This document shows positions 1 to 56,391 of a DNA stretch of 56,391 nt, in pieces. Positions within the stretch are counted from its first letter, which is position 1; every line of letters begins with the position of its first letter. Origin of the DNA: Archaeoglobaceae archaeon (GTDB lineage: Archaea > Halobacteriota > Archaeoglobi > Archaeoglobales > Archaeoglobaceae). Both the position numbers and the translations under genes were made by a program. The stretch is from NCBI GenBank assembly GCA_015523335.1, contig WAKM01000022.1, positions 1-56,391 on the forward strand, written 5' to 3'. The notes beneath the pieces are model-generated. The model was not told where the DNA came from. It did not search any database and was given only the letters and a program-made list of their open reading frames with translations.

Positions 1-75
1 TGCTCCGGCCGGGATTTGAACCCGGGTCACCGGCTCGAAAGGCCGGTATGATTGGCCGGGCTACACCACCGGAGC
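1..75 (-). tRNA. tRNA-Glu (anticodon TTC)
   Basis: The reverse strand folds into a full cloverleaf. The 7-bp acceptor stem pairs bases 69-75 with 2-8. The T arm contains GGTTCAAAT, and the 5-bp anticodon stem CCGGC/GCCGG encloses loop CTTTCGA, giving anticodon TTC. No intron is seen. The discriminator base is position 1, so any encoded CCA would lie outside the window. A TATA-like GTTTTAAACA at about 97-108 sits the right distance upstream. Confidence 0.95.
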
Positions 76-96
76 TCAACTCATCTAATCGAACTT

Positions 97-108
97 TTGT
101 TTAAAACC
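97..108 (-). promoter_or_regulatory. TATA box for tRNA-Glu
   Basis: On the minus strand GTTTTAAACAAA lies about 27 bp before the tRNA 5' end, the archaeal TATA-to-start spacing. Confidence 0.55.
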
Positions 109-119
109 CTTTTGGTGTT

Positions 120-166
120 CCAAGAAATTACCGAAGGATTATAAATAAAAAAATTTTTCAATAAAA
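120..166 (-). terminator. T-rich 3' end of ilvC
   Basis: Directly after the ilvC stop, the minus strand reads a run rich in T (seven T in a row within it). Archaeal RNA polymerase terminates at such U tracts without needing a hairpin. This is a composition-based call. Confidence 0.4.
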
Positions 167-1506
<1,340 letters not shown>

Positions 1507-1579
1507 CGCCGCCGCCAGGATTCGAACCTGGGACCATCGGCTTAACAGGCCGACGCTCTACCAGCTAAGCTACGGCGGC
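1507..1579 (-). tRNA. tRNA-Asn (anticodon GTT)
   Basis: The minus strand gives acceptor stem GCCGCCG/CGGCGGC (1573-1579 with 1508-1514), T stem CCAGG/CCTGG and anticodon stem TCGGC/GCCGA around loop CTGTTAA. The anticodon is GTT. There is no intron or encoded CCA. Confidence 0.95.
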
Positions 1580-1604
1580 TCGAATTGTGTATTGTATGCA
1601 TGTG

Positions 1605-1615
1605 AATTTAAATCT
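1605..1615 (-). promoter_or_regulatory. TATA box for tRNA-Asn, overlapping an upstream stop codon
   Basis: GATTTAAATTC on the minus strand lies about 30 bp before the tRNA. The TAA inside it (1608-1610) is the stop codon of the preceding bactofilin-like gene. Confidence 0.55.
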
Positions 1616-2018
1616 TACTCTCGGTAGCGATAATCCTCCTCGCGTTTAGTTTGCCCAGCTTGGACGCTCCGTCGACCAATATCGATTCATCCGCTTCAAC
1701 AACACCTATTACCGAACCGCTCGATATCCTAACGTTCTTAGCTTTAACTGAATAACCCACACACCTATCTTGAATAAAAACATCCTCCTCGGCTATTATA
1801 GATCTGAATTTAGTGTATGCTCCGATTACAGCCCTTCTGCATACGATGTCTCCGCTTACGACGCATCCCTTGGCTAAGTAAACCTCGTCAGCTTCGATGT
1901 TTCCCCAGAAGTTGGTAAACATTCCAGCCACAACTCGTCCGTTGAATTTTAGATGCCTAACGACGACACCATCTTTCTTTATTATCAAAACTCCCTTCGA
2001 TCTGTCCACTTTGAACAT
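1608..2018 (-). CDS. Bactofilin-like beta-helix protein
   Basis: The 136-aa protein consists of short repeated beta segments of the kind seen in bactofilins and other polymer-forming or hexapeptide-like beta helices (for example GNIEADEVYLAKGCVVSGDI and VKAKNVRISSGSVIGVVEAD). It has no transmembrane segment. ATG at 2018 has an AGGTGATCGT ribosome site, and it starts 4 bases after the preceding PUA gene ends. A longer frame back to 2144 is rejected because it overlaps that gene. It is third in an operon with a cis-prenyltransferase-like and a PUA protein. Function is unknown; a scaffold role is inferred from the fold only. Confidence 0.6.
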   Translation of the reverse strand: MFKVDRSKGVLIIKKDGVVVRHLKFNGRVVAGMFTNFWGNIEADEVYLAKGCVVSGDIVCRRAVIGAYTKFRSIIAEEDVFIQDRCVGYSVKAKNVRISSGSVIGVVEADESILVDGASKLGKLNARRIIATESKI

Positions 2019-2022
2019 ACGA

Positions 2023-2499
2023 TCACCTCTTGAGCTTTTTAACACCCTGCCTAACGGAAACAGCAACACCCCTGTTGAACTCGAGCATCTCCTTAGCCGA
2101 CAGAACAGCTCTTCCGGTTGCCAGTAGGTTGTCGACTTCGTCAACGACTATAACCTCATCGTTAGCCCTTATGCTCGGATCTACATCCACAACGTGCTTA
2201 GCAAAAACACTTCTACCTTCGGCGATAAACTCCGCAACATCCTTAAGCACGACGACCCTAAGCTTTGGATATTCGAAAGCCTCGTGAAGTCTCTTGGCAC
2301 CTTCGATACTCAATGTAAACCAGCCAGAATCGGCCTTAAGCGTAGCAATTCTAACGCCTCCGTCCTTTACCTGTCTTATCCTTCCCGTCGTCGGAGAGAG
2401 GACGAACTTGCAAGTTTCGGGAAAAAGAACACTTCCGGCACCTTTGCCAAACTGATAGTCCGCTATAACTCTGACTGTTCTAAGCATCCTATCTTCCAT
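2023..2499 (-). CDS. PUA-domain RNA-binding protein
   Basis: The C-terminal half (about residues 75-158) reads as a PUA domain: LRVVVLKDVAEFIAEGRSVF, then VDPSIRANDEVIVVDEVDNLLATGRAVLSA. PUA domains bind structured RNA in tRNA and rRNA modification enzymes. The N-terminal half resembles the pre-PUA part of archaeal TGT-associated proteins. No catalytic domain is visible, so it may be a stand-alone RNA-binding factor. Start choice is uncertain. ATG 2499 overlaps the preceding gene by 11 bases and has GGAGGG nine bases upstream; ATG 2487 (MLRTVRV) is also possible. Confidence 0.75.
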   Translation of the reverse strand: MEDRMLRTVRVIADYQFGKGAGSVLFPETCKFVLSPTTGRIRQVKDGGVRIATLKADSGWFTLSIEGAKRLHEAFEYPKLRVVVLKDVAEFIAEGRSVFAKHVVDVDPSIRANDEVIVVDEVDNLLATGRAVLSAKEMLEFNRGVAVSVRQGVKKLKR

Positions 2500-3022
2500 A
2501 CCTCCTTTCCCTCCTCTGAAACTCCCTCAAACACCTTAAAAAATCTACGTATCTGAAACACCTCCAATCTATATCGATGAAGTATAGTTCGCTGTATATG
2601 CTCTGCCAGATCAGAAATTCGGGAATCTCTTCGCCGGCTTTAACGATCAAATCCGGTGAACTCTTAATTTTAAGAAATCTTTCGATGTCACGTTCGTTAA
2701 CGTCGTTCGGATCTATTTTGCCCGATTCGACGAGCTTGGCCAATTCCTTAACAGCATCGGTAATTTCATCCTTTCCCCCGTAACCTTCTATAAGATTCAG
2801 GGTTAATTTTCCAACTTTTTCGGACTCGACCCTCTTTTTCTTCCCTCTAAAGCAGACCGTAACTTCTTTAACATTAAACTTTTCACACCATTTTAAAAAA
2901 TTTCTTAAACCGTTTTCGATGAAATCGTTATCGGCAACTATCATTATATGCTTTGGAGTTTTTCCAGATGAAAGCTTCTTTTCAAGTCTTCTCTCGTATA
3001 TTTTTTTTATAAATTCTATCAT
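2489..3022 (-). CDS. Shortened cis-prenyltransferase (undecaprenyl diphosphate synthase-like) protein
   Basis: The C-terminal half is clearly of the UPPS family: LNLIEGYGGKDEI (76-88), SPDLIVKAG (122-130) and FLIWQSIYSELYF (136-148), ending in FQRRERRYG. The N-terminal strand HIMIVADND keeps the His and the Asp (D31) of the HxxxxxDGN motif, but G and N are changed. The protein has 177 aa against about 240-260 in active enzymes, with roughly 60 residues missing between the first strand-helix unit and LNLI. The two C-terminal arginines that bind IPP phosphate are K128 and absent. It may be a partner subunit or have changed function. ATG 3022 was chosen over GTG 3028; it probably makes a leaderless mRNA. 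Confidence 0.75.
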   Translation of the reverse strand: MIEFIKKIYERRLEKKLSSGKTPKHIMIVADNDFIENGLRNFLKWCEKFNVKEVTVCFRGKKKRVESEKVGKLTLNLIEGYGGKDEITDAVKELAKLVESGKIDPNDVNERDIERFLKIKSSPDLIVKAGEEIPEFLIWQSIYSELYFIDIDWRCFRYVDFLRCLREFQRRERRYGR

Positions 3023-3030
3023 CGACACAA

Positions 3031-3056
3031 ATTCTTAAAAGCATGGTTAATTAAAC
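3031..3056. promoter_or_regulatory. Interlocked divergent promoters of the prenyltransferase-like and DUF92 genes
   Basis: CTTAAAAGC (about 3034-3042) lies about 27 bp before the plus-strand ATG at 3064. The palindrome GGTTAATTAAACC (3044-3056) lies about 27 bp before the minus-strand ATG at 3022. Each gene's box thus falls in the other's start region. Confidence 0.45.
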
Positions 3057-3063
3057 CTTTGCA

Positions 3064-4212
3064 ATGTTTATAGTTCCGACAATAGCGTTGGTATCCATAC
3101 CGCTAAAGCCGATATACGCGATACTAATCCTGCTGATCGTTGCGATCTTATCTCGCAAGAGAGACAAGGTTTTGAGGGACGTATCCATACTTTCGACGCT
3201 TTTGCTCGCCCTAACATACCTCGGACTTTCGAAGCCGATAGTTTTGGCGTCGATGTTCATTCTGCTCGGACACAAATTTAAAAGAAATGTTATCTGGAAC
3301 ATACTAATTTACACGATTTTGGGTTTTGCTTTTTTCGTAATCTACGATCACTTCAATCATTTAAATTGGGGTTTGGAATACATAGTTTTTCTGTCTCTTA
3401 TGGGCGGTCTTACGGCGTCGCTGATCGAAAGCGTAGGTGGTAACGAAGTCGTTATTCTGTTAGCCGTTGCTACGGTATATACGATCTTTCACATCTATGC
3501 CATAGAAGTTCCGTTGGATCAGCTTGCCGTTGCTTTTGCAATCTCCTTCATTTTGAGTCTACTCGCTACGAAATCCGGAGTCGCTGACGAAAGCGGGTTG
3601 CTGAGCGCGACGCTGATCGGAACCCTTACGATAGTTTTCTCCGACATAAGGTTCTTCGTAATTCTGCTTCTGTTCTACGGAATAGGATCTGCCGTGACGA
3701 AATACAAGTATTCCGTAAAGCTTGCGAGGGGGATAGCTGAGCAGGCTGGAGGTGCGAGAGGGTATGCTAACGTATTCAGCAACAGCCTTCCGGCTCTATT
3801 CTTCGTAATGAACTACGGAGTCTTCAAGTCCGATCTATTCTTGACAGCTTTCGTCGCATCGATAGCTACGGCTTTGGGGGATACCATGGCAAGCGAAGTC
3901 GGGAAGACGGCTGAAAAGGTTTATCTGATTACGAACTTTAAGCGCGTCGAACCGGGAGTTAGCGGAGGTATATCATTATTGGGGGAAATCGCCGCTCTGA
4001 TGGGATGTTCGGTCGTGTGTCTTTCGGCAGTTTTGCTCGGAGTTCTAAGCGTTAAGCTCGCGATCGTCGCATTTTTAGCCGGATTCATCGGAGTTCACGT
4101 TGACAGCATACTGGGTGCAACGTTGGAAAAAAGGAGATATTTGAATAACGCCGGCGTTAACTTCTTAGCGACGCTCAGCTCCGGACTGTTCTGCTATCTC
4201 CTCCTCAAGTAG
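3064..4212 (+). CDS. DUF92 integral membrane protein, prenol (phytol-phosphate) kinase-like
   Basis: The 382-aa protein has many hydrophobic segments. Its C-terminal 220 residues carry DUF92 hallmarks: an ARG-rich loop AGGARGYANVFSNSLPAL, GDTMASEVGK, GVSGGISLLGE and the final DSILGATLEKRRYLNNAGVNF. Plant VTE6, a phytyl-phosphate kinase, belongs to DUF92. Archaeal members are annotated only by family. The N-terminal 150 residues add extra membrane helices. It is divergent from a cis-prenyltransferase-like gene, so a role in polyprenol or phytol phosphate metabolism is a reasonable inference. Its end overlaps the convergent protease gene by 19 bases. Confidence 0.75.
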   Translation: MFIVPTIALVSIPLKPIYAILILLIVAILSRKRDKVLRDVSILSTLLLALTYLGLSKPIVLASMFILLGHKFKRNVIWNILIYTILGFAFFVIYDHFNHLNWGLEYIVFLSLMGGLTASLIESVGGNEVVILLAVATVYTIFHIYAIEVPLDQLAVAFAISFILSLLATKSGVADESGLLSATLIGTLTIVFSDIRFFVILLLFYGIGSAVTKYKYSVKLARGIAEQAGGARGYANVFSNSLPALFFVMNYGVFKSDLFLTAFVASIATALGDTMASEVGKTAEKVYLITNFKRVEPGVSGGISLLGEIAALMGCSVVCLSAVLLGVLSVKLAIVAFLAGFIGVHVDSILGATLEKRRYLNNAGVNFLATLSSGLFCYLLLK

Positions 4213-6011
4213 AAAGCCAAAGCCAACGCTGTTAATCCCAAAGCTAAGCTGAATCCCGGGATTTCGATGTTCGAAATCTGATGTATGTGGTGGTATGTGT
4301 GGACTCCCTCTTCCGGCGTCATCGGCGGGGCTTCGACCTTAACGAGCTCTCTTTCTGGGTAAGCCTTTGCTACAACCAAAATGAGCTTCGCGAGTCTCTC
4401 CGAAAGTTTGTAGTATGATATAGCCAAAGCTACATCCTTCTGAGTTTCCGCGAATTCGTAGTATGCTATCGGTAAGATGGGCGTTACGGCTTTCTCAGCT
4501 TCGGCCAAAGCGGCTTCAGCTGACTTCTTTGCAGATTCAAGCTTATCCTTTAGCATTTCATCGTTCGTGACACCTATGAACTCGATGGACAAGCTCGCCT
4601 TCGTAATCGCATCTATGCATGTTATAGCCGAACCGGCATAGAATCCCATGTCGAACTGTCTTCTCGCAAGATCCATCGTGTCTTCAGCACTGCTTATGAG
4701 GTTTGGATAACCTCCGATGGATCTCGCATATACGATGAGCGATTCGGCTTCTCTGAAGTAGAATTCCGCTCTCTTCTTCAGTTCTTCTCTGTTTATCGGA
4801 ACATCCTCATTAATCGTGCTCAGTAGGGACAACCAAACCTTGGCGCTCTCGACTCTCTCCTTAGCTAAGGCTAAGTAGTTCAATGCTGTGTCGAAGTCTC
4901 CGCAGGTTTTTGCATCGAACAGATACTCTTCAGCCCAAGCTACCCTTTCCTCGGCGGCTCCGACGATCTGGAACGATTCCACACCCAAATTCTTGATGCT
5001 CTTGAGGTATTTCACCATATCGTCTATCTCCTTGCTGACGTTGTCGAATTCTCTGCTCAGATCATCGTAGTTGTTGATAGTATTGCGGTAATACAGGTAT
5101 CTGAGTCTTATCTCCGCTTGGAAGTATTTCGATGTTGCCGTGTAGTAGTATCCCTTTTTGTAGTAATTGTCCGCCTCGTGAATAATCTGAATCGCCTCCT
5201 GAGGTTCCGTGAATCTCTCGACTATCTTAAGCATATGAAGGGTTCTGTTCTCCATGTTTATGGCAAGTATCTTAAGTAAGTTTGAATACTTAGATATGTT
5301 GAACGACGGTTTCGGTTTTTCAATCGTATAGCCGGTGTAATACCACAGAGCCTGCTCTATCGTGCTAACTTCGATGACCTTTACTCCGAGCTTCTTGCCC
5401 ATTTCCACGAGATCTACGGGCTTCATCTTCGTCGTGATGATCAGGAAGGGACCCTGCTTTTTCACGACCCTCTCCTGAACATAAACTATCCTTTGACCCT
5501 TAGGAATTAGGAATATTTTAGCCCCAGCCTTAGCAGCTGCTTCAAGCTTATACGGAATTCCACCTACTGGCCCAATGAAGCCGTCTGGATAGATCATTCC
5601 CGTCATAAATACGTCTTTTCTGAGCGTCAGGTTCTTCAGTGCGGCGATAGTTGCGATCGTCATAACGGCTCCAGCCGAAGGACCTCCAACTATCGGCGCG
5701 TCGGCTTTTATCTCGTAGAAGAAGTCGTATTTGGTAAAGTCCAGCCCAAGCAGATCGCAAGCCGTCAAAGCGGCAAGCTGGGCGCTACCCTGCATGTCGA
5801 TTTCGGTGTAGGGGACGATAGAAACGAAGACCTTTCCTGTTCCGGGCGTAACTATCACTGTAATGTTTATGACGGCTCCTTCGGGCTTTTCACCGGTTTT
5901 AACGGCAACTGCTTTAATATTAACAACTCTGGCGTTGACGAATTGTCCTTTTACGGGAATCAGCGGGAGCATCAGCGTTAGGATCAGCACAAGGGAAAGC
6001 GATCGACGCAT
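4194..6011 (-). CDS. Secreted Lon-like serine protease (S16/S18-type, COG1750) with PGF-CTERM-like tail
   Basis: The 605-aa protein starts with a signal peptide (residues 1-22). A Lon-type proteolytic domain follows, with the Ser/Lys dyad: S112 in GGPSAGAVMTIA and K155 in PVGGIPYKLEAA. There is no AAA module. Residues 240-560 are long helical segments. The C-terminus has PGF followed by a hydrophobic stretch and RRR, the layout of PGF-CTERM signals handled by archaeosortase A. The predicted location is the outside of the membrane. The ATG is at 6011. It lies downstream of rpoD on the same strand but is separated by 123 bases with its own likely promoter. Substrates are unknown. Confidence 0.85.
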   Translation of the reverse strand: MRRSLSLVLILTLMLPLIPVKGQFVNARVVNIKAVAVKTGEKPEGAVINITVIVTPGTGKVFVSIVPYTEIDMQGSAQLAALTACDLLGLDFTKYDFFYEIKADAPIVGGPSAGAVMTIATIAALKNLTLRKDVFMTGMIYPDGFIGPVGGIPYKLEAAAKAGAKIFLIPKGQRIVYVQERVVKKQGPFLIITTKMKPVDLVEMGKKLGVKVIEVSTIEQALWYYTGYTIEKPKPSFNISKYSNLLKILAINMENRTLHMLKIVERFTEPQEAIQIIHEADNYYKKGYYYTATSKYFQAEIRLRYLYYRNTINNYDDLSREFDNVSKEIDDMVKYLKSIKNLGVESFQIVGAAEERVAWAEEYLFDAKTCGDFDTALNYLALAKERVESAKVWLSLLSTINEDVPINREELKKRAEFYFREAESLIVYARSIGGYPNLISSAEDTMDLARRQFDMGFYAGSAITCIDAITKASLSIEFIGVTNDEMLKDKLESAKKSAEAALAEAEKAVTPILPIAYYEFAETQKDVALAISYYKLSERLAKLILVVAKAYPERELVKVEAPPMTPEEGVHTYHHIHQISNIEIPGFSLALGLTALALAFYLRRR

Positions 6012-6084
6012 AACTGAATTTTATTGCAATCGAACAAAAATCTTTTGGAGGTCTATATCGAATCGCTTGGTGTGGCTCATATTC

Positions 6085-6097
6085 AAATATAAAAGAT
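6085..6097 (-). promoter_or_regulatory. Possible TATA box of the Lon-like protease gene
   Basis: On the minus strand CTTTTATATTTG lies in the 123-bp gap after rpoD, about 75 bp before the protease ATG. It would give a leader of about 50 nt. Confidence 0.35.
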
Positions 6098-6134
6098 GTC
6101 AGCCCAGCAGTATCTGACTGGTAGAATTCAAAAA

Positions 6135-6923
6135 TTAAATCAGGGTTTCTATGATACCGTTCATCTCCTCAGCCTTCTCCTTCAAAATCTCCAAAGCCTT
6201 CCTCATTACAGTTCTAACTGGCAAAGCCCCTGTTCCTTCGACCGTGAAGATGTAGTTGTTCGTGTCCAAAACTTCTATCGCGTTCTCTTCGCAGTTCTTA
6301 ACGCATTCCATGCACATCGAGCACTCCAAGATGTCTCCCACAACTATCTTACCGTCTTCAACTTTCAAAACCTTTCTCGGACAGACATCTACGCATCTCC
6401 CGCAGTTGTCGCAGTCGTCCTTGATAACTATTTCGGGAATAATCTTGTAAAAACATACCGAAACAGGTTGGAATTTTGCGTGCTCTTTTCCGGTTCCCAA
6501 CCTCGCAACGGCTTCTATCATCAACTGCTGCCCTTCGTATAACTCGATAATGGGTATGTTGTCGAAGACCGGCTTAACTTCCGGATCGTCGGAAATCAAA
6601 TCGCCGGAATATACTACCTTCGGACCTTCAACGTTCAGTCTGAACGATACTTGGCAGTTCGGACAGCCTTCGCCTCCGCAACTGCATTTGTCTGGCAGGT
6701 TGAACCTCTCCAAATCTGTCTTGATAGGAATCAAACCAATCCTATGAGCAATAATTTCATCATATAAGAATGATGTATTCATATAGAAGTCAACATAGTC
6801 GACAGCCATGGTAGGAACTAAACTCTTCATTGCCCTTCTGAACGAATTTGCAAGGGCTATTGGAGCATCGTAAAGTATAAACTTAACCTTAAATTCGTTC
6901 TCTTCGAGTATCTCGATTTTCAT
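6135..6923 (-). CDS. rpoD: DNA-directed RNA polymerase subunit D (Rpo3) with ferredoxin domain
   Basis: The homologue of eukaryotic RPB3 and bacterial alpha forms the D-L assembly platform of archaeal RNA polymerase. FRRAMKSLVPTMAVD and the IAHRIGLIPIKTD region are typical. A CSCGGEGCPNC zinc-like loop is present. An inserted ferredoxin domain follows with two full cysteine sets (CDNCGRCVDVCP and CSMCMECVKNCEENA), fit for two [4Fe-4S] clusters, as known in methanogens. ATG 6923 (MKIEIL) was preferred to the in-frame GTG 6935 because it follows a GTGGGT site. It is last in the rps13-rps4-rps11-rpoD operon. Confidence 0.95.
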   Translation of the reverse strand: MKIEILEENEFKVKFILYDAPIALANSFRRAMKSLVPTMAVDYVDFYMNTSFLYDEIIAHRIGLIPIKTDLERFNLPDKCSCGGEGCPNCQVSFRLNVEGPKVVYSGDLISDDPEVKPVFDNIPIIELYEGQQLMIEAVARLGTGKEHAKFQPVSVCFYKIIPEIVIKDDCDNCGRCVDVCPRKVLKVEDGKIVVGDILECSMCMECVKNCEENAIEVLDTNNYIFTVEGTGALPVRTVMRKALEILKEKAEEMNGIIETLI

Positions 6924-6974
6924 AGCTATACCCACACGAACTCTCTATTTAAAAGTTTGGTGGAAAATGAGGAA

Positions 6975-7376
6975 TTAAACTCTCCTTCCCCTCTTACCGC
7001 CCGGCGGTCTTGTGCCGTCGTGCGGAATCGGCGTAACGTCTTCGATCCTTCCGATCTTAAGTCCAGCTCTCGCCAAAGCTCTTATCGCCGCCTGGGCTCC
7101 CGGACCGGGTGTTGTGTGCTTGTTCCCACCCGGTGCACGAACCTTTATGTGAACACCCTCGATTCCCTTCTCTTTAGCAATTTCAGCTGCTCTCAGAGCG
7201 GCTTGCATAGCCGTGTAAGGATTTCCTTCGTCTCTATCGGCTTTTACGATCATTCCGCCGCTGATCCTCGCAATGGTCTCGCTACCAGTTATGTCCGTGA
7301 TCGTAATTATGGTGTTGTTGTAACTACTGAATATGTGAGCAATACCCCACCTACCCTTTTTCTTCTTCTCAGCCAT
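6975..7376 (-). CDS. rps11: 30S ribosomal protein S11 (uS11)
   Basis: The 133-aa protein matches uS11 throughout: [28 protein letters not shown], and the strongly conserved C-terminus [25 protein letters not shown]. It sits in the 30S platform. The ATG is preceded by GGTGTGAT. It follows rps4 by 12 bases. Confidence 0.98.
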
Positions 7377-7388
7377 AAATCACACCCC

Positions 7389-7919
7389 CTATGCAACTTC
7401 AACTCCTTCGGATTTCTTAGCGAAGGGCGAGTTCGGATAGTATCCGATCTTGCTTTCCTCATCCTTCTCAACGATGTAGCTCGGAGCGGTAACCCTTCTA
7501 CCGTCAATCGCTATGTGTCCGTGAGTTATAAGCTGTCTCGCCTGCTTAATCGTTCTTGCAAGACCCAGTCTGTAAACCAGCGTCTGCAGTCTTCTCTCCA
7601 AGAAGTCTTCGACCGTAAGGTTCAGAATGTCATCGAGCGTTGCGTTTTCATCCAGCACACCCATCCTCGCAAGCCTCTTTATTACCGCCTGAGCTTTAGC
7701 CCTTGCGTATTCCCCCTCTTTACCCGGCAGATTTACCTTACCCAAGAGATCCCTCGCAACCCTTCTGTATTTTCTCAGGATGTTCTGGAATCTCCATAGT
7801 TCTCTCTTGTTTCTCAGCCCATACTTAATTACAAGTTGAGCCTCCCTTTCAAGCCTGACCTTATCCCAAGGGTGGGGGGGAGTAACATACTTCTTCCTAT
7901 GCCTTTTTGGATCGCCCAT
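7389..7919 (-). CDS. rps4: 30S ribosomal protein S4 (uS4)
   Basis: The 176-aa archaeal/eukaryotic-type uS4 (S9e) contains the S4 RNA-binding domain [33 protein letters not shown] at about residues 103-137. It binds 16S rRNA early in small-subunit assembly. It sits between rps13 and rps11 with short gaps. The ATG at 7919 has a GAGGTGATTG site. Confidence 0.98.
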
Positions 7920-7928
7920 TCAATCACC

Positions 7929-8375
7929 TCACTTCTTCTTCCTAACAACTCCAACCGTCATACCCTTTCTGCCGGTAGATCTCGTCCTCTGTCCTCTAAC
8001 CTTCTTACCCTTGGCGTGTCTTACACCTCTGTAGCACTTGATTCTGATCATCCTCTCGATATCGATCATCCTCGCAAAGTCGACATCCTTGGCAAGCAGA
8101 TGGAGGTCTTTGCCCGAATAAGGATCCTTTCTCCTGTTGAACATCCAAGACGGGATGTGCTGTTCAAGTTCCTCCTCGACGAACTTCCTTAATCTCTCTA
8201 TCGTTTCGTCGTCGAGCTCACCGAGCTTCTTATGGGCGTCCAAGCCCAATGCGTTGACTATAGCCCTTGCCATCCTTAAGCCAATCCCCTTTATGCCGGT
8301 GAGAGCTATCATGACGCTCTTATTACCATCCAAATCCGTATCCGCAATCCTGACAATATGCTTAAACTCCGTCAT
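7929..8375 (-). CDS. rps13: 30S ribosomal protein S13 (uS13)
   Basis: The 148-aa protein starts FKHIVRIADTDLDGNK, continues ALTGIKGIGLRMA (helix-two-turn-helix), and ends in the basic RGVRHAKGKKVRGQRTRSTGRKG tail. These are uS13 hallmarks. It is the first gene of the rps13-rps4-rps11-rpoD cluster. A minus-strand TATA-like CTTTTAAATA at 8411-8420 and a GGTGATGAA site precede the ATG. Confidence 0.98.
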   Translation of the reverse strand: MTEFKHIVRIADTDLDGNKSVMIALTGIKGIGLRMARAIVNALGLDAHKKLGELDDETIERLRKFVEEELEQHIPSWMFNRRKDPYSGKDLHLLAKDVDFARMIDIERMIRIKCYRGVRHAKGKKVRGQRTRSTGRKGMTVGVVRKKK

Positions 8376-8410
8376 TTCATCACCGCTAAGAGAACCGAAT
8401 ATTAAAACGA

Positions 8411-8420
8411 TATTTAAAAG
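8411..8420 (-). promoter_or_regulatory. TATA box of the rps13 operon
   Basis: CTTTTAAATA on the minus strand lies about 40 bp before the rps13 ATG. This implies a leader of about 15 nt carrying the ribosome site. Nothing else clear is seen in the rest of the 215-bp gap up to 8590. Confidence 0.55.
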
Positions 8421-8590
8421 TTGTTGCTCGATGGTATATTAATCTCTGCACAGATGTGAAGGGTAATGTTAGGTTACGCCTACTTTTAAAATTTCAATTC
8501 GAACATTGCAATGGTTTAACTATGATTTACATTGAGCGGACTTTTTAATTAGCTAAATTACTCGACCCCAAGAGTTATTAATTTAATTTT

Positions 8591-9124
8591 TTATAAAAGT
8601 ATAAAAATGCTGTCGGATGATACTGCATAGATCTCGACATTCAATTTTTTAGCCTCCAAAATCACTTCTTTCCCTATTCTCTCATCCAAAACTCCGAAGA
8701 CTATCCTGAGCCTTCTTCCCGTTAATATCGGGCTTTGGATTATCCTATCCCACAGCTTTTTGATCTTCTTCAGCTTTCTGAGCAACCTCCTTTGATCGGT
8801 CTCGATCTCGACGAAGATAACTTCGTCATCCTTAACTATAACCGCATCCGGTCTATATCCGATCTTCGAGAGTTTCGTCTGCTCCGATTCTAAATAGCAA
8901 GTTCCACCGCCTTTCATGAGTTCTTCGATGAGCTTAACCTTTGCGGAGTAGTGATCTAACCCTTCCGTGCTCTTTCTCCTAAAGCTTTTGAGTTCTCTAA
9001 CTGCAATCCTTAGCTCTTCGATCGCCCTTTCAATAGATTTGAAGTTCACTAACCTGTTAATGTTCTCCAACTTTTCTACGATTTCTTCAAGCTCCTTCCT
9101 TACTCTTTCAGTATCTCTCTGCAT
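8591..9124 (-). CDS. Putative PD-(D/E)XK-like nuclease or nuclease-related protein coupled to mutS
   Basis: The 177-aa protein begins with a coiled-coil-like region (1-55). A compact alpha/beta part follows, with YRPDAVIV (D93) and, after a beta turn, VIFVEIETDQ (E106, E108). That spacing resembles the PD...(D/E)XK nuclease core. The usual Lys is replaced by Glu, so activity is uncertain. The C-terminal part (RLRIVFGVLDERIGKEV, VEIYAVSSDS) looks like the closing strands of the same fold. Its ATG lies 25 bases inside the end of mutS, which strongly suggests coupled translation. I cannot name the family with certainty. Confidence 0.55.
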   Translation of the reverse strand: MQRDTERVRKELEEIVEKLENINRLVNFKSIERAIEELRIAVRELKSFRRKSTEGLDHYSAKVKLIEELMKGGGTCYLESEQTKLSKIGYRPDAVIVKDDEVIFVEIETDQRRLLRKLKKIKKLWDRIIQSPILTGRRLRIVFGVLDERIGKEVILEAKKLNVEIYAVSSDSIFILL

Positions 9125-11580
9125 CTTCTCACGATCTTATCCAATTCAACCAAAGCCTGAATCGGAGTTAGATTAACGACCTCAATTTTTGCTATCTCCC
9201 TCAAAAACGATGCGATGCTCCCATCTAAATCCGAGCTTCTCATCTCAAGCAACTCGAAAGCCCTTTTTATAACCTCCTCCGGCAGATTCGCCATGCTTGC
9301 AACCTTAATTCCGTAGCTCTCGCTCGAAGCTCCTCTTCTAATTTTCCTATCGAATTCAATCTTACCGTTTTCTTCTTTAATTCCAAAATGGTAATTCCTC
9401 ACACCCTCAAGCTTGTTTTCGAGCACTGAAAGCTCGTGGTAATGGGTTGCGAACAGAGTCTTGGCTCCTATTCTGTCGTGAATGTATTCCACGATAGCCC
9501 AAGCCAAGCTTAAGCCGTCTTTGGTGCTCGTACTCTTTCCCACTTCGTCGAGCAAAATTAAGCTTCTATTTGTGGCGTTTCTGAGTATCTTTGCTATCTC
9601 ATCCATTTCAACCATGAACGTGCTGTAACCTCTGGTTATATCATCTACTGACCCTATTCTCGTAAATATTCGATCTACAATTCCTATAACCGCATAGCTT
9701 GCCGAAACGAAGCTTCCGATCTGCGCCAAGATTGTAATCAAAGCCACCTGCCTCAAGTAAGTTGACTTTCCGGCCATGTTTGGGCCGGTGATAATCAAAA
9801 TTCTGCTGTTCTTTTCGAGAGTAACGTCGTTAGGAACGAATTTCGTCGTAAGTTCGACGGTAGGATGCCTTCCGTCCCTCACGATTATGTCGTAGCCTTC
9901 GTTCACCTTCGGGCGGGTGTAGTTGTATAGAACTGCAACTTCAGCGAGAGATGCTAAGACATCCAACTCAGCTATTTTGCTTGCGCAGTCTCTTATCCTA
10001 TCCACATGCTTCGCCACTTCGTTCCTAATGCTCTCGAATATCTCATACTCAAGCGATTTTATCTTCTCCTCGCAAGCCAGTATCTTCTCCTCCCTCTCCT
10101 CAAGCTCCGGAATCGTATACCTCTCGGCATTAACGAGAGTCTGCTTTCTCTTGTAATGCTTCGGAACAAGCTTTATCTTCGACTTGGGAACTTCGATGTA
10201 GTATCCGAATACGGTGTTGTATCCAACTTTCAAGCTCTCAATTCCAGTCTTCCGTCTTTCCCTTTCTTCTATCATCTTTATAAAACTCTCATGCTCTCTC
10301 TTCAGATTCCTTAGCCTATCGAGTTCTTCGCTGAAGCCATCCTTGATTATTCCACCCTCCTTAACAGTTATGGGCGGATCATCGACTATAGCGGAATCTA
10401 TAAGTTTGCACACATCGTCAAGCGTATCCAGATTGGATATTATGCTCTGAAGCTTTTTAGATGTAAAATTGAATTGCTTGAGCTTTGAAACAGCCTTAAG
10501 AGAATTTTTCAAAGCAACAAGATCCCTTGCGTTCGCAGATTTAAAGTCGATTCTGCTTACGATCCTCTCCAAATCGTAAACATCTCTCAGGATCTCCCTT
10601 ATGTTCTGTCTCAAGAAGGATTTCTCCTTAAGTTCTTCAACAGCATCGAGCCTGCTTTCTATTTCGTCTATATCGAGCAGAGGTCTCTGAAGCCATTTTT
10701 TAAGCAATCTGCTACCCATTGCGGTTACAGTTCTATCCAAAACTTCGATCAGCGTACCCCTTCTGCTTCCGTCGATTATGTTCTTGCATATCTCCAGATT
10801 CCTGAGCGTCGTCGAATCCAGAACCATGTAATCTTGAGTCGAATACCTTTGCAATCTGAAGTTGAGAGTTTTAAGTAGAAGAGCATCCTTCACGTAGCTT
10901 AAAACTGCTCCACAAGCTCTGATGGATGCATTCGTGAGATCGAGATTCTTAGCTTCAGGAATCGACTCCAGAAGTTTTAGAGCATTTTCAAGTGAGAATT
11001 TTTCCTCCTCAACCTTATGGACGGTTTTAACGATTTTTCTTATTTCGTTCGCAAAATCCTCATCGAAATCATCCGGAATTATGCACTCAACAGGATTGAA
11101 CTTCAAAATTTCGGCTATGACTTCGTCCTTCGACGATACTGTCGTGGTGAAAAACTCACCGGTTGAAACGTCCAAAAATGCAATTCCATAGCCGTCATCC
11201 TCAACGACAGCCATCAGGTAATTATTTTCTTTCGTGAGAAGCTCCTCTTCGATAAGAGTTCCGGGAGTGATTACCCTAACAACTTCCCTTTTAACTAAAC
11301 CTTTCGCTTTGGAAGGATCCTCAACCTGCTCGCATATCGCAACTTTGTAGCCCTTCTCAATTAGCCTCTTTATGTATGGAAAAACCGCATGATGAGGAAC
11401 CCCAGCCATCGGATGCTTTTTATCTCTGGAAGTCAGAACTATGCCCAACTCCCGCGATGCTATCTCCGCATCTTCATCGAATAGCTCGTAGAAGTCCCCT
11501 ACTCTGAAAAATAGTAGGGCGTCCTTATATTTTTGCTTAATTCTATAATACTGTTCCATCATTGGCGTCAGCTTTTTCAT
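9100..11580 (-). CDS. mutS: DNA mismatch repair protein MutS (MutS1)
   Basis: The 826-aa protein has the full MutS1 layout. The mismatch-reading domain I carries the Phe-x-Glu motif (F30-Y31-E32 in GDFYELF). Connector, core and clamp regions follow, and then the ABC ATPase with GPNMAGKSTYLRQ near residue 600, LDEVGKSTS and a FATHYHEL motif. The length equals bacterial MutS1, not the short MutS5-like archaeal forms. MutS1 is patchy in Archaea and probably spread by transfer. No mutL is present in this window. The ATG at 11580 has a TATA box 28 bp upstream, suggesting a leaderless mRNA. It is divergent from a DUF134 gene. Confidence 0.97.
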   Translation of the reverse strand: MKKLTPMMEQYYRIKQKYKDALLFFRVGDFYELFDEDAEIASRELGIVLTSRDKKHPMAGVPHHAVFPYIKRLIEKGYKVAICEQVEDPSKAKGLVKREVVRVITPGTLIEEELLTKENNYLMAVVEDDGYGIAFLDVSTGEFFTTTVSSKDEVIAEILKFNPVECIIPDDFDEDFANEIRKIVKTVHKVEEEKFSLENALKLLESIPEAKNLDLTNASIRACGAVLSYVKDALLLKTLNFRLQRYSTQDYMVLDSTTLRNLEICKNIIDGSRRGTLIEVLDRTVTAMGSRLLKKWLQRPLLDIDEIESRLDAVEELKEKSFLRQNIREILRDVYDLERIVSRIDFKSANARDLVALKNSLKAVSKLKQFNFTSKKLQSIISNLDTLDDVCKLIDSAIVDDPPITVKEGGIIKDGFSEELDRLRNLKREHESFIKMIEERERRKTGIESLKVGYNTVFGYYIEVPKSKIKLVPKHYKRKQTLVNAERYTIPELEEREEKILACEEKIKSLEYEIFESIRNEVAKHVDRIRDCASKIAELDVLASLAEVAVLYNYTRPKVNEGYDIIVRDGRHPTVELTTKFVPNDVTLEKNSRILIITGPNMAGKSTYLRQVALITILAQIGSFVSASYAVIGIVDRIFTRIGSVDDITRGYSTFMVEMDEIAKILRNATNRSLILLDEVGKSTSTKDGLSLAWAIVEYIHDRIGAKTLFATHYHELSVLENKLEGVRNYHFGIKEENGKIEFDRKIRRGASSESYGIKVASMANLPEEVIKRAFELLEMRSSDLDGSIASFLREIAKIEVVNLTPIQALVELDKIVRRCREILKE

Positions 11581-11602
11581 TCAACTCAAGCGTTCGGCAA
11601 AC

Positions 11603-11614
11603 AACTATATAAAT
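11603..11614 (-). promoter_or_regulatory. TATA box of mutS
   Basis: CATTTATATAGT on the minus strand is centred 28 bp before the mutS ATG. It occupies the 81-bp gap shared with the divergent DUF134 gene, whose own weaker AATTTAT box is at 11632-11638. Confidence 0.5.
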
Positions 11615-11661
11615 GATGATTACCGAAAAGCAATTTATCTCATAAAATCGAAGTTTAAATT

Positions 11662-12102
11662 GTGCCCCGAAGAAAGAAGTGCAGATGGGTTTCGCTTGAA
11701 CTGCCGAGTAAAATCGAAGGGGAGATAGAGATCTCGGCGGATGAACTTGAAGCTATAAGGCTTGCGGATGTGGAGGGGCTGAGCCAAACCGAAGCCGCTA
11801 AACTCATGGGTATCAGTCAACCCACTTTCCACAGAATACTTAAGGAGGCAAGAAGGAAGATAGGTAAGGCTCTGATCGAGGGGCTGAATATTAGGGTTGT
11901 TGGAGGTGAGCACATAATGAGGAGGTTTAGGTGTTTTGACTGCGGTCATGAGTGGGAGGAACCCTTCGGGACCGGAAGACCCGAAGCATGTCCGAAGTGT
12001 GGTAGCCCTAACATCCACAGAATAGATGCCGGAAGGGGAAAGGGCGGTGGCGGAGGTGGAAGAGGTAGAGGCTGGTGCGGAGGCAGAGGTAGGTTAGAAT
12101 AG
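11662..12102 (+). CDS. DUF134 DNA-binding protein with Zn ribbon and Gly/Arg-rich tail
   Basis: The N-terminal 95 residues match DUF134: MPRRKKCRWV, then a sigma-region-4-like HTH (LSQTEAAKLMGISQPTFHRI). A zinc ribbon follows (FRCFDCGHEWEEP and CPKCGSPNIHRID, about residues 94-122). The last 24 residues are almost all Gly and Arg with one CGG. It is probably a transcription regulator, target unknown. The start is GTG at 11662, where homologues begin with MPR. It is divergent from mutS. Confidence 0.85.
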   Translation: MPRRKKCRWVSLELPSKIEGEIEISADELEAIRLADVEGLSQTEAAKLMGISQPTFHRILKEARRKIGKALIEGLNIRVVGGEHIMRRFRCFDCGHEWEEPFGTGRPEACPKCGSPNIHRIDAGRGKGGGGGGRGRGWCGGRGRLE

Positions 12103-12117
12103 TTGACAACTCAAAGA

Positions 12118-12126
12118 TTTAAATAT
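12118..12126 (+). promoter_or_regulatory. TATA box of the UspA gene
   Basis: TTTAAATAT is centred 24 bp before the ATG at 12146, implying a leaderless transcript. Confidence 0.6.
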
Positions 12127-12145
12127 CCGAAACCAATCTTAAGGC

Positions 12146-12964
12146 ATGTTTGAAAGGATTCTATTCGCAACCGACTTTTCGGAACCCAATCTGAAAATAT
12201 TGGATTTTCTGCCGGAATTTAAAGAGATAGGAACCGAAGAAGTTGTTGTGGTTAGGGTGATCAATTTAAACAGGGTTGTAGGTGTTGCGGGCGGTATAAA
12301 CATAGACGAATACATCGAAGAGTGTAGGAGGGAAGCCGAATCTAAGCTTACCGAGATCGTCGGCAGAATCGAATGTTTGGGATTGAAGGCGAAGCCTATA
12401 ATTCCAATTCCAGCCGGTGATCCGGTAAACGAGATCATCAAGGCGGCAAAGGAAAATGATGCGAAGCTGATTCTGATGGGTTCGAGGGGAAGGGGAATAA
12501 TCAAGGAGATTCTGCTCGGTAGCGTTTCCGAAGGCGTTGCGAGGAAGTCGGACATTCCGGTGATGGTGATAAAGCACAAGACAGAAGTTAAGAGGTTGTT
12601 CGGTAGAATTCTCTACGCCCACGATCTGAAGGAACACTCCGAAAGGGTTATGAAATATGTCAAGTTCATTGCCGATAAAATCGGTAGCGAAATAGTCCTC
12701 GTCCACGTCGTTGAGAAGGGGGAGAAGTTGGCTGAGGAAAAGCTCAGGATCGTTGAGGACGAGTTGAGCGGATATAAATTTAAAACGATTGTTCGACACG
12801 GAACACCGCATAAGGAGATTTTGAAGGTATGCAACGAGGAATCCGCAACATCCGTATTCATAGGAGGCGGAGTTCCGGAAACCGTAACCGAAAAACTCTT
12901 GGGAAGCACGGCTGATGCTATTTTGAGATATTCAAAGGTTCCAGTTTTTATTGCCAAGTCTTAA
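12146..12964 (+). CDS. Tandem universal stress protein (two UspA domains)
   Basis: Two UspA folds occupy residues 1-143 and 150-272. The first has the ATP-binding pattern G-2X-G-9X-G-S (GSRGRGIIKEILLGS). The second (GGGVPETVTEKLLGS) has the spacing but lost the second Gly, so only the first half is likely to bind ATP. Each half starts with FxRILxAxD. No membrane segment is visible. The stress or partner it senses cannot be told from context. Confidence 0.93.
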   Translation: MFERILFATDFSEPNLKILDFLPEFKEIGTEEVVVVRVINLNRVVGVAGGINIDEYIEECRREAESKLTEIVGRIECLGLKAKPIIPIPAGDPVNEIIKAAKENDAKLILMGSRGRGIIKEILLGSVSEGVARKSDIPVMVIKHKTEVKRLFGRILYAHDLKEHSERVMKYVKFIADKIGSEIVLVHVVEKGEKLAEEKLRIVEDELSGYKFKTIVRHGTPHKEILKVCNEESATSVFIGGGVPETVTEKLLGSTADAILRYSKVPVFIAKS

Positions 12965-12996
12965 CCTTTTTATTTCCATAATTCTTAATTTGGTGG

Positions 12997-15312
12997 ATGA
13001 CCGTAAAGCAACTTATAGAAGAGGTCGAAAAAGCCACTATAACGGCTGTTGAGAATCGGCACAGATTTTTGGTGATGATCTGCTCAGAAAATGCAGACGA
13101 CAGAATCTTCAGACTTGCAAAGAGGGTTTACAGAAGATACTCCAAGGTGAAGGCTAAATTTGGGAAGGAGGACGAAGAAAGAGAAATACTCATCGCCGGA
13201 AGGTCATCCTTCTTGGAAAAAGCTCAGAAGTTTTTTTCCGGTAAGTTTGTTCACTATAAGGAATCTCCGTCCGTCTTGGGCGAAACTTATTCTTCCCTTC
13301 TAATCGACTTCACCGAAGGCTTTCACCCCAACGATTTGGGGATAATAGTTGAGACTATAGCCGAAGGTGGAATTATAATCGCAATTTCGCCTCCCATCCA
13401 TGCTTGGAACAATCTGATAAGCAAGTGGCACGAAGAACTGGTTAGCGAGCCTTACAGCGTTGAAGATGTGGTTCCCCGATTCTACAGACGCTTTATAAGA
13501 AGGACACTTCAGGCTGAGGGAATAATAGTGTTCGATGCGGACAAGAGGGAGGTCGTAAAGAGATACGAATTCAGAAAGGTCGAGAAATCGAGAGAGGAAA
13601 TAAGGATTCCAGAAGAGGAGAGGGAAATAAACAGGAAGCTATACAAGCTATGTGCCACGCAGGATCAGGTTAGGGTGCTCGAGCTGTTCGAACACTTCTT
13701 CGACAGAAAGAGGGATAGAAAAGCGGTGGTTATTACAGCGGACAGGGGAAGAGGAAAAACCGCTGTTCTCGGAATTGTGACGCCATACCTAATATGGCGA
13801 ATGTATAAGGTTTTAAAGAGGCCAGTTAGGATAATGGTCGTTGCTCCCACTCCTTATGCCGTCCAAACTTTTTTCAAGTTCCTGAAGAAGGGGTTGGTTC
13901 GTTACGGAATCAAATACAGAGTTAAGGAATCGAACGGACTCACTACAGTAATAAACTCGAAGTTTGCGAGGGTTGAGTATGTCGTTCCGAGGAGGGCTAT
14001 GGTCGAAAAGGATTTAGCAGACATAGTGATAGTCGACGAAGCCGCCGGAATAGACGTTCCGGTTTTGTGGAAGATCTCCGAAGGAGTGAAGTATATTATT
14101 TTCTCGACAACCATCCACGGATACGAAGGAGCCGGAAGAGGGTTCAGCATAAGATTTCTGAGAAAGCTTGAGAAGGACGAGACGATAGAGATCGAAAAGA
14201 TACATCTGACGGAGCCTATCAGATACGGAAAGGGTGATCCGATCGAGAAGTGGTTATACGATGTTCTACTGCTGGATGCACAGCCCGCCGAGTTGACGGA
14301 GGAAGATGTAAACACAATAAGGGAAGGGAAGCTCGATTTCGAGTTCTTGGATAAAGATAAGCTATTCGCCGATGAGAAGTTGCTCAGAGAGTTCTTCGGA
14401 ATATACGTCTTAGCCCATTACAGGAACAGACCTTCGGACATAGTTATCTTAGCCGATATACCGAACCACTTAGCCTTCAGGGTTGCAGTGAACGGTAAAA
14501 CGGTTTGTTCTCTGCACGTAGCTGTCGAGGGTAAGATGGACGACGAGACGATAAAAAAGATGGCTGAAGGTTACAAGCCGAGGGGGCAGATAATTCCAGA
14601 TCTGATCTTAAAGCACTATTGGGATTACGAGTTTCCAAAGCTCGTTGGAATCAGAATAGTCAGAATCGCCACGCATCCGAGCGTGATGAACATGGGAATT
14701 GGAAGCTTCGCCTTGCAGAAGATCGTGGAGTGGGCGCAATCGAAAGATATGGATTGGGTTGGTTCAGGCTTCGGAGTCTCGCCTGAGTTGATGAGGTTCT
14801 GGATAAAGAACGGATTCTATCCGGTTCACATTACACCGCAGAGAAACGAAGTTTCTGGGGAGCATACGCTCGTAGTCATAAGGCCACTAAAACCCCACGT
14901 ATACAGCAAGGTTGAGGATATAAATGCGGACTTCACGAGGAGGCTGATCGAATACCTAAGCGATGAACTGAGCGATTTGGAAACCGAAACCGCTGTAGGC
15001 TTACTCAGAAGTCTCATGAAGGATGCCAACATTCCAAAGCCTGAATTCGGAAGGGTTGAGAGGAAGAGAATAAAGAAGTATTTCCACGGGATGAGTCTCT
15101 ACGAATACGTATCGGATGTCGTAAGACCTCTCGTAAGGTATTATTACTCGAAGACAGACCGAATCGATTTGAGTGATGAAGAAGAGATCCTAGTGGTCGG
15201 CAAGTGCCTTCAGCTAAAGAAGTGGAGAGAGTTTGGAGAGAACTTTAAAGTCTACAAGGCTTTGCTCAAAGCTCTGAAGAAGATATGGGAGTGGTTCAGC
15301 GAAGAGGTATGA
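12997..15312 (+). CDS. tmcA: tRNA(Met) cytidine acetyltransferase TmcA
   Basis: It makes N4-acetylcytidine in RNA, using acetyl-CoA and ATP or GTP. Archaeal relatives (Nat10/Kre33 type) modify tRNA and rRNA widely, which helps thermophiles. The 771-aa chain has an N-terminal domain and a RecD-like helicase domain with Walker A ADRGRGKT (248-255) and IVDEAAGIDV. A GNAT domain (IRIVRIATHPSVMNMGIGSFAL; GVSPELMRFWIKNGFYPVHI) and a C-terminal tRNA-binding part follow. The ATG at 12997 follows GGTGG. Confidence 0.96.
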   Translation: MTVKQLIEEVEKATITAVENRHRFLVMICSENADDRIFRLAKRVYRRYSKVKAKFGKEDEEREILIAGRSSFLEKAQKFFSGKFVHYKESPSVLGETYSSLLIDFTEGFHPNDLGIIVETIAEGGIIIAISPPIHAWNNLISKWHEELVSEPYSVEDVVPRFYRRFIRRTLQAEGIIVFDADKREVVKRYEFRKVEKSREEIRIPEEEREINRKLYKLCATQDQVRVLELFEHFFDRKRDRKAVVITADRGRGKTAVLGIVTPYLIWRMYKVLKRPVRIMVVAPTPYAVQTFFKFLKKGLVRYGIKYRVKESNGLTTVINSKFARVEYVVPRRAMVEKDLADIVIVDEAAGIDVPVLWKISEGVKYIIFSTTIHGYEGAGRGFSIRFLRKLEKDETIEIEKIHLTEPIRYGKGDPIEKWLYDVLLLDAQPAELTEEDVNTIREGKLDFEFLDKDKLFADEKLLREFFGIYVLAHYRNRPSDIVILADIPNHLAFRVAVNGKTVCSLHVAVEGKMDDETIKKMAEGYKPRGQIIPDLILKHYWDYEFPKLVGIRIVRIATHPSVMNMGIGSFALQKIVEWAQSKDMDWVGSGFGVSPELMRFWIKNGFYPVHITPQRNEVSGEHTLVVIRPLKPHVYSKVEDINADFTRRLIEYLSDELSDLETETAVGLLRSLMKDANIPKPEFGRVERKRIKKYFHGMSLYEYVSDVVRPLVRYYYSKTDRIDLSDEEEILVVGKCLQLKKWREFGENFKVYKALLKALKKIWEWFSEEV

Positions 15313-15320
15313 TTTAAAAA
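15313..15320 (+). promoter_or_regulatory. TATA box of argJ, next to the tmcA stop
   Basis: TTTAAAAA begins immediately after the tmcA TGA (15310-15312) and is centred 25 bp before the argJ ATG at 15342. Confidence 0.55.
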
Positions 15321-15341
15321 TGCGTAGTGGTATTGTCCATC

Positions 15342-16496
15342 ATGATCACGGCAGTAGAGGGAGTCAAATGCTACGGAATCAAGGAAGGAAAGAACGGATT
15401 GGGGATAGTCGTTTGTAAGGGGAAGGTTGCGGGGGTTTTTACGAAGAACAGGTTTAAAGCCGCTCCGGTTGTAATCACTCAGGAGCACGTTAAGTATGGG
15501 GAAATAGAGGGGATAATCGTAAACAGCGGAAATGCTAACGCTTTTACCGGGGAAGAGGGTTTGAGAAACGCGAAGAGGATGGCTGAACTCCTTGCGAAAA
15601 AGCTGAAAGTTCCGATTCACAAGATCGCGGTAGCTTCGACGGGCGTAATAGGAGTTCAGTTGGACATGGAATGGATAGAAAGTAAGTTCGAGGAGGTCTT
15701 TGCAAACCTTGGAACGAGCAGAGAACATGCTTTAAGCTTTGCAAAATCAATCATGACGACCGATTCCTTTCCGAAGGAATGTTTGATTAGAGATCGATTT
15801 ACGATAGCTGGCGTTGCCAAGGGGGCTGGAATGATCGCTCCAAACATGGCTACGATGCTCGCTTTCATATTCACGGATGCGGACTTCGAGCCCGAAGAGC
15901 TTCGCGATATGCTTAGGAAAGCCGTAGATAGATCTTTCAACGTTACGGTTGTGGACGGAGACACTTCAACGAACGACATGGTTTTGCTGATAGCAACTGG
16001 AAAAAAGAAGGTCGATAGGAGGATTTTCGAGAAAAGGCTGACGGAAGTTTGCATGGATCTTGCGAAGAAGATCGCAAGGGATGGTGAAGGAGCGACTAAA
16101 TTCGTTGAAATTAGAGTCGAAGGGGCTAAGAACGATGAAGATGCTTTTAAAGCGGCGAAAACGGTGGCATCTTCGTTGCTAGTAAAAACAGCCATATTCG
16201 GAAACGATCCGAATTGGGGTAGGATCGTAGCAGCTTTGGGTTATTCCGGCGTTGAGGTTAGCGAGAATCTCGATCTTTCGATTGAGGGCTTTAAGGATGG
16301 TAACGCCGTGGGTAGCGTAGATCTCGTTAGAAACGGAAGATCGATGACGAACGAGAATAAGGCAAGAGAGATAATGGAGAAAAGCGATGAAATATTGCTT
16401 AAAATCGATCTTAAGGTTGGAAAGGGCAAGGGCTATGCGTTCGGATGCGATTTGAGCTACGAATACGTAAGAATAAACTCCGAATACACCACCTGA
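15342..16496 (+). CDS. argJ: Bifunctional ornithine acetyltransferase / N-acetylglutamate synthase
   Basis: It moves the acetyl group from N-acetylornithine to glutamate, and can also make N-acetylglutamate, in arginine synthesis. The precursor self-cleaves before the nucleophile Thr171 in GMIAPNMATML. Other ArgJ blocks are SGNANAFTG, ASTGVIGVQLDM, DTSTND and FGNDPNWGRIVAALGYSG. ATG 15342 (MITAVEGVKCYG) fits homologues and the TATA spacing better than the GTG at 15327. Whether it is mono- or bifunctional cannot be settled by reading. Confidence 0.96.
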   Translation: MITAVEGVKCYGIKEGKNGLGIVVCKGKVAGVFTKNRFKAAPVVITQEHVKYGEIEGIIVNSGNANAFTGEEGLRNAKRMAELLAKKLKVPIHKIAVASTGVIGVQLDMEWIESKFEEVFANLGTSREHALSFAKSIMTTDSFPKECLIRDRFTIAGVAKGAGMIAPNMATMLAFIFTDADFEPEELRDMLRKAVDRSFNVTVVDGDTSTNDMVLLIATGKKKVDRRIFEKRLTEVCMDLAKKIARDGEGATKFVEIRVEGAKNDEDAFKAAKTVASSLLVKTAIFGNDPNWGRIVAALGYSGVEVSENLDLSIEGFKDGNAVGSVDLVRNGRSMTNENKAREIMEKSDEILLKIDLKVGKGKGYAFGCDLSYEYVRINSEYTT

Positions 16497-16507
16497 GAGG
16501 TGTCGGT

Positions 16508-17245
16508 ATGCAGTTCGATTTAAACGTCGGAAGGAACTTCGTTCGAGTTTACGCCGAGAACGTGGTAGTTATCTGCCACGGATTGCCTTACGAACCATCT
16601 TCGGTAATCGCTAAAGGTTACGATAAGCTCGCGGAATTCTTCGCATGTAAGGGATTAAATTCCGTTATCTTCGACTTCTCCGGAACGGGCTTGAGCAAAG
16701 GATCGTTTAGCATCTCGAACTGGGTAGAAGACCTTATAAATTTAATCGAAAAGTTTAAATTCGTTCACTTGGTTGCGTTCAGCTTGGGCGGTGTGCCGGC
16801 AGTTTATTCAGCCCAGCTGGATAACGTAAAGAGCTTGGTGCTTGTTGCAGTCCCATGCAGTTTTGACATGCTTAGGGAGGATATGCTTATTCAGGCTCAT
16901 GCGAACGCGAAGCTCAGGGGTAGTTTAAAGGGTATTGGCGACCTCGAGAAGTTCTTAGAGAAGTTCAAGCGAGATATGGAAGAATTTGAACCTAAGAGGT
17001 GGATAGAGGAAATAAGAAAGCCCGTTCTGTTCGTTCACGGGACTGAAGATGATATAGTGCCATTCGAAAGCAGTAAGATGATGTTTGAGCTCGCTAAAGA
17101 GCCGAAGTATTTTGTGAAGGTGATAGGCGGTCATCACAGGCTGAGAGAGTATGAGAATGTCATGGATACTATTGCCAACTGGGTTGCCGTGCATTACGCC
17201 GGCGGAAGGTTTGAAGGTAAGATTTTGGAATTAGAGCAGAAATAG
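16508..17245 (+). CDS. Alpha/beta hydrolase
   Basis: The 245-aa protein has the alpha/beta hydrolase fold. It shows an oxyanion turn CHGLPYEP (23-30), nucleophile elbow AFSLGG with S92 (Ala in place of the usual first Gly), acid D181 or D182 in HGTEDDIVP, and His209/210 in GGHHRL. FDFSGTGLSKG is typical of the esterase/lipase group. The substrate is unknown. ATG 16508 is preceded by GAGAGGTG only 12 bases after argJ, so it is probably in that operon. Its end overlaps the convergent DUF1614 gene by 15 bases. Confidence 0.85.
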   Translation: MQFDLNVGRNFVRVYAENVVVICHGLPYEPSSVIAKGYDKLAEFFACKGLNSVIFDFSGTGLSKGSFSISNWVEDLINLIEKFKFVHLVAFSLGGVPAVYSAQLDNVKSLVLVAVPCSFDMLREDMLIQAHANAKLRGSLKGIGDLEKFLEKFKRDMEEFEPKRWIEEIRKPVLFVHGTEDDIVPFESSKMMFELAKEPKYFVKVIGGHHRLREYENVMDTIANWVAVHYAGGRFEGKILELEQK

Positions 17246-17920
17246 GGAAAATAAGACGGCGAAAACGCCGGTAAGAAATATTCCGTCGAAGGTTCCGGCG
17301 CCACCTATGCTTACGACACCGCTACCTATCTTTTCTATGTCCTTCAGGTGAAGTATATCCGCACCGAACAGAGCGGATAGAACTCCGGCAGAGAAGGCCA
17401 TTTTCGGCAGAAGCCATATCGGAAGTTTGAATGCCAAAACGACCAAGTAGCTCATGCATGCTGATAGGAGGGGAGGTATGAACATCGGAACCGCTATACC
17501 CAATCCGGGAACCGGTTTTGCGTAGAAGTATATTAAAATCGAGCATACGACAAACGTTATCAGCCACGGGACTATCGGTAACTCGGTCAGAAGTTTTAGG
17601 GCTAAGATTGAAGGCAGGATACATCCGCCCAAGTTTACCGCTATAACTATCCTCCGTCTTTCCGCAATGGTATAATAAATGGAACCGAAAATGTAGTATC
17701 GACTCACTACAACCTTCCCCTCCTTTTCGTATATGGGAATATTTATAAAACTGCCCAAGATTATTAGCGTAAAAACCGTAACCGCATCGAGATAGTTCAG
17801 TCCGAATACTATTTGAAATACTTTGGGCGTTGTTAGAACGAACAAAAGCGTGAAGAAGGGTAAAACTATGAAGAGGAAGAAAAACGGAAGGAGTAACGGC
17901 GGAAAAACGTATCTCCTCAT
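17231..17920 (-). CDS. DUF1614 integral membrane protein
   Basis: The 229-aa protein has about six or seven hydrophobic segments. The DUF1614 signature region near the C-terminus reads GADILHLKDIEKI then SIGGAGTFDGIFLTG, with NLGGCILP earlier (about residue 95). The biochemical role is unknown. It overlaps the preceding PRC-barrel gene by four bases (ATGA), so the two are translated together. Confidence 0.8.
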   Translation of the reverse strand: MRRYVFPPLLLPFFFLFIVLPFFTLLFVLTTPKVFQIVFGLNYLDAVTVFTLIILGSFINIPIYEKEGKVVVSRYYIFGSIYYTIAERRRIVIAVNLGGCILPSILALKLLTELPIVPWLITFVVCSILIYFYAKPVPGLGIAVPMFIPPLLSACMSYLVVLAFKLPIWLLPKMAFSAGVLSALFGADILHLKDIEKIGSGVVSIGGAGTFDGIFLTGVFAVLFSLFLL

Positions 17921-18153
17921 TTGATCTTCCTCTTGTCTATAACTATGTAGTCGCTTATAGCCTTTACACTGTCGAACGGTATCACGTAAAGTCCGTCTTC
18001 CATCTTCAGCCCGGGAATCTCCCTTATCGGCTTAACGAGCAAATGAAGAAGAGTTCCGGTCTTCAGATCCACCATGATATTATACAACTGCCCGACAACT
18101 GTTCCATCCGAAAGCGTTACGGTCTTCTTCGCTAAAGATCTTGCGGTGATCAT
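17917..18153 (-). CDS. PRC-barrel domain protein
   Basis: The 78-aa protein consists of one PRC-barrel: TVTLSDGTVVGQLYNIMVDLKTGTLLHLLV, then LYVIPFDSVKAISDYIVID. Single-domain PRC-barrel proteins are common in Archaea and have been proposed to act in RNA processing or cell division. Here it is coupled by a 4-bp overlap to DUF1614. ATG 18153 with GGTGATT upstream was preferred over TTG 18165 and GTG 18162. A minus-strand TATA (TAAATTTAAATA, 18183-18194) lies in the short gap after cdc48. Confidence 0.85.
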   Translation of the reverse strand: MITARSLAKKTVTLSDGTVVGQLYNIMVDLKTGTLLHLLVKPIREIPGLKMEDGLYVIPFDSVKAISDYIVIDKRKIK

Positions 18154-18194
18154 AACAATCACCAAGGATGAGTTGAGCAGAAAAATATTTAAAT

Positions 18195-20621
18195 TTAGCC
18201 ATAACCTATGAAAGTCTTCGCGGAAACTTTAGCCCTATCTCTCTTAGCCTTCTCTTCGAATCTCTCGTAGAAGCTGAGCATCGACTCGTTGACGCTCGGC
18301 TTTATCTTCTTTAGAGCTTCGAGAAAGTGCCTCATCTCGACCTTCTCCGCGTTTATGTTCTCTCTTAAGGCAAGCATCACCGCTTCCCTGCACACCGCTT
18401 CGATATCCGCTCCGACGTAGCCTTCCGTGAGCTCGGCGAGTTCCTCCAAATCGACATCATCAGCTAGAGGCATGTTTCTCGTGTGAATCTTGAATATCGC
18501 CAACCTGCTCTTCTTGTCTGGAGGCCTGACGTAAACGAGTCTGTCGAATCTTCCCGGTCTGAGCAAAGCGGGATCCAATATGTCGGGTCTGTTAGTCGCT
18601 CCGATTACAACTACGCCCTCGAGCTCCTCCAGACCGTCCATTTCGGTCAGCAACTGGTTGACAACCCTCTCAACAGCCCTGTTTCCTTCATCGAGTCCTC
18701 TCATCTGTGCTATTGCATCGATCTCATCGAAGAAGATTATGCACGGAGCAACCTGCCTTGCCTTCTTGAATATCTTTCTAACAGCTTTTTCGCTCTCTCC
18801 GAGCCACTTATTCAGCAATTCTGGACCCTTAACGCTTATGAAGTTCGCTTCGGCTTCATTCGCAACGGCTTTAGCTATGAGGGTTTTTCCGGTTCCCGGT
18901 GGGCCGTAAAGAAGAACTCCCTTAGGCGGTTTGATTCCGAACTTCTTGAACTTCTCAGGATACTTAAGAGGCCATTCTACGGCTTCTATTATCTCCCTCT
19001 TTATGTCTTCAAGCCCGCCGACGTCGTTCCAAGTAACCTTCGGCACCTCAACGAGCACCTCCCTCATCGCCGAAGGCTCGATCTCCTTCAATGCTTCCTT
19101 AAAGTCGTCCATCGTAACCTTGATGGATTCGAGAACCTCTATCGGAATTTCATCGCTGTTTAAGTCGATCTTCGGCAGATACCTCCTTAAAGCCTTCATT
19201 GCCGCCTCCTTGCAAAGGGCTTCGATGTCCGCTCCGACGAAGCCGTGGGTCTGATCCGCTAAATACTTCAGCATGGCTTTGGTTATCTCCCTCTCAAGCT
19301 CGGTAATTACTTCAGGCGGTAGCAACCTCTCGACTATTTTCTTTATCTCATCCTTCTTCTCGGCATCTTTGACTTCATCGTAAGCTATCTCCAACTTTTC
19401 GAGTATTTCCTTGTTGCCGTCTTCACTGTAACTTCTGTGCAAGCTCCTCAGAGCTTCCAATACAAACTCTCTATCGTATTCTGGCTCTAAAGGCATGTTT
19501 CTTGTGTGAATCTGAAGGATCTCAAATCGACCTTCCCTATCTGGAACTCCGATTTCGATCTCTCTGTCGAATCTTCCCGGCCTTCTCAAAGCTGGATCAA
19601 TGGCATCTATTCTGTTCGTAGCTCCGATGACTATCACTTGTCCCCTCTCTTCAAGACCGTCCATCAAAGCGAGTAGCTGAGCTACGACCCTCCTCTCAAC
19701 TTCTCCAGTAACTTCATCCCTTCTCGGAGCGATGGCATCGATTTCGTCTATGAATATTATGGAAGGAGCGTTTTCCTTAGCTTCCTCAAATATCTCTCTT
19801 AACCTCTGCTCCGATTCTCCGTAGAACTTGCTCATGATTTCCGGACCGTTGATTGTGAAGAACGATGCCCCTATTTCATTTGCAACAGCCTTAGCAATCA
19901 GAGTCTTACCGGTTCCCGGTGGGCCGTAAAGAAGAACGCCTTTGGGCGGATCTATGCCGAGCCTCTGGAAAAGCTCCGGATACCTCAGCGGTAGCTCTAT
20001 TATCTCTCTCACCTTCTGCAGTTCTTCCTTAAGACCTCCTATGTCTTCGTAGGTAACTCCGGCCTTCCCGAATCTCTCGAATCCCTTAGCGGGGCGATCT
20101 CTGTAGATGACCTTCGTCATCTCGTCTATTATAACCGGTCCCTTAGGCTCGGTCTTAACCGCAACGAAAACCAAAGCCTGATTCTGGTTGTATCTTCCGA
20201 ATCCGGCTAAAGCCGGAGCGCTAACCAAGGGAACGAGATCGCCTTCAACGACGGGTCTTTTTAAGAGCTGGTGCTTGAGGTATTCGCCGATATCCATTCC
20301 GTAAACTCTGAAATCCATCTTTCGAAGGGGTGCGAGAATTACAACTTTAGCGGGCTGATAATCCGCACGGCGAACCTTAACTATATCCCCAACGCCGACA
20401 CCGGCATTTTCTCTGATGAATCGATCGATCCTAATTATGCTCTTACCCCAATCCCTCTTCGGAGCCCTCCAAACCTTAGCGACGGTCTTCCTTCTACCCT
20501 CAATTTCTATGATGTCTCCGGGAGATATTCTGAGCTTTAACATCGCATCGGGGTCGAGTCTTGCGATTCCCCTCCCCGAATCGCTCGGATAAGCTTGATT
20601 TACTTTGAGCGTTATTTCCAT
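18195..20621 (-). CDS. cdc48: AAA+ ATPase of the VCP/Cdc48/VAT family
   Basis: The 808-aa segregase/unfoldase probably feeds the proteasome. It has an N domain (1-190, double-psi barrel start [19 protein letters not shown]), D1 with GPPGTGKT at 233-240 and [10 protein letters not shown], and D2 with GPPGTGKT at 573-580 and [12 protein letters not shown]. The C-terminus ends in GYG, the archaeal version of the HbYX-like tail. D1 contains an extra acidic, helical segment of about 65-70 residues (about 388-456) before [15 protein letters not shown] 20621 has GGTGGTAGCC upstream. The longer open frame up to 21443 is antisense to the LarC-like gene and is not real. Confidence 0.96.
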
Positions 20622-20639
20622 GGCTACCACCCTACAATA

Positions 20640-20667
20640 TCTTAAAATTCGCACAACTATAAAAAGA
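20640..20667. promoter_or_regulatory. Divergent promoters of cdc48 and the LarC-like gene
   Basis: TCTTAAAATT at 20640-20649 is about 26 bp before the plus-strand ATG at 20671. The minus-strand CTTTTTATAGTTG (20655-20667) would start a cdc48 mRNA with a short leader carrying GGTGGT. Confidence 0.45.
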
Positions 20668-20670
20668 CTT

Positions 20671-21510
20671 ATGGTGCGATTAGTTCTGTTCGATATCGAA
20701 CGAATATCGCTCGATGATTTTACATCAGCATTGATCGAGATCGCTCCGGATTGTCGGGAAGATGATGGCGTAGTCGACGAAATTTCCGCCAAGCTTACTG
20801 AATTTGATCGAGAGAAAATCGGAAAAGCTTGCGGAATTTTAAACTGCCTAAAGAGGTTGGGATTCGAGTTGTTCGTGAATCCGATTCCGATGCCGAATGA
20901 TCGCTTAGCTCTAAAGGTTCTGGAGAAATCGGAAATAGAGGTGATTCCGGATAAAAGATCAGATATTTCTGCCGAAGTTGCCGCGATACTTTCTAAGTTC
21001 TGCAAAACGTTAAGACATCCCTTTAAGATCGTCGAAGTCCACGATTTTGAAGGATTCAGCGTAATATTCGGAGAGTATTTCGATTTCGATAGGATTGCCG
21101 TTCTCGAAACGAACGTCGATGATGTAAGCGGAGAAATATTAGGCAACGCTCTCAATAGGCTTTCCGAGATTTGCTTGGACGTTTCGGCGATCCAGTGCGT
21201 GGGGAAGAAAGGCAGACCGGCGGTAATAATCAGGGCTTTGTGTAGGCTGGACGATGTAGAAAGGGTGGCAAAAGCCATGATGAAAGAAACCGGAAGCTTG
21301 GGAGTTAGAATTGTTCCTGTGAACAGAATAATCGAGCGGAGAAGAATCGAAGATAGGGAGGTCGAAATCTTCGGAAGAACGTTTAAACTCAGAGTTAAGT
21401 ATTCATCATCTTCTATTTTAAAGCCCGAGTTCGAAGACGTCAAGAAAATCGCTGAAGAGTTAAATCTACCGCTTTTGGCGGTTTATAAAGAGGTTCTCAG
21501 AAAACTCTAA
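20671..21510 (+). CDS. LarC-like (DUF111) protein, shortened and divergent
   Basis: The C-terminal half has clear LarC features: [19 protein letters not shown] (143-161), [15 protein letters not shown] and [14 protein letters not shown]. LarC makes the nickel-pincer cofactor of lactate racemase by inserting Ni. Here the chain is 279 aa against about 390-420, and the N-terminal FSGISGDM signature is reduced to [11 protein letters not shown]. The His-rich segment is missing. No larA, larB or larE is nearby. Activity as a nickel inserter is therefore doubtful. It probably has a leaderless start. Confidence 0.75.
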
Positions 21511-21512
21511 CG

Positions 21513-21520
21513 TTTATTTA
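21513..21520 (+). promoter_or_regulatory. TATA-like box of radB
   Basis: TTTATTTA, three bases after the LarC-like stop codon, is centred 26 bp before the radB ATG. Confidence 0.4.
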
Positions 21521-21542
21521 CAGTCCGAAAAATTGATCACCG

Positions 21543-22202
21543 ATGAAACTTCCGACCGGCAGTAAGTGCTTGGATTCTTTGCTCGACGGTGGTGTCGAAA
21601 CCGGCACGATTACGCAGATTTACGGTTCAAGCGGGACGGGTAAAACTTCCATATGCCTCATGCTCGCTTACAACACCGCCCAATCGGGCTTAAAGGTGGT
21701 TTATATCGATACCGAAGGGATTTCGCCGGAAAGGGTGTCTCAGATTTTTCAGAACAAGGACGCGTTGAAGAACGTATTCATATACGACGTCATAGACTTC
21801 AAACAGCAGAGTTCCGCAATAAAGGAGTTAGCGAAGCTCTGCAAGGATGAGGAGATTAAGCTCGTGATCGTCGATTCGTTCACGTTTCTCTACAGGAGTG
21901 AGCTTGAGGATGTTGAGAGGCAGATCAAGATAAAGCGCGAGCTCATCGCTCAGCTAACTTTCCTGCTGGGATTGGCGAGAAAGTTCGATTTGGCTGTGGT
22001 TATCACAAATCAGGTTTTTACGGACGTAAAGACCGGAGAGGAGAAACCGTTGGGAGGGCCAAGCATAGACCATATATCGAAGGTTATAATAGGCTTGGAA
22101 AGGCTGAACAAGCATAGAAGGGCTGTTTTGGTTAAACATAGGTCTAAGCCGGAAGGTATTAGTTGCACGTTCATGATTACGGATAGAGGTATCGAACCTT
22201 AA
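21543..22202 (+). CDS. radB: RadB recombinase paralogue
   Basis: The 219-aa RecA-fold ATPase is of the archaeal RadB type, lacking the N-terminal HhH domain of RadA. Walker A is GSSGTGKTS (28-36), Walker B is LVIVDSF, and ITNQVFTD and LGGPSIDHISKV are the L1/L2-region blocks. RadB assists RadA in recombination repair. It is transcribed alone, with no operon partner in close contact. Confidence 0.93.
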   Translation: MKLPTGSKCLDSLLDGGVETGTITQIYGSSGTGKTSICLMLAYNTAQSGLKVVYIDTEGISPERVSQIFQNKDALKNVFIYDVIDFKQQSSAIKELAKLCKDEEIKLVIVDSFTFLYRSELEDVERQIKIKRELIAQLTFLLGLARKFDLAVVITNQVFTDVKTGEEKPLGGPSIDHISKVIIGLERLNKHRRAVLVKHRSKPEGISCTFMITDRGIEP

Positions 22203-22328
22203 GCTGACTGTCGATTTTATGTATTCTATATTTTTCAGCATAATCATATACATATATTTCTTTAAAAATCCATAACTTCATCAAGTATTCACATATCGTG
22301 GGCACTCCTTTAACCAATCGGCGAAATC
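22203..22328. other. Gap between radB and 5S rRNA without recognised gene
   Basis: An AT-rich stretch follows radB, including a T-rich TTTATGTATTCTATATTTTTC at its start that could end the radB transcript. I see no ORF or RNA gene here. Confidence 0.4.
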
Positions 22329-22338
22329 TTTAAATATC
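22329..22338 (+). promoter_or_regulatory. TATA box of the 5S rRNA gene
   Basis: CTTTAAATAT is centred 25 bp before the predicted 5S 5' end at 22359. Confidence 0.65.
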
Positions 22339-22358
22339 CGATCCCATTCAACTAATTC

Positions 22359-22481
22359 TGCCGACGGCCATAGGGATCGGGGAAACACCCGGACTCATTC
22401 CGAACCCGGAAGTTAAGCCCGATCCCGTTCCGCGTTGTACTGTGCTCCGAGAGGGCACGGGAAGCGCGGAAGCTGTCGGCA
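22359..22481 (+). rRNA. rrf: 5S ribosomal RNA
   Basis: Helix I pairs TGCCGAC at the 5' end with GTCGGCA at the 3' end, spanning about 123 nt. Inside are the conserved loop segments CCCGGACTCATTCCGAACCCGGAAGT (helix III/loop C) and TGTGCTCCGAGAGGGCACGGGA (helix IV/loop D). No 16S or 23S gene is adjacent, so it is an unlinked 5S gene with its own promoter. The ends are good to within one or two bases. Confidence 0.95.
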
Positions 22482-22550
22482 CCTCTACACTTCTTATAAA
22501 ATTAAAAATGACAAAACATTAATACTACTTAATCACCACTCTCTGATGCA

Positions 22551-23336
22551 ATGAAGAACGTTGAGAAGGCTGTGGTCGTATTCGTTATGCTCATCGGTTT
22601 TGGTATGCTGATACTCTCGTTGATTTCGATGTATAACGATCTTTCTAACGGAAAACCGCCGGAATACTATGCCGTCGACTTCCTGTTTTTCTCATTTAGC
22701 TTGGTGTTGATTGGAGGAGGTCTGAGGCTATACAAAAGGATACTCGCGTATGAAGCGTTGGCAGATTCCGTGTTTGACGAAATTCTTTACAATCGGCTTA
22801 AGCCGCTTTTGGAGCAGGTTGCATTCAGCACGGCTGAGATAGACGAGGTCAAGACTAAGCTATCGGAAATTGAAAGTGAAATTAGAAGTATCGAGGAGAA
22901 GGTGGCGAAGGGTCCTACACCGGGCGAAACTTTACTGATCCGTAAGGTTACGTTTTACGTTAAGACTATAATGGTGGCTATGCTCTTCTTCGGAATATAC
23001 CTGTTCATGATAAACTTCATACTGCCATACGAAGTTTTCCTATACGTCGTCTTATACGTAATATGGTGGGTATTCATAACGGGTGAGTTCAACATATTCG
23101 ATAAAATGGATGCGTGGATAATACTGTGCATTCCCATCCTGATAGTTCCGTCCGCGGCGATAATCTTAAATTCGGTTTTCGGCATCGTGACGGCCAGAGT
23201 GGTTGTATTTTGGACGGCCCTCCTTTACGCTTACCTTTACTACCGATACGCCAAAAAGATCGCCGTATTACCGAAGGAGGAGGAGTGGAATTTCTCAGCT
23301 AAGGCAAGAGAGATCATGAAAAAGATAATGAAGTAG
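22551..23336 (+). CDS. Membrane protein with central coiled coil, function unknown
   Basis: The 261-aa protein has two N-terminal hydrophobic helices (about 7-28 and 41-60). A charged coiled-coil-like stretch follows (about 90-117), then four more hydrophobic segments (about 130-158, 160-177, 186-206 and 210-230) and a basic tail. I recognise no family. It is followed on the same strand by a coiled-coil protein, 134 bases away, with a separate TATA box. It may be lineage-specific. Confidence 0.7.
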   Translation: MKNVEKAVVVFVMLIGFGMLILSLISMYNDLSNGKPPEYYAVDFLFFSFSLVLIGGGLRLYKRILAYEALADSVFDEILYNRLKPLLEQVAFSTAEIDEVKTKLSEIESEIRSIEEKVAKGPTPGETLLIRKVTFYVKTIMVAMLFFGIYLFMINFILPYEVFLYVVLYVIWWVFITGEFNIFDKMDAWIILCIPILIVPSAAIILNSVFGIVTARVVVFWTALLYAYLYYRYAKKIAVLPKEEEWNFSAKAREIMKKIMK

Positions 23337-23386
23337 TGTGTTATGCCAAAACAGTGTTAAAATTCATGATATTTCTAATCTCGAAA

Positions 23387-23396
23387 AGTTTTTAAA
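23387..23396 (+). promoter_or_regulatory. TATA box of the coiled-coil gene
   Basis: GTTTTTAAAT lies 75-84 bp before the ATG at 23471. The start would be near 23420, giving a leader of about 50 nt. Confidence 0.45.
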
Positions 23397-23470
23397 TTGA
23401 TTTCGTGCTATCATTCGTGCCGGTAGCAGACTCACCAGTTCAACGAACAAAAAATGGCTGTTGTGAGACC

Positions 23471-24331
23471 ATGACGTTAGATAAATTGGAGGAGAGGAAG
23501 GAGCAGTTAGAGAAAGAATTGCAGGAGTATATTGAAAAAAGAGACCAACTGAATAAGGCCGCTAAGGAGTTCAAGTCGAAAAGGGATCAGCTGAATCAGG
23601 AAGTAAAGGAATTGATTGCCAAAGCCAAGGAACTGAAAGCTAAGAGAGATGAATTCAACGCTAAGGCGAGGGAGCTTAAGAATCAGAAGAACGGGCTTTA
23701 CAAGGAGATCGACGCTCTCTACAAGGAACTCGATAAACTCAGAAAGAGCATAGATAAGGGCGGAAGACCGCTCGGAGAGATAGAAAAGGAAATTAGGAGG
23801 CTCGAATTCAAACAGCAGACATCCGTTCTAACTATCGAAAAGGAGAGAATTCTGGTAGAGAGAATTGCAAGATTGAGAAGGGAACTCGAAGAGAGAAAGC
23901 AACAACTCGAAAAGCATGAGGAATTTAAGAAGTTGATCGCAAGGATAAGGGAACTGAAAGCGAAGGTCAGAGAAATTCATCAGGAGATGATGAAGTTCGT
24001 GGAAGAAGCCGATAAGTATCACGAAGAGATGGTCAAGGTGTTCGACGAGGTAGATCAGAAGAGGAAGCTCGCGGACGAGATGCACGAGAAGTTCTTGGAA
24101 AGCAAAAGGGAAGCAGACAGATGCCATGCCGAGATTCTGAGAATCAGGAGAGATCTCAGAGATCTCGACAAGGTCATCAAAGCGCTAAAAGCGAGGATGG
24201 CAAAGAGCAAGGAGGAAAGGGAGAAAGAGGAGCTTATCAGAAAGGCGAAGGAAATCTACGAAATGTTCAAGAGAGGAGAGAAGATCGAGACAGAAGACCT
24301 ACTACTGCTCCAGAGGGCTGGATTAATATAA
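23471..24331 (+). CDS. Archaeal coiled-coil protein (COG1340 type)
   Basis: The 286-aa protein is almost entirely charged heptads rich in Lys, Glu and Arg (for example ELIAKAKELKAKRDEFNAKA). A short globular C-terminus resembles those of the COG1340 archaeal coiled-coil proteins (EIYEMFKRGEKIETEDLLLL). The cellular role is not established. ATG 23471 was preferred over GTG 23405, which would lie upstream of the predicted transcription start. Confidence 0.75.
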   Translation: MTLDKLEERKEQLEKELQEYIEKRDQLNKAAKEFKSKRDQLNQEVKELIAKAKELKAKRDEFNAKARELKNQKNGLYKEIDALYKELDKLRKSIDKGGRPLGEIEKEIRRLEFKQQTSVLTIEKERILVERIARLRRELEERKQQLEKHEEFKKLIARIRELKAKVREIHQEMMKFVEEADKYHEEMVKVFDEVDQKRKLADEMHEKFLESKREADRCHAEILRIRRDLRDLDKVIKALKARMAKSKEEREKEELIRKAKEIYEMFKRGEKIETEDLLLLQRAGLI

Positions 24332-24370
24332 TTGTTTTTAATATTTATTATCTTAATTCAAGCATTAAAG

Positions 24371-24380
24371 ATTTATTTGG
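24371..24380 (+). promoter_or_regulatory. TATA-like box of the potassium channel gene
   Basis: ATTTATTTGG is centred 24 bp before the GTG start at 24399. A leaderless mRNA is likely. Confidence 0.4.
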
Positions 24381-24398
24381 GAGTATAGACATAAATCT

Positions 24399-25364
24399 GT
24401 GAACAGTGAAGACATCAGATTCAACATACTTCGAATAATAGCTTTGCTTGTCGGAACCATCATATTTGGAACGTTTGCTTATCATTTTCTCGAAGGTTGG
24501 CCCCTTTTCGACTGCCTTTACATGACCGTAATAACGATCACGACCACCGGTTACAGAGAAGTCGGTAAGATGGGTGTTTACGGAAAGATACTATCGATGT
24601 TTCTGATGTTTTTCGGTGTCGGAATTTTCATGTATAGTATCAACGTTTTGGTTCCCGCTCTTGTCGAAAGAAGGATCAGAAGGTGGGAAAAGATGCTTGA
24701 AAAGATTAAGGATCATTACATAATCTGCGGATTCGGTTTGATGGGGAGGGAAATCGCGAAGGAACTCGGAAGGGATAGGGTGGTCATCATCGACAGAGAC
24801 ATAAACAAGGTTGAATCTGCGAAGATGAAGGGATACATAGCGATCCACGGCGATGCGACGGATGAGGACATACTCGAAAAAGCCGGAGTTAGGAGGGCTA
24901 AGGTCATAGTCGGGTGCATGACGGACGTTTGCAACGCTTTCGCGCTATTGGCGGCGAAGGATCTAAATCCGAACATATACACCATAGCGGTTTTGAGGAA
25001 TCCGGAAGCTGAGAGGAAGTTGAGGAGGGTCGGAGTTGATCTTATACTATCGCCATACAAGGACGTTGCGAGGAAGGTGTTCGCCATGCTCATGAGACCG
25101 GCAACGGTGGAGTTCATAGAGACGATAATGGGCAGGAAGGGAGATTCCTTCTTACTCGAGAAGATAGTCCTCGAAAGAGGCGAACTAATAGGAAAAACCC
25201 TCAAGGAGTTGGATCTGAGAAGGAAGTTCGGATGCATGGTCGTAGCGATCGCGAGAAATGGAAATTTAATCCTTCCTGATCCGAACATAAGGCTTGAGAA
25301 GGGAGACGTTCTGTTCGTTATAGGAAAGGAAAAAGATTTGAGAAAACTCGACAAGTTGATATGA
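24399..25364 (+). CDS. RCK-gated potassium channel protein (MthK-like)
   Basis: The 321-aa protein has two transmembrane helices (about 11-30 and 61-89) flanking a pore loop, then an RCK/TrkA-N domain (GFGLMG at 111-116, DATDEDIL) and a TrkA-C domain (about 240-321). The filter reads TTTGYREV (48-55). The GYRE version, in place of GYGD, is a known subgroup, but its selectivity is less well described. The GTG start at 24399 gives MNSED. It overlaps the Toprim gene by four bases (ATGA). Confidence 0.9.
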   Translation: MNSEDIRFNILRIIALLVGTIIFGTFAYHFLEGWPLFDCLYMTVITITTTGYREVGKMGVYGKILSMFLMFFGVGIFMYSINVLVPALVERRIRRWEKMLEKIKDHYIICGFGLMGREIAKELGRDRVVIIDRDINKVESAKMKGYIAIHGDATDEDILEKAGVRRAKVIVGCMTDVCNAFALLAAKDLNPNIYTIAVLRNPEAERKLRRVGVDLILSPYKDVARKVFAMLMRPATVEFIETIMGRKGDSFLLEKIVLERGELIGKTLKELDLRRKFGCMVVAIARNGNLILPDPNIRLEKGDVLFVIGKEKDLRKLDKLI

Positions 25365-25750
25365 AGCTGAAGATCGAAGCTTATCTGAAGCTGAAAGCAA
25401 CCATAGATGAGTTGATAGAGAGATCAGAAGAGGGAGCGGTTATTATCGTTGAAGGCAAAAACGATATAAGATCTCTGAGAATGTTGGGAGTCAAAGGGGA
25501 GATTCTGGCATCATCGAATTACTCGAACGCCGAATTGGTTGATCTGGTGGGACGCAGGGAGGTCATCATACTGACGGATTGGGACAAGAAGGGCGAAGCT
25601 CTGAAGGACGACCTGGTGATGAAGTTCTCTTCTTGGGGTGTGGTTCCGAACGTCGAAATTAGGAGGAGAATTTTTTCGATAATCGGCAGAGAAGTTACGG
25701 AAGTCGAAGATTTAGCGGATTTCATGTTTAAGCTTGAGCATCAATTTTAA
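25361..25750 (+). CDS. Small Toprim-domain protein (UPF0292 type)
   Basis: The 129-aa protein is one Toprim fold: the catalytic-type Glu in VIIVEGKNDIRSL (E31) and DxD in ILTDWDKKGE (D73, D75), the metal-binding residues of primases, topoisomerases and RNase M5. Stand-alone archaeal Toprim proteins of this size may be nucleases or RNA-processing factors; the role is unknown. It is translationally coupled to the potassium channel gene. Its stop codon lies inside the TATA box of ahbC. Confidence 0.8.
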   Translation: MKLKIEAYLKLKATIDELIERSEEGAVIIVEGKNDIRSLRMLGVKGEILASSNYSNAELVDLVGRREVIILTDWDKKGEALKDDLVMKFSSWGVVPNVEIRRRIFSIIGREVTEVEDLADFMFKLEHQF

Positions 25751-25752
25751 TA
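25745..25752 (+). promoter_or_regulatory. TATA box of ahbC overlapping the Toprim stop codon
   Basis: TTTTAATA contains the Toprim TAA (25748-25750) and is centred 25 bp before the ahbC ATG. Confidence 0.5.
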
Positions 25753-25773
25753 TCTCGAAATCTAACGATCCGC

Positions 25774-26949
25774 ATGATCAGCATAACTAAGATGGTAACC
25801 GGTGAGGCTACGGTATCGGGGAAGATCACGTATGAAGGGGACGGAAGTTACGTTCCAAAGAAGCTCGTAGAGCTGAGCAAAAGCTTCAAGCCCGTTGTGG
25901 TTTGGAATATCACAAAAGCCTGCAACTTGAGATGCGTTCACTGCTACGCCTCCGCAGATTCGGGCACGAGCGGTGAGCTCACGACTGAGGAGTGCAAAGC
26001 CGTCATAGACGATTTAGCCAACATGAAAGTTCCCTTAATCCTATTCAGCGGTGGAGAACCTCTGCTCAGGAAGGATCTTTTCGAACTCGCAAGTTATGCA
26101 AAAGAGAAGGGTCTTAAGTGCGCTCTATCAACGAACGGAACGCTGATAACTCCGGAAGTTGCCGAAAGGATTAGGGACGCGGGATTCGTTTACGTGGGAG
26201 TTAGCATAGACGGCATGCCGGAAACTAACGACAAGTTCAGAGGTGTTAAGGGAGCTTTTGAAAAAGCTTTTGAAGGGCTTTTGAATGCAAGAGATGCTGG
26301 ATTGCTTACAGGAATAAGGTTTACGGTGACGAAGTTCAACATCAAAGACGTTCCGGCCGTTTTGGATCTGCTTGCAGAAAACGAGATTCCGAGGTTTTGC
26401 CTCTATCACTTGGTTCCTTCGGGAAGGGCCGATTTCAGCTACGATATAAACCTTAAGGAAAGGAGGGAGCTTCTGGACTGGCTTTTCGATAAGGCTATTG
26501 AATTGCACGATGAAGGTTGCAAAACCGAGATTCTGACGGTCGATAATCCGTGCGATGGAGTTTACGTCTGCCTTAAGCTTAAAGAGATCGATGAGGATCT
26601 TGCATCGAAAGCCTTCGAATTTCTTAAGTTCAGGGGCGGAGATAGAAGCGGGGCACAGCTTGCGAACATAGATATGCATGGAAATGTCCATCCGAATCAG
26701 TTCTGGTGGGATCATACGTGCGGGAACGTTAGGAAAGAGAAGTTCAGCGAAATCTGGCTTAATCCGAGGGACGAGCTTCTTATAAAGCTTAGGAATAAGA
26801 CGAAGTATCTTAGGGGTAAATGCGGACGCTGTGCCTACAAGGATGTTTGCGGAGGATTCAGATTAAGAGCCTTAAGGGCTGGAGATCTCTGGGGAGACGA
26901 TCCAGATTGCTATCTTAGAGAGGAGGAAATCCGCCATCGTATGATTTAA
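25774..26949 (+). CDS. ahbC: Radical SAM protein, probable AhbC (12,18-didecarboxysiroheme deacetylase)
   Basis: The 391-aa radical SAM enzyme has C50-x3-C54-x2-C57 (CNLRCVHC) and the SAM motif FSGGEPLLR. It also carries STNGT and VSIDG blocks, and a C-terminal cysteine cluster (CGRCAYKDVCGG and a later CYL) fit for an auxiliary Fe-S cluster. The start (MISITKMVTGEA) and GGDRSGAQLANIDMHGNVHP resemble AhbC of the alternative siroheme-to-heme route used by archaea and sulfate reducers. AhbD or NirJ-type relatives cannot be fully excluded. No other heme gene is adjacent. Confidence 0.75.
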   Translation: MISITKMVTGEATVSGKITYEGDGSYVPKKLVELSKSFKPVVVWNITKACNLRCVHCYASADSGTSGELTTEECKAVIDDLANMKVPLILFSGGEPLLRKDLFELASYAKEKGLKCALSTNGTLITPEVAERIRDAGFVYVGVSIDGMPETNDKFRGVKGAFEKAFEGLLNARDAGLLTGIRFTVTKFNIKDVPAVLDLLAENEIPRFCLYHLVPSGRADFSYDINLKERRELLDWLFDKAIELHDEGCKTEILTVDNPCDGVYVCLKLKEIDEDLASKAFEFLKFRGGDRSGAQLANIDMHGNVHPNQFWWDHTCGNVRKEKFSEIWLNPRDELLIKLRNKTKYLRGKCGRCAYKDVCGGFRLRALRAGDLWGDDPDCYLREEEIRHRMI

Positions 26950-26952
26950 ATA
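26945..26952 (+). promoter_or_regulatory. TATA box of aIF2 gamma overlapping the ahbC stop codon
   Basis: TTTAAATA includes the ahbC TAA (26947-26949). It is about 28 bp before the aIF2 gamma ATG at 26977. Confidence 0.55.
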
Positions 26953-26976
26953 CATCGCCGGACTTCTTAAAACATC

Positions 26977-28206
26977 ATGATAGATGAAGACGCTCCGCTT
27001 CCGGAAATTAATATAGGATTGGTTGGTCACGTTGATCACGGTAAAACGACGCTGGTTGCCGCTTTGAGCGGTGTTTGGACTGACAGGCACAGTGAGGAGA
27101 TAAAGAGAGGAATCACGATAAGGTTGGGTTACGCGGATGCAACTTTTAGGAAATGTCCGGAGTGCGAGCCCCCTCAGGCTTACACGACGGAAAGGATATG
27201 CCCGATTCACGGAGTTAAAACGGAAGTTCTTAGGACTGTAAGTTTCGTTGACAGCCCGGGACATGAAATGCTTATGGCTACCATGCTCAGCGGTGCCGCG
27301 CTGATGGACGGTGCCATCTTAGTTATAGCCGCGAACGAGAAGTGCCCCCGTCCGCAGACGAAGGAGCATTTGATGGCTTTGGAAATTATAGGCGTGGATA
27401 AAATCGTTATAGCTCAGAACAAGATCGATACGGTTCCGAAGGAGAGGATTTTGGAGAACTACCGCGAGATCAAAGAATTCATTAAGGGGACGATTGCTGA
27501 AAACGCTCCAATAATTCCGATCTCTGCCCAGCAGAAGGTTAACATCGATGCGCTGATCGAGGCGATAGAGGAGACGATTCCAACTCCAGAGAGGGATCTG
27601 GATTCCCCACCTCTGATGCACATAGCGAGGAGCTTCGACGTTAACAAACCCGGCACGAAGCCTGAAAATCTAATTGGTGGCGTAGTCGGAGGATCTTTAG
27701 CGAGAGGTAGGCTTAGGGTTGGAGATGAGATTGAGATAAAACCGGGGATAAAGGACGAAAGGGGGAACTGGCAACCACTTCATTCAGAAGTCGTTAGCAT
27801 AATGGCTTCCGGCAGGAAGGTTGAAGAGGCAACGCCAGGTGGACTGATCGGTGTTTCGACGAAGCTCGACCCTGCTTTGACCAAAAGCGACGGATTGGTT
27901 GGTAACGTATTGGGACACCCGAACGAACTGCCTGACGTTCTTACGGAGTTTACGATGGATGTTCAGTTGCTTGAGAGAGTCGTAGGAGTTGAGAAGGAGA
28001 TAAAGGTCGAGAAGATAAAGATGAACGAACCTCTGATGCTCGTAATCGGAACGGCTGTAACGTTGGGAACGGTAACATCAGCCAGAGATGACGTGGTTGA
28101 AGTCAAGCTAAAGAGACCGGTCTGCGCTGAGTCGGGCTGGAGAGTTGCTGTAAGCAGAAGAGTCGGCGGGAGATGGAGGCTGATAGGCGCGGGAACGATA
28201 AGGTAA
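26977..28206 (+). CDS. eif2g: Translation initiation factor 2 subunit gamma (aIF2 gamma)
   Basis: The 409-aa GTPase brings Met-tRNAi to the 30S subunit. G1 is GHVDHGKT (17-24), G2 lies in [11 protein letters not shown]3 is DSPGHE and G4 is AQNKID. The zinc knuckle [10 protein letters not shown]...CPIHG specific to this factor is present. Domain III ends in [17 protein letters not shown]. The downstream PIN gene overlaps its end by 34 bases. Confidence 0.97.
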
Positions 28207-28586
28207 GGTGCGCGGTTTTGGATACGAACGTTCTAATATATATTTTTACCGAGAGAGTTGACGTCTTTGCCCAGCTTAGAGAGTTGGGCTTCAACAAATT
28301 TGTAGTTCCGTCGAAGGTCGTTGAAGAGCTTAGAAATCTGTCCGTTTCTCTGACCGGCAAGGAAAGGCAAGCGGCAAGATTCGCGTTGAGCTTGGTCGAG
28401 AGGTTCTGCGAGGTCGTTGAGATCGAAGCCGTAGGAACGGATATAGCTCTGCTTGAGACCGCCAGAAGGTTCGGTTGCGTTTTGATCACTAACGATAAGA
28501 TGCTAAAAAAGAAGGCTAAGCGGGAGGGTATTCCGGTGGGCTACCTTAGGGAGATGAAATACGTAGCGATAGAGTCTGACATTTGA
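28173..28586 (+). CDS. PIN-domain ribonuclease-like protein (Fcf1/VapC9 type)
   Basis: The 137-aa PIN domain has acidic residues in [39 protein letters not shown] and [13 protein letters not shown], so the catalytic set is complete. A PIN protein next to aIF2 gamma is a recurring archaeal arrangement, and the group resembles eukaryotic Fcf1/Utp24 involved in rRNA processing. ATG 28173 is the only reasonable start and lies 34 bases inside the aIF2 gamma gene in another frame. No antitoxin gene is present. Confidence 0.85.
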
Positions 28587-28606
28587 TAGTTTTTAGTTTT
28601 TATTTT
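28587..28606 (+). terminator. T-rich terminator after the PIN gene
   Basis: TAGTTTTTAGTTTTTATTTT directly follows the PIN stop codon, giving repeated U5 tracts in the RNA. Confidence 0.5.
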
Positions 28607-28658
28607 AATAGCAGACAGGCAGAAGCTGTTATTAATGTTTTTAATAAGTTTTTAAGCT

Positions 28659-29178
28659 ATGGAGAATTACAATTGCACAGAGAATGTGGACGAAGACATA
28701 ATCGACAAATTAAAAAATTAAATTTAAGACAATCAATGAAATTTTAAAAGAGGTTGATCAGCTTGTTATTATATTTTCATTATTAATTGTCGCTGGATCT
28801 ATTTTATTGAATATGGATAAGTTTACGTTTATGTATGCTGGTGCTCGCATGTTTTATGCTGGATTTTCTGGAATTATATGGGTTTTATTGAGAGCACTTT
28901 CTATATGTTTAGTAAAATCAGCCGGATGTTCCGAAGTTCACGTTAAGAGAGTTAATATTGTGCTATTCGTTGTGTTTGGCATTGGAATTATAATGATTAA
29001 TACATTATCCAGCATTCAAAGCCTATACATACAATCGACAAAAATCACAATTAAAATCTTTAAGGATGATGTGCTGTATTGGACCGTTAGAGATTGGATC
29101 CCAATCCCGTTTTATTTGATAGTTGGTATTATTTTGGCATTTATTATATATCCTCCGAAAACACGATTGAAAATTTAA
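28659..29178 (+). pseudogene. Frameshifted membrane-protein gene in an AT-rich islet
   Basis: An ATG at 28659 opens 20 codons (MENYNCTENVDEDII...) ending at TAA just after a run of six A (about 28712-28717). Removing one A from that run joins this reading frame to the +1 frame, which stays open to 29178. The joined chain of about 170 aa has four hydrophobic segments (starts VIIFSLLIVAG, GIIWVLLRAL, IVLFVVFGIGI and FYLIVGIILAF). The second frame has no good start of its own (TTG 28807 only). It is a broken gene, a sequencing slip or programmed slippage. The family is not recognised, and base composition is poorer in GC than the neighbours. Confidence 0.55.
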
Positions 29179-29530
29179 ATCTTCAATCTGTATCTTCGAT
29201 CTCCAATTATTTCAAGCTTTCCTTCTTGGATATACCTCCTAAATTTTGTGTAGTCTATTATAATGAGTATTTTCTCTTTCTCAGGATTTTTTAGCCTTCT
29301 TTTGGCTTCTCGTTTTGGATAACACCTTATCCAGATTATCCTATATTTCATTAAAAACACACATGTTGAGTCTGCCAACGATCAGATCTTCTTTTCCCAG
29401 CAAGTTTTCGATCCGAAAATATGTCAGAAGTAGAATACCCACCCAGCATGTATATTTCAGCATTACCGCCAACAAGAACGGGTCTTTTTCAATGCTTTTT
29501 AGCTTTTTAATGTCACTCTTGCCGACTTAG
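29175..29530 (-). pseudogene. Remnant reading frames downstream of fusA
   Basis: On the minus strand an open stretch from about 29528 to 29341 (KSDIKKLKSIEKDPF..., with a hydrophobic YTCWVGILLLTYF) has no plausible start and ends at TAG. A second frame (to 29175, ending YIQEGKLEIIGDRRYRLKI) overlaps it. Skipping one T in a T5 run near 29355 joins them into one continuous chain of about 115 residues. This looks like a decayed, 5'-truncated gene. I do not recognise the family. The shorter frame alone (67 aa, TTG start at 29378) is a less likely alternative. Confidence 0.4.
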
Positions 29531-29546
29531 AAGATTAAATAAAATT

Positions 29547-31736
29547 TTAAGGCAAGAAGTCCTCTGGCTTCGGCAACTCCAACTTCATTCCCTTTCTCTT
29601 TCTTACTTCCATTATGAAGTTCTCAAGCAATGCTTGTGGAACTGGCTCGAATCCGGCGTGCTCAACGCTCCACATTGCTTTACCGGCTGTGGCTGATCTG
29701 ATTGCTCCGGCAAATCCGAACATCTCCTTGACCGGAGCTTTAGCTACGATGGTAACCAGATCGCCCTCACTTCTCATCTCTAGGATCTGACCTCTCCTTC
29801 CCTGAATCTCCCTCGTAACGTTACCGAGCATGTCCTGCGGCACGGTTATGAATACCTTCTGATACGGCTCAAGTAACGTCGGATTTGCCTGTAGCATAGC
29901 CGCATATATCGCTCCCTTAACAGCCGGAATTACCTGAGCTGGACCTCTGTGGACGGCATCCTCGTGTAGCTTACAGTCGACGAGCTTAACCTTAACACCC
30001 ATGCAAGGCTCTTTGGCCAAAGGCCCAGCGCTCATAGCTTCTCTGAATCCTTGAATGATCAGATCCATCGTCTCGTTCAGATACTGGATACCCTTCGTAA
30101 CATCGCACAGCACGTTGCCTTCGTAGTAGTCAACGATACCCGCAGCCTCTTCCTTGCTCAAGCCGGCATCTACGAGCTTCTTTCTGAGCTCCTTCTTATC
30201 AGCCTTTCTTATGTCGATGTTCTCCTCCTTGAAGAGCTTGATGACCTCCTGCGGTAACGGCTCGACTACGATGTAGAACTTGTTGTGTCTGTTCGGAGAT
30301 TTGCCTTCCACAACCGGAGAAGTCGTCGTAACAGTCTCTCTGAAAACTACAATGGGCGGTGATGTGATAACTTCGATACCCTTCTCTCTCCTTATCTTCT
30401 CAACTTTGACCTCCAAGTGCAGTTCTCCCATTCCGCTGATCAAATGTTCTCCAGTCTCTTCGTTAAGTGTGACGTGCAGAGTTGGATCTTCTTTAGCCAG
30501 CTGTCTTAGAACTTCTATTAGCTTCGGCAGATCTCTCGGGTTCTTAGCTTCGATAGCCATAGTAACAACCGGTTCGCTGATGTGCTTGATCTCTTCAAAC
30601 GGCTCGAAGTTCTCGAGCGTTGAGCACGTCGAACCAGCTACAGCGTCTCTCAACCCAACTACCGCTACGATGTTACCCGCCGGAACCTCCGGCACCTCAA
30701 CCCTCTTCGGACCCATGAACAAGCCAACTGTCTGAACTCTGTTCTTAGCCTTCCTATCAACGATATACAGCTCCATTCCCGGCTTGAGTGTTCCGCTGAA
30801 CAGCCTTCCTACTGCAACTTCTCCAGCATGAGGATCGACGATTATCTTTGTGATCATGAGAGCCACTGGCCCCTTCGGATCGCAGTTAACCATGGCCTGC
30901 CCTTCTGGGCTGTTGACGTCTCCCTTCCATATTATCTTGATTCTCTCCTTCTGGGCCTCGATTGGATTCGGAAGGTGTTTGATAACCATGTCGAGCACCA
31001 CTTTGTGCAACGGCGACCTCTTAGCCAGTTCTTTCCAATTGTCGTCCTTCAGATACTGGTAAACTTCCTTGAAACCTATGCCGGTCTCTTTCATAGCCGG
31101 AACGCTGACCGCCCATTTGTAAAGTGCGGAACCGAAGGCTACGCTACCGTCTTCAACCCTCAGCATCCACTCCTTGTATTTCTCCGGTTTCATAGCCTTG
31201 ATGAGCTTGTTTACCTCCAAGATAACCTTCATCAGTTTTTCCTGCATCTGATCCGGTGTGAGCTCAAGCTCTCTGATGAGCCTGTCGACTTTGTTGATGA
31301 AAAGCACGGGCTTAACGTTCTCCCTCAACGCTTGCCTCAGCACGGTTTCGGTCTGCGGCATCACACCTTCGACCGCATCGACGACGACTATCACACCGTC
31401 GACAGCTCTCATCGCTCTCGTTACGTCTCCTCCGAAGTCGACGTGACCGGGAGTATCGATGAGGTTTATCAGATACTCCTTACCCTTATACTCGTGAACC
31501 ATCGAAACGTTTGCGGCGTTTATCGTGATACCCCTCTCCTTCTCCTGCTCATCGAAGTCCAAGTAGAGCTGTTGCCCCGCAAGCTCTTCACTGATCATTC
31601 CGGCTCCTGCCAACAGGTTATCGCTCAGCGTAGTCTTTCCGTGATCGATGTGCGCGACTATTCCCATGTTTCTGATCTGCTCGGGTTTCCACATCAACTC
31701 TTTAATCTTATCGATCATTTTCTTTGCCCTTACCAT
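29547..31736 (-). CDS. fusA: Elongation factor 2 (aEF-2)
   Basis: The 729-aa translocation GTPase starts with [24 protein letters not shown]1 is [10 protein letters not shown]2 is [12 protein letters not shown]3 is DTPGHVDF and G4 is INKVDR. The tip of domain IV has the [12 protein letters not shown] loop in which His596 should be modified to diphthamide. The ATG has GAGGTGATAATTT upstream. A TATA-like TTTTTATAAATG (31761-31772) in the 52-bp gap after rps7 allows separate transcription. No tuf or rps10 follows. Confidence 0.98.
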
Positions 31737-31760
31737 AAATTATCACCTCATATATAATCC

Positions 31761-31772
31761 ATTTATAAAAAT
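31761..31772 (-). promoter_or_regulatory. Internal TATA box in front of fusA
   Basis: TTTTTATAAATG on the minus strand lies about 31 bp before the fusA ATG, in the gap after rps7. Confidence 0.45.
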
Positions 31773-31788
31773 AGACGTTAAAAAATGG

Positions 31789-32373
31789 TTACCTCGCAGA
31801 CTTAGCCACTCTCTCAACTTCCTCCTTCTTAGCAACCGCATAGCTCTTCGGATCGTTGTTGGCTGCAGCAATCAGCTCATCAGCTAAGCATTCCGCTATG
31901 CTCTTTTTCGATTTGAAAGCCGCCAAACGAGCACCTTCGGCAATGTTTCTCAAAGCCACGTCAACCCTTCTGAGCGATGAGGTGTCGACCGACTTAGGAA
32001 CTGCGATACCACCGTATTTAAGCCTAACTACCTCCTCTCTCGGCCCGGCGTTAATTATTGCGTCCACGAGCACTTGAAGCGGATTCTTCTTGGTCTTGCG
32101 GTGAATTATCTCGAAGGCCTCCCTTACGATATCGTAGGCGAGCATCTTCTTGCCCGTATTCTTGCCCTTTCTCATCACCTTGTTTATGAGCCTCTCAACG
32201 ATGAACACGTTTTGCTTGGCAAAGGGAATGTTCGCATGCCTTCCGTGCGTGTGTATCACGTATCTCGGCTCCAAGCAGATGTAGTTTTTCAATGCCGGAT
32301 CCTTTACTTCGACTTCCTCAGGATCCCACTTTCCGAATACGAGCAACTCCTCTTTCGTGAATCCGTATTTCAT
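31789..32373 (-). CDS. rps7: 30S ribosomal protein S7 (uS7)
   Basis: The 194-aa archaeal uS7 has the core blocks [51 protein letters not shown] and [15 protein letters not shown]. The N-terminal extension (about 35 residues) is typical of archaea. It initiates assembly of the 30S head. It lies 4 bases after rps12 with an AGGTGAT site. Confidence 0.98.
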
Positions 32374-32377
32374 GGTA

Positions 32378-32806
32378 TCACCTTAGCGGTTTCTCCTTTC
32401 TACCCCTTACGAGTTCCTTAAGCGATACGCCGTTTACCATCACTACCTTGTATCTTACACCCGGAATGTCACCCATCGACCTACCCATTCTTCCGCCGAT
32501 ACCTTCGATTATAACCTCATCGTGCTCGTCGATGAAGTTTATAGCTCCGTCTCCTGGGCAGAACGCCGTTACCTGCCTACCGTTCTTAATCAGCTGAACT
32601 CTGACCGCTTTTCTGATAGCCGAGTTCGGCTGTCTCGCTTCGATTCCAATCTTCTCAAGCACAATACCTCTCGCCTGCGGAGCTCCCTCCAATGGGTCCG
32701 ATTTCTCCTTAAGTTCGAGTATTCTTCTGACGTATCTCCTATCGCTCCATCTAAACTTCTTCCTGTTTTCTATCAGCTTTCTCGCTGCAAATAATCCCTT
32801 ACCCAT
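32378..32806 (-). CDS. rps12: 30S ribosomal protein S12 (uS12)
   Basis: The 142-aa uS12 has the decoding-centre loops [19 protein letters not shown] and [10 protein letters not shown], and a [14 protein letters not shown] segment. ATG 32806 ([10 protein letters not shown]) lies 5 bases after AGGAGGTGA. The in-frame GTG 32815 overlaps that ribosome site and is rejected. A 141-bp gap separates it from nusA, with a promoter candidate (AAGTTTAAAAAATC, 32840-32853). Confidence 0.98.
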
Positions 32807-32839
32807 GAGCGTCACCTCCTAACAATTAGGGTGGTTCTG

Positions 32840-32853
32840 ATTTTTTAAACTTT
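32840..32853 (-). promoter_or_regulatory. TATA-like box of the rps12-rps7 unit
   Basis: AAGTTTAAAAAATC on the minus strand is about 40 bp before the rps12 ATG. A second candidate (GGCTATTTATACC, about 32870-32882) lies further upstream and also reads as TATAAATA on the plus strand. Confidence 0.45.
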
Positions 32854-32947
32854 ATCTCGGAAGTTGGGTGGTATAAATAGCCTTCGGCATTTGATGGCAA
32901 ATAGGAGGTAGATAACTCCGCATGCAAAAATAATAAATGACACGAAC

Positions 32948-33367
32948 TCACTTAACGATTATATCGTCAATATCGTGATGCCTTCTCGCCAACTCTTTAG
33001 CTTTGTTGATGTTCTTTCCGCCTTTACCTATTATCAAACCCTTATATTGAGGATTTACACTAACCTGAGCTATCTTCTTTCCTCCTCTCTCGATGATCTT
33101 GACGTTCACCTTAATAGGCTTAAAAATATTAGTTATAAATTCAACCGGATCGTCCGAATGCTCGATTATCTCGATCTTCTTACCTATGAGCTCTCTTGCC
33201 CTTTCTACGTTTATACCTCCTTTGCCTATCGCAATGCCCATGTCACCCTTTCTGACTACGAATATCACCTTGTCATCCTGCACTATGCAATCTTTGACAC
33301 TCGCACCCGTTAAGCTCTCAAAAAGGGTAAGATAACGAATGCTCTCCGCCGAGAGCTTCACCTCCAT
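32948..33367 (-). CDS. nusA: NusA-like transcription factor (two KH domains)
   Basis: The 139-aa archaeal NusA has two KH domains only, with GxxG loops in IAIGKGGINVERA and LIIGKGGKNINKA. It lacks the bacterial N-terminal and S1 domains. It is believed to bind RNA and act in transcription elongation or termination. I prefer ATG 33367 (MEVKLSAES) because GAGGTTTGG precedes it. ATG 33382, which overlaps the rpl30e stop by four bases, is possible. Confidence 0.93.
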   Translation of the reverse strand: MEVKLSAESIRYLTLFESLTGASVKDCIVQDDKVIFVVRKGDMGIAIGKGGINVERARELIGKKIEIIEHSDDPVEFITNIFKPIKVNVKIIERGGKKIAQVSVNPQYKGLIIGKGGKNINKAKELARRHHDIDDIIVK

Positions 33368-33378
33368 GATACCAAACC

Positions 33379-33675
33379 TCATTCAACGCTGAGTATCTCG
33401 GACTCGCCGGCTTCTATTATAGCCAACGCGGCAACGCTGAAGGGTTTACCGCATATGGCCCCCAATTCCATGTTAGTTCCGTTGTAAACCAAAATCGGCA
33501 CCTTCTCCCTATTCGCCTTGTTGATCTTCTCTCTAATTTCCTTCGGGCAGTTCATGGCTACTATGACCATCTTGGCTTCGCCCTTCCTCAAAGCCTTTAT
33601 CGTTCTCTTACTTCCCAAGTAAACCTTTCCCGTCCTTAAAGCTTTTCTCAAAGCCTTCTCCAGATCGACCTTCAT
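33379..33675 (-). CDS. rpl30e: Ribosomal protein L30e (eL30)
   Basis: The 98-aa L7Ae/L30e-fold protein has TGKVYLGSKRTIKALRKGEAKMVIVAMNCP, then VPILVYNGTNMELGAICGKPFSVAALAI. It overlaps the end of rpoA2 by four bases (ATGA). This position between rpoA2 and nusA is the usual one in Euryarchaeota. Confidence 0.96.
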   Translation of the reverse strand: MKVDLEKALRKALRTGKVYLGSKRTIKALRKGEAKMVIVAMNCPKEIREKINKANREKVPILVYNGTNMELGAICGKPFSVAALAIIEAGESEILSVE

Positions 33676-36197
33676 TTCCTACCCCCCAATTTCATTACAA
33701 GCTCAACATCACCCGTTCCAAGCTTTATGGGCTGACCTACGATTATATTTTCGGTAATACCCTTCAACTCGTCAACTTCACCTTTAACGGCGGCTTCGAG
33801 CAAATTGTTCACCGTCATTTCGAATGCCGCTCTTGCAAGTATGCTCTGCTTCTCTCCAGCGACTCCATGTCTTCCTATCTGCTTTAACTCTCCATCAGCG
33901 GTCATGACATCCGCTACGAGCATTATATGTCTGATATCAACTTCAAGACCCTGCTCTTCAAGTGTGGCGACAGCTTCCCTAATCACGGCATTTCTCGCGG
34001 CTTCGATTCCGAGAACCTCGTAGATCTCGTAAATGTTGTTCGTCAGTGTCCTCGTGAAGTCGACGCCCTTTACCTTCATTACCTTCTTCAGATTCGAGCC
34101 TTCCGTGTAGAGCACGTATTCGTCGCCCTCCTTTCTTATTATCACTCTCTTGATCTCTTTTATTCCGGCTATTACCTCCTTCTTTAGTTTGTCGAACGTA
34201 TCCATTAGGGTCTTGTATGGCTTGTCAACGTCAGGTGGGATTTGGATTATAAGCTTTCCGTCCTCCTCTATTACCTCCATCTTGAGTTTCTTCTCAAGCT
34301 TCTTCTTGACTTCACCCAGCGTTAGCCCCTTATCCTCCAAAGCCTTCGGATCCGGATTTATGACGATTCTGAGGCGTCTGATGTCGGTCGTAACGTCCGC
34401 GATGTCAAGGACGTAAGTAGCTTCAATTCTGTTAGCTACTTCTCTCGCCTTCTCTCTACTATTCGCGTATTCCGGCAACAATCTGATCGTCATCATAGGC
34501 GTTGAAGGATGCTTTCTGACGTCCAAAATTTCTATGAGTCTCGGTAAACCAAGCGTAACGTCTATCTCAGCAACTCCAGCGTAGTGGAACGTTCTCATCG
34601 TGTTGTGCGTAATCAAGCCTTCGGCTGTGGTGAACGTCTCCAAACCCTCGACGCTCAAATCGTATACGTAGCCGTCGTAATCAACGTATTCTATCGACAC
34701 GATCTCATCCCAGACAACGTCGGATTCAACAGCCTTTTTGAGAACGTTCAGCTCTTCTACTTCAATACCTTTAACTCTGGCAAGCTCTTCGAGTCTCGCA
34801 AGATGCCTCTGCAAAGTTGCCCTTCCTATCCTCTGCTTTCTTACGAACTTCCTTACATAGTGCAACGGATATCCAAGCTTTCTTGAGGCGTTCAAAAGTG
34901 CAGAGCCTATCGAAGGTATCATGTCTATCAGATCGTATGTGATCTCAGACTTAGATTCGGCAATTTTTCTAAGCTTTTCAGCCTTTTCCGGCAAAGATGA
35001 GCCGATTTCCTCTGCGAATCTCTTGGCGTATCTGTGGGATATCTCAATTCCATACTGCCCCTTCATTCTCCTCTTAACGCCGAATATACCGAACCTCGTT
35101 AGTAGAAGAGCTATTCCATCTATAAGCTCCTTGGAAGACGAAAAAACTCTAATAGTTTTTCTTTCAACGCTTACGCTTCCATCTCCATCGAAGTAACCCT
35201 GCAAGAGACCTCTAACGAACTCCCTTTCAGCACCGAATACGAAATCCGGTATCCTCTTATCCTTGGCGTTGCTACCGAAGTTTTTAACGAACTCGCTCAG
35301 AACCGAGGAATATAACCTCACATCGCGACTTTTCGAGAATCCGCTACGATTATCATATTCCGCTATCTTAATTCCGAGTTTATCTGCGAACCTTTTGACG
35401 ATTTCAATGACCTCCTTGTTCGTGTTCGAGATCGAAACGAAGTGCTTCGTCGAATAGCCGTCCGCAAGATATATCCCCAAGAAGTATCCGAGATCGAAGT
35501 CCAACTCAAGAACTTTTGGAACAGCCTTGCCGTTGATGGGCTTTACGACATCTCCAACGACCGGATAGCTGACGAATTCGGCGAGATCGATTGCGGATAT
35601 GCAGTTCAACGGCATATACCTTACTGCCGGAATTCTATCTCCGACCTTCAACTTCCTTCCTTCGACCGGAACTACCTTGTTGTTTTGCCGGACAACGAAA
35701 GAATGGTAGGGTGTAGCTGTGATTACCCTTCCGGATCTCGTCCTAATCCTTATCAGTTTTCCGCCGAACTTGTGCCTTATAACACTCGTAATCCTCTTCC
35801 ATCTAACTCTCTCGTCCTGATCCAAGCTTAGCGCGTAGATTTCTACCGGTAAATCGCATATTTCGTGAATTCCCTGCCTAACGAATCCGAACTTCTCGAT
35901 GCACTCATCGACGAACCTGCCGATCTCGACAACTCTAACGTTTTCCCCTTCCCTCACTATTATCTCCTCGTCCCAAGGCAGTGACATCTGAGTTCCAGGC
36001 TCGCCTATCGACTGGGCGGCAACTATGCCGGCAGCTTCTCCGGGCTCCATCAGATTCTTAAAATACGCTTGGACACATCTATCGACAATTTTCTTTGCAA
36101 GTTTTTCGTCAACTTTTATCTCCTCAAGCTTCTTCTTTATTTCCTCCTTAACTTTCGGGGGAAGAGGTTGATCTTTAAGCAGATCATCGTAATTCAT
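33672..36197 (-). CDS. rpoA2: DNA-directed RNA polymerase subunit A'' (Rpo1C) with intein
   Basis: The 841-aa precursor is an A'' extein of about 380 residues interrupted by a 461-residue intein (residues 72-532). The N-extein ends GEPGTQM and the C-extein resumes TMRTFHYAGVAEIDVTLGLPRLIEI, the continuous trigger-loop sequence of the largest subunit. The mature protein completes the catalytic centre with A'. ATG 36197 has GGAGGTGATTTTTT upstream and follows rpoA1 by 6 bases. Without splicing, polymerase activity would be lost. Confidence 0.97.
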   Translation of the reverse strand: MNYDDLLKDQPLPPKVKEEIKKKLEEIKVDEKLAKKIVDRCVQAYFKNLMEPGEAAGIVAAQSIGEPGTQMSLPWDEEIIVREGENVRVVEIGRFVDECIEKFGFVRQGIHEICDLPVEIYALSLDQDERVRWKRITSVIRHKFGGKLIRIRTRSGRVITATPYHSFVVRQNNKVVPVEGRKLKVGDRIPAVRYMPLNCISAIDLAEFVSYPVVGDVVKPINGKAVPKVLELDFDLGYFLGIYLADGYSTKHFVSISNTNKEVIEIVKRFADKLGIKIAEYDNRSGFSKSRDVRLYSSVLSEFVKNFGSNAKDKRIPDFVFGAEREFVRGLLQGYFDGDGSVSVERKTIRVFSSSKELIDGIALLLTRFGIFGVKRRMKGQYGIEISHRYAKRFAEEIGSSLPEKAEKLRKIAESKSEITYDLIDMIPSIGSALLNASRKLGYPLHYVRKFVRKQRIGRATLQRHLARLEELARVKGIEVEELNVLKKAVESDVVWDEIVSIEYVDYDGYVYDLSVEGLETFTTAEGLITHNTMRTFHYAGVAEIDVTLGLPRLIEILDVRKHPSTPMMTIRLLPEYANSREKAREVANRIEATYVLDIADVTTDIRRLRIVINPDPKALEDKGLTLGEVKKKLEKKLKMEVIEEDGKLIIQIPPDVDKPYKTLMDTFDKLKKEVIAGIKEIKRVIIRKEGDEYVLYTEGSNLKKVMKVKGVDFTRTLTNNIYEIYEVLGIEAARNAVIREAVATLEEQGLEVDIRHIMLVADVMTADGELKQIGRHGVAGEKQSILARAAFEMTVNNLLEAAVKGEVDELKGITENIIVGQPIKLGTGDVELVMKLGGRK
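34602..35984 (-). mobile_element. Intein with LAGLIDADG homing endonuclease domain in rpoA2
   Basis: The 461-aa in-frame insert begins with Ser1 and ends in HN before Thr+1 of the C-extein. Splicing block B is TATPYHSF (TxxH). Blocks F/G read VYDLSVEGLETFTTAEGLITHN without further residues. Two dodecapeptide motifs, LGYFLGIYLADGY (about intein residues 164-176) and LLQGYFDGDG (about 260-269), mark a LAGLIDADG endonuclease with acidic residues kept, so homing may still work. Boundaries follow from extein conservation. Confidence 0.95.
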
Positions 36198-36203
36198 AAA
36201 AAA

Positions 36204-38828
36204 TCACCTCCTCTCTTCAGCCAAAACTTCTTTAATAATCCTGTCTATGTCAACAGATTTACCTCTAAAGCTCTTCATCGGATCCACACCGTCTTCACCG
36301 TATCTGAACTGAACGAGTGTTCCAGATGTCTGCTCTTTCACAGTTCCGTCGTATTCGACCTTCAGGTCTTGGAGAGCGTTGATAAGTCTTCTCTGGAGGT
36401 AACCGGACTGCGAAGTCCTGACAGCTGTGTCGACAAGTCCTTCTCTACCACCCATAGCATGGAAGAAGAACTCTATCGGATTCAAACCTCGCTTGTAGCT
36501 ACTCTCAACGAATCCCCTCGCTTTAGCACTTAGATCTCCGGGCTTGAAGTGTGGAAGCGTTCTGTTTGTGTAAGTATAGCCTCTCTTAATCCTCTCTCCT
36601 CTTACGGACTGCTGTCCGATGCAGGCTGCCATCTGAGTTAGGTTGAGCATCGAACCCCTCGCACCGCTTACAGCCATGATCACCGCCGGGTTATCGTAAC
36701 CCAAGAACTTTCCGGCAATCTTACCTGCTTGATCTCTCGCCTTACCCAACTCTCGCATGATCATCATTTCAAGGGTTTCCTCCAAGCTCCTTCCCGGCAT
36801 CGGTTCCAAGTTTCCTTCCCTGTAAGCTTTAATTAGCTCCTCGACTCTCTTTTCAGCTTCTGCTATAACCTCTTTGATCTGCTCGATAGCCTCCTGCGGG
36901 ATGTCCTCATCATCTATTCCGATCGTGAAACCTGTGAACATTATCGCTCTGATCGCCAGATGTGTCATCTGATCGATGAACTCCTTAGCTTTTTCAGTTC
37001 CATACTTTCTGACGATCTCATCGATTATGATGCCCTTGAAAGCTCCAACGGCTTTCTCATCGATTGTTCCCCTAACCAATTCACCGTTCTTTATGATGAC
37101 GTAAGCGTCATACGGGCACTCCTCCTTCTTACACTCGTCGCATCCCTGACAGATCTCTGCTTTGAATTCGAGCGTTATGTCTGGTAGAATCAGGCTGAAT
37201 ATCTGCTTTCCAGTCCAGTATTCCTTACCATCTTCAACATACTTCGGTGGTGGAAGTTCCTTGACGTTGAGTGGTCTAATTATCGACATAACCTCTTCTC
37301 TCGTAAACTTCCTTTCTCCTCTCGTAAGCAAGTATAAGCCTGAGATGTGATCGTGAATACCTCCGATGATTGGCCCTCCAAATCTTGGGCTGAGTATGTG
37401 TTCTTGAACTGCCATCAGTATCTTCGCTTCAGCCTGAGCTTCCAAGCTCTGAGGAACGTGCAAGTTCATCTCATCTCCATCGAAGTCGGCGTTATAAGGC
37501 GGGCAAACGGCTGGATTAAGCCTGAAAGTCTTGTAGGGCAAAACTCTAACGTAGTGGGCCATGATACTCATTCTGTGCAGTGATGGCTGTCTGTTGAAGA
37601 GGACTATGTCTCCATCCTTGAGCTGTCTTTCCACGATCCAACCCGGCTCGATCTTCTCGGCCAACTCCTCCCTGTTCGTATCCATTACCCTAATCCTTCT
37701 GCCATCAGGTCTTATTACGTAGTTAGCCTTAGGATGTTCAGTTCTTAGGATGTATTCCCTCGCTTCGTCTATGTTTCTCTCCGTTACATACAACGGAACG
37801 GTAAGCTCTTCAGCTATAACCTTCGGAACCCCTACCTCATTTATGCTCAAGCACGGATCCGGGCTGATTACGGTTCTAGCGGAGAAGTTTACTCTCTTAC
37901 CAGACAAAGATCCCCTGAACCTACCTTCCTTGCCCTTAAGTCTTTGGGCAAGAGTTTTAAGCGGTCTTCCACTTCTATGCCTTGCTGGAGGGATTCCACT
38001 TACCTCGTTGTCCAAATAGGTAGTTACGTGATACTGTAACAGTTCCCAAAGATCCTCCAAGATGAGCTGGGGTGCTCCAGCTTCCTTGTTCTCCAAGAAC
38101 CTCTGGTTGATTCTTATGATGTCTACGAGCTTGTGCGTTAGATCGTCCTCGCTCCTCTGTCCGGTTTCGAGGATGATGGAAGGTCTAACGGTTACAGGCG
38201 GAACGGGCAAAACGGTAAGCACGAACCATTCGGGTCTTACGGCCTTAGGATTCAAGCCCAAAGCGGGCAGGTCTTCGTCCGGAATCTTCTCCAACCTCTC
38301 TCTGATGTCTTTGGGGGTTAGCCTGTGTTCTCCTTCGTAGTAGAATGTCGGTTTCTCGAATTTGACCTCTATCTGATCGGCACCACAGTGAGGACACTTC
38401 TTTACGGCTTTAGCCCTTCTGTATACCTCCTTCACGATCTCTTCGTAATCCTGACCGAGCCTTTTGCGGTTCTCGATCTCCTCGATAAACTTGTCCCTGA
38501 TCTTATCCTTGAGCAACAATCTACCGCATTCCCTACAAGTGGCGTTCAGAAGCTTAGCTATGAGCTTAGCGTAACCGACGTGAATAACCGGAGCGGCGAG
38601 CTCTATGTGCCCGAAATGTCCGGGGCATTCACCAGCCTTACCACCGCAGGTCTTACACCTAAGCCCGGGATCTATAACTCCCAACCTTAGATCCATTAGA
38701 CCTCCGTCTATCGGAAAACCGTCATCATCGTAGGTTTCCGGAGTGATTATCTTGGCAACACTCATTCTTCTAATTTCTTGAGGGCTCAAAACCTCAAACT
38801 TGATAGCGGCAATCCTTTTGGGAATCAT
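36204..38828 (-). CDS. rpoA1: DNA-directed RNA polymerase subunit A' (Rpo1N)
   Basis: The large part of the beta'-like subunit, 874 aa. The catalytic Mg motif NADFDGD has D448, D450 and D452. Zinc sites are CKTCGGKAGECPGHFGH near the N-terminus and CRECG...CPHCG. An extra cysteine cluster CQGCDECKKEECP precedes IIKNGELVRG. No intein is seen in this subunit. ATG 38828 is preceded by GAGGTGATC; GTG 38837 overlaps that site. Confidence 0.98.
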   Translation of the reverse strand: MIPKRIAAIKFEVLSPQEIRRMSVAKIITPETYDDDGFPIDGGLMDLRLGVIDPGLRCKTCGGKAGECPGHFGHIELAAPVIHVGYAKLIAKLLNATCRECGRLLLKDKIRDKFIEEIENRKRLGQDYEEIVKEVYRRAKAVKKCPHCGADQIEVKFEKPTFYYEGEHRLTPKDIRERLEKIPDEDLPALGLNPKAVRPEWFVLTVLPVPPVTVRPSIILETGQRSEDDLTHKLVDIIRINQRFLENKEAGAPQLILEDLWELLQYHVTTYLDNEVSGIPPARHRSGRPLKTLAQRLKGKEGRFRGSLSGKRVNFSARTVISPDPCLSINEVGVPKVIAEELTVPLYVTERNIDEAREYILRTEHPKANYVIRPDGRRIRVMDTNREELAEKIEPGWIVERQLKDGDIVLFNRQPSLHRMSIMAHYVRVLPYKTFRLNPAVCPPYNADFDGDEMNLHVPQSLEAQAEAKILMAVQEHILSPRFGGPIIGGIHDHISGLYLLTRGERKFTREEVMSIIRPLNVKELPPPKYVEDGKEYWTGKQIFSLILPDITLEFKAEICQGCDECKKEECPYDAYVIIKNGELVRGTIDEKAVGAFKGIIIDEIVRKYGTEKAKEFIDQMTHLAIRAIMFTGFTIGIDDEDIPQEAIEQIKEVIAEAEKRVEELIKAYREGNLEPMPGRSLEETLEMMIMRELGKARDQAGKIAGKFLGYDNPAVIMAVSGARGSMLNLTQMAACIGQQSVRGERIKRGYTYTNRTLPHFKPGDLSAKARGFVESSYKRGLNPIEFFFHAMGGREGLVDTAVRTSQSGYLQRRLINALQDLKVEYDGTVKEQTSGTLVQFRYGEDGVDPMKSFRGKSVDIDRIIKEVLAEERR

Positions 38829-38838
38829 CACGATCACC

Positions 38839-40662
38839 TCATGCCTTATCTCCTAAAATCAATCTTGGGGCAATCATCATAGATTTTAGCTCATCTAAAA
38901 GCAGCTTGAACGCGTAGCTCATCTCAACCTTATGTATGTTGCTGTCGTCATCGCAAACGTGACAGTAGGCAACGCCTCTCCTGTAATCGAACGTTGCGAT
39001 ATGTCCGCAGTTTCCGCAAACGTAGACCTCTATCTTGTCCGATTCCTCGAGCAATCTATCCTTAAGAAGTAGAGCCGCTCCGTGTCCTATGAGCACGTCC
39101 CTTTCCATCTCTCCGAATCTCAGACCACCCTTTCTAGCTCTTCCTTCCGTAGGTTGCCTCGTGAGAATCTGCACCGGCCCCCTGCTCCTCGCATGAATCT
39201 TGCTTGAGACCATATGGTAGAGCTTCTGGTAGTAGATCACTCCGACAAATATGTCCACTATATATCTCTTTCCAGTTATACCATCGTACATGACTTCTTT
39301 ACCGGTGTGAACGAATCCGAACTTCTCCAAAGCCTTTCTGAGATCCCATTCTTTCTCACCATGGAAGATCGTTCCATCGATTCTCCTACCCTCCAAACAA
39401 CCGACCTTACCGCCTATCATCTCCAGAACGTGACCAACCGTCATTCTCGACGGAATCGCATGCGGGTTGATTATCATATCCGGAACTATTCCCGATTCCG
39501 TCCAAGGCATGTCTTCTTCCGGCACGATCAAACCAATTACACCCTTCTGCCCGTGTCTCGATGCGAACTTGTCTCCGAGCTCCGGAATCCTCAGATCCCT
39601 AACCCTAACCTTCGCAAGCTTCGAACCGCTTTCCGATTGCATCAAAAACACCGCATCCACTATTCCTTTCTCGTTACTTCTCATACATACTGACGTCTCC
39701 CTTCTCTTCTGCGGGCTTATTCCCAATTTCGGCTCTTCAAGGAATCTTGGTGGCGAAGTCTTACCGATTAGGACGTCATCTGGACCAACTTCAGTTTCTG
39801 GAAAAACGAGTCCATCTTCATCTAAGTGCATGTATGCTTCAGCGCCTCTGTAACCGGAAACATCCGCTGGAGGAATTTCAAATCTGTCTTCCTGACCACC
39901 AGGGTATCTGATCTCCTCAGCTTCATACGTTCTGAAGAAGTGCGATCTCGCCAAACCCCTATCGATGCTTCCCTTGTTGAAGATAAGGGCATCTTCTATG
40001 TTGTATCCTTCGTAGCTCAAAACTGCAACAACGAAGTTCTGTCCAGAAGGTCTTTCGTCGTATTTGATCTCCCTCTGAGTGTCCGTCGTTACAATGGGAA
40101 CCTGTGGATAGTGTAAGAGATGTCCTCTCGTATCAGCTCTCCACGAGAGATTTGCATACGGCAAGCCGAGGCTCTGCTTGATCATCGCGGCGCCCATCGT
40201 GTTCCTCGGAGATGCGTTGTGTTCTGGATAAGGAATAGAACCCAAGCAGATTCCGGCTATCAGCGAGGGATCCAATTCGAGATGCGTATGTTCCGGAGTT
40301 AGATCTTCCTCATTTACTGCAATGTAAGCGTTCTCCTCTTCCTCGGCATCCAAAAACTCGATCTTTCCTTGTCTGACGAGATCCTCGAATGTTATCTCCC
40401 CATTCTTGAGTTTTTCGATATCTTCTTCGGTAACGAGCGGTTTTCCGTCTTTAACAACTATAAGGGGTCTTCTCGCCCTTCCGGCGTCGGTGTTTATCCT
40501 AACCTCATTTGAGTCGGGATAGTAAGCGACGTTAACCTGAATTGAAATCTTACCATTTCTTCTCAACTCTCTTATCTGTTCAGCCAACTTTTGACCGTCA
40601 TCTACAAAACCGATCAGAGCACCGTTAACGTAAACTCTACACTTCCTCTCCAAATCAACCAC
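38839..40662 (-). CDS. rpoB1: DNA-directed RNA polymerase subunit B' (Rpo2C)
   Basis: The C-terminal half of the beta-like subunit, 607 aa. It includes the [17 protein letters not shown] block, [13 protein letters not shown], the [11 protein letters not shown] segment and a C-terminal zinc site CGNCGH...CHVC. The separation from rpoB2 is the normal euryarchaeal split, not a frameshift. The start is GTG 40662. An alternative TTG at 40653 would have better spacing from GAGGTGGT. It overlaps the end of rpoB2 by eight bases. Confidence 0.98.
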
Positions 40663-42130
40663 CTCTTATCGGTTCTACACCCAAATTAAACAATACCCTC
40701 TTGATTTCCTCTTCATTCGTTCCCACGCTAACCTCAGCATACTGCGCGAAATTCTTAACCAAACCACAGTTCGGCCCTTCCGGAGTCTCGTTCGGACAAA
40801 CTCTACCCCATTGAGTCGGATGGAGATCTCTCGCCTCGAAATGAGGCTGTGATCTTGAAAGCGGAGAGATAACCCTTCTCAAGTGTGAAAGGACTGACAT
40901 GTAATTGTGTCTGTCTATGAGCTGGGAAACTCCAGTCCTTCCGCCAACCCAATTTCCGGTAGCCATCGGGTGCATGATTCTGTCCGTAAGAACGTCGGCC
41001 CTTACGGCTGTAGCCATCCTGAGGGGTCTACCTCTCGCTTTAGCCCTTTCGAGCTGATACTTTACATCCTTTATGAGTCTAAGGAGCGCAACTCTGAATA
41101 TCTCCTCCATAAGATCTCCGGCCAACTTCAGCCTCTTGTTCGCGTAATGATCTTTATCATCTTCCCTCCTCAATCCCAACGCAAGTTCGAAAACCATCTC
41201 AGCCATTCTTGCCAAGAAGAAGGCTTTAGCTCTTCTCGCTTCAGGCTCAACGCCCAAATGGGGGAGGAAGTATTGATCCAGAACCTGATTAGCCCTCTGA
41301 ATCCTGTATTCCTTGCTCTGCCCTGGAGCGACCCTTCTTCCGATGTATTCTATAGCCTCCTCCTGCGTTTCGACTTCCGCAACTTCAACATTCTCAAGCA
41401 TGAACTTCATGATCTCAGGATTCGTGCTGACCATCTCGATGATCTCCTGATCAGTTTCGACACCCAAAGCCTTCATTAGAACGACGAATTGTATAGGCTT
41501 GGGCAGTTGCGGGAAGGTAACTTCGAGTATGTTGCTTTTCGTCCTCTCCACAACCACAAGCGCTCTGTAACCGGCTCTCTGACTGAAGCACTTCGCAACC
41601 TCTATCTCTTCACCGTATCTCTCCTCCTTCTCAAGGAGAATCTTGTTCGGAGCGAGGTCTTCCAAAGTCATCAAAGCCCTTTCACTTCCGTTTATTATGA
41701 AGTATCCGCCCGGATCAAGCGGATCTTCTCCGACCTTCGTCACATCGTCGACCTCGTTGAGGTTGCAGGCTTTGGACTTAAGCATTATTGGAAGCATCCC
41801 TATCTCAACCACCTCTTCCTCCAATTCCCTACCCTCATCTACAATTTGGGCTTCCAAGTATATCGGTGCGGCGTAGGTTAGATTCCTGAGCCTTGCTTCA
41901 GCGGGGAAAAGCTTTCTCCTCGAACCGTCAGCCTCTTTTACGATAGGTTTGCCAACCCAAACCTTGCCAAGTTTAACGTAAGTGTCGGGAATGTCCAATT
42001 CGATGATCCTCTGCTCGTCTATTACCCTCTGCAGACCCTCATCTAAGAATCTGTTAAACGAATCTATCTGATGCTTGACGAGCCTTTCGTGGGTGAAGTA
42101 GGCTCTCGCCAAAACCCTCCTATCTAACAT
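40655..42130 (-). CDS. rpoB2: DNA-directed RNA polymerase subunit B'' (Rpo2N)
   Basis: The N-terminal half of the beta-like subunit, 491 aa, with lobe and protrusion regions. Recognisable blocks are [23 protein letters not shown]-type [10 protein letters not shown] and the fork region [30 protein letters not shown] 42130 follows GGTGGTT. A TATA box at 42167-42180 suggests its own promoter in addition to read-through from rpoH. Confidence 0.98.
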
Positions 42131-42166
42131 AACCACCACCCAAAGTAGGCTAAGTTAAAAGTTCGG

Positions 42167-42180
42167 TGATTTAAACTTAT
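42167..42180 (-). promoter_or_regulatory. Internal TATA box in front of rpoB2
   Basis: ATAAGTTTAAATCA on the minus strand lies about 44 bp before the rpoB2 ATG, in the 78-bp gap after rpoH. A weaker CTTTTAACTTA is nearer. Confidence 0.5.
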
Positions 42181-42208
42181 TCGTGAAAAACTGTCATGTT
42201 TCATAATT

Positions 42209-42520
42209 TTAAACTTCTTCCTCCTCTTCAACTCCAGACTCAACCTCTTCCTTCTCCTCCTTCACGAGCTTTGAGGTTTTTATCGAAGGCGGAATTACAA
42301 GCCTGTAAGCGATGGATTTCCCAGCCGTTGGACTCTCTCTGATAATCCTGACTATGTCTCCGACTTTGGCTCCGATCTCCTTGGCTATGGGATCGTCTGC
42401 CCTGATCTTGGGCAACTGCTCCGGTTTAACGCCGAGAGTCTTCAAAACCTCTTCAGCTTCCTCCTTACTCAAAACCTCATGCTTCGGAACGAGTATGTGA
42501 TCCTGCAACCTAATCTTCAT
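42209..42520 (-). CDS. rpoH: DNA-directed RNA polymerase subunit H (Rpo5) with acidic tail
   Basis: The conserved RPB5 C-terminal core is seen at residues 8-77 (DHILVPKHEVLSKEEAEEVL, LPKIRADDPIAKEIGAKVGDIVRI, SIAYRLVIP). It forms the downstream DNA jaw. Archaeal H is usually about 78-82 aa. This one has about 24 extra residues, KTSKLVKEEKEEVESGVEEEEEV, strongly acidic. ATG 42520 follows GGTGGTAAAC. It sits 26 bases after tRNA-Lys on the same strand. Confidence 0.95.
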   Translation of the reverse strand: MKIRLQDHILVPKHEVLSKEEAEEVLKTLGVKPEQLPKIRADDPIAKEIGAKVGDIVRIIRESPTAGKSIAYRLVIPPSIKTSKLVKEEKEEVESGVEEEEEV

Positions 42521-42546
42521 GTTTACCACCGAATAGTATGGGATAG

Positions 42547-42620
42547 CGGGCTCGACGGGATTTGAACCCGCGACCGACGGGTTAAAAGCCCGTCGCTCTA
42601 CCTGGCTGAGCTACGAGCCC
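42547..42620 (-). tRNA. tRNA-Lys (anticodon TTT)
   Basis: Acceptor stem GGGCTCG/CGAGCCC (42614-42620 with 42548-42554), anticodon stem ACGGG/CCCGT around loop CTTTTAA, and T arm GGTTCAAAT are all present. There is no intron. It directly precedes rpoH and shares its only strong upstream TATA box. Confidence 0.95.
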
Positions 42621-42641
42621 TCAGCGTAATGATGGCAATTC

Positions 42642-42651
42642 GATATAAATC
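42642..42651 (-). promoter_or_regulatory. TATA box for tRNA-Lys (and probably rpoH)
   Basis: ATTTATATCG on the minus strand is 25-27 bp before the tRNA 5' end. Confidence 0.6.
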
Positions 42652-42690
42652 TTTTTCGTGGACTTCAGCAGTGCCTTCATCGCATGCAAT

Positions 42691-42704
42691 TGGGATCGTT
42701 CCCA
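42691..42704. promoter_or_regulatory. Palindrome upstream of the trp promoter, candidate operator
   Basis: TGGGATCGTTCCCA has 5-bp arms (TGGGA/TCCCA) around a 4-base centre, about 30 bp upstream of the trp TATA box. No regulator is known for it; the call rests on symmetry and position. Confidence 0.3.
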
Positions 42705-42733
42705 TTATACGGAATCGATCTCAATGAAAATGC

Positions 42734-42740
42734 TTAAATA
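42734..42740 (+). promoter_or_regulatory. TATA box of the trp operon
   Basis: TTAAATA is centred at 42737. The expected start is near 42763, exactly at the ATG of a 10-codon mini-ORF overlapping the trpC start. Confidence 0.6.
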
Positions 42741-42762
42741 CAGATTTTGGAATCAGGCATAT

Positions 42763-42795
42763 ATGGTGAAGATGGGTGATGGACTTTGGACTTAG
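42763..42795 (+). other. Mini-ORF MVKMGDGLWT overlapping the trpC start
   Basis: ATG 42763 opens ten codons with Trp as the ninth (TGG at 42787-42789) and stops at TAG 42793-42795, in a different frame from trpC. It begins where the transcript should begin. It may be a leader peptide or chance; nothing beyond position and the Trp codon supports it. Confidence 0.3.
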
Positions 42796-43465
42796 CCGAG
42801 CCATTAGGGATTGTAAGAAGAACGCTGTTATCGCTGAGGTTAAGGTTCATTCACCTAAATACGGTGATTTGTTGAGGAATAGGGATCCGATCGAAATTTT
42901 AAGGGCTTACGAGAGAGCCGGAGCCGTAGGAATTTCATACATAACGGAGCCTAAATACTTCAAGGGCGATTTCGACCTTTTTAGGCGTATATGCGTGGAA
43001 ACGGATCTACCGGTCTTAAGAAAAGACTTCATAACGACGAAGGATGAAATAGAAAGAACGGCCGAAGCCGAAGCATCTGCCGTTTTGATAATAACGAGAA
43101 TTTTAAGAGATAAGACTGCCGAATTCGTCGATTTCGCTTTGGAGCACGGACTCGATACCCTCGTTGAGGTTCACAGCGAGGAGGAACTTGCAATAGCCAT
43201 CGAAACGAACTCCACGATGATCGGCATAAACAACAGGGACATAGGAAGGCTTGAAAAGGATGACGGCAACGTATCTCTTACGGCGAAGCTTGCCCCAATG
43301 ATTCCGGATAAGTTCGTGAAGGTTAGCGAGAGCGGGATCTCATCTCTTCAGGATTTGAAGATAGCTTTAACTCATGCCGATGCGGTTCTGATCGGAACCG
43401 CTTTTATGAAGGCTGAGGATCCCGAGAAAATCGTTAGGGAATTTGTGGAGGCGAAATTATGCTGA
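42779..43465 (+). CDS. trpC: Indole-3-glycerol phosphate synthase
   Basis: The 228-aa TIM barrel closes the indole ring in Trp synthesis. Blocks are VIAEVKVHSPKYGD (first strand with the catalytic Lys, here VHSPKYGD in place of KxxSPS), VLRKDFI, TLVEVHSEEEL, IGINNRD, VSESGI and AVLIGTAFM. ATG 42779 was chosen; GTG 42776 is directly before it. It is first in the trp operon and overlaps trpD by seven bases. Confidence 0.95.
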   Translation: MDFGLSRAIRDCKKNAVIAEVKVHSPKYGDLLRNRDPIEILRAYERAGAVGISYITEPKYFKGDFDLFRRICVETDLPVLRKDFITTKDEIERTAEAEASAVLIITRILRDKTAEFVDFALEHGLDTLVEVHSEEELAIAIETNSTMIGINNRDIGRLEKDDGNVSLTAKLAPMIPDKFVKVSESGISSLQDLKIALTHADAVLIGTAFMKAEDPEKIVREFVEAKLC

Positions 43466-44433
43466 ACGAGATAGTTAAACGCAAAAATTTGAGTTTTGAA
43501 GAGGCATACGAACTTTACAACATCCTGCTCAACGAGACGGATATCAGGATCGCCGGTTATCTTGCAGCGTTGCAGACAAAAGGATACACGGCTGAAGAGC
43601 TGGCGGGGTTCGCTAAGGCTATGAGAGACAACGCGGTAAAGCTAGAACTGGGCGAAGTCTGTGATACGTGCGGAACCGGCGGTGACGGAGCATCGACCAT
43701 AAACGTCAGCACCGCAAGTGCAATAATATTATCGTGCTTCAAAAGGGTTGCAAAGCACGGAAACGTTTCCATAACGTCAAAAAGCGGTTCCGCAAACGTG
43801 CTTGATGCATTTGGCATGAAGATAGATATGAAACCTGAGGAAGTGAAATCGGTAATAGAGAGAACAAACTTCGCATTTCTCTTCGCTCCGCTCTACCATC
43901 CGACGTTGAAAAGGATCATGCCCGTTAGGAAGGAGCTGAAGATCAAAACGATCTTTAACGTCTTGGGTCCTTTAGCGAATCCCGCTGAGCCGGTTTATCA
44001 GATAGTCGGAGTTAGTGCTCCTGATTTGGTGGATAAGGTTGCGGAAGCTCTGAGCTTCTTGGGAGTCAGGAAGGCTTTGGTGATTCACGGAAGTGGCTTG
44101 GATGAGGTAAATCCCGCTAAGGAGACCGTAGTCGCGGAAGTCGGAAGGGACGGAATCGAGAAGTATAAGGTTAAGCCCGAAGATTTCGGATTAAAGCCCG
44201 CGAAGATAGTTCCCTGCGAAAGTCCGAAGGAGAGTGCCGAAAGGATAAAAGCCGTTTTTGCTGGTAGCGGGAAAGAAGAGGACAGAACCTTCATAATAGC
44301 CAATGCAAGCTTAGCCCTTTACTCAGCGGACGTTGCGGATTTCAATGAATGTGTTGAGCTCGTGAAATCCGTTTTGGGTGGAGAAGCTTTGAAGAAGCTG
44401 GAGGAGATAGTAAATGCGTGCCCGAAAGCTTGA
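43459..44433 (+). CDS. trpD: Anthranilate phosphoribosyltransferase
   Basis: The 324-aa enzyme transfers ribose phosphate from PRPP to anthranilate. The PRPP loop CGTGGDGASTINVST, the KHGNVSITSKSGSANVL anthranilate-site segment, and FNVLGPLANP are all present. It overlaps trpC by seven bases and trpE by twenty, so translation is coupled. Confidence 0.97.
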   Translation: MLNEIVKRKNLSFEEAYELYNILLNETDIRIAGYLAALQTKGYTAEELAGFAKAMRDNAVKLELGEVCDTCGTGGDGASTINVSTASAIILSCFKRVAKHGNVSITSKSGSANVLDAFGMKIDMKPEEVKSVIERTNFAFLFAPLYHPTLKRIMPVRKELKIKTIFNVLGPLANPAEPVYQIVGVSAPDLVDKVAEALSFLGVRKALVIHGSGLDEVNPAKETVVAEVGRDGIEKYKVKPEDFGLKPAKIVPCESPKESAERIKAVFAGSGKEEDRTFIIANASLALYSADVADFNECVELVKSVLGGEALKKLEEIVNACPKA

Positions 44434-45712
44434 ATACGTCGATCCTCTGAAGCTATACGCCGTTCTTAGGTATGAATGCGATTTTCCGTTCATTCTCGAA
44501 TCCGCCGGAAAGCACGAAAGAAAAGCCCGTTACACATACACCTCGGCAAATCCTGAGTTCGTTGTTGAGGTGGACGGAAGGGGAACTAGGATAGATGGAA
44601 GGTTAGTTTCGAAAGAAACTAATCCGTTCAAAGCTCTTAAAGATCTGTTTGAATTCGAAGAAGATGGAGAAAGGTTCGTCGGAGGCTTTGTGGGTTACGT
44701 AGCTTACGATGCCGTTCATAACTTTATAGACGGCAGTATCGACGAGCCTTCGGTCTTCGGATATTATAGAGAAGTTTTCGTTTACGATCACATATCGAAC
44801 CGATTCTACTTCCTCGGCAACTCAGAAAAGGATGCGGAGAAGATAGTTGAGAAGGCTAAGAGATTCGAGTTCGATGATGAAGAAGGCGGTTCCGAGATAC
44901 TGCGATGCGATGCGGATAGGGATGAATTCGAGGATATGGTTTTAAAAGCCAAGGAATACATATTTGCCGGCGACGCTTTTCAGATAGTCCTTTCGAGGGA
45001 ATACGAGATCGATACGGATTATTCTCCGTTCCAAATCTACAGAAATCTAAGAGCGATAAATCCGAGTCCTTACATGTTCTGCTTGGAGTTCGGCAAGGAT
45101 GTTGTTGGAGCTTCACCGGAAACCATGGCATCAGTTGAAGGAAGAATAGTCAAGATAAATCCAATAGCGGGAACGGCTCCGAGGGGCAAGGATGAGAAGG
45201 AAGACAGAAGGATAGCCGAAGTTTTACTTTCCGATGAGAAGGAGAGGGCCGAGCACGTTATGCTCGTAGATTTGGCGAGAAACGACGTCAGAAGGGTGTG
45301 CAAACCCGGAAGCGTCAGGGTTACGATGTTCATGGAGGTGATAAGATACAGTCACGTCCAGCACATAGAAAGTGAAGTTGTAGGGGAAATGGAAGACGAC
45401 AAAACGGCGTTCGATGCAATGGAGGCGGCATTTCCGGCCGGAACTTTAACGGGAGCACCCAAAATCAGGGCTATGGAGATTATAGACGAGCTTGAGAAGT
45501 CGAAGAGGAGGGTTTACGGCGGTTGCGTAGGATACTTCTCAGCCAACGGTTGGGCCGACATGGCGATAGCGATAAGGATGGTCGAAATTGACGATGTATG
45601 CAGGGTTAGAGCTGGTGCTGGCATCGTTGCAGATTCGAAGCCGGAGAAGGAGTTCATGGAGACGGAGAGAAAGATGTCAGCTGTTCTAAAGGCGTTGGAG
45701 GTGGTAGAATGA
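44414..45712 (+). CDS. trpE: Anthranilate synthase component I
   Basis: The 432-aa chorismate-using enzyme has the active-site blocks FQIVLSREYEI, VGASPETMASVEGR, NPIAGTAPRGKDEKED, LTGAPKIRAMEIIDELE and RAGAGIVADSKPEKEF. An N-terminal FILESAGKHERKARYT segment (LLES type) is where Trp binds for feedback inhibition. It works with trpG, which overlaps by four bases. Confidence 0.97.
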   Translation: MRARKLEYVDPLKLYAVLRYECDFPFILESAGKHERKARYTYTSANPEFVVEVDGRGTRIDGRLVSKETNPFKALKDLFEFEEDGERFVGGFVGYVAYDAVHNFIDGSIDEPSVFGYYREVFVYDHISNRFYFLGNSEKDAEKIVEKAKRFEFDDEEGGSEILRCDADRDEFEDMVLKAKEYIFAGDAFQIVLSREYEIDTDYSPFQIYRNLRAINPSPYMFCLEFGKDVVGASPETMASVEGRIVKINPIAGTAPRGKDEKEDRRIAEVLLSDEKERAEHVMLVDLARNDVRRVCKPGSVRVTMFMEVIRYSHVQHIESEVVGEMEDDKTAFDAMEAAFPAGTLTGAPKIRAMEIIDELEKSKRRVYGGCVGYFSANGWADMAIAIRMVEIDDVCRVRAGAGIVADSKPEKEFMETERKMSAVLKALEVVE

Positions 45713-46290
45713 TTCTGCTTGTCGATAATAGGGATTCCTTCGTTTGGAACTTAGCCGAATACGCTTCGATTTTCGATGATGTAAGAGTGGTGCCGAACAC
45801 GATTACGCTTGCCGAAGTCAGGAAGATAGATCCAGACGGGATAATTATTTCTCCGGGCCCAGGCTCACCGGAAAGCAAGAGGGACGTTGGAAACAGCCCT
45901 GAGATAGTTTTGGAGGTTGAAGTCCCGATATTGGGCGTTTGTTTGGGGCATCAGATAATAGGGCAGGTTTTCGGAGGGAAGGTCGGAAGGGTGAAGCCTT
46001 TGCACGGAAAATCGAGTCTTGTGAGGCACGACGGAAAAACGATATTCAGCAGAGTTAAGAATCCGCTCGAAGCTGGGCGATATCACTCTCTTGCAGTTCT
46101 GGAGGTTCCAAGAGGATTCGAGGTTTCAGCAGTATCGCTGAGCGATGGGGTAATCATGGGTATAAGACACAAGAGCAAGCCGATTGAAGGTGTGCAATTC
46201 CATCCCGAAAGCGTTCTTACGGAATATCACAGCGGAGAAGGTTTGAAGATTATAAAGAATTTTGTGGACTTGTGCAAAGGTCGAATATGA
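45709..46290 (+). CDS. trpG: Anthranilate synthase component II (glutamine amidotransferase)
   Basis: The 193-aa class I amidotransferase has the nucleophile Cys in LGVCLGHQIIGQVFGG and the His-Glu pair in GVQFHPESVLTE. It starts RDSFVWNLAEY with ISPGPGSPES. It gives ammonia to TrpE. ATGA overlap with trpE. It is followed by an 81-bp gap holding a small ORF. Confidence 0.97.
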   Translation: MILLVDNRDSFVWNLAEYASIFDDVRVVPNTITLAEVRKIDPDGIIISPGPGSPESKRDVGNSPEIVLEVEVPILGVCLGHQIIGQVFGGKVGRVKPLHGKSSLVRHDGKTIFSRVKNPLEAGRYHSLAVLEVPRGFEVSAVSLSDGVIMGIRHKSKPIEGVQFHPESVLTEYHSGEGLKIIKNFVDLCKGRI

Positions 46291-46291
46291 T

Positions 46292-46381
46292 ATGCGAGAG
46301 ATTCAGAACTGTATTGGGTATGCCGATAGGGAGACGATCGATAAAGCTAGAGAGGCGGACGGTGTGATGGCATGTTCGTGA
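46292..46381 (+). CDS. Possible small protein of 29 aa between trpG and trpF
   Basis: ATG 46292 lies one base after the trpG stop. The frame (MREIQNCIGYADRETIDKAR..., ending DGVMACS) runs 29 codons and overlaps the trpF start by ten bases, like true genes in this operon. Codon choice looks like that of the neighbours. No domain is recognised. It could be a small regulator, a decayed domain or chance. Confidence 0.35.
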   Translation: MREIQNCIGYADRETIDKAREADGVMACS

Positions 46382-46995
46382 AGATCTGCGGAATTAGGGA
46401 TTTGAACGATCTAAGAATCGTCGAAAGATACGCTGACGCTACCGGAGTCGTCGTCGAATGCGAATCGAAGCGTCGTGTAAGTTTGAATGAGGCGAGAGTA
46501 ATCGTGGAAAATGCGAAAATTCCAGTGTTTGTTGTTTCGACTTTAAGCGACTTCGAAGGATGGAGGATTGTTGTCGAAAAAACGAACGCTGGCTATGTTC
46601 AAATACATACGGATGCTATCGATCCCAAAGATGTGGAGAAGATCAAGTCGGAATTTGGAGTTTTCATCATGAAGGCTTTTAAAGTTCCCAGAAGAAGTGA
46701 CGATCCGGTTAGGGATGCCGAAAATCTGATCGAACAAATAGAGCAGTTTGAGGTCGATAGGATTTTGCTCGACACAGGCAAGGGCTCTGGCATAACACAC
46801 GATCATCGCGTCAGCAGAATTGTTGCCGAGAAATTCGATGTAGTGCTCGCTGGCGGGCTGAATCCTCAAAACGTGGCTGAAATCGTAGAGTTCGTCAAGC
46901 CGTTCGGCGTTGACGTTTCGAGCGGGGTTGAGAGAAGCGGAAGGAAGGACAAGCGGTTGATCAGGGAATTCGTGAGCGTGGTGAAAAGAGTATGA
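46372..46995 (+). CDS. trpF: Phosphoribosylanthranilate isomerase
   Basis: The 207-aa TIM barrel performs the Amadori step. It starts FVKICGIRDLND with the catalytic Cys, and has the catalytic Asp in ILLDTGKGSGITHDH, then LAGGLNPQNVAE and GVDVSSGVER. ATG 46372 was chosen. It overlaps the ACT-domain gene by four bases (ATGA). Confidence 0.96.
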   Translation: MFVKICGIRDLNDLRIVERYADATGVVVECESKRRVSLNEARVIVENAKIPVFVVSTLSDFEGWRIVVEKTNAGYVQIHTDAIDPKDVEKIKSEFGVFIMKAFKVPRRSDDPVRDAENLIEQIEQFEVDRILLDTGKGSGITHDHRVSRIVAEKFDVVLAGGLNPQNVAEIVEFVKPFGVDVSSGVERSGRKDKRLIREFVSVVKRV

Positions 46996-47360
46996 GGGTC
47001 GTTTTGCATCCCGATAGCTTTGCGGTGATAAAAGCTAGAGAAATGCCGGAAGTAGATTTCTTTGCAATCGTTAGGGAGAGCAACGGCATAACGGTAGTCT
47101 TACCCGAATCCGAGTTGGAAAAAATTAATGCGGTTGAATGCGAAAGGGGTTTTAGGCTTTTTACATTCGATACTGTTATACCCTTCGATTTGGTCGGATT
47201 TATATCGAAGATCTTGACGGCTTTAGCGGATGCCGGAATCAGCGTTTTGGTGTTTTCGTCCTATTCGACGGATCACATCCTCGTTAGAGGTGGGGATGTC
47301 GAGAATGCCGTTGAAGTTTTGGAAGATTTGGGTTTTGAAGTCGAGAAGGTGATGCCATGA
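46992..47360 (+). CDS. ACT-domain protein in the trp operon
   Basis: The 122-aa protein resembles the COG3603-type ACT proteins. The first half ([21 protein letters not shown], then RLFTFD) leads to an ACT-like beta-alpha-beta unit at about 58-122 ([40 protein letters not shown]). ACT domains bind amino acids and control enzymes. It overlaps trpF and trpB by four bases each, so it is made in step with them. Binding of tryptophan or an intermediate is inferred from context only. Confidence 0.8.
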
Positions 47361-48535
47361 AATTCGGAGAGTTTGGCGGGCAGTTCGTGCCAGAAGTTCT
47401 TATCCCACCGCTGAAGGAGTTGGAAAAAGCATACAACGAGTTGAAGGACGACGAAGAATTTAAGAGTGAACTCGATTACTATCTTAGAAACTACGCCGGA
47501 AGACCTACGCCCCTCTACTTCGCTAAGAATCTAACCGAGAAGTTGGGTGGAGCTAAGATATACCTCAAGCGTGAGGATCTGTTGCACAGCGGTGCGCACA
47601 AGATAAACAACACGATCGGACAGGCTTTACTTGCGAAGAAGATGGGTAAAACTCGACTGATAGCTGAAACCGGAGCGGGACAGCATGGAGTTGCTACCGC
47701 TATAGCTGGAGCCTTACTCGGGCTTAAGGTTGATGTTTACATGGGCGCTGAAGACGTTGAAAGGCAGAAGATGAACGTGTTCAGGATGAAACTGCTCGGA
47801 GCGGAAGTTATTCCCGTGCATAGCGGTAGTAAAACTCTGAAGGATGCAATAAACGAAGCCCTTCGAGACTGGGTTGCAACGTTCGAATACACACACTACC
47901 TAATAGGTTCAGTCGTTGGACCCCATCCGTATCCGACCATCGTTAGAGACTTCCAGTCGGTGATCGGCAGGGAAACGAAGAGGCAGATCCTTGAGATCGA
48001 AGGAGCATTGCCGGACGTAATCGTCGCGTGCGTCGGCGGGGGGAGCAACGCGATAGGAATCTTTCACCCGTTCATAGAGGACAGATCGGTCAGACTGATC
48101 GGCGTTGAAGCCGCTGGCAAGGGCATCGAAACTGGAAAGCACTCCGCATCGCTCTGTGCTGGAGAAAAAGGGGTTCTACATGGGATGCTGTCCTATTTCT
48201 TGCAAGATGAAGACGGACAGATAGCAACAACCCACAGCATCGCCGCCGGCTTGGATTATCCAGGAGTTGGGCCTGAACATGCTTGGCTGAAGGAGTCGGG
48301 AAGAGCTGAATACGTTGCCGTTACCGACGATCAAGCCTTAAAAGCGTTCGTGGAGCTTTCTAAAACCGAGGGAATCTTGCCGGCTTTGGAATCCGCTCAT
48401 GCTCTGGCTTATGCTATGGAACTCGCTAAGGAAATGAGTAAGGATGAGGTAGTGGTCGTAAATCTTTCGGGAAGGGGAGACAAGGATTTGGGAATAGTTA
48501 TGGAGGCGTTGACATGTTCCGCAAACCAGCTTTGA
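47357..48535 (+). CDS. trpB: Tryptophan synthase beta chain (TrpB1 type)
   Basis: The 392-aa PLP enzyme starts [13 protein letters not shown]. The PLP Lys is in [18 protein letters not shown], the phosphate loop is [10 protein letters not shown], and the end is [14 protein letters not shown]. It joins indole to serine in complex with TrpA. It overlaps trpA by 22 bases. Confidence 0.98.
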
Positions 48536-49269
48536 TCACGTTCATAACCGCTGGAGATCCGAACGTTAAGGCGACGCTCGATTTCATGCTGGCTTTGGAC
48601 AAGTATTCAGATGTCATAGAATTGGGAATTCCGTTCAGCGATCCGATGGCTGACGGAAAGGCAATTCAGAAGGCGAACGTTAGAGCACTTAAAGCGGGAA
48701 CGAGAGTCGGGGATGTTTTCAACTTAGTTAGGGAGTTCAGGGAACATTCTGATACGCCCGTCGTCTTGATGACCTATTACAATCCGGTATACAGAAGGGG
48801 AGTTGAGAGGTTCGTTGCAGAAGCCAAGGAAAGCGGAGCAAACGCTATGATCGTAGTGGATCTTCCTCTCGAGGAAGCTGGCGAATACCTCAACGTTTGC
48901 GAGAAATACGATATGGGAACGGTGTTTTTAGCCGCTCCAAACACACCCGACGATCGATTGAGGATGATCGATGAGGCGAGCTCAGCTTTCGTCTATCTCA
49001 TCTCCCTATACGGAACCACCGGAGCGAGGGAAAAGCTATCTCAGCTTGCTTTCGATCTGCTTAAAAGGGCTAAGAGGATATGCTCGAAGCCGTTAGCAGT
49101 AGGCTTCGGCGTTTCGAAAGCCGAACACGTTAGAGAGCTCGTTAAGGCTGGAGCAGACGGAGTGGTTGTCGGAAGCGCTATAGTCGATATAATCGGTAAA
49201 TACGGTGAAGATGCAATAGATCCGCTCGAGGAGAAGCTTAAGGAGCTTAGAAGCGGTCTATTTTTCTAA
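48514..49269 (+). CDS. trpA: Tryptophan synthase alpha chain
   Basis: The 251-aa TIM barrel has the catalytic Glu in [19 protein letters not shown] and Asp in [24 protein letters not shown] and [12 protein letters not shown] complete the family signature. It is the last gene of the trp operon; an A/T-rich tract follows. Confidence 0.97.
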
Positions 49270-49462
49270 ATTAGAACGATTTTTTAATTATTAATTATTA
49301 TTATTAAATTAAAAAATTAAAATTAACGCACCTGCATAAGCACCTGCGCAAATATCAATTTATATACGTATAAATATTTTTACACTTGCAAATCGAATTA
49401 TATACGCAAAAAATTGTTAAATATAATCGTCATCACAACAACGATTGAGAGGAGGTGAGACG
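49270..49462 (+). promoter_or_regulatory. arlB upstream region with repeats and promoter
   Basis: After trpA comes a T-rich stretch (likely terminator, 49270-49320). Next is a direct repeat GCACCTGC at 49328-49335 and 49340-49347 (12-bp period), then TTATATACG at 49360-49368 and 49398-49406 (38-bp period). The likely TATA box GTTAAATATAATC is at about 49416-49428. The ribosome site GAGGAGGTGAG precedes the GTG at 49463. A second TATA-like TATAAATATTTT lies at about 49370-49381. Confidence 0.5.
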
Positions 49463-50137
49463 GTGGGTTGGTTGAAGGGGTTAAAGAGAGATAAAAAAGG
49501 AGCCATAGGTATAGAGATACTGATAGTGTTCATAGCTATCGTCTTGGTTGCAGCGGTTAGTGCGGCGGTGCTGATACAGACCGTCGGCTACCTCCAGCAG
49601 AAAGCAACGGCAACTGGAAGAGAGACGACGAAGGAAGTTGCGAGCGGTATAAAGGTCGTTAGAGTCCTCGGTTACGATCCCAGCGCTCCGGGTGGGACGA
49701 TCGACAAGCTTGCGATTTACGTAGAAACGAACACCGGAGGTCAGCCAATCGATCTCAGCAAGACGATCGTAGCTTTGAGTGTCGGTAACAAGACCGCCGA
49801 GTTGACCTACAACAGCAATGCCTATACAGATCTTACAACTGGTAGCAGTGATATATTCAATTCAACGTTGGACGCTTGGAACTATACTTCATCCACAACG
49901 TTCGGTATAATCGTTCTGCAGGACGCCGACGGATCTATCACTGGTAACAAAGCAAGCCCAACGCTTGACAGCGGTGACAAGGTCATACTGACGGTTGATC
50001 TTACAAAGGTGTTCGGTAGCGGATTAGGAAACAGAGTGCCGGTTTCAGGCTCGATTACACCAGAATTCGGTGCTCCGGGTATAATCCAGTTCACGACACC
50101 ACCAGCATACACGCAGGCGGTAATCGAACTGCAGTAA
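49463..50137 (+). CDS. arlB: Archaellin (archaellum filament protein)
   Basis: The 224-aa protein has a class III signal peptide. The basic leader ends RDKKG at residue 13 and the mature chain would begin [22 protein letters not shown], the hydrophobic assembly helix. Cleavage is by the prepilin peptidase ArlK/FlaK. Three N-glycosylation sequons (NKT, NST, NYT) lie in the outer domain. GTG 49463 was chosen for its ribosome site. Only one archaellin gene is present here. A U-rich tract after it probably limits read-through to the motor genes. Confidence 0.96.
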
Positions 50138-50164
50138 CCTTCCAATTTTTTCCTTATTTTTTTC
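50138..50164 (+). terminator. T-rich partial terminator after arlB
   Basis: Right after the arlB stop are TTTTTT and TTTTTTT runs. This fits partial termination, so that the filament gene is expressed above arlC-J. Confidence 0.5.
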
Positions 50165-50217
50165 GGTAATAACATAAGAAAATTTAATAATTTTACATAA
50201 AAACAGAGGTGATGTTT

Positions 50218-50682
50218 ATGCTGAAGATTCCGAAGCCGAAGGTCAAGAAAAAGAAGGAAAGCAAAGAAGAAGGAAAAAATGAAGAGGACAAGATAGAGAA
50301 GGAGCTTGAGGAAGAGATTAAGAAGGATGAAAAGGAAGAAACTAAGCCGAGAGAAGATTCAGATTTAGCCACCAAGCTCATGGAGAGAATAAACGAAATT
50401 GAGAACAGATTGCCGAGGATAGACGTATCGATAGACAACCTGAAGAGGGAGCTTGATGACATAAAATCGAGACTGCAGAAGGTTGACGACACGCTTAAGG
50501 ATGTTATGGTTTTGTATGAGGTAGTTTCATCTCAGATCAATCCTTTCGTTTCATCGTCTGGAATTATAGATGTAGGAGAATTAAAGAGGAAGGTTGACGA
50601 TCTCGAAAAAGATCTCAAGCTTATTATTAATATTGATTTAGATAAAATTATTGATGAAATTCTTTACGAGGAGGTGATGTGA
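50218..50682 (+). CDS. arlC: Archaellum protein ArlC (FlaC)
   Basis: The 154-aa protein has a highly charged N-terminus (Lys and Glu, about 1-55). The FlaC/FlaD-E type coiled coil follows, ENRLPRIDVSIDNLKRELDDIKSRL, then LYEVVSSQINPF. ArlC, with ArlD and ArlE, forms a cytosolic ring linking the motor to chemotaxis in Euryarchaeota. ATG 50218 has GAGGTG upstream; ATG 50212 is also possible. Confidence 0.88.
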   Translation: MLKIPKPKVKKKKESKEEGKNEEDKIEKELEEEIKKDEKEETKPREDSDLATKLMERINEIENRLPRIDVSIDNLKRELDDIKSRLQKVDDTLKDVMVLYEVVSSQINPFVSSSGIIDVGELKRKVDDLEKDLKLIINIDLDKIIDEILYEEVM

Positions 50683-50683
50683 C

Positions 50684-51475
50684 TTGGAAGATAACCGAAA
50701 CATAATACGCCTCGATGAGCTTGACGATAACGAACTTAAGGAATACCTGAACAAGTTTCGAGGACGAATTCCATCGGTTTTGTTGGACGATCTATACAAC
50801 AAGCTGAAGGGTAAGAACGTAACGAAGGAGCAGGTTGATAAGATAATAAAGAAGATCGAGGAAAATCTGACGAATGCAAGGAAGATCGACGAGATATTCA
50901 GAAAGCTTGAGAACATCGAATCTCTTTTGAGGCAAAGAACGAGGGTTGAGCCGGAAGTTCAGACTCAGCAAACGGCGATGGAACAGCCAACCCAGCCGAG
51001 CACATCTGAAGCTACATACCAGCATTCACAACTCGTAGAATCCGTTCAGCCAATTCAAGTTCAACCGACAGCCGTTCAGCCTCAACTTGAAGTCCTGCCT
51101 ACTCCATCAGAACCACGCCTAAAGCAGATCCCGAACGATGCGAAGAGTATAATGATTCTGCTTAAGTGGATCGAGTTTATGATTGAAAGAGTAGGCTACG
51201 ATGGACTTGAGGAACTTTTGAACTACTACGTGGACATAAACTGGATCAGCGACAACGTTCTGTTCACGATTCTGAGATACGCCAAGGGCATCAGGCTGTA
51301 TCATCAGAATTCCGATTGGAGACCGGTCGGTTATATGAACGTCCAGGACCACATAACGTCACTTCTGTTCATAGAAGCCCTCAGGACTGGCAGATTCAAT
51401 AAGGAGCTTTTGATGGAGGTGGAGAGAGAGATATACAAGATAAAGAAGGAGGTAGCGGAGATCCATGGGGTTTAG
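50684..51475 (+). CDS. arlD: Archaellum protein ArlD/E (FlaD/E)
   Basis: The 263-aa protein has an N-terminal charged helical part and a linker rich in Gln, Pro and Thr (about 95-145). The conserved FlaD/E domain at about 155-245 reads AKSIMILLKWIEFMIERVGYDGLEELLNYYVDINWIS..., ending RPVGYMNVQDHITSLLFIEAL. The start is TTG 50684, supported by GGAGGTGAT five bases upstream; no ATG is available. It overlaps arlF by eleven bases. Confidence 0.92.
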   Translation: MEDNRNIIRLDELDDNELKEYLNKFRGRIPSVLLDDLYNKLKGKNVTKEQVDKIIKKIEENLTNARKIDEIFRKLENIESLLRQRTRVEPEVQTQQTAMEQPTQPSTSEATYQHSQLVESVQPIQVQPTAVQPQLEVLPTPSEPRLKQIPNDAKSIMILLKWIEFMIERVGYDGLEELLNYYVDINWISDNVLFTILRYAKGIRLYHQNSDWRPVGYMNVQDHITSLLFIEALRTGRFNKELLMEVEREIYKIKKEVAEIHGV

Positions 51476-51902
51476 CACCACCGCCGGCTTCGCACTGCTG
51501 TTCATAGCCGGATTGATAGCTTTCGGAGTCGTCGCAACCGTAACGATTAATGAGGTTAAGGAGTTAAACAAAATTGTAAAACTTAAAAATAAAGAAGAAA
51601 TTGAGCTAAAAACTTCCGACTTTAAAATAGTTAACGTCACGGCAGTTAACGTTACGCTAACTGAATACAACCTAACGGTCATAATCGAAAACACGGGATC
51701 AACGACCTTCGACTGCACGAAGTTTACGTTGCTCGTCGATGGAAAATTGATCAACGCCACATGCAACGTTTCGATGCTCTATCCTCTCGAATACGCCGAG
51801 TTCAAAGCCGGAAACTTACCCGGAACCGTCGGAAGTTCACACAGGCTGAAGGTTGTTTCGGACAACGGAATCGAAAGATACGCAACCTTCGTCGTGGGGT
51901 GA
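51465..51902 (+). CDS. arlF: Archaellum stator protein ArlF (FlaF)
   Basis: The 145-aa protein has one N-terminal membrane helix (about 8-28, FALLFIAGLIAFGVVATVTI) and a beta-sandwich outer domain. In other archaea ArlF binds the S-layer to hold the motor. At least four N-glycosylation sequons (NVT, NLT, NAT, NVS types) are in the outer part. Confidence 0.88.
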   Translation: MGFSTTAGFALLFIAGLIAFGVVATVTINEVKELNKIVKLKNKEEIELKTSDFKIVNVTAVNVTLTEYNLTVIIENTGSTTFDCTKFTLLVDGKLINATCNVSMLYPLEYAEFKAGNLPGTVGSSHRLKVVSDNGIERYATFVVG

Positions 51903-51907
51903 TCGTT

Positions 51908-52357
51908 ATGGCTGGGGAAAGCGCCGCGCACATGATACTGTTCATAGCAACGATACTAATAGCCAGCTCCGTTTCAGCGGTGATGATAGTCACTATAGAA
52001 AAGATGTCCATAGAGATAAAGAATCAGGGTGAATTTATAGGGAAAGTATTGTCCACGAACTTCGAAATCATAAACGATCCTTTAAAGATTCCGAACAAAA
52101 CGATAGGAACGAATACAGCCTATGTATTCTACATCAAGAACATCGGCGATACATCCTTCGCCTTCACGAACGATACCATCACGGTTTTGATAGACGGTTG
52201 GATAATTCCGAAGCAGAACGTAACAACGAATCCTTCGGTTTTAAACCCCGGAGACGTTGGGGAGTTGGACGTAATCACTTCACTCAGTCCCGGAAACCAC
52301 AGAATTACGGTTATACTTGAAAACGGAGTTTCCGACTCTTTAGACTTCACGATCTGA
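51908..52357 (+). CDS. arlG: Archaellum stator protein ArlG (FlaG)
   Basis: The 149-aa protein has an archaellin-like N-terminal helix (MILFIATILIASSVSAVMIV) and a beta domain similar to ArlF (TAYVFYIKNIGDTSFAF). It forms the periplasmic stator with ArlF. ATG 51908 was chosen; the longer frame from 51761 is antisense-like junk over arlF. Confidence 0.88.
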   Translation: MAGESAAHMILFIATILIASSVSAVMIVTIEKMSIEIKNQGEFIGKVLSTNFEIINDPLKIPNKTIGTNTAYVFYIKNIGDTSFAFTNDTITVLIDGWIIPKQNVTTNPSVLNPGDVGELDVITSLSPGNHRITVILENGVSDSLDFTI

Positions 52358-52367
52358 GGTGATCGAT

Positions 52368-53060
52368 ATGGCGAGGATTTTCTCGGTTCAGCTTGCGAAC
52401 GACGAATTTCACAAGAAGCTTGGAGGCGGGATTCCGGCTGGAACTATAGGATTGATTACCGGAGAACACGGAAGCGGGAAATCGATAGTCTGCCAGAGAA
52501 TAACCTACGGACTGCTGAAGAACGACGTTTCCGTAACTTACATCTCGACACAGCTTACGACGATCGACTTCATAAAGCAGATGTCTTCATTGGGCTACGA
52601 TATCGCACGTGACATAATCAGGAGGAGGCTACTCTTCATCACAGTTTACCCACTTCTGCAAGAGCCGAAGAAGAGGATGGATTACTCGGAGAAGCTCATG
52701 AGCGCGAGGCAACTCTTTGAAAACGACGTAATTATCATAGACTGCTTTACATCGCTCGTAAAGTTCGATATAGATCCTAATTCCGCAATAAAGTTAATGG
52801 GTTTCTTCAAAAGGCTGTCGGCGCTCGGAAAGGCTATAATTTTGACCGCTTTGGACGAGCTCGAAAGGAGCGTGATGGAGGAGATAGAATCCACATGCTC
52901 ATTCATAGCTGAAACCACCATAAAGAAGTTCGGAACCGATCTGAAAAACCTGATGGTTATAAAGAAATTCAATTTGGCCGCCGGCCAGTATTCGAAGCAG
53001 ATCGCGTTTAGAGTTGAGCCGAAGATAGGTTTGGTAGTTGAAATTGCCGCGGTAGCATGA
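52368..53060 (+). CDS. arlH: Archaellum ATP-binding protein ArlH (FlaH)
   Basis: The 230-aa RecA/KaiC-like protein has Walker A GEHGSGKS (32-39) and a Walker B-like VIIIDCFTSL. It binds ATP and ArlI at the motor base. ATG 52368 has GAGGTGATC upstream. It overlaps arlI by four bases. Confidence 0.94.
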   Translation: MARIFSVQLANDEFHKKLGGGIPAGTIGLITGEHGSGKSIVCQRITYGLLKNDVSVTYISTQLTTIDFIKQMSSLGYDIARDIIRRRLLFITVYPLLQEPKKRMDYSEKLMSARQLFENDVIIIDCFTSLVKFDIDPNSAIKLMGFFKRLSALGKAIILTALDELERSVMEEIESTCSFIAETTIKKFGTDLKNLMVIKKFNLAAGQYSKQIAFRVEPKIGLVVEIAAVA

Positions 53061-54703
53061 AGGTCGTAAAGTCGGATACGCTGGAAGACGCTCTGAAGAG
53101 GAATCCGCACCTTAAGAGGTATATAGAGGAGTTCAAGAAGAGGGAGGGAGTAGTCCCGACTTTCGTCCCGGCTTTGAGCAGGGACATGAAATCCCTCCCG
53201 AGACCCAACTTGATATATCCGGTCGGAGATCCGATATTCATCCACATCTACACCGACAAAGACGGAAACAGACGTTACATAGCTATAGAGCCGAGGTTGA
53301 CTCCGGATGAGGAGCCTAAGTTTCAGGCTTTGATGGATAAGATGCTTGAATTGGCTCCTCAGGAGAAGATTCCGAAGGATGACGAGGAACTCAGCCAGCT
53401 TATAGACGTTCTGATGGACAAGATCGTTGAAATAGTGCCTGAAAAGGTTCCGCTTGAGAAGAAAAGGAAGTTTCTGAGTTTGGGATTTGAAAAGCTCAAG
53501 TTAACGGAGGAAGAAGTTTACAAGTTCAGATATCTGATAAAGAGAGAGGTTATAGGAGTAGGACCTCTTGAGCCTCTTATAAGAGATCCGTATATCGAGG
53601 ATATCCATGTAATAGGGCCCCACAACACGCACATAGTTCACAAGATATTCGACATGCTTCCCACGAACATAGACTTCAAAGACGAGATCTACATGGCTGA
53701 ATACCTAAAGAACCTTGGAGAGAGAATTGGAAGACCTGTGAGTGAGAGAAATCCGATAGTCGATGGATCCCTTCCTGATGGAAGCAGAATAAACATAATT
53801 TTCAGCACAGATGTAAGCCTTAAAGGTCCATCTTTCACCATAAGAAAGTTTACTGCTGTCCCTATCAGCATAACACAGCTTATAGCTTGGGGAACTCTTT
53901 CGGCTGAGGTTGCCGCTTACTTGTGGCTTTGCTTGGAGTATGGAATGAGCATATGGGTTAGCGGAGAAACCGCCAGCGGTAAGACAACAACTCTGAATGC
54001 CATGATCCCGTTCATAAAGCCTCAGTCTAAGGTGTTCACGGCTGAGGACACTCCGGAAGTTCAGGTTCCCCATCCCGTTTGGCAGCAACTCTGCACGAGA
54101 GAAAGGGGAACCGAAGGCAAGGTAGACTTATTCGATTTGCTTAAAGCGGCTTTGAGAAGCAGACCCAACTACATCATAGTCGGTGAGATCAGAGGTAAGG
54201 AAGGTGCAGTCGCGTTCCAAGCTATGCAGACAGGTCACCCCGTTCTGGCAACTTTCCACGCTGGTAGCGTTAAGAAGCTGATTCAGAGGTTGACCGGAGA
54301 TCCGATAAACGTTCCGATCACGTTCATAGACAATCTAAACGTCGTTCTGATTCAGCAAGCCGTCTATAGAAGGGGACAGTTCTTAAGGCGATGCTTGGTC
54401 GTTGAGGAGATAGAGGGTTATTATGAAGAAGTCGGAGGTGTTGTTACGAGAACGGTCTTCGAATGGGATTCCGTAACCGACAAGCACATCTTTAGGGGAT
54501 TGTATAACTCGTATATACTCGAAAATAAGATTGCCCAGACGGCCGGTTTTGAGGATCCGAGGCAGATATACGAGGAGATGTTTCTTAGGGCGAGGATTCT
54601 GCAGAGGATGGTCGAGCTTAAGATATTCAACTACTACGAGGTTACGAAGATAATCTGGGCTTTTTACAAGAAGGGTCTGCAGGGGTTGCCGTTCAGGCTG
54701 TGA
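53057..54703 (+). CDS. arlI: Archaellum motor ATPase ArlI (FlaI)
   Basis: The 548-aa type II/IV secretion-type hexameric ATPase drives assembly and rotation. Walker A GETASGKT is at 303-310, followed by an Asp box (AEDTPEVQVPH), Walker B (YIIVGEIRGKEG) and a His box (TGHPVLATFHAGS). The N-terminal domain covers about residues 1-200. Confidence 0.97.
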   Translation: MKVVKSDTLEDALKRNPHLKRYIEEFKKREGVVPTFVPALSRDMKSLPRPNLIYPVGDPIFIHIYTDKDGNRRYIAIEPRLTPDEEPKFQALMDKMLELAPQEKIPKDDEELSQLIDVLMDKIVEIVPEKVPLEKKRKFLSLGFEKLKLTEEEVYKFRYLIKREVIGVGPLEPLIRDPYIEDIHVIGPHNTHIVHKIFDMLPTNIDFKDEIYMAEYLKNLGERIGRPVSERNPIVDGSLPDGSRINIIFSTDVSLKGPSFTIRKFTAVPISITQLIAWGTLSAEVAAYLWLCLEYGMSIWVSGETASGKTTTLNAMIPFIKPQSKVFTAEDTPEVQVPHPVWQQLCTRERGTEGKVDLFDLLKAALRSRPNYIIVGEIRGKEGAVAFQAMQTGHPVLATFHAGSVKKLIQRLTGDPINVPITFIDNLNVVLIQQAVYRRGQFLRRCLVVEEIEGYYEEVGGVVTRTVFEWDSVTDKHIFRGLYNSYILENKIAQTAGFEDPRQIYEEMFLRARILQRMVELKIFNYYEVTKIIWAFYKKGLQGLPFRL

Positions 54704-54713
54704 GGTGGTGCAC

Positions 54714-56363
54714 ATGTATGTGAACATGCAGAAATACGTAAGGTTCGTTCTGATTCCGTCCACGATATTCTCGCTGATTTACTTCCTACTGCTGTTAACG
54801 ATGCTTAGATCTCTCCTGATATCTTTGGGACTGTTCGCAATCTTGCTTTACATAATTCCGATGTTCGTCATCCTTACCGCACTGCTGTATCCCAAGATCG
54901 TTAAAGGAAGGGTGAGAAGAGAAATAGAAGACAACATACACTTCTACATAACCCATTTGGGTGCATTGGCGACGTCTGAAGTCAGCAGAAAGGAAATGAT
55001 GAAGATGCTTTCCGAAAGGAAGGAGTATAAGGCTTTGGCTGAGGAAACGAAGAAGATATACCTTCTAATGGAGAAGTGGAACAAAAACCTTGCCCAAGCG
55101 TGCAGGTTCTTAGCAAGGAGGACGCCAAGTAAGATATTCGCGGACTTCTTGGACAGGATGGCACACGAGCTTGACAGCGGTGAAGAATTCGGAGAGTTCA
55201 TAAAGAGGGAGCAGGAGACGGTTATGAACGCCTTCTCGAACCTATATCAAGGAAAACTTTACAGTGTGGATGTCTTCAAGGAGGTTTACGTTTCTCTCGT
55301 TCTCTCGCTATCTTTCTTCGCGGCTTTCGCGATAATAGCTCCATTCCTAACCGGTTTAAGTGTAAAGTTAATACTGAATATAATCGTTCTGTTTTTCGTA
55401 ATAGTCGAAATTGCGATATTGGTATATCTGAAAGCCGTAGCTCCCGTCGATCCGATCTGGCAGACATCCGGAGAGCTTACACCAACGGATTGGATGCTCT
55501 ACAAGTCGTTCTACATTTCATGTGCGTTGTGTTTGGTTGTGTTCACGATCTCACTTTTCGTCACATACGTTTGGGGAACGGTCAAGATTCCGCCGCCTTT
55601 CATAATAGCCCTCTCGGTCACACCGCTAATAATACCGGGATACCTGTCGAAGAAGGAGGAAGCCGTAATTAAGGACAAGGACAAGAACGCACCGTCGTTC
55701 ATAATGAGCTTGGGTGCTTCCGCTTCCGCAAGGGGAGGTGATATACTCGAATCCCTTAAGTTCCTAACGGCCCACGATTTCGGAGCGCTGACGGAAGATG
55801 TCAAAGCCCTGTATAAGAGGTTGTGCACGAGGATAAACAAAAGGAGAGCTTGGGAGAAGTTCAGCATCGATACCGGAAGCAATCTGATCTACAGGTTCAT
55901 AGACATGTTCGTCGAAGCCATATCGTTGGGCAGCGATCCGAAGGAGGTTGCTGAGATAGTTTCCAAGAACTTCTCGATAATAAACAGCCTCAGAGAGAGA
56001 AGAGACAGAAGTGCAAGTTCATTCGTCGGCATATGCTACGGAGTCATAATAGGTATCGCGTTCTCGCTCTACGTATCTTTCGGAGTCGTGGAGGCTATGA
56101 ACAAGATGTTCTCTTCACTCAAGATTCCGGGAAACTTCCTCCAAGGCTTGTTGCATACCGTATCCGGCTTGGATTTAGCTTATTTAAATGCCGCAATTCT
56201 GTTCATCCTTTTCTTCCACGCCATAATTGCGTCCATTGCAATTAAGATGGTGGATGGCGGGCGATGGATGAGCGGTTTCGTGCATTTGGTTGGAATGATC
56301 TGGCTTGCGGCGGTTTCCGGATACGTTTCCCAGCTCGTGATAATGCATCTTTTAGGTATATAA
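54714..56363 (+). CDS. arlJ: Archaellum membrane platform protein ArlJ (FlaJ)
   Basis: The 549-aa TadC/GspF-like polytopic protein has about seven or more membrane helices in three groups (start, about 195-250 and 275-315, and the last 120 residues). Basic cytoplasmic loops contact ArlI. ATG 54714 follows GAGGTGGTGCAC. It is the last gene of the operon in this window; an A/T-rich end follows at 56364-56391. Confidence 0.95.
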   Translation: MYVNMQKYVRFVLIPSTIFSLIYFLLLLTMLRSLLISLGLFAILLYIIPMFVILTALLYPKIVKGRVRREIEDNIHFYITHLGALATSEVSRKEMMKMLSERKEYKALAEETKKIYLLMEKWNKNLAQACRFLARRTPSKIFADFLDRMAHELDSGEEFGEFIKREQETVMNAFSNLYQGKLYSVDVFKEVYVSLVLSLSFFAAFAIIAPFLTGLSVKLILNIIVLFFVIVEIAILVYLKAVAPVDPIWQTSGELTPTDWMLYKSFYISCALCLVVFTISLFVTYVWGTVKIPPPFIIALSVTPLIIPGYLSKKEEAVIKDKDKNAPSFIMSLGASASARGGDILESLKFLTAHDFGALTEDVKALYKRLCTRINKRRAWEKFSIDTGSNLIYRFIDMFVEAISLGSDPKEVAEIVSKNFSIINSLRERRDRSASSFVGICYGVIIGIAFSLYVSFGVVEAMNKMFSSLKIPGNFLQGLLHTVSGLDLAYLNAAILFILFFHAIIASIAIKMVDGGRWMSGFVHLVGMIWLAAVSGYVSQLVIMHLLGI

Positions 56364-56391
56364 TTTTTTATAGTTATTATATTAATATAAA

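Follow-up and report, generated by a model that had tools for sequence, protein, structure and literature searches.

Described mismatch-repair systems and the locus of this study

Mismatch repair has been reported to have arisen at least twice, once as the MutS-MutL system and once as NucS (PMC5290159), which itself recognises and cuts mismatched DNA (PMC8228993). The NucS paper and a review of archaeal repair allow for further routes, because some archaea have neither MutS-MutL nor NucS (PMC5290159, PMC7690668). In addition, several MutS proteins carry a nuclease of their own. MutS7 (octocoral mtMutS) has a C-terminal HNH nuclease, and self-contained repair was proposed for it (PMC3166940). 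In plants, MSH1 combines MutS with a GIY-YIG domain and a fusion of MutS1 with DPD1 also exists, and a glaucophyte MutS1 is extended at its C-terminus by a region that weakly matches an Mrr-like restriction nuclease (PMC12292046).

The locus described here lies in a window of 56,391 nucleotides of an Archaeoglobaceae genome (GCA_015523335.1, contig WAKM01000022.1), and it comprises a mutS gene and a gene for a 177-aa protein, which is called P177. It resembles the canonical MutS-MutL (MutH) system in having a MutS1 with five domains, the F-x-E motif and the ATPase, but no MutL was detected, the connector loop next to the MutL contacts has degenerated, and a predicted PD-(D/E)XK protein is found in the place of MutL. 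As in MutS7, MutS is tied to its own putative nuclease, in two genomes by fusion. However, the MutS1 has domains II and IV, which the description of MutS7, with domains I, III and V, omits (PMC3166940), and P177 is PD-(D/E)XK-like by prediction and not HNH, and is encoded by a separate, overlapping gene in Archaeoglobaceae; Pfam gave no HNH family for either MutS or P177. Plant MSH1 and MutS1-DPD1 are likewise fusions of MutS with a nuclease, but the nuclease domains are different (GIY-YIG, DPD1), the proteins are eukaryotic, and the plant-specific ones are mostly targeted to organelles. Self-contained MutS-nuclease proteins are already known with other nucleases (MutS7, MSH1), and the PD-(D/E)XK-like version is a variant of these. 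A literature search retrieved no description of a MutL-free MutS with a P177-like partner.

A MutS1 gene overlapped by the P177 gene

The features of the two genes are listed in Table 1. The preliminary description had claimed that a full MutS1 of the bacterial type, with the Phe-x-Glu motif, is overlapped at the 3' end of its gene by the next gene, and that no MutL is in view. All three claims held. The protein has all five Pfam domains from MutS_I to MutS_V over the cut-off, it reached 993 bits with the NCBIfam model mutS1 (TIGR01070, cut-off 642), and F-Y-E is present at residues 30-32. By its sequence the protein is thus a MutS1, though no MutL gene was detected in the same genome (see below). 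The overlap was confirmed on the window sequence, in which the ATG of P177 lies 25 nt inside mutS. Promoter scans of the sigma-70 type and terminator scans carry little weight in an archaeon.

Table 1. Positions of the two genes and of their sequence features in the window.
Feature	Position	Strand	Description
mutS	9100..11580	-	full-length MutS1, 826 aa, domains I-V
MutS F30-Y31-E32	11485..11493	-	mismatch-reading motif
MutS connector-domain stretch, residues 195-219	10924..10998	-	aligns around/after E. coli Q211/Q212; degenerate, shortened (sliding-window scans)
MutS GPNMAGKST, residues 599-607	9760..9786	-	Walker A
MutS DEVGKSTS	9526..9549	-	Walker B end
Overlap, mutS 3' end / P177 start	9100..9124	-	25 nt
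P177	8591..9124	-	177 aa; N-terminal helices 2-26 and 29-50; predicted PD-(D/E)XK core about 53-177
P177 E79	8888..8890	-	further candidate acidic ligand; invariant 11/11
P177 R91-P92-D93	8846..8854	-	PD motif; D93 candidate metal ligand; invariant 11/11
P177 E106-x-E108	8801..8809	-	E-x-K position with E for K; E106 and E108 invariant 11/11
P177 K117	8774..8776	-	in helix 111-129 after the active-site hairpin; invariant 11/11

MutL and NucS were not detected in the source genome

The lack of MutL extends from the window to the whole genome, which is 99% complete. Neither PF01119 (11 of 14 controls positive) nor TIGR00585 at E <= 0.001 (11 of 14 controls over the cut-off) had a match in it, and NucS was not detected either (7 of 14 controls positive). 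The same was true for MutL in the MutS-bearing genomes of the family: none of the nine Archaeoglobaceae genomes with MutS domain I, which include a one-contig and a two-contig genome, had a MutL match over the cut-off. Of the 239 other genomes with MutS domain I that were sampled in the same phylum, 229 have MutL. Several MutL-free genomes, among them the MutS-bearing genomes G014, G025 and G032, gave short hits to the MutL model that stayed under the cut-off, at about positions 22-70 and with E values of 1e-5 or weaker, and the source genome had none of these either. They were read as other ATPases of the superfamily, because sub-cut-off controls gave matches of the same kind.

Linkage and fusion of mutS and P177

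As the preliminary description had proposed, the same gene pair was looked for elsewhere, and it was found to be conserved in Archaeoglobaceae and fused in two genomes of another family. P177 is present in 9 of the 36 Archaeoglobaceae genomes, each copy overlapping mutS, and in none of the 26 that have no MutS; these counts are not independent, because the linked MutS proteins form a single clade (see below). The 3' end of mutS and the start of P177 overlap by 22 or 25 nt in all nine copies, an association beyond chance. The linkage spans three genera, a locus of the same kind is present in a Ferroglobus record (L047), and the genes further out vary among the genera, as judged by eye. In the two genomes of the other family, G152 and G321, MutS and P177 are encoded by a single ORF with P177 C-terminal to MutS, and the fused proteins align over the full length of P177. 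Compact archaeal genomes often contain short gene overlaps, and P177 might thus be a small orphan gene that overlaps mutS as a chance neighbour. In view of the 9/9 linkage over three genera, the 0/26 without MutS and the fusion in another family this is barely conceivable, and chance adjacency was ruled out by the fusion.

Both fusion genomes are drafts with peculiarities. G321 (79% complete, 6% contaminated) also has MutL and a second, frame-split MutS, so that either the draft is mixed or MutL can coexist with the fused MutS-P177. G152 is 89% complete and has a second match to MutS domain I. G164, of the same class as G152, gave a third match, which covers 41 positions at E 5e-4 and was set aside as too weak to be used.

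Outside of these loci, no P177 homologues were found in the phages, plasmids and IMG/VR sequences that were searched, and a GTDB scan with one peptide pattern yielded six loci, all in Archaeoglobaceae. The whole-genome searches covered the phylum of the window (392 genomes in the widest), and P177 may also occur in other phyla. The distribution is patchy over genera and two families, and many defence systems employ PD-(D/E)XK nucleases, which would fit a defence or selfish module that has nothing to do with repair. However, PADLOC assigned P177 to none of its families, no homologues were found in the phage, plasmid and IMG/VR sequences searched, and the neighbours of P177 in the window look by eye like ribosomal-protein and RNA-polymerase genes. 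The MutS protein had four weak PADLOC matches, all on its ATP-binding part. Because of the missing matches and the genomic context, a defence function is rated as very improbable.

P177 is predicted to have a PD-(D/E)XK-like nuclease core

It had been proposed from the sequence that P177 contains D93, E106 and E108 in nuclease-like spacing and, if the genome has no mutL, is a candidate replacement nuclease or adaptor. The three residues were found at these positions, and the AlphaFold2 model has a PD-(D/E)XK-like core (pLDDT 84 for the whole protein and 88 for the core, core pTM 0.81), in which an alpha-beta-beta-beta-alpha-beta arrangement is predicted. None of the three results named in advance as refuting the proposal, a mutL elsewhere in the genome, a pair that is not conserved and a structure lacking a nuclease core, was obtained, and the proposal of a candidate replacement nuclease is supported. 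At the sequence level, P177 matched Pfam PDDEXK_10 (PF07788) with 21.9 bits, narrowly over the cut-off of 21.2 and with residues 95-164 only, and AHJR-like (PF18743) with 14.2 bits, under the cut-off of 26.1. In the family of 11 members, PDDEXK_10 was matched by 7 and AHJR-like by 9 (E <= 1). The gene is under purifying selection by its dN/dS of 0.045-0.144, a range that is based on the 9 of 12 pairs with computable dS, with dS > 1.6 in 5 of these 9.

The best fold neighbours of the predicted core in the PDB include EndoMS/NucS and restriction enzymes, and Holliday-junction resolvases are also among them; we take the neighbours to be largely PD-(D/E)XK nucleases. The matches have Z scores near 8, a level that the search tool itself describes as modest, and EndoMS (5gke; Z 8.1, rmsd 4.1, 111 aligned) is level with other nucleases. 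Foldseek gave no matches to the P177 model at E <= 0.001, and no sequence relatives under E = 0.06 were found in the PDB. NucS/EndoMS, which has the fold predicted for P177, is an archaeal nuclease tied to mismatch repair and one of the nearest folds, but P177 has no match to NucS_C (PF01939) at E <= 10.

The canonical catalytic lysine, two residues past the second acid, is absent from P177, and all 11 sequences have E108 at this position. P177 is classed as "PD-(D/E)XK-like" for this reason. BamHI works with a glutamate at the position of the lysine, so that E108 alone does not exclude P177 from the superfamily. Since most superfamily members have a lysine there, and since the first 50 residues of P177 are helical, the protein could also be a PD-(D/E)XK fold that does not cut and that serves as an adaptor through which MutS is connected with a different nuclease or with the sliding clamp. 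This is unlikely, because the activity of BamHI speaks against it, and none of the 11 aligned sequences, which reach down to about 30% identity, deviates at D93, E106, E108 or E79, a conservation that would be needless in an inert adaptor.

It is somewhat less doubtful, though still improbable, that P177 is a MutS-bound nuclease with another main task, either anti-recombination, i.e., the rejection or resolution of mismatched intermediates, or double-strand cuts at mismatches that are repaired by recombination, as proposed for plant MSH1. The resolvases and EndoMS among the fold neighbours would fit this. MSH1, with its C-terminal GIY-YIG domain, suppresses ectopic recombination and was proposed to make double-strand breaks (PMC12292046), and in halophilic archaea the deletion of MutS/MutL was reported to have no effect on the mutation rate (PMC7690668). 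However, the MutS of the locus belongs to MutS1, the subfamily that serves replication repair, and its mismatch motif is intact; neither MutL nor NucS, which could perform replication repair instead, was detected in the genome.

A proposed MutL-free mismatch-repair module

The preferred reading, with a probability of roughly 0.57, is that a dedicated nuclease has replaced MutL and that mutS and P177 form a MutL-free mismatch-repair module. At the level of sequence, it is the linkage, the fusion, the lack of detectable MutL, the invariant candidate active-site residues, the single MutS clade and the loop decay that point in this direction, and the nuclease fold of P177 is a model prediction. 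MutS1 would detect the mismatch through its F-x-E motif and, with ATP, would form a clamp on the DNA. P177, presumably produced from the same transcript and in step with MutS, would bind to MutS, perhaps via its N-terminal helices, and would cut the DNA close to the mismatch with a putative metal site on D93, E106 and E108. One strand would probably be cut, not two, and the repair would be completed by ordinary nucleases, polymerase and ligase. By cutting near the mismatch, P177 would take the role that is held elsewhere by MutL, or by MutL and MutH, and the pair may have a role in mutation avoidance. In the second archaeal lineage, the predicted nuclease is joined to the C-terminus of MutS.

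The gene pair is a concrete candidate for a further repair route in hyperthermophile relatives of Ferroglobus, with the prediction that MutS and one small nuclease are used. If this is true, MutL, the usual partner of MutS1, is replaceable by an unrelated nuclease, and the two proteins might form a heat-stable mismatch cutter.

One clade of linked and fused MutS with a decayed connector loop

The MutS tree and a decay scan point in the same direction as the replacement of MutL by P177. Eight Archaeoglobaceae MutS and the two fused MutS formed a single clade with a support of 100/98, and a topology that places the two fused proteins among the remaining MutS of the family they come from was rejected (AU p = 3.75e-5). 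The genomes G001 and G003 are not in the MutS trees, and a large insert led to the exclusion of G095 from the MutS alignments. The first decay scan used 18 of 24 MutL-linked rows, after thinning of an over-represented family, and excluded four f7 rows without detected MutL. The second used 18 of 20 MutL-linked rows, again with the over-represented family thinned, and 5 of the 7 Archaeoglobaceae MutS.

The sliding-window scan revealed that the most decayed stretch of the linked/fused clade, compared with the MutS of MutL users, is the connector-domain loop at E. coli positions 214-233. This loop directly follows Q211/Q212, which in E. coli MutS are buried against MutL (PMC4521584). The segment 209-213 with Q211/Q212 itself had decay rank 179/786, and the two residues are variable in MutL users, too. 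Parts of the connector loop are also missing in the MutL-bearing genomes G082 and G326. It is slightly more probable than its opposite that the locus represents a third prokaryotic mismatch-repair route, in which MutS1 has a dedicated partner, a PD-(D/E)XK-like nuclease that acts in trans in Archaeoglobaceae and in cis in the second archaeal family, and in which the loss of MutL was accompanied by that of some of the MutS surface next to the MutL contacts.

The other MutL contact regions had decayed less than the loop, with the ranks 59/777 (673-686), 236/784 (593-599) and 356/784 (756-762). Single substitutions in the DEVGKSTS stretch also differ between the two groups: E. coli position 695 is Val in all seven linked/fused rows scanned and Ile in all 18 MutL-linked rows, and position 697 is Lys in 7 of 7 and Arg in 17 of 18, respectively.

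The mutS-P177 Gene Pair Is Conserved in Archaeoglobaceae

The genome studied is a draft of 1.40 Mb, 99.1% complete, and its contig 22 forms the window. The preliminary description had reported a full MutS1 with the Phe-x-Glu mismatch motif and a second gene, beginning 25 bases inside mutS, for a 177-aa protein, here called P177. Both statements were confirmed, the overlap exactly, and the NCBIfam mutS1 match of the window MutS reached 993 bits.

Features of the mutS-P177 locus in the window
Feature	Position	Strand	Description
mutS	9100-11580	minus	826-aa MutS1, Pfam domains I to V
F-Y-E mismatch motif	MutS residues 30-32		
P177 gene	8591-9124	minus	start 25 nt within mutS

The same locus was found in named relatives, all of them Archaeoglobaceae, including one Ferroglobus. 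P177 was surveyed in 60 genomes (the window genome and 59 relatives), 36 of them Archaeoglobaceae. It was present in nine, i.e., five of the window genus and two each of the genera g11 and g12, and in all nine the gene is on the same strand as mutS and starts 22 or 25 nt within the 3' end of mutS. MutS was shown in ten of the 36 Archaeoglobaceae genomes. In the tenth, G032, mutS is truncated at the end of a short contig and its neighbour is out of view, and in G003 P177 lies near a contig end together with the 3' part of mutS, with no domain I match. P177 was found in none of the other 26 Archaeoglobaceae genomes. The surroundings of the pair, read by eye, vary between genera, and, thus, what is conserved is the pair itself rather than its neighbourhood. 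P177 evolves under purifying selection, with dN/dS values of 0.045-0.144 (9 of 12 pairs with computable dS; five with dS > 1.6, near saturation). In one relative, a 1031-aa radical-SAM-like open reading frame with an apparent intein-like insert, as judged by eye, was seen upstream of mutS (L048:939-4034).

MutL Is Absent from Archaeoglobaceae with MutS

MutL was detected in the window genome neither with PF01119 nor with TIGR00585, showing that the absence of MutL first noticed in the window holds genome-wide. The search for NucS with PF01939 was likewise empty. The controls were positive in 11 of 14 genomes for PF01119, in 11 of 14 for TIGR00585 (over cut-off) and in 7 of 14 for PF01939. Genome G002 of the same genus has a NucS_C match in a 168-aa frame on a short contig (C34:7379-7699, L040), which the window genome lacks.

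In a phylum sample of 344 genomes, MutS domain I was present in 248 and MutL in 239. All nine Archaeoglobaceae genomes with domain I lacked MutL, in contrast to the remaining such genomes, 229 of 239 of which had it (Fisher p = 1e-11, the nine being one clade and not independent events). Draft gaps are not the cause, because a one-contig and a two-contig genome are among the nine. Three of the nine (G014, G025 and G032) had short sub-threshold matches to the MutL model, resembling those of controls below cut-off. The other domain I genomes without MutL were G107, G152, G160, G187, G196, G214, G250, G276, G307 and G312, of which G107 alone is more than 90% complete. This genome of another family (99% complete) encodes a MutS1 (C2:352451, L061) with neither MutL nor P177, i.e., a MutS without known partner.

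In the 26 of 36 Archaeoglobaceae genomes without MutS, MutL was never over cut-off, and NucS_C was over cut-off in six but not in the other 20. Most of these 26 genomes thus showed neither of the known routes of mismatch repair over cut-off.

MutS Has Decayed Beside the MutL Contacts

Archaeoglobaceae MutS and the fused MutS proteins described below, which form one clade, were compared with MutS from MutL-bearing genomes in a sliding-window scan, with no region chosen beforehand. The most decayed 20-residue stretch, common to the Archaeoglobaceae and fused forms, was residues 214-233 (E. coli numbering), with a conservation of 0.53 in MutL-linked MutS versus 0.12 in Archaeoglobaceae and 0.05 in fused MutS. 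A second scan with more clade rows gave the identical peak, and segment 206-227 ranked 10 of 769. The crystal-structure study of MutS-MutL places Q211 and Q212 at the connector-domain interface, where they are buried against MutL, and describes residues 673-686 as protected upon MutL binding (PMC4521584). Q211 and Q212 vary among MutL users too (209-213, rank 179 of 786), decay of 673-686 was only moderate (rank 59 of 777), no decay was seen at interface 1 in segments 593-599 and 756-762 (ranks 236 and 356 of 784), and the MutL-bearing genomes G082 and G326 likewise lack parts of the loop. The decay beside the MutL contacts thus fits a loss of MutL, but falls short of proof. The position of E. 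coli M759 is Asp in the five Archaeoglobaceae MutS scanned, Val in fused MutS, and Leu, Ile, Val or Met in 18 MutL-linked rows; M759D by itself is reported as harmless in E. coli (PMC4521584).

P177 Resembles PD-(D/E)XK Nucleases

In the AlphaFold2 model of P177, helices at the N-terminus are followed by a core of alpha-beta-beta-beta-alpha-beta order (pLDDT 84 and pTM 0.64 for the whole protein, 88 and 0.81 for the core alone), in line with the PD-(D/E)XK-like fold initially suspected. Among solved structures, those most similar to the core were Can2, AF1548, SdaI, EndoMS, Cdn1, NucS, PaqCI and BsmI, all of which we take to be PD-(D/E)XK proteins. They were tied (Z 8.7 to 7.6) and Foldseek returned no P177 match with an E-value <= 0.001, so that the evidence for the fold is the consistency of this list. 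The Pfam PDDEXK_10 match was barely above cut-off. P177 thus looks like a nuclease. E79, R91-P92-D93, E106, E108 and K117 are invariant in all 11 P177 sequences, and E108 occupies the position of the usual lysine. Because BamHI also has Glu at this position, nuclease activity of P177 is possible by analogy.

P177 Is Fused to MutS in a Second Family

The P177 profile matched two further genomes, G152 and G321, both of another family, where P177 is matched inside the open reading frame of MutS, in its C-terminal part. The fused part aligns over the entire P177, including the helices, with about 30% identity. The fusion was found in two of 51 genomes of that family, and a search of 392 genomes from the phylum gave no P177 outside the two families. 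In G152 (89% complete), MutS_V was matched once and MutL not at all, but there is also a second domain I match. G321 (79% complete, 6% contaminated) is the only one of the 229 genomes with MutS and MutL that has P177; its MutL and a second MutS, which is split by a frame change, may come from a different organism. The split in this second MutS (L059:943-1004, contig C7) could reflect a copy in decay, an error of sequencing or contamination.

In a tree built from the N-terminal 600 residues of 38 MutS sequences, with E. coli as the outgroup, eight Archaeoglobaceae MutS and the two fused MutS formed a single clade (support 100/98), and grouping the fused MutS with those of their own family was rejected (AU test, p = 3.75e-5). 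A smaller tree gave the same grouping with support 82/95, and p = 0.038 in the test. Because linked and fused MutS form one clade and the own-family grouping was rejected, the MutS-P177 link probably arose once and long ago, with a transfer or differential loss between the families.

The MutS of G095, a genome with MutL, lies in a 1407-aa open frame (C1:24189-28016, partly L072 and L062). From the start of domain I to that of domain V it is about 500 residues longer than the window MutS, probably through an intein or another large insert near the ATPase part.

Proposed Mechanism

The pair is probably a mismatch-repair module with P177 in place of MutL. MutS would locate the mismatch, and P177 would be brought to it through direct contact with MutS and then cut the DNA. 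That the genes overlap in one lineage and are fused in the other speaks for the two proteins forming a fixed complex.

A passage of a 2013 paper limits archaeal mutS/mutL to halophiles and methanogens (PMC3820547). In searches of open-access papers, we found neither an account of MutL-less MutS in Archaeoglobales nor an archaeal MutS-PD-(D/E)XK pair. NucS is described as a MutS-free route of mismatch repair (PMC5290159). Self-contained MutS-nuclease proteins have been described, namely MutS7/mtMutS with HNH (PMC3166940) and plant MSH1 with GIY-YIG (PMC12292046). MutS-P177 would likewise act as a self-contained system, but differs from both in its nuclease, in the use of MutS1 and in its two-gene form.
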